Part shown: in pieces, positions 1-13,832 of the stretch
How the letters are laid out: every line of letters begins with the position of its first letter
Position numbering within the stretch: position 1 is the first letter of the stretch
NCBI GenBank assembly: GCA_025936615.1
Contig: JAICSZ010000015.1
Location: 1-13,832, forward strand
Source: Pedococcus sp.
GTDB lineage: Bacteria; Actinomycetota; Actinomycetes; Actinomycetales; Dermatophilaceae
Length of the DNA: 13,832 nucleotides
Reading direction: 5' to 3'
Position numbers and translations under genes: made by a program
Notes under the pieces: model-generated
Told to the model about the DNA's origin: nothing
The model's input: the letters and a program-made list of their open reading frames with translations, nothing else
Databases searched by the model: none

Positions 1-122
1 CGTAGCTCGCCATGACCCAAGAGTGCGCCCAGTCCTGCTCCACGACAAGCACGACTGCGCCGCTCGCCCCTCAGGGGAGCGGGACCTAGGCTGGCCGAGC
101 CAGCGCCGAGGAGGAGACCCGC
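1..122 (+). promoter_or_regulatory. selA upstream region with a GC-rich hairpin
   Basis: No complete gene is visible before selA. One frame is open from base 1 to a TGA at 13-15 and could be the tail of an upstream gene, but four codons are too few to identify it. At 60-82 there is a hairpin: CCGCT and CCCC (2-nt bulge between them), loop TCA, then GGGGAGCGG. It has no T-run, so it is not a classical terminator. It might be a leader structure; selAB leaders in Escherichia coli carry a SECIS-like repressive hairpin, but this loop lacks GU, so that link is only a guess. A strong ribosome-binding site GAGGAGGAG lies at 108-116. I found no tRNA-Sec here. Confidence 0.35.
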
Positions 123-1421
123 ATGCCGCAGCCGCACCCGCGGGACGCCCGGCGCCGCGTGCCCCGCACGGACCGCGTCCTCGCAGAGGAACCGGTGGCG
201 GGCGCAGTCTCGCGCCTTGGTCGGGACACCGTGAAGGCTGCCGTCGCGGCCGCCCAGCAGCGGGTGCGCAACGGCGAGATCTCCCCCGACCAGGTCGTCG
301 CGGCGACGCTGGCCGCGCTTCCGGAACACGTCACGACGATGACCCCCGTGCTCAACGCGACGGGAGTTGTCATCCACACCAACCTCGGGCGCGCGCCGCT
401 GTCCTCGGCCGCGCTCGAGGCGATGACGACGGCCGCGGGCTACGTGGACGTCGAGCTGGACCTCGCCACCGGTCAGCGGTCCTCACGTGGTCGCGCGGCC
501 TCGGCCGCCCTCCTGCGCGCGGTGCCCGAGGCGCAGGCGGCTCTCGTCGTGAACAACGGAGCAGCGGCTCTCGTGCTCGCGACCACCGCCCTGGCGGCCG
601 GCCGCGAGGTGCTGGTGAGCCGCGGGGAGATGGTCGAGATCGGTGACGGCTTCCGCCTCCCTGACCTCATCGCCAGCACGGGAGCCCGGCTACGCGAGGT
701 GGGCACGACGAACCGGACGTCGCTGCAGGACTACGCCGACGCCGTCGGCCCTGACACGGGCTGCATCCTCAAGGTGCACCCGAGCAACTTCCGTGTCGAG
801 GGCTTCACCTCGTCGGTACCGGTGGTCGACCTGGCGTGCCTCGGTCCGCCTGTCGTGCACGACATCGGCAGCGGCCTGCTCGGCGCCCGCCCGCTGCTGC
901 CCGAGGAGCCGGACGCGGCCTCGTCACTGCGCGACGGGGCGTCGGTGGTGACCTGCAGCGGCGACAAGCTGCTGGGCGGACCCCAGGCAGGTCTGGTCCT
1001 GGGTCGCACGGACGCCGTGGAACGTCTCCGACGGCATCCGCTGGCCCGCGCCGTGCGCACGGACAAGACCACCCTCGCGGCACTCGAGGCCACCCTGCGG
1101 GGACCCACGCCTCCGGTCCTGCAGGCGATCGAGGCCGACCCCGGCCGGCTCCGCGCCCGGTGCGAGGCGGTCGTCGCCTCGCTCGCGCCGGAGATCGGCG
1201 CCACCGTGGTGCCCGCCCAGGGCGTCGTGGGCGGCGGCGGAGCTCCGGGACTGCGCCTCCCCGGGTGGGCGGTCGCCCTCCCCGAGCGGTATGCCGCTTT
1301 GTTGCGTTCGCGGACCCAGCCCGTCCTTGCGCGCGTGGAGCGAGGTCAGTGCCTGGTGGACCTGCGTTGCATCCCAGAGACCTCGGATGAGGTTGTGGCA
1401 GAGGCCATTCAGGGCTGCTGA
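123..1421 (+). CDS. selA: L-seryl-tRNA(Sec) selenium transferase SelA
   Basis: This cytosolic PLP enzyme converts Ser-tRNA(Sec) to Sec-tRNA(Sec) using selenophosphate, the step that supplies selenocysteine for UGA decoding. The 432-residue product has the family signatures: TGVVIHTNLGRAPLS (about residues 80-94), the substrate-loop region EVGTTNRT, HDIGSGLL, and the PLP-lysine motif SGDKLLGGPQAG with the Schiff-base lysine at residue 282. Length is slightly below the usual 450-470. The ATG at 123 is chosen because GAGGAGGAG lies 6 nt upstream. It ends 20 bp from the stop of the convergent MauA-like gene. selB, selD and selC, its obligate partners, are not in the window. Its presence implies at least one Sec protein in the genome, and a good candidate is in the adjacent operon. 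Identification is firm. Confidence 0.97.
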   Translation: MPQPHPRDARRRVPRTDRVLAEEPVAGAVSRLGRDTVKAAVAAAQQRVRNGEISPDQVVAATLAALPEHVTTMTPVLNATGVVIHTNLGRAPLSSAALEAMTTAAGYVDVELDLATGQRSSRGRAASAALLRAVPEAQAALVVNNGAAALVLATTALAAGREVLVSRGEMVEIGDGFRLPDLIASTGARLREVGTTNRTSLQDYADAVGPDTGCILKVHPSNFRVEGFTSSVPVVDLACLGPPVVHDIGSGLLGARPLLPEEPDAASSLRDGASVVTCSGDKLLGGPQAGLVLGRTDAVERLRRHPLARAVRTDKTTLAALEATLRGPTPPVLQAIEADPGRLRARCEAVVASLAPEIGATVVPAQGVVGGGGAPGLRLPGWAVALPERYAALLRSRTQPVLARVERGQCLVDLRCIPETSDEVVAEAIQGC

Positions 1422-1441
1422 GTGCGCACTCGGCCGCTGGC

Positions 1442-3007
1442 TCAGGCCGTGATCACACCGCCTTCGAACGTGCAGGTGAACCGGCCGTCGTCGGTGCGCA
1501 GGGTGCGGCTCAGGGGGTATCCATAGGGGCCAGTCGCGCCTCCGGCGTCCTTCCACCGTGCCAGGACGTTTCCGAACACGTCGTAGCCGGGCTTGCCGCT
1601 GAGCGCCCACACGTCGCCCGCTTGGAAGGTCTGGAAGGACCCGCGGCTGGTGGCCCTGGCGGGCGCGGTGGGGTACCGCAGCACGCCTGACCAGCGGCCC
1701 GAGGCCAGCCAGGCGCCGTACATGGCTCCCGCGACGAACTGCGTGGCGGTGCTTGCCGAGTCGGTGAAGCAGCCTTCCTGGAAGGTCTGGACCCAGCCGC
1801 TGTCGGGCAGGCCGCGTTGGATCCCTGAGGTCGGGTAGCCGAGTGGGCCGTCCTCCCGTCCGGACGCGGTCCACTGGTCCCACATGGAGCCGAAGACGGC
1901 CTGGGTGGAGGTGCTTGCCGAGTCGGTGAAGCAGCCTCTCTGGAAGGTCTGGATCCAGCCGCTGTCGCGTAGACCGTGTTGGATGCCAGAGGTCGGGTAG
2001 CCGAGGGGACTGTTCTCTCGACCGAGCGCCTTCCACTGGTTCCACATGGAGCCGAAGACGACCTGGGTAGTCGTGCTCGCGGAGTCGGTGACGGCGCCGT
2101 TGGCGAAGACCTGGATCCATCCACCGTCCCGCAGTCCGGTGATGCGGTCGGAGGCGGGGTAGCCCATGACACCGCGAGGTCCCCCCATGGCCTGCCAGTG
2201 CTGGTCGACCCAGGCCAGGAGCGCGCGAGTGCCATGGTCCGGGCTGGTGACGATCTTGCCACCCTGGTACTGCACGTAGGCACCCTTGCCGTCACCGACC
2301 TGGCGCACCGGCCCCGTCGAGGCCCGCAGGAACGAGCGCTGCTCGCCGAGGTCCCGGTACTTGAGGGAGATCGAGCCCCACACCGGCAGGCAGGGGGCGC
2401 TGTGCTCGGCGGTCCGGTTGTCCGAGAGGGAGGTGGTCGTGCAGCTCTCCCACTTGTACGGCGCCACACAGCTGACGACGCGGCAGTGCACCCCACCGCT
2501 GCACTTCACCTGGGTGTTGCACTGCCCGTAGCGGAACGCGTTGCAGCAGACCCGCCGCTGGTCGCAGGTCGCAGAGGACCCCCGGCCACACGAACAGCTC
2601 CAGCACCGGCTGTCGCAGATGCCGTCGCTGCAGCCGGTGGAGCACTTCGAGCACGATGCGTTGCAGTCGACGATGTAGCGGTACCCCTTGCCACACCAGG
2701 AGGAGTCAGCGGCCTTCCACCATCCTGCTGCGAAGCTGCCCGGCGGGCAGGCGTTGACGCCCTGGTTGATGGTGCAGCAGAACACCGTCCACCCGCTGTC
2801 GAAGGTGCTGCCCGGCCCACAGATCGAGGCGTAGGCCGAGACCGGGCGGAGCGCGTAGGTGCGGGGGTTGGTGGCCAGCGCCGAGCCGGCAACGGCGGCA
2901 CCGACCAGCATGCTGCGCCGGGACAGGGGACGGAAGCGCCGCGACAGGGAGCCGATCATCCCGACGAGGCCGCCAGGTCCGGCGTTGAGGTCCTCCAGGG
3001 TGCTCAC
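1442..3007 (-). CDS. Tat-exported MauA-like cysteine-rich protein with LGFP repeats
   Basis: This is an exported, probably wall-attached protein of 521 residues and unknown reaction. A twin-arginine signal is visible (LSRRSMLVG, Arg30-Arg31, hydrophobic run to Ala45). Residues 63-206 hold 22 cysteines and resemble the methylamine dehydrogenase light chain: NACPPGSFAAGWW followed by YRYIVDC matches the MauA pattern NCPPG...SW...YLIAYRDC around the tryptophan that forms the tryptophan tryptophylquinone (TTQ) cofactor. Residues about 260-521 are LGFP-type repeats (LGYPTSG twice, MGYPASD, YGYPLS), a module linked to actinobacterial cell walls. The start is GTG at 3007, overlapping the upstream gene's TGA by 4 bp, so translation is coupled. 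It is the last gene of a MauE/MauD/MauF-like operon. The MauA relation is my pattern match; whether a quinone forms is unknown, and the second TTQ tryptophan cannot be assigned with certainty. Confidence 0.85.
   Translation of the reverse strand: MSTLEDLNAGPGGLVGMIGSLSRRFRPLSRRSMLVGAAVAGSALATNPRTYALRPVSAYASICGPGSTFDSGWTVFCCTINQGVNACPPGSFAAGWWKAADSSWCGKGYRYIVDCNASCSKCSTGCSDGICDSRCWSCSCGRGSSATCDQRRVCCNAFRYGQCNTQVKCSGGVHCRVVSCVAPYKWESCTTTSLSDNRTAEHSAPCLPVWGSISLKYRDLGEQRSFLRASTGPVRQVGDGKGAYVQYQGGKIVTSPDHGTRALLAWVDQHWQAMGGPRGVMGYPASDRITGLRDGGWIQVFANGAVTDSASTTTQVVFGSMWNQWKALGRENSPLGYPTSGIQHGLRDSGWIQTFQRGCFTDSASTSTQAVFGSMWDQWTASGREDGPLGYPTSGIQRGLPDSGWVQTFQEGCFTDSASTATQFVAGAMYGAWLASGRWSGVLRYPTAPARATSRGSFQTFQAGDVWALSGKPGYDVFGNVLARWKDAGGATGPYGYPLSRTLRTDDGRFTCTFEGGVITA
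1749..2234 (-). repeat. Three 162-bp in-frame LGFP repeat units
   Basis: Three successive units of 162 bp (54 codons) begin at 1749, 1911 and 2073 on the plus strand. Each opens with gtgcttgccgagtcggtga or a close variant. The first two are nearly alike over long stretches, including the blocks encoding TDSAST and LGYPTSGIQ. The third is more diverged. They encode the LGFP repeats of the MauA-like protein. The similarity at DNA level suggests recent internal duplication or gene conversion. Confidence 0.85.
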
Positions 3008-3516
3008 GGCCGTCCTCCCTGACGGGCCATCGTGGCCCGGTCGGTGATCTGCAGGGTCCGCACGAACGCCTCTGCGCGGGCGACCGAGGCCATCCTCCGG
3101 GCGTGGCTGCCGACGACGGTGAACAGGCAGAACCCCCGACCGCCGGAGCTGAAGAAGTGCTGCGAGGCGCTCAGCCCCGGCAGCGGTCGCTGCAGCCGGT
3201 TGGGGCCGAACTGCGAGGGAGCCAGCCGCGGCACGCCCTGCTTCTCGAACAGCCCTTGGTCGGCGACCTCCGTGCCGTAGTCGACCAGGGCGACGAAGAC
3301 GTCATCGGGACCCAGCAGCTCCACGACCCCGCTGCCGAAGTCACCACGGTCCCGCGGCATGGGGCGGGTGCAGGCGTGCAGCACACCCCTCGTGACGTCG
3401 TCCTGCGGCACGACCGTGCGCGCGCCGAGCGCCGGTGGTTCGGCGCCCGGGAGGCGGCGCACCTCCACCGTCCAGCCCCTCGGCGTCTGCGCGCCCATGC
3501 CGTAGTTGTCGGACAT
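3004..3516 (-). CDS. Unrecognised 170-aa operon protein
   Basis: I do not recognise this family. The 170-residue product has no signal peptide and no membrane segment, so it should be cytosolic. It has two cysteines (49 and 130) that are not in a CxxC pair. Features worth noting are an acidic, hydrophobic stretch ELLGPDDVFVALVDYGTE (about 66-83) and HFFSSGGRGFCLFTVVG (about 120-136). The start is ATG at 3516, 5 nt after the stop of the Sec-protein gene, with GAGG just upstream. Its stop overlaps the GTG start of the MauA-like gene by 4 bp. Tight packing on both sides implies co-expression and a role in making, modifying or exporting the MauA-like protein, for example as a chaperone or an assembly factor. 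That role is inference only. Confidence 0.8.
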   Translation of the reverse strand: MSDNYGMGAQTPRGWTVEVRRLPGAEPPALGARTVVPQDDVTRGVLHACTRPMPRDRGDFGSGVVELLGPDDVFVALVDYGTEVADQGLFEKQGVPRLAPSQFGPNRLQRPLPGLSASQHFFSSGGRGFCLFTVVGSHARRMASVARAEAFVRTLQITDRATMARQGGRP

Positions 3517-3521
3517 TGCCC

Positions 3522-4211
3522 TCAGCTCCCCACTGCGGTGGCGACAAGTGTGGTGGCGGCTGCAGCCAAGGCCACCCTAGCGAGGACGTCCGCCGCGCTT
3601 GCCCATCTTTCAACCCGTTCGAACACCCGGTGCAGGGCCCTGCGGTCGGTGACCCTGCGCAAGCCCAGCGAGGGGAGGGCACGAACCAGCCCGAAGGTGC
3701 CGCCGATGGCGAGCCCGGCACCCAGGTGGCCGGACCAGGCGGCGAGGAGCACCGCGGCATACGTCGTGGCGCTGGTGGTGATCGTGACCAGGCCAAGACC
3801 GAGCTGCGCGCCGAAGCCGGCGCCGTAGACCCAGCCGCGGTACCGGGCGAGCCACTGCTCGTCGACCTGACGGTGCCAGGACGGCAGCGACAGCCCGCCG
3901 ACGCCCAGGTCGAGGGCGAGCCCGCCCAGCAGCAGGGCGGCGAGGAGGAGCTGGGTCGCGGACGAGGAGCGCCATCCCACCGGGACGAGCGACCCGAGGG
4001 TCGCGGCGAGGCCGCCGACCACGAGCCCGCCCACGAACGATCCGGCCACGTACGCCGTGGTGGTCAACCACCACCGGGAGCCGCGTGCCCGCTCACCGAG
4101 CGGGCTGATGCTCGAGAGCATCGACTCGCCTCAAGGCGACCATGTCGCATGAAGTGCTGCCACCACCGCCATGGGCAGGCCGAGCAGGAGGGCGGTGGTG
4201 GTCGGGTCCAC
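3522..4211 (-). CDS. MauF/CcdA-like membrane selenoprotein with in-frame UGA
   Basis: This is a predicted six-helix membrane protein of 229 residues, with selenocysteine at residue 27 encoded by TGA 4131-4133. Downstream of the TGA the frame encodes MLSSISPLGERARG and five hydrophobic segments. Upstream, the same frame gives a further helix (TTTALLLGLPMAVVAALHATWSP) starting from GTG 4211, three bases after the mauD-like stop, which fits coupled translation. The ATG at 4121 would lose this first helix. CcdA, DsbD and MauF proteins pass reducing equivalents across the membrane using a Pro-Cys in the first helix; here the UGA takes that cysteine's place. The product contains no cysteine at all, so Sec would be its only redox residue. 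It sits between MauD-like and unknown genes in the operon. Alternatives are a TGC/TGT-to-TGA mutation (pseudogene) or an ATG-started short protein. Family assignment is moderate; the frame evidence is strong. Confidence 0.82.
4087..4122 (-). promoter_or_regulatory. Candidate bacterial SECIS: two adjacent hairpins after the UGA
   Basis: Hairpin 1 (4122 to 4107) is GATGCT, loop CTCG, AGCATC, a perfect 6-bp stem starting 8 nt after the UGA; its loop lies 14 nt after it. Hairpin 2 (4105 to 4087) is GCCCGCTC, loop GGT, GAGCGGGC, a perfect 8-bp stem whose loop lies 33 nt after the UGA. The GGU loop recalls the apical GGU bound by SelB in the E. coli fdhF element. Bacterial SECIS elements lie inside the coding sequence, directly downstream of the UGA, as here. 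Which hairpin, or a fold of both, is the real element cannot be decided by eye. Base pairing is seen; function is inferred. Confidence 0.6.
4131..4133 (-). other. Candidate selenocysteine UGA codon
   Basis: The TGA interrupts an otherwise continuous frame from 4211 to 3522. Reading it as Sec gives the motif HATWSP-U-GES between helix 1 and the conserved-looking SMLSSISPLGE. A Cys codon differs from TGA by one base, as expected for a Cys/Sec exchange. Hairpins suitable for SelB follow at once, and selA is encoded about 2.7 kb away. Confidence 0.8.
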
Positions 4212-4214
4212 CGG

Positions 4215-5078
4215 TCAGCGCCGGTCGGCGGCCGCACGCCCCGAGTGCCCGCTGTAGTCGTGCCGATGGCCGTGGTCGTCAGCCGGCTCGTGGTCGGGGG
4301 AGGCGTAGAGGCTCGGGTCGCCCGGGCTGATGCCGGCCGCGAGCAGCTCGCTGTCCATGCGGGGCAGGCTGTCCCTCTCGCCCCGGCCGACCAGGTCGTC
4401 GCCCACCAGCATGCCCGGCCCAGCGCGACCCGCGGCGTTGCGCGCCTCCTCGCCGTCCGCGACGCCCTGGGCCATCAGGTCGCGTACCTGCGACCACGTC
4501 GTGGCCGACCCCTCGCCGGTCACCCTCCCGGCCTCGACGTAGACGAAGTAGGGGGAGCCCGGGATGTCATAGTCGGTCCAGGCGCCCGAGGACTGGACGA
4601 CCTCACGTCCCCCGGCCAGTGAACGCAGGCTGCCGGGCGACTCCTCCTCGGGTCCCTTGACGATGATGCGCAGCGTGCCGTCGCCCGGCACGGCGACCTC
4701 GCCACGGAACTCCTCCCAGAACGTCTGGCACACGCTGCAGCCGCTCGTGAGGAACGCGAGCAGGGTGCGCTGCCCGGGGCCTCCGAGGGTGATCGTGCGC
4801 TCCTCCCTGTCGAGGGTCGCGCCGACGATGTCGTGCGCCCTCGTCGAGTCCTTGCGGGTCGCAGGGACCACGCCGGCCTCGAGCTCCACCGGCACTGGTC
4901 CCGGGCCGCCCCCAGCCGCGACCGCGGCGGCGCCGGTGCCCGCCTCCTTCTCCAGGTCGAGACCGGCGCCGAGCTCGTGCAATGCCTTGAGGATCAGGGC
5001 GTGGCTGCGCAGCAGCCCCAGGACGAGCACGCCCAGCAGGACGACGGCGACGCCCTCGGCGATGACGACCGCAAGCAT
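4215..5078 (-). CDS. MauD-like membrane-anchored thioredoxin-fold protein
   Basis: This is a thiol-disulfide protein of 287 residues, anchored by an N-terminal helix (residues 2-22) with the catalytic domain expected outside the membrane. The active-site motif is SGCSVCQTFW (Cys114, Cys117), and the thioredoxin cis-proline region is IPGSPYFVYVE (Pro176). MauD is required to make the disulfide-rich light chain of methylamine dehydrogenase, and the order MauE-MauD-...-MauA is kept here. The ATG at 5078 lies 3 nt past the MauE-like stop; the stop lies 3 nt before the GTG of the Sec protein. Odd features are a variable linker rich in Gly/Ala/Pro (46-66) and a His/Asp-rich tail (HEPADDHGHRHDYSGH, about 263-278) that could bind metal. 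A TlpA-type reductase is the alternative label; the thioredoxin fold is secure. Confidence 0.87.
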   Translation of the reverse strand: MLAVVIAEGVAVVLLGVLVLGLLRSHALILKALHELGAGLDLEKEAGTGAAAVAAGGGPGPVPVELEAGVVPATRKDSTRAHDIVGATLDREERTITLGGPGQRTLLAFLTSGCSVCQTFWEEFRGEVAVPGDGTLRIIVKGPEEESPGSLRSLAGGREVVQSSGAWTDYDIPGSPYFVYVEAGRVTGEGSATTWSQVRDLMAQGVADGEEARNAAGRAGPGMLVGDDLVGRGERDSLPRMDSELLAAGISPGDPSLYASPDHEPADDHGHRHDYSGHSGRAAADRR

Positions 5079-5081
5079 CAG

Positions 5082-5609
5082 TCAGCCCTTCGTGGTGGTG
5101 CGGATGGCGGCAGGGGTGGTGGTCGGCAGGACGGCCAGCACCTGCCAGGCCAGGAACGCGATGACCGCCCCCAGCGCGACGGTGGTGACCATGGCGGCGT
5201 CCACACCCGTCCAGACGCCCCGTGGGGGGTCGATGGTTGCCCACAGCGCGACCAGGGCAGCGGCGGCGGTGAGGACGAGATGGGTGCGCGTGGCCGGCGT
5301 GTCGGCCTTGCCGAAGCATCCGCACGAGCCGAGGACACCGCCGCGGGCCAGGACCCGCGCGACGAAGAGGGTGAAGACGAGGTATGCCGCGGCCACCAGT
5401 GCCGAGCTCGCTCGCCCGGGTGCCACGACGGCCCAACCTCCGATGGCGACCTCAGCGAGCGCGAAGGCACGCACGAGGACGCGAGGAACCGGCATACCGG
5501 CGACGCGCAGCGCGCGAACCAGCGGCAGCGGGTCGGCGACCTTGGGCAGGCCCGCCACCACGAGCAGACCCGCAGCCGCGAGGAACGGTGCAGCGGCCAG
5601 GTCCCACAT
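5082..5609 (-). CDS. MauE/DoxX-like redox-associated membrane protein
   Basis: This is a small integral membrane protein of 175 residues with four likely helices. The opening FLAAAGLLVVAGLPKVADP resembles the first helix of MauE/DoxX proteins, and the motif SCGCFGK (Cys96, Cys98) matches the conserved CGCFG of MauE-type proteins. MauE works with MauD in light-chain maturation, probably moving electrons between the membrane and the thioredoxin-like partner. It is the first gene of the five-gene operon, 30 bp downstream of the DUF5324-like stop. The start at ATG 5609 has no clear ribosome-binding site but sits 8 nt after a TAGCGT box, consistent with a nearly leaderless transcript. Read-through from the upstream gene is also possible. 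Confidence 0.88.
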   Translation of the reverse strand: MWDLAAAPFLAAAGLLVVAGLPKVADPLPLVRALRVAGMPVPRVLVRAFALAEVAIGGWAVVAPGRASSALVAAAYLVFTLFVARVLARGGVLGSCGCFGKADTPATRTHLVLTAAAALVALWATIDPPRGVWTGVDAAMVTTVALGAVIAFLAWQVLAVLPTTTPAAIRTTTKG

Positions 5610-5617
5610 GCCGTCCC

Positions 5618-5623
5618 ACGCTA
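5618..5623 (-). promoter_or_regulatory. Possible -10 box for the MauE-MauA operon
   Basis: TAGCGT on the minus strand fits the actinobacterial TAnnnT -10 pattern and lies 8 nt before the ATG at 5609, so transcription would begin at or next to the start codon. No convincing -35 hexamer is seen at 16-18 nt. The same TAGCGT precedes the DUF881 gene. Confidence 0.3.
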
Positions 5624-5639
5624 CCCGCTCCGTGGTGCG

Positions 5640-6434
5640 TCAGTCGGTGTGGTCCTTGGCGTCCTGTGCCTCGTCCTCGGCCGGCGACCCGGCGTTGTCG
5701 GCCGCGTGCTTGCCCTTGGAGGTGCCCGTCGCCTTGCCGGCGGCCGAGGTCGCCGAGGTGGTGTCCTTGCCCTTCGCCGCATCGCCGAGGTCGGAGACCG
5801 TGCCGCTCGAACCGGCGGCACCCGCAGCGGTGCCGGCCGAACCAGGGACGCTGGAGGCACGACCGGTCGCGGGTGCGGTGTAGGGGTCCTCGAGCGGGGT
5901 GGCCCACGGGTCCTCCTTGGGCGCCGACTTGCGGAACACCGCAAAGGCGGCAGCGCCGGCCGCGAGCAGCCCGAGCACGAAGAAGAGCTTGCCCTTGCGG
6001 CCCTTGCGGTGGGCCACGGCGTCGCCCTTGAGCACGGCCAGGGCGTCCGGAGCCCGGTCTGCCGTGTCGCTGGCGGTCGCGCGAGCAGCCGTGGATGCGG
6101 CCGCGAGCGTTGCGATCGCCTCGGCGATCCTGGGGATGACGCTGTCGACCAAGGTGTCCCGGGCCGTGTCCACCTTGGGGGCCAGGCCCTCGACGGCATC
6201 CTGCAGCTTCGGGGCGGCGACCTCGATGCCGTGCTCGACGTGGGGCTTGGCCCACTCGCGGGCCGCGTCGACGTGCGGCTTGCTCCAGTCCTTCGCCTGG
6301 CTCGCCCGCTCGCGGGCCGCGTCGGCGGCCGGTCCGGCCTTCTCGCGCAGGGTCGCGGCGTAGTCAGCGGCGGCGTGGGCGCCGGTGCTCACTCGGTCGG
6401 CGGCCTGCTCGGTCGTGGTCTTGGTGCGGAACAC
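5640..6434 (-). CDS. DUF5324-like helical membrane protein
   Basis: This is a 264-residue protein of unknown function that resembles the DUF5324 family commonly found next to the cyclophilin/rhomboid/crgA block in actinomycetes. Residues 10-130 form an Ala/Lys/Glu-rich helical region with repeats of roughly 11 residues (SKPHVDAAREWAKPHVEHG). One membrane segment is at about 150-167 (LFFVLGLLAAGAAAFAVF), followed by APKEDPWATPLEDPY, a motif I recall as typical of the family, and a low-complexity Gly/Ser/Ala/Lys tail. The open frame runs further upstream across the cyclophilin gene, but the true start is GTG 6434, with AAGGAGG 4 nt before it. It diverges from the cyclophilin gene. The family name is from memory; the architecture is directly seen. 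Confidence 0.82.
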   Translation of the reverse strand: MFRTKTTTEQAADRVSTGAHAAADYAATLREKAGPAADAARERASQAKDWSKPHVDAAREWAKPHVEHGIEVAAPKLQDAVEGLAPKVDTARDTLVDSVIPRIAEAIATLAAASTAARATASDTADRAPDALAVLKGDAVAHRKGRKGKLFFVLGLLAAGAAAFAVFRKSAPKEDPWATPLEDPYTAPATGRASSVPGSAGTAAGAAGSSGTVSDLGDAAKGKDTTSATSAAGKATGTSKGKHAADNAGSPAEDEAQDAKDHTD

Positions 6435-6555
6435 CGGGCCTCCTTGGTCGAGAACGTTCGCTTCCCTCCCATCCTGCCCTGTTTCGGCCCGCCGGGCAGC
6501 CCCGGGGCCGCCCGCGGGGCCGGATGCCGGGACGCCGCATGGAAGGATGAGCGGC
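6435..6555. promoter_or_regulatory. Divergent control region between DUF5324-like gene and cyclophilin
   Basis: This 121-bp region must hold promoters for both directions. It contains the leftward ribosome-binding site (AAGGAGG, plus-strand 6439-6445), the rightward one (GGAAGGA, 6541-6547), an 8-bp palindrome GAACGTTC near 6451, and a long run of G/C with CCCCGGGG. I cannot point to convincing -10/-35 pairs. Confidence 0.4.
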
Positions 6556-7074
6556 ATGGAAGCCACCATCAAGACCAACCACGGGGACATCAAGGTCATC
6601 TTGTTCGCCGACCAAGCCCCCAAGACCGTCCAGAACTTCACCGGCCTTGCCAAGGGGGAGCGCGAGTACCGCGACGACGCTGGCCGCACGAACCCCACGC
6701 CGTTCTTCGACGGGCTGATCTTCCACCGGATCATCCCCGGGTTCATGATCCAGGGCGGCTGCCCGCTCGGCCGGGGCATGGGCGGCCCGGGGTACACCTT
6801 CGACGACGAGATCAGCCCGGACAAGGACTTCACCAAGCCGTACATGCTCGCCATGGCGAACGCGGGCAAGCGGATGGGCAAGGGCACCAACGGCTCGCAG
6901 TTCTTCATCACCGTCGGACCCACGACCTGGCTGCAGGGCAAGCACACGATCTTCGGCGAGGTCGCCGACGGGCCGAGCCGCGAGGTCGTCGACAAGATCG
7001 CCGGGATCCGCACCGGTGCGAACGACAAGCCGGTCGAGGACGTTGTCATCGAGTCGGTGACCATCGACGACTGA
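6556..7074 (+). CDS. ppiA: Cyclophilin-type peptidyl-prolyl cis-trans isomerase
   Basis: This 172-residue cytosolic enzyme speeds cis-trans isomerisation of proline bonds during protein folding. The catalytic signature FHRIIPGFMIQGG gives Arg58, Phe63 and Gln66, and MANAGKRMGKGTNGSQFFIT gives Gln115 and Phe117. Trp125 and His130 match the cyclosporin-binding Trp and the active-site His of human cyclophilin A. The length is typical of the short bacterial form, with no signal peptide. ATG 6556 is chosen over the in-frame ATG at 6547 because GGAAGGA lies 8 nt upstream of 6556 but directly abuts 6547. The gene is divergent from the DUF5324-like gene and followed by a rhomboid protease, a common actinobacterial order. 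Confidence 0.95.
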   Translation: MEATIKTNHGDIKVILFADQAPKTVQNFTGLAKGEREYRDDAGRTNPTPFFDGLIFHRIIPGFMIQGGCPLGRGMGGPGYTFDDEISPDKDFTKPYMLAMANAGKRMGKGTNGSQFFITVGPTTWLQGKHTIFGEVADGPSREVVDKIAGIRTGANDKPVEDVVIESVTIDD

Positions 7075-7090
7075 GGTCGGTCGACCCCGG

Positions 7091-7143
7091 TGCTTGCGTC
7101 CGCGAGCTCGACGCCATGGAAGCCAGAGTCGCGGACGCAAGCA
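7091..7143. repeat. 15-bp perfect inverted repeat between ppiA and rhomboid gene
   Basis: TGCTTGCGTCCGCGA at 7091-7105 is exactly mirrored by TCGCGGACGCAAGCA at 7129-7143, with a 23-bp spacer. Further out, CCCCG and CGGGG could extend the stem. There is no T-tract. It may be a transcript-stabilising or attenuating hairpin, a factor-dependent terminator, or a miniature mobile relic. Confidence 0.85.
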
Positions 7144-7179
7144 GGCACGGGGACCAGAGAGGACGGGCAGGGGACGCAC

Positions 7180-8070
7180 ATGAGTGAGCCCACGGCGTAC
7201 GAGCCGCAGCAGGAGGCCCCACCGGTCTGCCCCCGGCACCCGGACCGGGTCTCCTACGTGCGCTGCCAGCGGTGCGGTCGCCCGGTGTGTCCCGAGTGCC
7301 AGCGGCCGGCCGCGGTGGGGGTCCAGTGCGTCGACTGCGTGAGGCAGCAGGCGAAGACGGTCCGTACGACGCGGACCATCTTCGGCGGCAACGTCACCGA
7401 CACCCCGGTCGTGTCCTACGGCATCATCGGGCTCTGCGTGCTCGTGTTCGTGCTCCAGACGGCGGTGCCGGGGCTGACCCGCGACATCCAGTTCGTGCCC
7501 GTCCTCGGGGACCAGGAGCCGTGGCGCTTCATCACCGTCGCGTTCGCCCACGCAAACATCACCCACATCCTGTTCAACATGCTCGCCCTGTGGATGGTGG
7601 GCGCGCAGTACGTCGAGCGGCTGCTGGGTGGGGTGCGCTACGCCGCGGTCTACCTGGTGAGCGCGCTCGGCGGGTCGGTGGTCTACCTGCTGATGGCCTC
7701 ACCGCCCGACACGGTGCAGGAGGCGCAGCACAGCCTGTGGTTCACGCCGACGGTCGGGGCCTCGGGCGCGGTCTTCGGGCTGTTCGGGGCGCTGCTGGTG
7801 CTCAACCGCCACCTGCGCCGGTCGTCGGCGGGTATGTGGGCGACCATCGCGATCAACGCGGTGATCGGGTTCGTGCTGCCCAACATCGCCTGGCAGGCCC
7901 ACCTCGGCGGGTTCCTCACCGGGGGCGCGGTTGCGGCCGTCATCGCCTGGACCAGCTCGCAGGAGCGGCGCCGGTGGCAGTGGCCCGGAGTGGTCGCGGT
8001 GCTGGTCCTGCTCGCCGTGCTGACCGCCGTGAAGTATGCCGTGTCGCCCAGCTTCTCGGTCATCGGCTGA
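7180..8070 (+). CDS. Rhomboid-family intramembrane serine protease with zinc ribbon
   Basis: Rhomboids cut membrane proteins within or beside their helices. The 296-residue product begins with a soluble metal-binding module: CPRH (17-20), CQRC (29-32), CPEC (37-40) and CVDC (50-53), a B-box-like zinc ribbon. Six or more helices follow. The catalytic serine is in GASGAVFG (Ser195), and the partner histidine is in AWQAHLGGFLTG (His241). HILFNMLALWMVG carries the conserved H-x3-N element that helps form the oxyanion hole. ATG 7180 is used, with CAGGGGA upstream; the frame is open further upstream but that part lies in the inverted repeat and lacks a good ribosome-binding site. The substrate is unknown. 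The fused N-terminal zinc module is frequent in actinobacterial rhomboids. Confidence 0.93.
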   Translation: MSEPTAYEPQQEAPPVCPRHPDRVSYVRCQRCGRPVCPECQRPAAVGVQCVDCVRQQAKTVRTTRTIFGGNVTDTPVVSYGIIGLCVLVFVLQTAVPGLTRDIQFVPVLGDQEPWRFITVAFAHANITHILFNMLALWMVGAQYVERLLGGVRYAAVYLVSALGGSVVYLLMASPPDTVQEAQHSLWFTPTVGASGAVFGLFGALLVLNRHLRRSSAGMWATIAINAVIGFVLPNIAWQAHLGGFLTGGAVAAVIAWTSSQERRRWQWPGVVAVLVLLAVLTAVKYAVSPSFSVIG

Positions 8071-8164
8071 CCCGGTCGAACTACAGGGGGACTACGTCAA
8101 ACGACGTATTACACCCCTGTGATTCTGTCCCCAGCTGTGCACAACCCTGTGGACGAACAGGTGC
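8071..8164. promoter_or_regulatory. Convergent intergenic region with two DnaA-box-like sites
   Basis: The rhomboid and crgA genes converge on this 94-bp stretch. Two 9-mers in the same orientation, TGTGCACAA (8136-8144) and TGTGGACGA (8148-8156), are 12 bp apart and each is close to the reverse complement of the actinobacterial DnaA box TTGTCCACA. An ACGT-centred element (tACGTcaaACGACGTa, near 8095-8108) is also present. The region is lower in GC than its surroundings. Function is a guess. Confidence 0.35.
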
Positions 8165-8413
8165 TCAGCGCCAGCGGGTGGTCATCCCGAAGCCGACCAG
8201 CATCAGCCCGAAGCCGATCCCGAGGTTCCACCGACCGAGCGCCTCTACGGGGTACTGCTCGCTGGTGATGTAGAAGACCACGATCCACAACAGTCCCAAG
8301 ATCATCAGGCCGAGCATCACCGGCACGAACCACACGGGGTTGCCGACCTTGGCCTTGGCGGGCCAGGTGGGCGGGGTGTAGGCGGGCTTGGCCCGCCCCT
8401 TGGACTCCGGCAC
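8165..8413 (-). CDS. crgA: Cell division protein CrgA
   Basis: CrgA is a small membrane protein that helps recruit FtsZ-ring and peptidoglycan factors and controls septation in actinomycetes. The 82-residue product has the expected layout: a charged N-terminus (PESKGRAKPAY), then two helices, NPVWFVPVMLGLMILGLLWI and IGFGLMLVGFGM, joined by a loop with the family-like YPVEALGRWN. It ends in TTRWR. The start is GTG 8413, with GAGGAG 6 nt upstream. It is transcribed away from the DUF881 gene across only 45 bp, and its location beside pknAB and the sortase is the usual one. Confidence 0.95.
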   Translation of the reverse strand: MPESKGRAKPAYTPPTWPAKAKVGNPVWFVPVMLGLMILGLLWIVVFYITSEQYPVEALGRWNLGIGFGLMLVGFGMTTRWR

Positions 8414-8458
8414 GGAACACTCCTCGGTGCGTCTTCGCGTTTGGCATAGCGTAGTGCC
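8414..8458. promoter_or_regulatory. Overlapping divergent promoters for crgA and the DUF881 gene
   Basis: Only 45 bp separate the two start codons. Rightward, TAGCGT (8447-8452) lies 6 nt before the DUF881 ATG, and no ribosome-binding site is present, which fits a leaderless mRNA. Leftward, TACGCT (8453-8448) would give crgA a leader of roughly 28 nt containing GAGGAG. The two -10 boxes share five bases, flanked by GGCA and TGCC. Confidence 0.4.
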
Positions 8459-9211
8459 ATGCAGGACCAGCGGCTGACGTGGCTGACGCGCCGCCCATCA
8501 GCGTGGTCGGTCCTGGTGCCGGTCGTGGCCCTCGGCGCCGGCGTGATGTTCGCGACGAGCGCGGCGACCGCCAAGGGCACCAACCTGCGTGCCTCGAACG
8601 GCGACCTGCCGGCCCTGATCCGCGACCACACCCACAAGAACGCCGTCTCCGCGAAGAACCTGCGCACGCTGCGCAGCGAGGTCGACCGGCTCTCGGCCCA
8701 GGAGGCGCCGGGCGACCTCCGTGTCACCCAGCTGACCCGCAAGGGCGACGCCCTCATGCTCGCCGCCGGCACCGAGGCGGTCGTGGGCCCGACCGTCAAG
8801 GTCACGCTCAACGACGCGAAGAACGTCCCCGCCACCCTCCCGGACGGCCTGTTCGTCGACGACTACGTGGTGCACCAGCAGGACGTCCAAGCGGTCGTCG
8901 ACGCGCTCTGGCAGGGCGGAGCCGAGGCCATGATGCTCATGGACCAGCGGGTCATCTCGACCAGCGCCGTCCGCTGCGTCGGAAACACCCTCATCCTGCA
9001 GGGCCGTGTCTACTCCCCGCCCTACGTCATCACGGCGATGGGCGACCCCGCGGCGCTGCGCCAGGCCCTCGACGCCAGCCCCGAGGTGCAGATCTACAAG
9101 CAGTACGTCGATGCGGTCGGGCTCGGCTACGAGGTCGAGAGCAGCAAGGAGCAGACCTTCCCGGCCTACGCCGGTTCGATCAAGTTCGACCACATCCGGA
9201 CCCCTGGATGA
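8459..9211 (+). CDS. DUF881 family membrane-anchored protein
   Basis: This 250-residue protein has one N-terminal helix (about 16-35, WSVLVPVVALGAGVMFATSA) and an extracytoplasmic domain with a short coiled-coil-like start (NLRTLRSEVDRLSAQ). The body matches the DUF881 pattern: GPTVKVTLNDA, a DDYVVHQQDVQAVVDALW segment, GAEAMMLMDQRV, and PPYVITAMGDP. DUF881 proteins are common near division genes in Gram-positive bacteria; their biochemical role is not established. The gene appears leaderless, with ATG directly after a TAGCGT box. Its stop overlaps the sortase start (ATGA, 9208-9211), so the two are translationally coupled. Confidence 0.92.
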   Translation: MQDQRLTWLTRRPSAWSVLVPVVALGAGVMFATSAATAKGTNLRASNGDLPALIRDHTHKNAVSAKNLRTLRSEVDRLSAQEAPGDLRVTQLTRKGDALMLAAGTEAVVGPTVKVTLNDAKNVPATLPDGLFVDDYVVHQQDVQAVVDALWQGGAEAMMLMDQRVISTSAVRCVGNTLILQGRVYSPPYVITAMGDPAALRQALDASPEVQIYKQYVDAVGLGYEVESSKEQTFPAYAGSIKFDHIRTPG

Positions 9212-9921
9212 GGGTCGCCCGCTGGTCGCTCGGCCTCGTCGGTGACCTCTGCCTGACGGTGGGTGCGCTGCTGCTGATGTTCGTGGTCTGGCAGCTGTGG
9301 TGGACCGATGTCACCGCCGGACGTGCGCAGGCGGCGACCGTCCACGAGCTGTCGCGGGACTTCGCGGCCTCCGACCCCGCTCCCGGCGGTTCCACCCCGA
9401 GCTCGACGACGAGCACGCCGGCGACGCTGCCGGAGCCAGCCGTGGGCAAGGCCTTCGCGGTCCTGCGTGTACCTCGGTTCGGCGCCGACTGGGTGCGGCC
9501 CGTGATCGAGGGCACCGGTCACGACGTGCTCCAGCGCGGGGTGGGCCACTACCGCGGCACGGCGATGCCCGGAGCGGTCGGCAACTTCGCGATTGCCGGC
9601 CACCGGACCACCTGGGGGCGGCCGTTCCACGACATCGACCGGCTGCGCACCGGTGACGTCGTCGTCGTGGAGACCACGTCTGCCTACTACGTCTACGCCG
9701 TGCGCAGCCACCTGGTGGTGGACCCGACCGACGTCCAGGTCATCGCGCCGGTGCCGAACCGGCCGGGGGTCGGGGCGGCGAAGGCGTGGCTGACGATGAC
9801 CGCGTGCCACCCCAAGTACAGCGCCGCCCACCGCTACGTCGTCTTCGCCGAGCTGGTGCACACCTACCCCCACGACGCCGGGCTCCCCCAGGGCACCTTG
9901 GCCGCCCCGAAGGCGGCCTGA
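9208..9921 (+). CDS. Class E sortase
   Basis: Sortases are membrane transpeptidases that cut sorting signals and join proteins to the cell wall. The 237-residue product has an N-terminal membrane anchor (about 8-31), a Ser/Thr/Pro-rich spacer (56-76) and a C-terminal sortase domain. The catalytic residues are His132 (AIAGHRTTWG), Cys200 (LTMTACHPKY) and Arg209 (AHRYVV). The TAC-HPKYSAAHRY arrangement is that of class E enzymes of high-GC actinobacteria, which typically recognise LAXTG signals. ATG 9208 is the start because it overlaps the DUF881 stop. No sortase substrate with an obvious LAXTG motif is encoded in the window. Confidence 0.94.
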   Translation: MRVARWSLGLVGDLCLTVGALLLMFVVWQLWWTDVTAGRAQAATVHELSRDFAASDPAPGGSTPSSTTSTPATLPEPAVGKAFAVLRVPRFGADWVRPVIEGTGHDVLQRGVGHYRGTAMPGAVGNFAIAGHRTTWGRPFHDIDRLRTGDVVVVETTSAYYVYAVRSHLVVDPTDVQVIAPVPNRPGVGAAKAWLTMTACHPKYSAAHRYVVFAELVHTYPHDAGLPQGTLAAPKAA

Positions 9922-9924
9922 CCA

Positions 9925-10128
9925 GTGCTGTATGCCGCGTTGTGGCGGTCCCTGCCGGGCCCACCCTGGGTGCGGGTGCTGGTGTGCCTGGTGCTGTTCG
10001 CGGCCGTCGTGGCCGTCTGCTTCCTCTGGCTCTTCCCCTGGGTCGCGCCCCTCATGCCCTTCAACGACAACACGGTGGAGCCGCACGCGAGCGGCCACCA
10101 CGCGGCATACGAGATGCTTGTGGCGTGA
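9925..10128 (+). CDS. Small single-helix membrane protein
   Basis: This 67-residue protein starts at GTG 9925, 3 nt after the sortase stop, and its stop overlaps the GTG start of the pabA-like gene by 4 bp. One hydrophobic segment (about 16-38, VRVLVCLVLFAAVVAVCFLWLFP) is followed by a short outside tail, WVAPLMPFNDNTVE. I recall similar small proteins between the sortase and pabA genes of other actinomycetes but know no function. Tight coupling on both sides supports a genuine gene. Confidence 0.85.
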   Translation: MLYAALWRSLPGPPWVRVLVCLVLFAAVVAVCFLWLFPWVAPLMPFNDNTVEPHASGHHAAYEMLVA

Positions 10129-10781
10129 CGCGCATCCTGGTGGTCGACAACTACGACAGCTTCGTGTTCACCATCGTCGGCTACCTCCAGCAGCTGGGCG
10201 CCGAGTGCGAGGTCGTCCGCAACGACGCCGTCGCTGTCGCCGACGGAGCAGACTTCGACGGTGTGCTGGTCTCCCCCGGCCCCGGCACGCCGGAGGAGGC
10301 CGGGGTCTCGCTGGCGATGATCGAGGGTTGCGCCGAGCGAGGCCAACCCATGTTGGGGGTCTGCCTCGGGCACCAGGCCCTGGGAGTCGCGTGCGGTGCC
10401 ACCGTCGGGCGGGCCCCAGAGCTGCTGCACGGCAAGACGTCGCAGGTCGTGCATGACGGCAGCGGGGTGCTCGAGGGGCTGCCGAGTCCGTTCACCGCCA
10501 CCCGGTACCACTCGCTGACCATCGACCCGGCCACGCTCCCTCCCGAGCTGGTGCCCAACGGGCGCACCGGTTCGGGAGTCGTCATGGCGGTGCGCCACCG
10601 GGACCTGCCCCTGCACGGGGTGCAGTTCCACCCCGAGAGCGTGCTGACCGAGGGTGGGCACCGCATCCTGGCCAACTGGCTGGTGCTGTGCGGCATGCCC
10701 GACGCGGTGGCCCACTCGGCGGGGCTGAGCCCGCTGGTGCGCGACGCGGAGGGTGTGGCCAGGGCGGTCGCCGCGGACTGA
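10125..10781 (+). CDS. pabA: Aminodeoxychorismate/anthranilate synthase glutaminase subunit
   Basis: This class I glutamine amidotransferase (218 residues) releases ammonia from glutamine for a chorismate-using partner, leading to p-aminobenzoate (folate) or anthranilate (tryptophan). The nucleophile is Cys80 (LGVCLGHQALGV) and the remaining triad is His169/Glu171 (QFHPESVLTEGG). The N-terminus ILVVDNYDSFVFTIVGYL and the oxyanion-loop region SPGPGTPEEAG are typical. GTG 10125 is preferred because it overlaps the upstream stop as GTGA. The matching gene in Mycobacterium tuberculosis, also beside pknB, is called trpG; sequence alone does not tell pabA from trpG, and no large-subunit gene is in the window. 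It converges on pknB with only 9 bp between the stops. Confidence 0.93.
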   Translation: MTRILVVDNYDSFVFTIVGYLQQLGAECEVVRNDAVAVADGADFDGVLVSPGPGTPEEAGVSLAMIEGCAERGQPMLGVCLGHQALGVACGATVGRAPELLHGKTSQVVHDGSGVLEGLPSPFTATRYHSLTIDPATLPPELVPNGRTGSGVVMAVRHRDLPLHGVQFHPESVLTEGGHRILANWLVLCGMPDAVAHSAGLSPLVRDAEGVARAVAAD

Positions 10782-10790
10782 GGCCCCGGC

Positions 10791-12668
10791 CTACGGCGTC
10801 GTCGTGGTCGTCGTGGTCGGCGGCGGCGGCTCCGTGGTCGTCGTGGTCGGCGGCGGCGGCTCCGTGGTCGTCGTCGTGGTGGTCGTCGGGGTGGGCGTCG
10901 GCGCCTGCGCGACCGTCAGCGTGACCTGGGTGCCGTAGTCGACCTTGCTGCCCGCCTTCGGGCTCTGCTTGAGCACCGTGCCCTCGGGCTCGGTGCTCGC
11001 GGTGAGCTCGGTCTTGTATCGGAAGCCCTTGTCGCTGAGCTCGCTCACCGCGTCGCTGATCTGCTTGTTGGTCACGTCCGGGACGGTCGCGAGCCCGGAG
11101 GAGACCTTCAGGTCGACGGCGCTGTCAACCGGCACCGTCTCACCGGCGGCCGGGCTGGTCTCGACGACCTTGCCCTTGTCCACCTTGGTGTCGTCGACCT
11201 GGGAGCTCTTGCCCACCTTGAGCCCGAGGTTCTCCAGCGCCACCTTCGCCTCGGCCGCGCTGTAGCCACCCAGGTCCGGGACGGTCACCGTGTCCGGCCC
11301 GGAGGAGACGCTCAGCTCGACGGTCGAGTTCCTGGCGACCTGGTCACCCCCTTGCGGGTTCTGGTCGACGACCGTGCCGATCTCCTTGGTGCTGGCCACC
11401 TGGTTCACCTCGGGCACGAGCCCGGCGCTGCGCAGCTCTGCCTCAGCCGTCTCCCGCGGCTTGTCGACGACCGAGGGCACGGTCACCTTGGGCGCGCCCT
11501 CCGGCGGCCCGTTGAGCAGGCCCTTGCCGAACAACACGATCAGCACCAGCGCGCCGACGACCGCCAGGATGAGCAGGAAGTAGGCCAGGCCGCGCCGCTT
11601 CCGCGGCTCCTCGTCCGGGTCGTGGCCGATCGCGGGCAGGCTCGCGGTGTTGCCGTGCCCGGACCCCGTGTCGTCCCAGCCACCCGCCTGCTCGGCGGAC
11701 CCCGCGCCCACGGGCAGCACCGTCGTCGCCGTGCCACCGCGGCGGGGAGCCTCCATCGCGACGGTGGCCTCGGCGGAGCCGAGGGCGGTGCCCCGAGCAG
11801 CGTCGCTGATCGGCCGTCCGAGCCGCGCCGCCTGCAGGTCGGCGCGGAAGGCTGTCGCGTCCTGGTAGCGGGCGTCACGGTCCTTCTCGAGCGCGTGCAG
11901 CACCACCGCGTCGAGGGCCGGCTCGACCTCGGGGTTGAAGCTGGAGGGACGTGGCGGCGCCTCGCCGACGTGTTGGTAGGCGATCGCCACGGCCGAGTCG
12001 GCCTGGAACGGCGGGCGACCGGTCAGCAGCTCGAAGAGCAGGCAGCCGGTGGAGTACAGGTCGGAGCGGGCATCCACCTGATGGCCCTGGGCCTGCTCCG
12101 GGGAGAGGTACTGGGCGGTGCCGATGACGGCCTGGGTCTGGGTCATCGTGGCGTTGGCGTCCGCCATCGCCCGGGCGATGCCGAAGTCCATGACCTTGAT
12201 CTCGCCGTTCGAGCCCACCATGACGTTGGCGGGCTTGATGTCGCGGTGCACGATGCCCATGCGGTGGCTGTAGGCGAGCGCGTCGAGGATGCCCTCGGTG
12301 ATGTGGGCGGCCTCGGCCGGCTCCAGCGGCGAGCGCTCGCCCAGGAGCTGCCGGAGGGTCTGCCCCTCGACGTACTCCATGACGATGTAGGGGATGGTCC
12401 GCGGGGTGCCACCGACGTCGGTGACGTCGTCCTCCCCCGAGTCGTAGACGGCGACTATCGAGGCATGGTTGAGCCCCGCAGCAGACTGGGCCTCCCGGCG
12501 GAACCGGTTGAGGAACGAGGAGTCGCGCGCGAGGTCCGAGCGCAGCATTTTGATGGCGACGGGGCGCGACAGCCGGGTGTCGTAGCCGTGGTGCACCTCG
12601 GCCATGCCGCCGCGACCGAGGAGGTCCCCGACCTCGTAGCGGCCACCGAGCAGCTGCGGTGTGCTCAC
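10791..12668 (-). CDS. pknB: PASTA-domain serine/threonine kinase PknB
   Basis: PknB senses peptidoglycan fragments outside the cell and phosphorylates division and wall-synthesis proteins inside. The 625-residue product has a kinase domain (about 11-280) with GRGGMAEV (glycine loop), VAIK (Lys40), HRDIKPANV (Asp143) and DFG (Asp161). The activation loop carries TMTQTQ threonines, the usual autophosphorylation sites. A juxtamembrane linker and one membrane helix (about 361-380) follow, then three PASTA domains (about 393-457, 459-525, 526-588). It ends in an unusual Thr/Pro/Glu tail (590-625). The start is GTG 12668, overlapping the pknA-like stop by 4 bp; the open frame beyond it is a shadow of the pknA-like gene. 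M. tuberculosis PknB has four PASTA domains; three are seen here. Confidence 0.96.
   Translation of the reverse strand: MSTPQLLGGRYEVGDLLGRGGMAEVHHGYDTRLSRPVAIKMLRSDLARDSSFLNRFRREAQSAAGLNHASIVAVYDSGEDDVTDVGGTPRTIPYIVMEYVEGQTLRQLLGERSPLEPAEAAHITEGILDALAYSHRMGIVHRDIKPANVMVGSNGEIKVMDFGIARAMADANATMTQTQAVIGTAQYLSPEQAQGHQVDARSDLYSTGCLLFELLTGRPPFQADSAVAIAYQHVGEAPPRPSSFNPEVEPALDAVVLHALEKDRDARYQDATAFRADLQAARLGRPISDAARGTALGSAEATVAMEAPRRGGTATTVLPVGAGSAEQAGGWDDTGSGHGNTASLPAIGHDPDEEPRKRRGLAYFLLILAVVGALVLIVLFGKGLLNGPPEGAPKVTVPSVVDKPRETAEAELRSAGLVPEVNQVASTKEIGTVVDQNPQGGDQVARNSTVELSVSSGPDTVTVPDLGGYSAAEAKVALENLGLKVGKSSQVDDTKVDKGKVVETSPAAGETVPVDSAVDLKVSSGLATVPDVTNKQISDAVSELSDKGFRYKTELTASTEPEGTVLKQSPKAGSKVDYGTQVTLTVAQAPTPTPTTTTTTTTEPPPPTTTTTEPPPPTTTTTTTP
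10805..10864 (-). repeat. 30-bp tandem repeat in the pknB 3' end
   Basis: Two identical 30-bp copies (10805-10834 and 10835-10864), each beginning tggtcgtcgtggtcgg, are followed by a partial third. They encode the repeated TTTTTEPPPP of the PknB extracellular tail. Such tracts are prone to copy-number change, so tail length may vary among strains. Confidence 0.9.
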
Positions 12669-13832
12669 TTGTGCCTGCCCCCCTTGGGCTTGCCGTTGCC
12701 CTTGCCGCTCTTGCCGTTTACCGCGTGGCTCGGCGGCGCCGGCGCCTTCTGCGTGACGGCGGACGACGTCGCCGGCGTGGTTGTCGTCGGTGGGCTCGTC
12801 TTCGGTGTGGTCGTGTTCGGGCTGGTCGTGGAGGTGCTCGACGCCGGTATGCCGCGGGACTGGGTCCCCGTGGGGTCCGCCCGTCCGCGCGTGCCGAGCA
12901 CGAGCGCGAGCGCCACCACGAGGACGACCACCGCCGTGGCCGCGGCAGGCAGCAGCCACCCGGGTCTGCGAGCCCCGTGGGGCTGCGTGGCGGAGGCGCC
13001 GGCGTGGGCTGGCACCACGGCAGGTGGCGCGGCGTCGAGGACGGCGGGCGTGGGGGTGGGCAGGACGCTGGTCGCCGGGGCGTCTGCCGGGGGTGGTTCG
13101 GCCGGGCCGGCGGGGCCGCCCACGACCACTGGCGCGACTGCCGAGGCGGCGCCGCGCTCGAGCTCCGCGGGCACCTCGCCTGCGGGCAGGCGAAGGGAGT
13201 CGGCTAACGCCCCTGCGCCGCCGGGCCGCTCCTGCGGACTCTTGGCCAGTGCCGCCATCACGGTGGTGCGCAAGGGCTCCGGCACCGTGTCGGGCAGGGG
13301 CGGGAGCGGCTGGTTCACGTGGGCCAGCGCGGTGGTCACCATGGAGTCGCCCGAGAACGGCCGACGCCCGGTGAGCATCTCGTAGCCGACCACCGCGAGG
13401 GCGTAGACGTCGCTGAGCGGCCCGGCCGGCTGGCCCTTCGCCTGCTCGGGAGCGAGGTAGTGCGGAGTGCCGAGGACCTCGCCGGTCTGGGTCATCGGCG
13501 CCTCGCCGAGGGCGCGGGCGATCCCGAAGTCCGTGATCTTGGCATAGCCGTCGGCGTCGACGACGATGTTGGCGGGCTTGACGTCCCGGTGCACGACACC
13601 GGCCTCGTGCGCCGCCTGCAGGGCGATGGCGGTCTGGTGCAGGATCTCGGTGACCTCGGTGGGGTCCATGGGCGCGCGCTCGCGGATGATGTCCGACAGG
13701 GGCTGGCCCTCGAGGAGCTCCATGACGAGGTAGGCGTTTCCGCCGTCCTCGCCATAGTCGTGGACGGTTCCGACATTGGGGTGGGTCAGGCCGCCTGCAT
13801 GCCTCGCCTCGGCCCGGAACCTCTCGACGAAC
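12665..13832 (-). CDS. pknA: PknA-like serine/threonine kinase, N-terminus outside window
   Basis: 388 residues are visible; the glycine loop and the ATP-binding lysine lie beyond the right edge. The frame continues past the ATG at 13723 to the window end (FVERFRAEARHAGG...), so that ATG is not the start. HRDVKPANIVV and DFGIARAL give the catalytic Asp and the metal-binding Asp; TMTQTGEVLGTPHYLAPEQ style activation-loop residues follow. After the kinase domain come a Pro/Ala-rich linker, one membrane helix (WLLPAAATAVVVLVVALALV) and an outside tail rich in Thr/Ser/Pro that ends in a basic run (KSGKGNGKPKGGRHK). There are no PASTA domains. Placement directly upstream of pknB with a 4-bp overlap matches pknA of the pstP-rodA-pbpA-pknA-pknB cluster. 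The symbol rests mainly on that synteny. Confidence 0.9.
   Translation of the reverse strand, partial: FVERFRAEARHAGGLTHPNVGTVHDYGEDGGNAYLVMELLEGQPLSDIIRERAPMDPTEVTEILHQTAIALQAAHEAGVVHRDVKPANIVVDADGYAKITDFGIARALGEAPMTQTGEVLGTPHYLAPEQAKGQPAGPLSDVYALAVVGYEMLTGRRPFSGDSMVTTALAHVNQPLPPLPDTVPEPLRTTVMAALAKSPQERPGGAGALADSLRLPAGEVPAELERGAASAVAPVVVGGPAGPAEPPPADAPATSVLPTPTPAVLDAAPPAVVPAHAGASATQPHGARRPGWLLPAAATAVVVLVVALALVLGTRGRADPTGTQSRGIPASSTSTTSPNTTTPKTSPPTTTTPATSSAVTQKAPAPPSHAVNGKSGKGNGKPKGGRHK

What the first reader, a model, noticed from the sequence alone, without database searches (positions are those of the whole stretch)
3522..4211. Hidden selenoprotein: MauF/CcdA-like gene reads through an in-frame UGA
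The frame of the apparent 199-aa protein continues upstream through TGA 4131-4133 to GTG 4211, 3 nt after the mauD-like stop. The added 26 residues form a clean membrane helix ending HATWSP, and the UGA takes the place of the Cys expected after Pro in CcdA/DsbD/MauF first helices. selA is next door. Automated callers would begin at ATG 4121 and lose both the helix and the Sec. I know of no described Sec-containing MauF-like protein.
Basis: partly seen in the sequence, partly recalled or inferred. Interest (0 to 1): 0.95.

Follow-up and report, generated by a model that had tools for sequence, protein, structure and literature searches.

The report
Overlooked actinobacterial membrane selenoprotein family
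A UGA "stop" codon inside a membrane-protein gene of actinobacteria sits at the same place in every examined relative that does not carry a cysteine codon there, so it is very likely read as the rare amino acid selenocysteine, which would make this a selenium protein family that databases have cut short.

Summary
In detail: the frame runs from GTG 4211 through TGA 4133-4131 to the stop at 3524-3522, 229 residues with one putative Sec at residue 27. All 120 listed database homologues (of 1236) start just after that point, but wherever the DNA of relatives was read the reason is a conserved TGA. Of 106 aligned rows the column is TGA in 95, TGC in 8, not spanned in 3. The 120 listed relatives of one Cys form have Cys there in 120 of 120.

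Two hairpins after the TGA covary; the second meets the published bacterial SECIS limits. Among 396 sampled Actinomycetota genomes, tRNA-Sec occurs in 44 of 51 with the UGA form and 1 of 8 with the Cys form.

A 2026 catalogue of 119 families and NCBIfam 20.0 hold no matching entry. The gene sits in a conserved cluster with MauD- and MauE-like genes and a Cys-rich, probably exported protein. Sec decoding is near certain on computational grounds; the disulfide-relay role is inferred. "MauF" was not tested; CcdA/DsbD kinship is weak.

The parts
3522..4211 (-). Predicted selenoprotein gene, GTG start 4211 to stop TGA 3524-3522, 229 residues, Sec at residue 27
   Evidence: read-through frame; alignment with relatives; AF2 model pLDDT 86.8
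4131..4133 (-). In-frame TGA, predicted Sec codon
   Evidence: TGA in 95 and TGC in 8 of 103 rows that span the column
4134..4211 (-). Codons for the 26 residues missing from database records; first membrane helix ending TWSP
   Evidence: coding pattern; helix 3-23 in the model
4107..4122 (-). Hairpin 1 (GATGCT-CTCG-AGCATC), covers ATG 4121
   Evidence: pairs kept in 95.1% of cells, compensatory C-G to G-C in clade 2
4087..4105 (-). Hairpin 2 (GCCCGCTC-GGT-GAGCGGGC), SECIS candidate, apical loop 33 nt after the TGA
   Evidence: 7 of 8 pairs with changes on both sides; -14.9 kcal/mol; limits from PMC13188914
4215..5078 (-). MauD-like thioredoxin-type gene with CxxC, directly upstream
   Evidence: CxxC invariant in 17 of 17 aligned; found in 68 of 69 clade-1 UGA loci; Pfam only weak (2 of 17 members, Thioredoxin_2)
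5082..5609 (-). mauE (PF07291)
   Evidence: 52.3 bits, cut-off 27; 46 of 69 loci; CGC motif in 47 aligned
3004..3516 (-). Gene of unknown function directly downstream
   Evidence: 67 of 69 clade-1 UGA loci; no Pfam or NCBIfam match
1442..3007 (-). Cys-rich protein with a twin-arginine-like start and LGFP repeats, possible client
   Evidence: PF08310 147 bits, 5 stretches; TAT_signal below cut-off; 65 of 69 loci
123..1421 (+). selA, L-seryl-tRNA(Sec) selenium transferase
   Evidence: TIGR00474 418 bits, cut-off 268; PF03841 326 bits

Best explanation
The UGA at 4133-4131 is predicted to be decoded as selenocysteine through tRNA-Sec, SelB and the hairpins just downstream, giving a 229-residue membrane protein whose single Sec, at the end of its first helix, likely acts as the redox centre that works with the neighbouring MauD-like CxxC protein. 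Shown by sequence and counts: the conserved in-frame TGA, Cys at the same column in relatives, covarying hairpins, co-occurrence with Sec machinery, and the conserved gene set. Inferred: start at GTG 4211 coupled to mauD; electron exchange between the selenol and the MauD-like CxxC; the purpose, forming or reshuffling the disulfides of the Cys-rich, probably exported protein. The direction of electron flow (reductive as in DsbD/CcdA, or oxidative) is not settled.
For: TGA 95, TGC 8 of 103 spanning rows; Cys 120 of 120; at least two Sec/Cys exchanges on a tree built without that column; covariation 0.272 against 0.094 shuffled, 87.9% of cells paired against 34.7-50.5% when slid; tRNA-Sec 44 of 51 UGA genomes, 1 of 8 Cys genomes, 158 of 333 without a match; within one family 17 of 17 against 71 of 132; MauD-like, unknown and Cys-rich genes in 68, 67 and 65 of 69 loci; the Cys form L071 also has a Cys-rich LGFP gene next to it.
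Against: No direct proof of Sec. Two UGA genomes (G243, G299) have neither tRNA-Sec nor SelB at my limits, and one Cys form lies in a Sec-using genome (G143). TGAGG gives a possible ribosome site 7 nt before ATG 4121. For the function: one redox residue only, no fold match, weak Pfam support, and the second UGA clade shows no hit to the Cys-rich gene (0 of 25).
Confidence: 0.8

Rival explanations
1. The UGA is an ordinary stop: a short frame coupled to mauD ends there, and ribosomes restart at ATG 4121 to make the annotated 199-residue protein.
For: All 120 listed database records start there; TGAGG lies 7 nt before the ATG.
Against: Cys replaces the stop in relatives; never TAA or TAG among 95 though 16 of 92 terminal stops are; the upstream helix is kept as protein; the ATG lies inside hairpin 1; co-occurrence with tRNA-Sec.
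Confidence: 0.03
2. It is a selenoprotein, but the single selenol serves something other than disulfide chemistry with the MauD-like protein, for example metal or peroxide handling or transport.
Against: In clade 1 the CxxC and Cys-rich genes are near-constant companions (68 and 65 of 69), one Cys form keeps a Cys-rich gene beside it, and clade 2 has a distant thioredoxin-like gene in 12 of 25 loci.
Confidence: 0.16
3. UGA is read as another amino acid (Trp or Cys by near-cognate tRNA) or the genes are decaying.
For: The product itself has not been seen.
Against: Exact Cys/TGA exchange, covarying hairpins and the link to Sec machinery are not expected; the frames stay open after the TGA in 95 rows from many lineages.
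Confidence: 0.01

Closest known systems
Prokaryotic selenoproteins with Cys homologues, as catalogued in PMC13188914 Table 1
   Same: In-frame UGA, Cys at the same column in relatives, downstream hairpin within the bSECIS limits, Sec machinery in genomes with the UGA form.
   Different: No entry of that table (read) matches; the table entries nearest by name are the rhodanese/DsbD fusion-like TsoB (UxxxxU, two Sec) and the YeeE/YedE transporter family (GUxSG). Their sequences were not compared here.
CcdA / DsbD transmembrane domain (PF02683, PF13386)
   Same: DsbD_2 is hit by 7 and DsbD_TM by 4 of 23 members; one profile alignment sets residue 27 on the first CcdA cysteine (SPC motif), hhalign probability 23%, E 0.00087.
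   Different: The window protein itself has no hit; no counterpart of the second CcdA cysteine; with the Sec-only profile the alignment falls elsewhere; no fold match.
mau gene cluster of methylamine dehydrogenase
   Same: mauE by Pfam, a MauD-like CxxC gene, and a Cys-rich protein whose weak fold matches are mostly methylamine or aromatic amine dehydrogenase light chains (13 of 14 listed).
   Different: No PF02975 match over the cut-off in 8 genomes or in 24 members; LGFP repeats on the Cys-rich protein; MauF was not compared. The roles of MauD, MauE and MauF are recalled, from no call.

Membership tests
Selenoprotein (UGA-encoded Sec) | Reading frame continues through UGA with conserved protein on both sides | tested here: met
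Selenoprotein (UGA-encoded Sec) | Homologues with Cys at the UGA column | tested here: met
   120 of 120 listed relatives of L071; 8 of 8 stop-free spanning loci
Selenoprotein (UGA-encoded Sec) | SECIS-like hairpin downstream within published limits and under selection | tested here: met
   33 nt, stem 8 bp, loop GGU, -14.9 kcal/mol; covariation. An 8-bp hairpin alone is not rare: 10 of 235 TGA triplets in the window
Selenoprotein (UGA-encoded Sec) | Sec machinery in the same genome | tested here: met
   in relatives: tRNA-Sec 39 of 43, 44 of 51, 17 of 17; SelB 43 of 51. In the window only selA; its genome is not held; selD not searched
Selenoprotein (UGA-encoded Sec) | Se in the purified protein | not testable with these tools
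   needs 75Se or mass spectrometry
CcdA/DsbD transmembrane family | Match to PF02683 or PF13386 | tested here: inconclusive
   7 and 4 of 23 members at E <= 0.01; none for the window protein
CcdA/DsbD transmembrane family | Two redox cysteines, one in each half | tested here: not met
   only column 27 is conserved; the next Cys column reaches 0.34 in Cys forms and is G170 in the window
CcdA/DsbD transmembrane family | CcdA fold | tested here: inconclusive
   no clear match; absence from the list does not exclude it
MauF | Sequence kinship with MauF | not tested
   no MauF sequence or profile was compared
Methylamine dehydrogenase light chain (for the Cys-rich neighbour) | PF02975 match | tested here: not met
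   0 of 24 members; 0 of 8 genomes over the cut-off
Methylamine dehydrogenase light chain (for the Cys-rich neighbour) | Same fold | tested here: inconclusive

The most novel reading that the evidence does not exclude
A phylum-wide family of Sec-dependent transmembrane oxidoreductases with a single membrane-embedded selenol that works with MauD- and MauE-like partners to mature an exported Cys-rich, methylamine-dehydrogenase-light-chain-like surface protein: a one-selenol variant of the DsbD/CcdA relay, hidden in databases because gene callers restart after the UGA.
Probability: 0.5. Interest if true: 0.87.

Novelty: new variant of a known kind. Interest (0 to 1): 0.82.

Why it matters
The listed database records of this protein (120 of 120) lack its first helix and its predicted redox residue, so the annotated protein hides what it does. 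If true, it adds a family to a catalogue of 119 in which it has no entry, gives Sec-using Actinomycetota, Acidimicrobiia among them, a new selenium client, and offers a natural Sec/Cys pair with at least two exchanges for asking why a membrane thiol relay would use selenium. It also shows that a fixed N-terminal truncation shared by many separate gene calls is a usable sign of a hidden selenoprotein.

Tried and rejected
Window scans for RNA: ARAGORN and Rfam gathering found nothing, nor did a permissive Rfam scan of 1-400, although in Pedococcus bigeumensis (L001) the sequence just before selA, where the tRNA-Sec hit maps, looks like a tRNA with a TCA anticodon. PDB sequence search with the Sec-protein and Cys-rich profiles: no hit up to E 1. 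Fold search of the Sec protein: nothing beyond common helical arrangements; CcdA was not listed, which does not exclude it. Methylamine dehydrogenase light chain by Pfam: not supported, kept as a fold hint. Plasmid search: no match. UGA at conserved Cys columns of the neighbour genes: none, except one at a contig end. The single-sequence fold is weak evidence. One Pfam scan of clade-2 and Cys-form neighbours gave little beyond a thioredoxin-like gene (below Pfam's cut-offs) and LGFP repeats.

Literature: ten searches gave no description of this family in their listings. Read: PMC13188914 (abstract, sections 5 and 6 whole, section 7 parts 1 and 2 of 3, find passages), PMC12013277 (abstract, section 7, find), PMC5029168 (find passages only). 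Haft and Tolstoy 2025 is not held, and the groundwater genome study cited in the review was not seen, so a mention there is not excluded.

Full report
Check of the observation. On the minus strand the frame of the 199-residue ORF (ATG 4121) continues upstream through TGA 4133-4131 to GTG 4211, three bases after the mauD-like stop. The read-through product has 229 residues, and position 27, in HATWSP-U-GESMLSSISPLGER, is its only Cys/Sec position. The upstream 22 codons behave as coding sequence: against 14 close relatives the mismatch rates at codon positions 1, 2 and 3 are 0.24, 0.18 and 0.53; 113 synonymous and 94 non-synonymous codon differences were counted. The same frame further up, inside mauD, shows 0.67, 0.74 and 0.65, though that stretch was not aligned for indels.

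Homologues. The search with P0001 found 1236 proteins; the 120 listed are 197-207 residues long and all begin at the equivalent of Met31. Taken alone this would have refuted the finding. The one genome-contig scan returned 43 loci; in 43 of 43, and in the window, the codon before the conserved Gly is TGA with WSP before it. That scan used the pattern SISPLGERA, which lies over the hairpins, so it may favour UGA forms. A profile search over 396 Actinomycetota genomes does not need that word; its profile (A2) was built from UGA forms. It matched in 63 genomes: the best match has exactly one internal stop, always TGA, in 51, and none in 12. Of those 12, eight carry Cys, three do not reach the column, and one (G257, E 2.3e-4) was not recovered by my own profile. 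Over all 107 sequences examined (L001-L106 and the window), L079 gave no hit and 106 rows aligned: TGA 95, TGC 8, not spanned 3. L001 and L044 are the same gene. A search with one Cys form (L071) found 1994 proteins; the 120 listed have Cys at the column in 120 of 120, with 18 to 52 residues before it. On a tree of 130 rows built with this column masked, Sec and Cys forms need at least two exchanges.

SECIS. After the TGA come two hairpins: GATGCT-CTCG-AGCATC at 4122-4107 and GCCCGCTC-GGT-GAGCGGGC at 4105-4087. On 85 distinct sequences 87.9% of cells pair, slid versions reach 34.7-50.5%, the covariation score is 0.272 against 0.094 in shuffles, and 10 of 14 pairs show changes on both sides. 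The structure was read from these sequences themselves, which favours it over slid versions; the two clades carry different pairs at the same places (GATGCT/AGCATC against GATGGT/ACCATC). In many of L046-L066 the second stem appears shifted by four bases around a GGTC loop (by eye), and these count against the structure. Hairpin 2 of the window meets the published limits. An 8-bp hairpin after a TGA is not rare in this window (10 of 235), so the weight lies on covariation and on the low variation at third positions (0.13 against 0.47). ATG 4121 lies inside hairpin 1.

Machinery. No genome is held for the window; it carries selA but no recognisable tRNA-Sec. tRNA-Sec at 62 bits or more was found in 39 of the 43 genomes of L001-L043; G018, G024, G036 and G037 have only hits of 52 bits or less. 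In the phylum sample it is in 44 of 51 genomes with the UGA form (missing: G060, G094, G192, G200, G243, G288, G299), in 1 of 8 with the Cys form (G143) and in 158 of 333 without a match (Fisher p 7e-5 and 1e-7; genomes are not independent). SelB at E<=1e-60 is in 43 of 51 and 1 of 8 (this limit admits some hits below the family cut-off: 228 against 214 genomes overall). Either marker is in 49 of 51; G243 and G299 have neither. In 149 genomes of one family, 17 have a full-length gene, all with TGA, and 17 of 17 have tRNA-Sec against 71 of the other 132 (p 9e-5). Three stop-free hits there (a second one in G011; G479, G512) do not reach the column and were not counted as this gene.

Neighbourhood. 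In 69 clade-1 UGA rows other than the window (L001 and L044 both counted; some stretches are short) a MauD-like gene is found in 68, the unknown gene in 67, the Cys-rich gene in 65 and MauE in 46. MauD, the Sec gene and the unknown gene follow in that order in 67 of 77 loci with a hit to the Sec gene. A start codon overlaps a stop in the NTGA manner 18-34 codons before the TGA in 74 of 94 genes (the frame of the upstream gene was not checked in each); in the window the spacing is 3 nt instead. The MauD-like protein keeps CxxC in 17 of 17 aligned, and MauE keeps CGC in 47 aligned. The second UGA clade (25 loci) has a distant MauD-like hit in 12 and no hit to the other genes. Of the 8 Cys forms only L071 has the Cys-rich gene.

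What it works like. The AF2 model is confident (pLDDT 86.8, pTM 0.84), with helices 3-23, 26-35, 37-43, 47-73, 84-101, 118-138, 163-184 and 190-228 among others; residue 27 sits where the first helix gives way to a short one. No PDB fold matched clearly. Pfam DsbD_2 is hit by 7 and DsbD_TM by 4 of 23 members, not by the window protein. A profile with Cys forms included sets residue 27 on the CcdA SPC cysteine with modest support; the Sec-only profile aligned elsewhere. The second CcdA cysteine is missing. The working view, a one-selenol membrane relay that works with the MauD-like CxxC protein and, through it, on the disulfides of the Cys-rich protein, rests on gene company and on the role of MauD and MauE in methylamine dehydrogenase maturation, which is recalled and comes from no call. 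The Cys-rich protein is not a PF02975 member, but 13 of 14 listed weak fold matches of its low-confidence model are light chains of methylamine or aromatic amine dehydrogenase.

Novelty. Table 1 of PMC13188914 (119 families or subfamilies) has no matching entry by name or motif. NCBIfam 20.0 has no model that hits the window protein, and among 23 members there was one marginal PhnE hit. Ten literature searches listed no description. At least two relevant papers could not be seen.

Verdict. Sec at residue 27: near certain on computational grounds (about 0.96). Role in thiol-disulfide exchange with the MauD-like protein: likely. Client and direction of electron flow: open.

Noticed in passing
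   Followed up: partly
L080-L106 (most), for example L089:6064-6114: A second, distant clade of UGA genes (LFGP-U-GLSMVETITPVVHGGR) with its own covarying hairpins and a thioredoxin-like gene nearby in 12 of 25 loci.
   Followed up: partly
L075 (G143): A Cys form in a genome that has both tRNA-Sec and SelB; SelB and the gene lie on the same contig.
   Followed up: no
window 1442-3007 (-): Cys-rich protein with a twin-arginine-like start and five LGFP repeats; its Cys-rich part has no Pfam family and a weak fold hint to methylamine dehydrogenase light chain.
   Followed up: partly
window 3004-3516 (-): Protein of unknown family that follows the Sec gene in 67 of 69 clade-1 rows, with no Pfam or NCBIfam match.
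   Followed up: no
G001 and G007: Two strong tRNA-Sec hits each (79.5 and 76.3 bits; 81.6 and 76.3 bits), one of them within about 5 kb of the Sec gene on the same contig.
   Followed up: no
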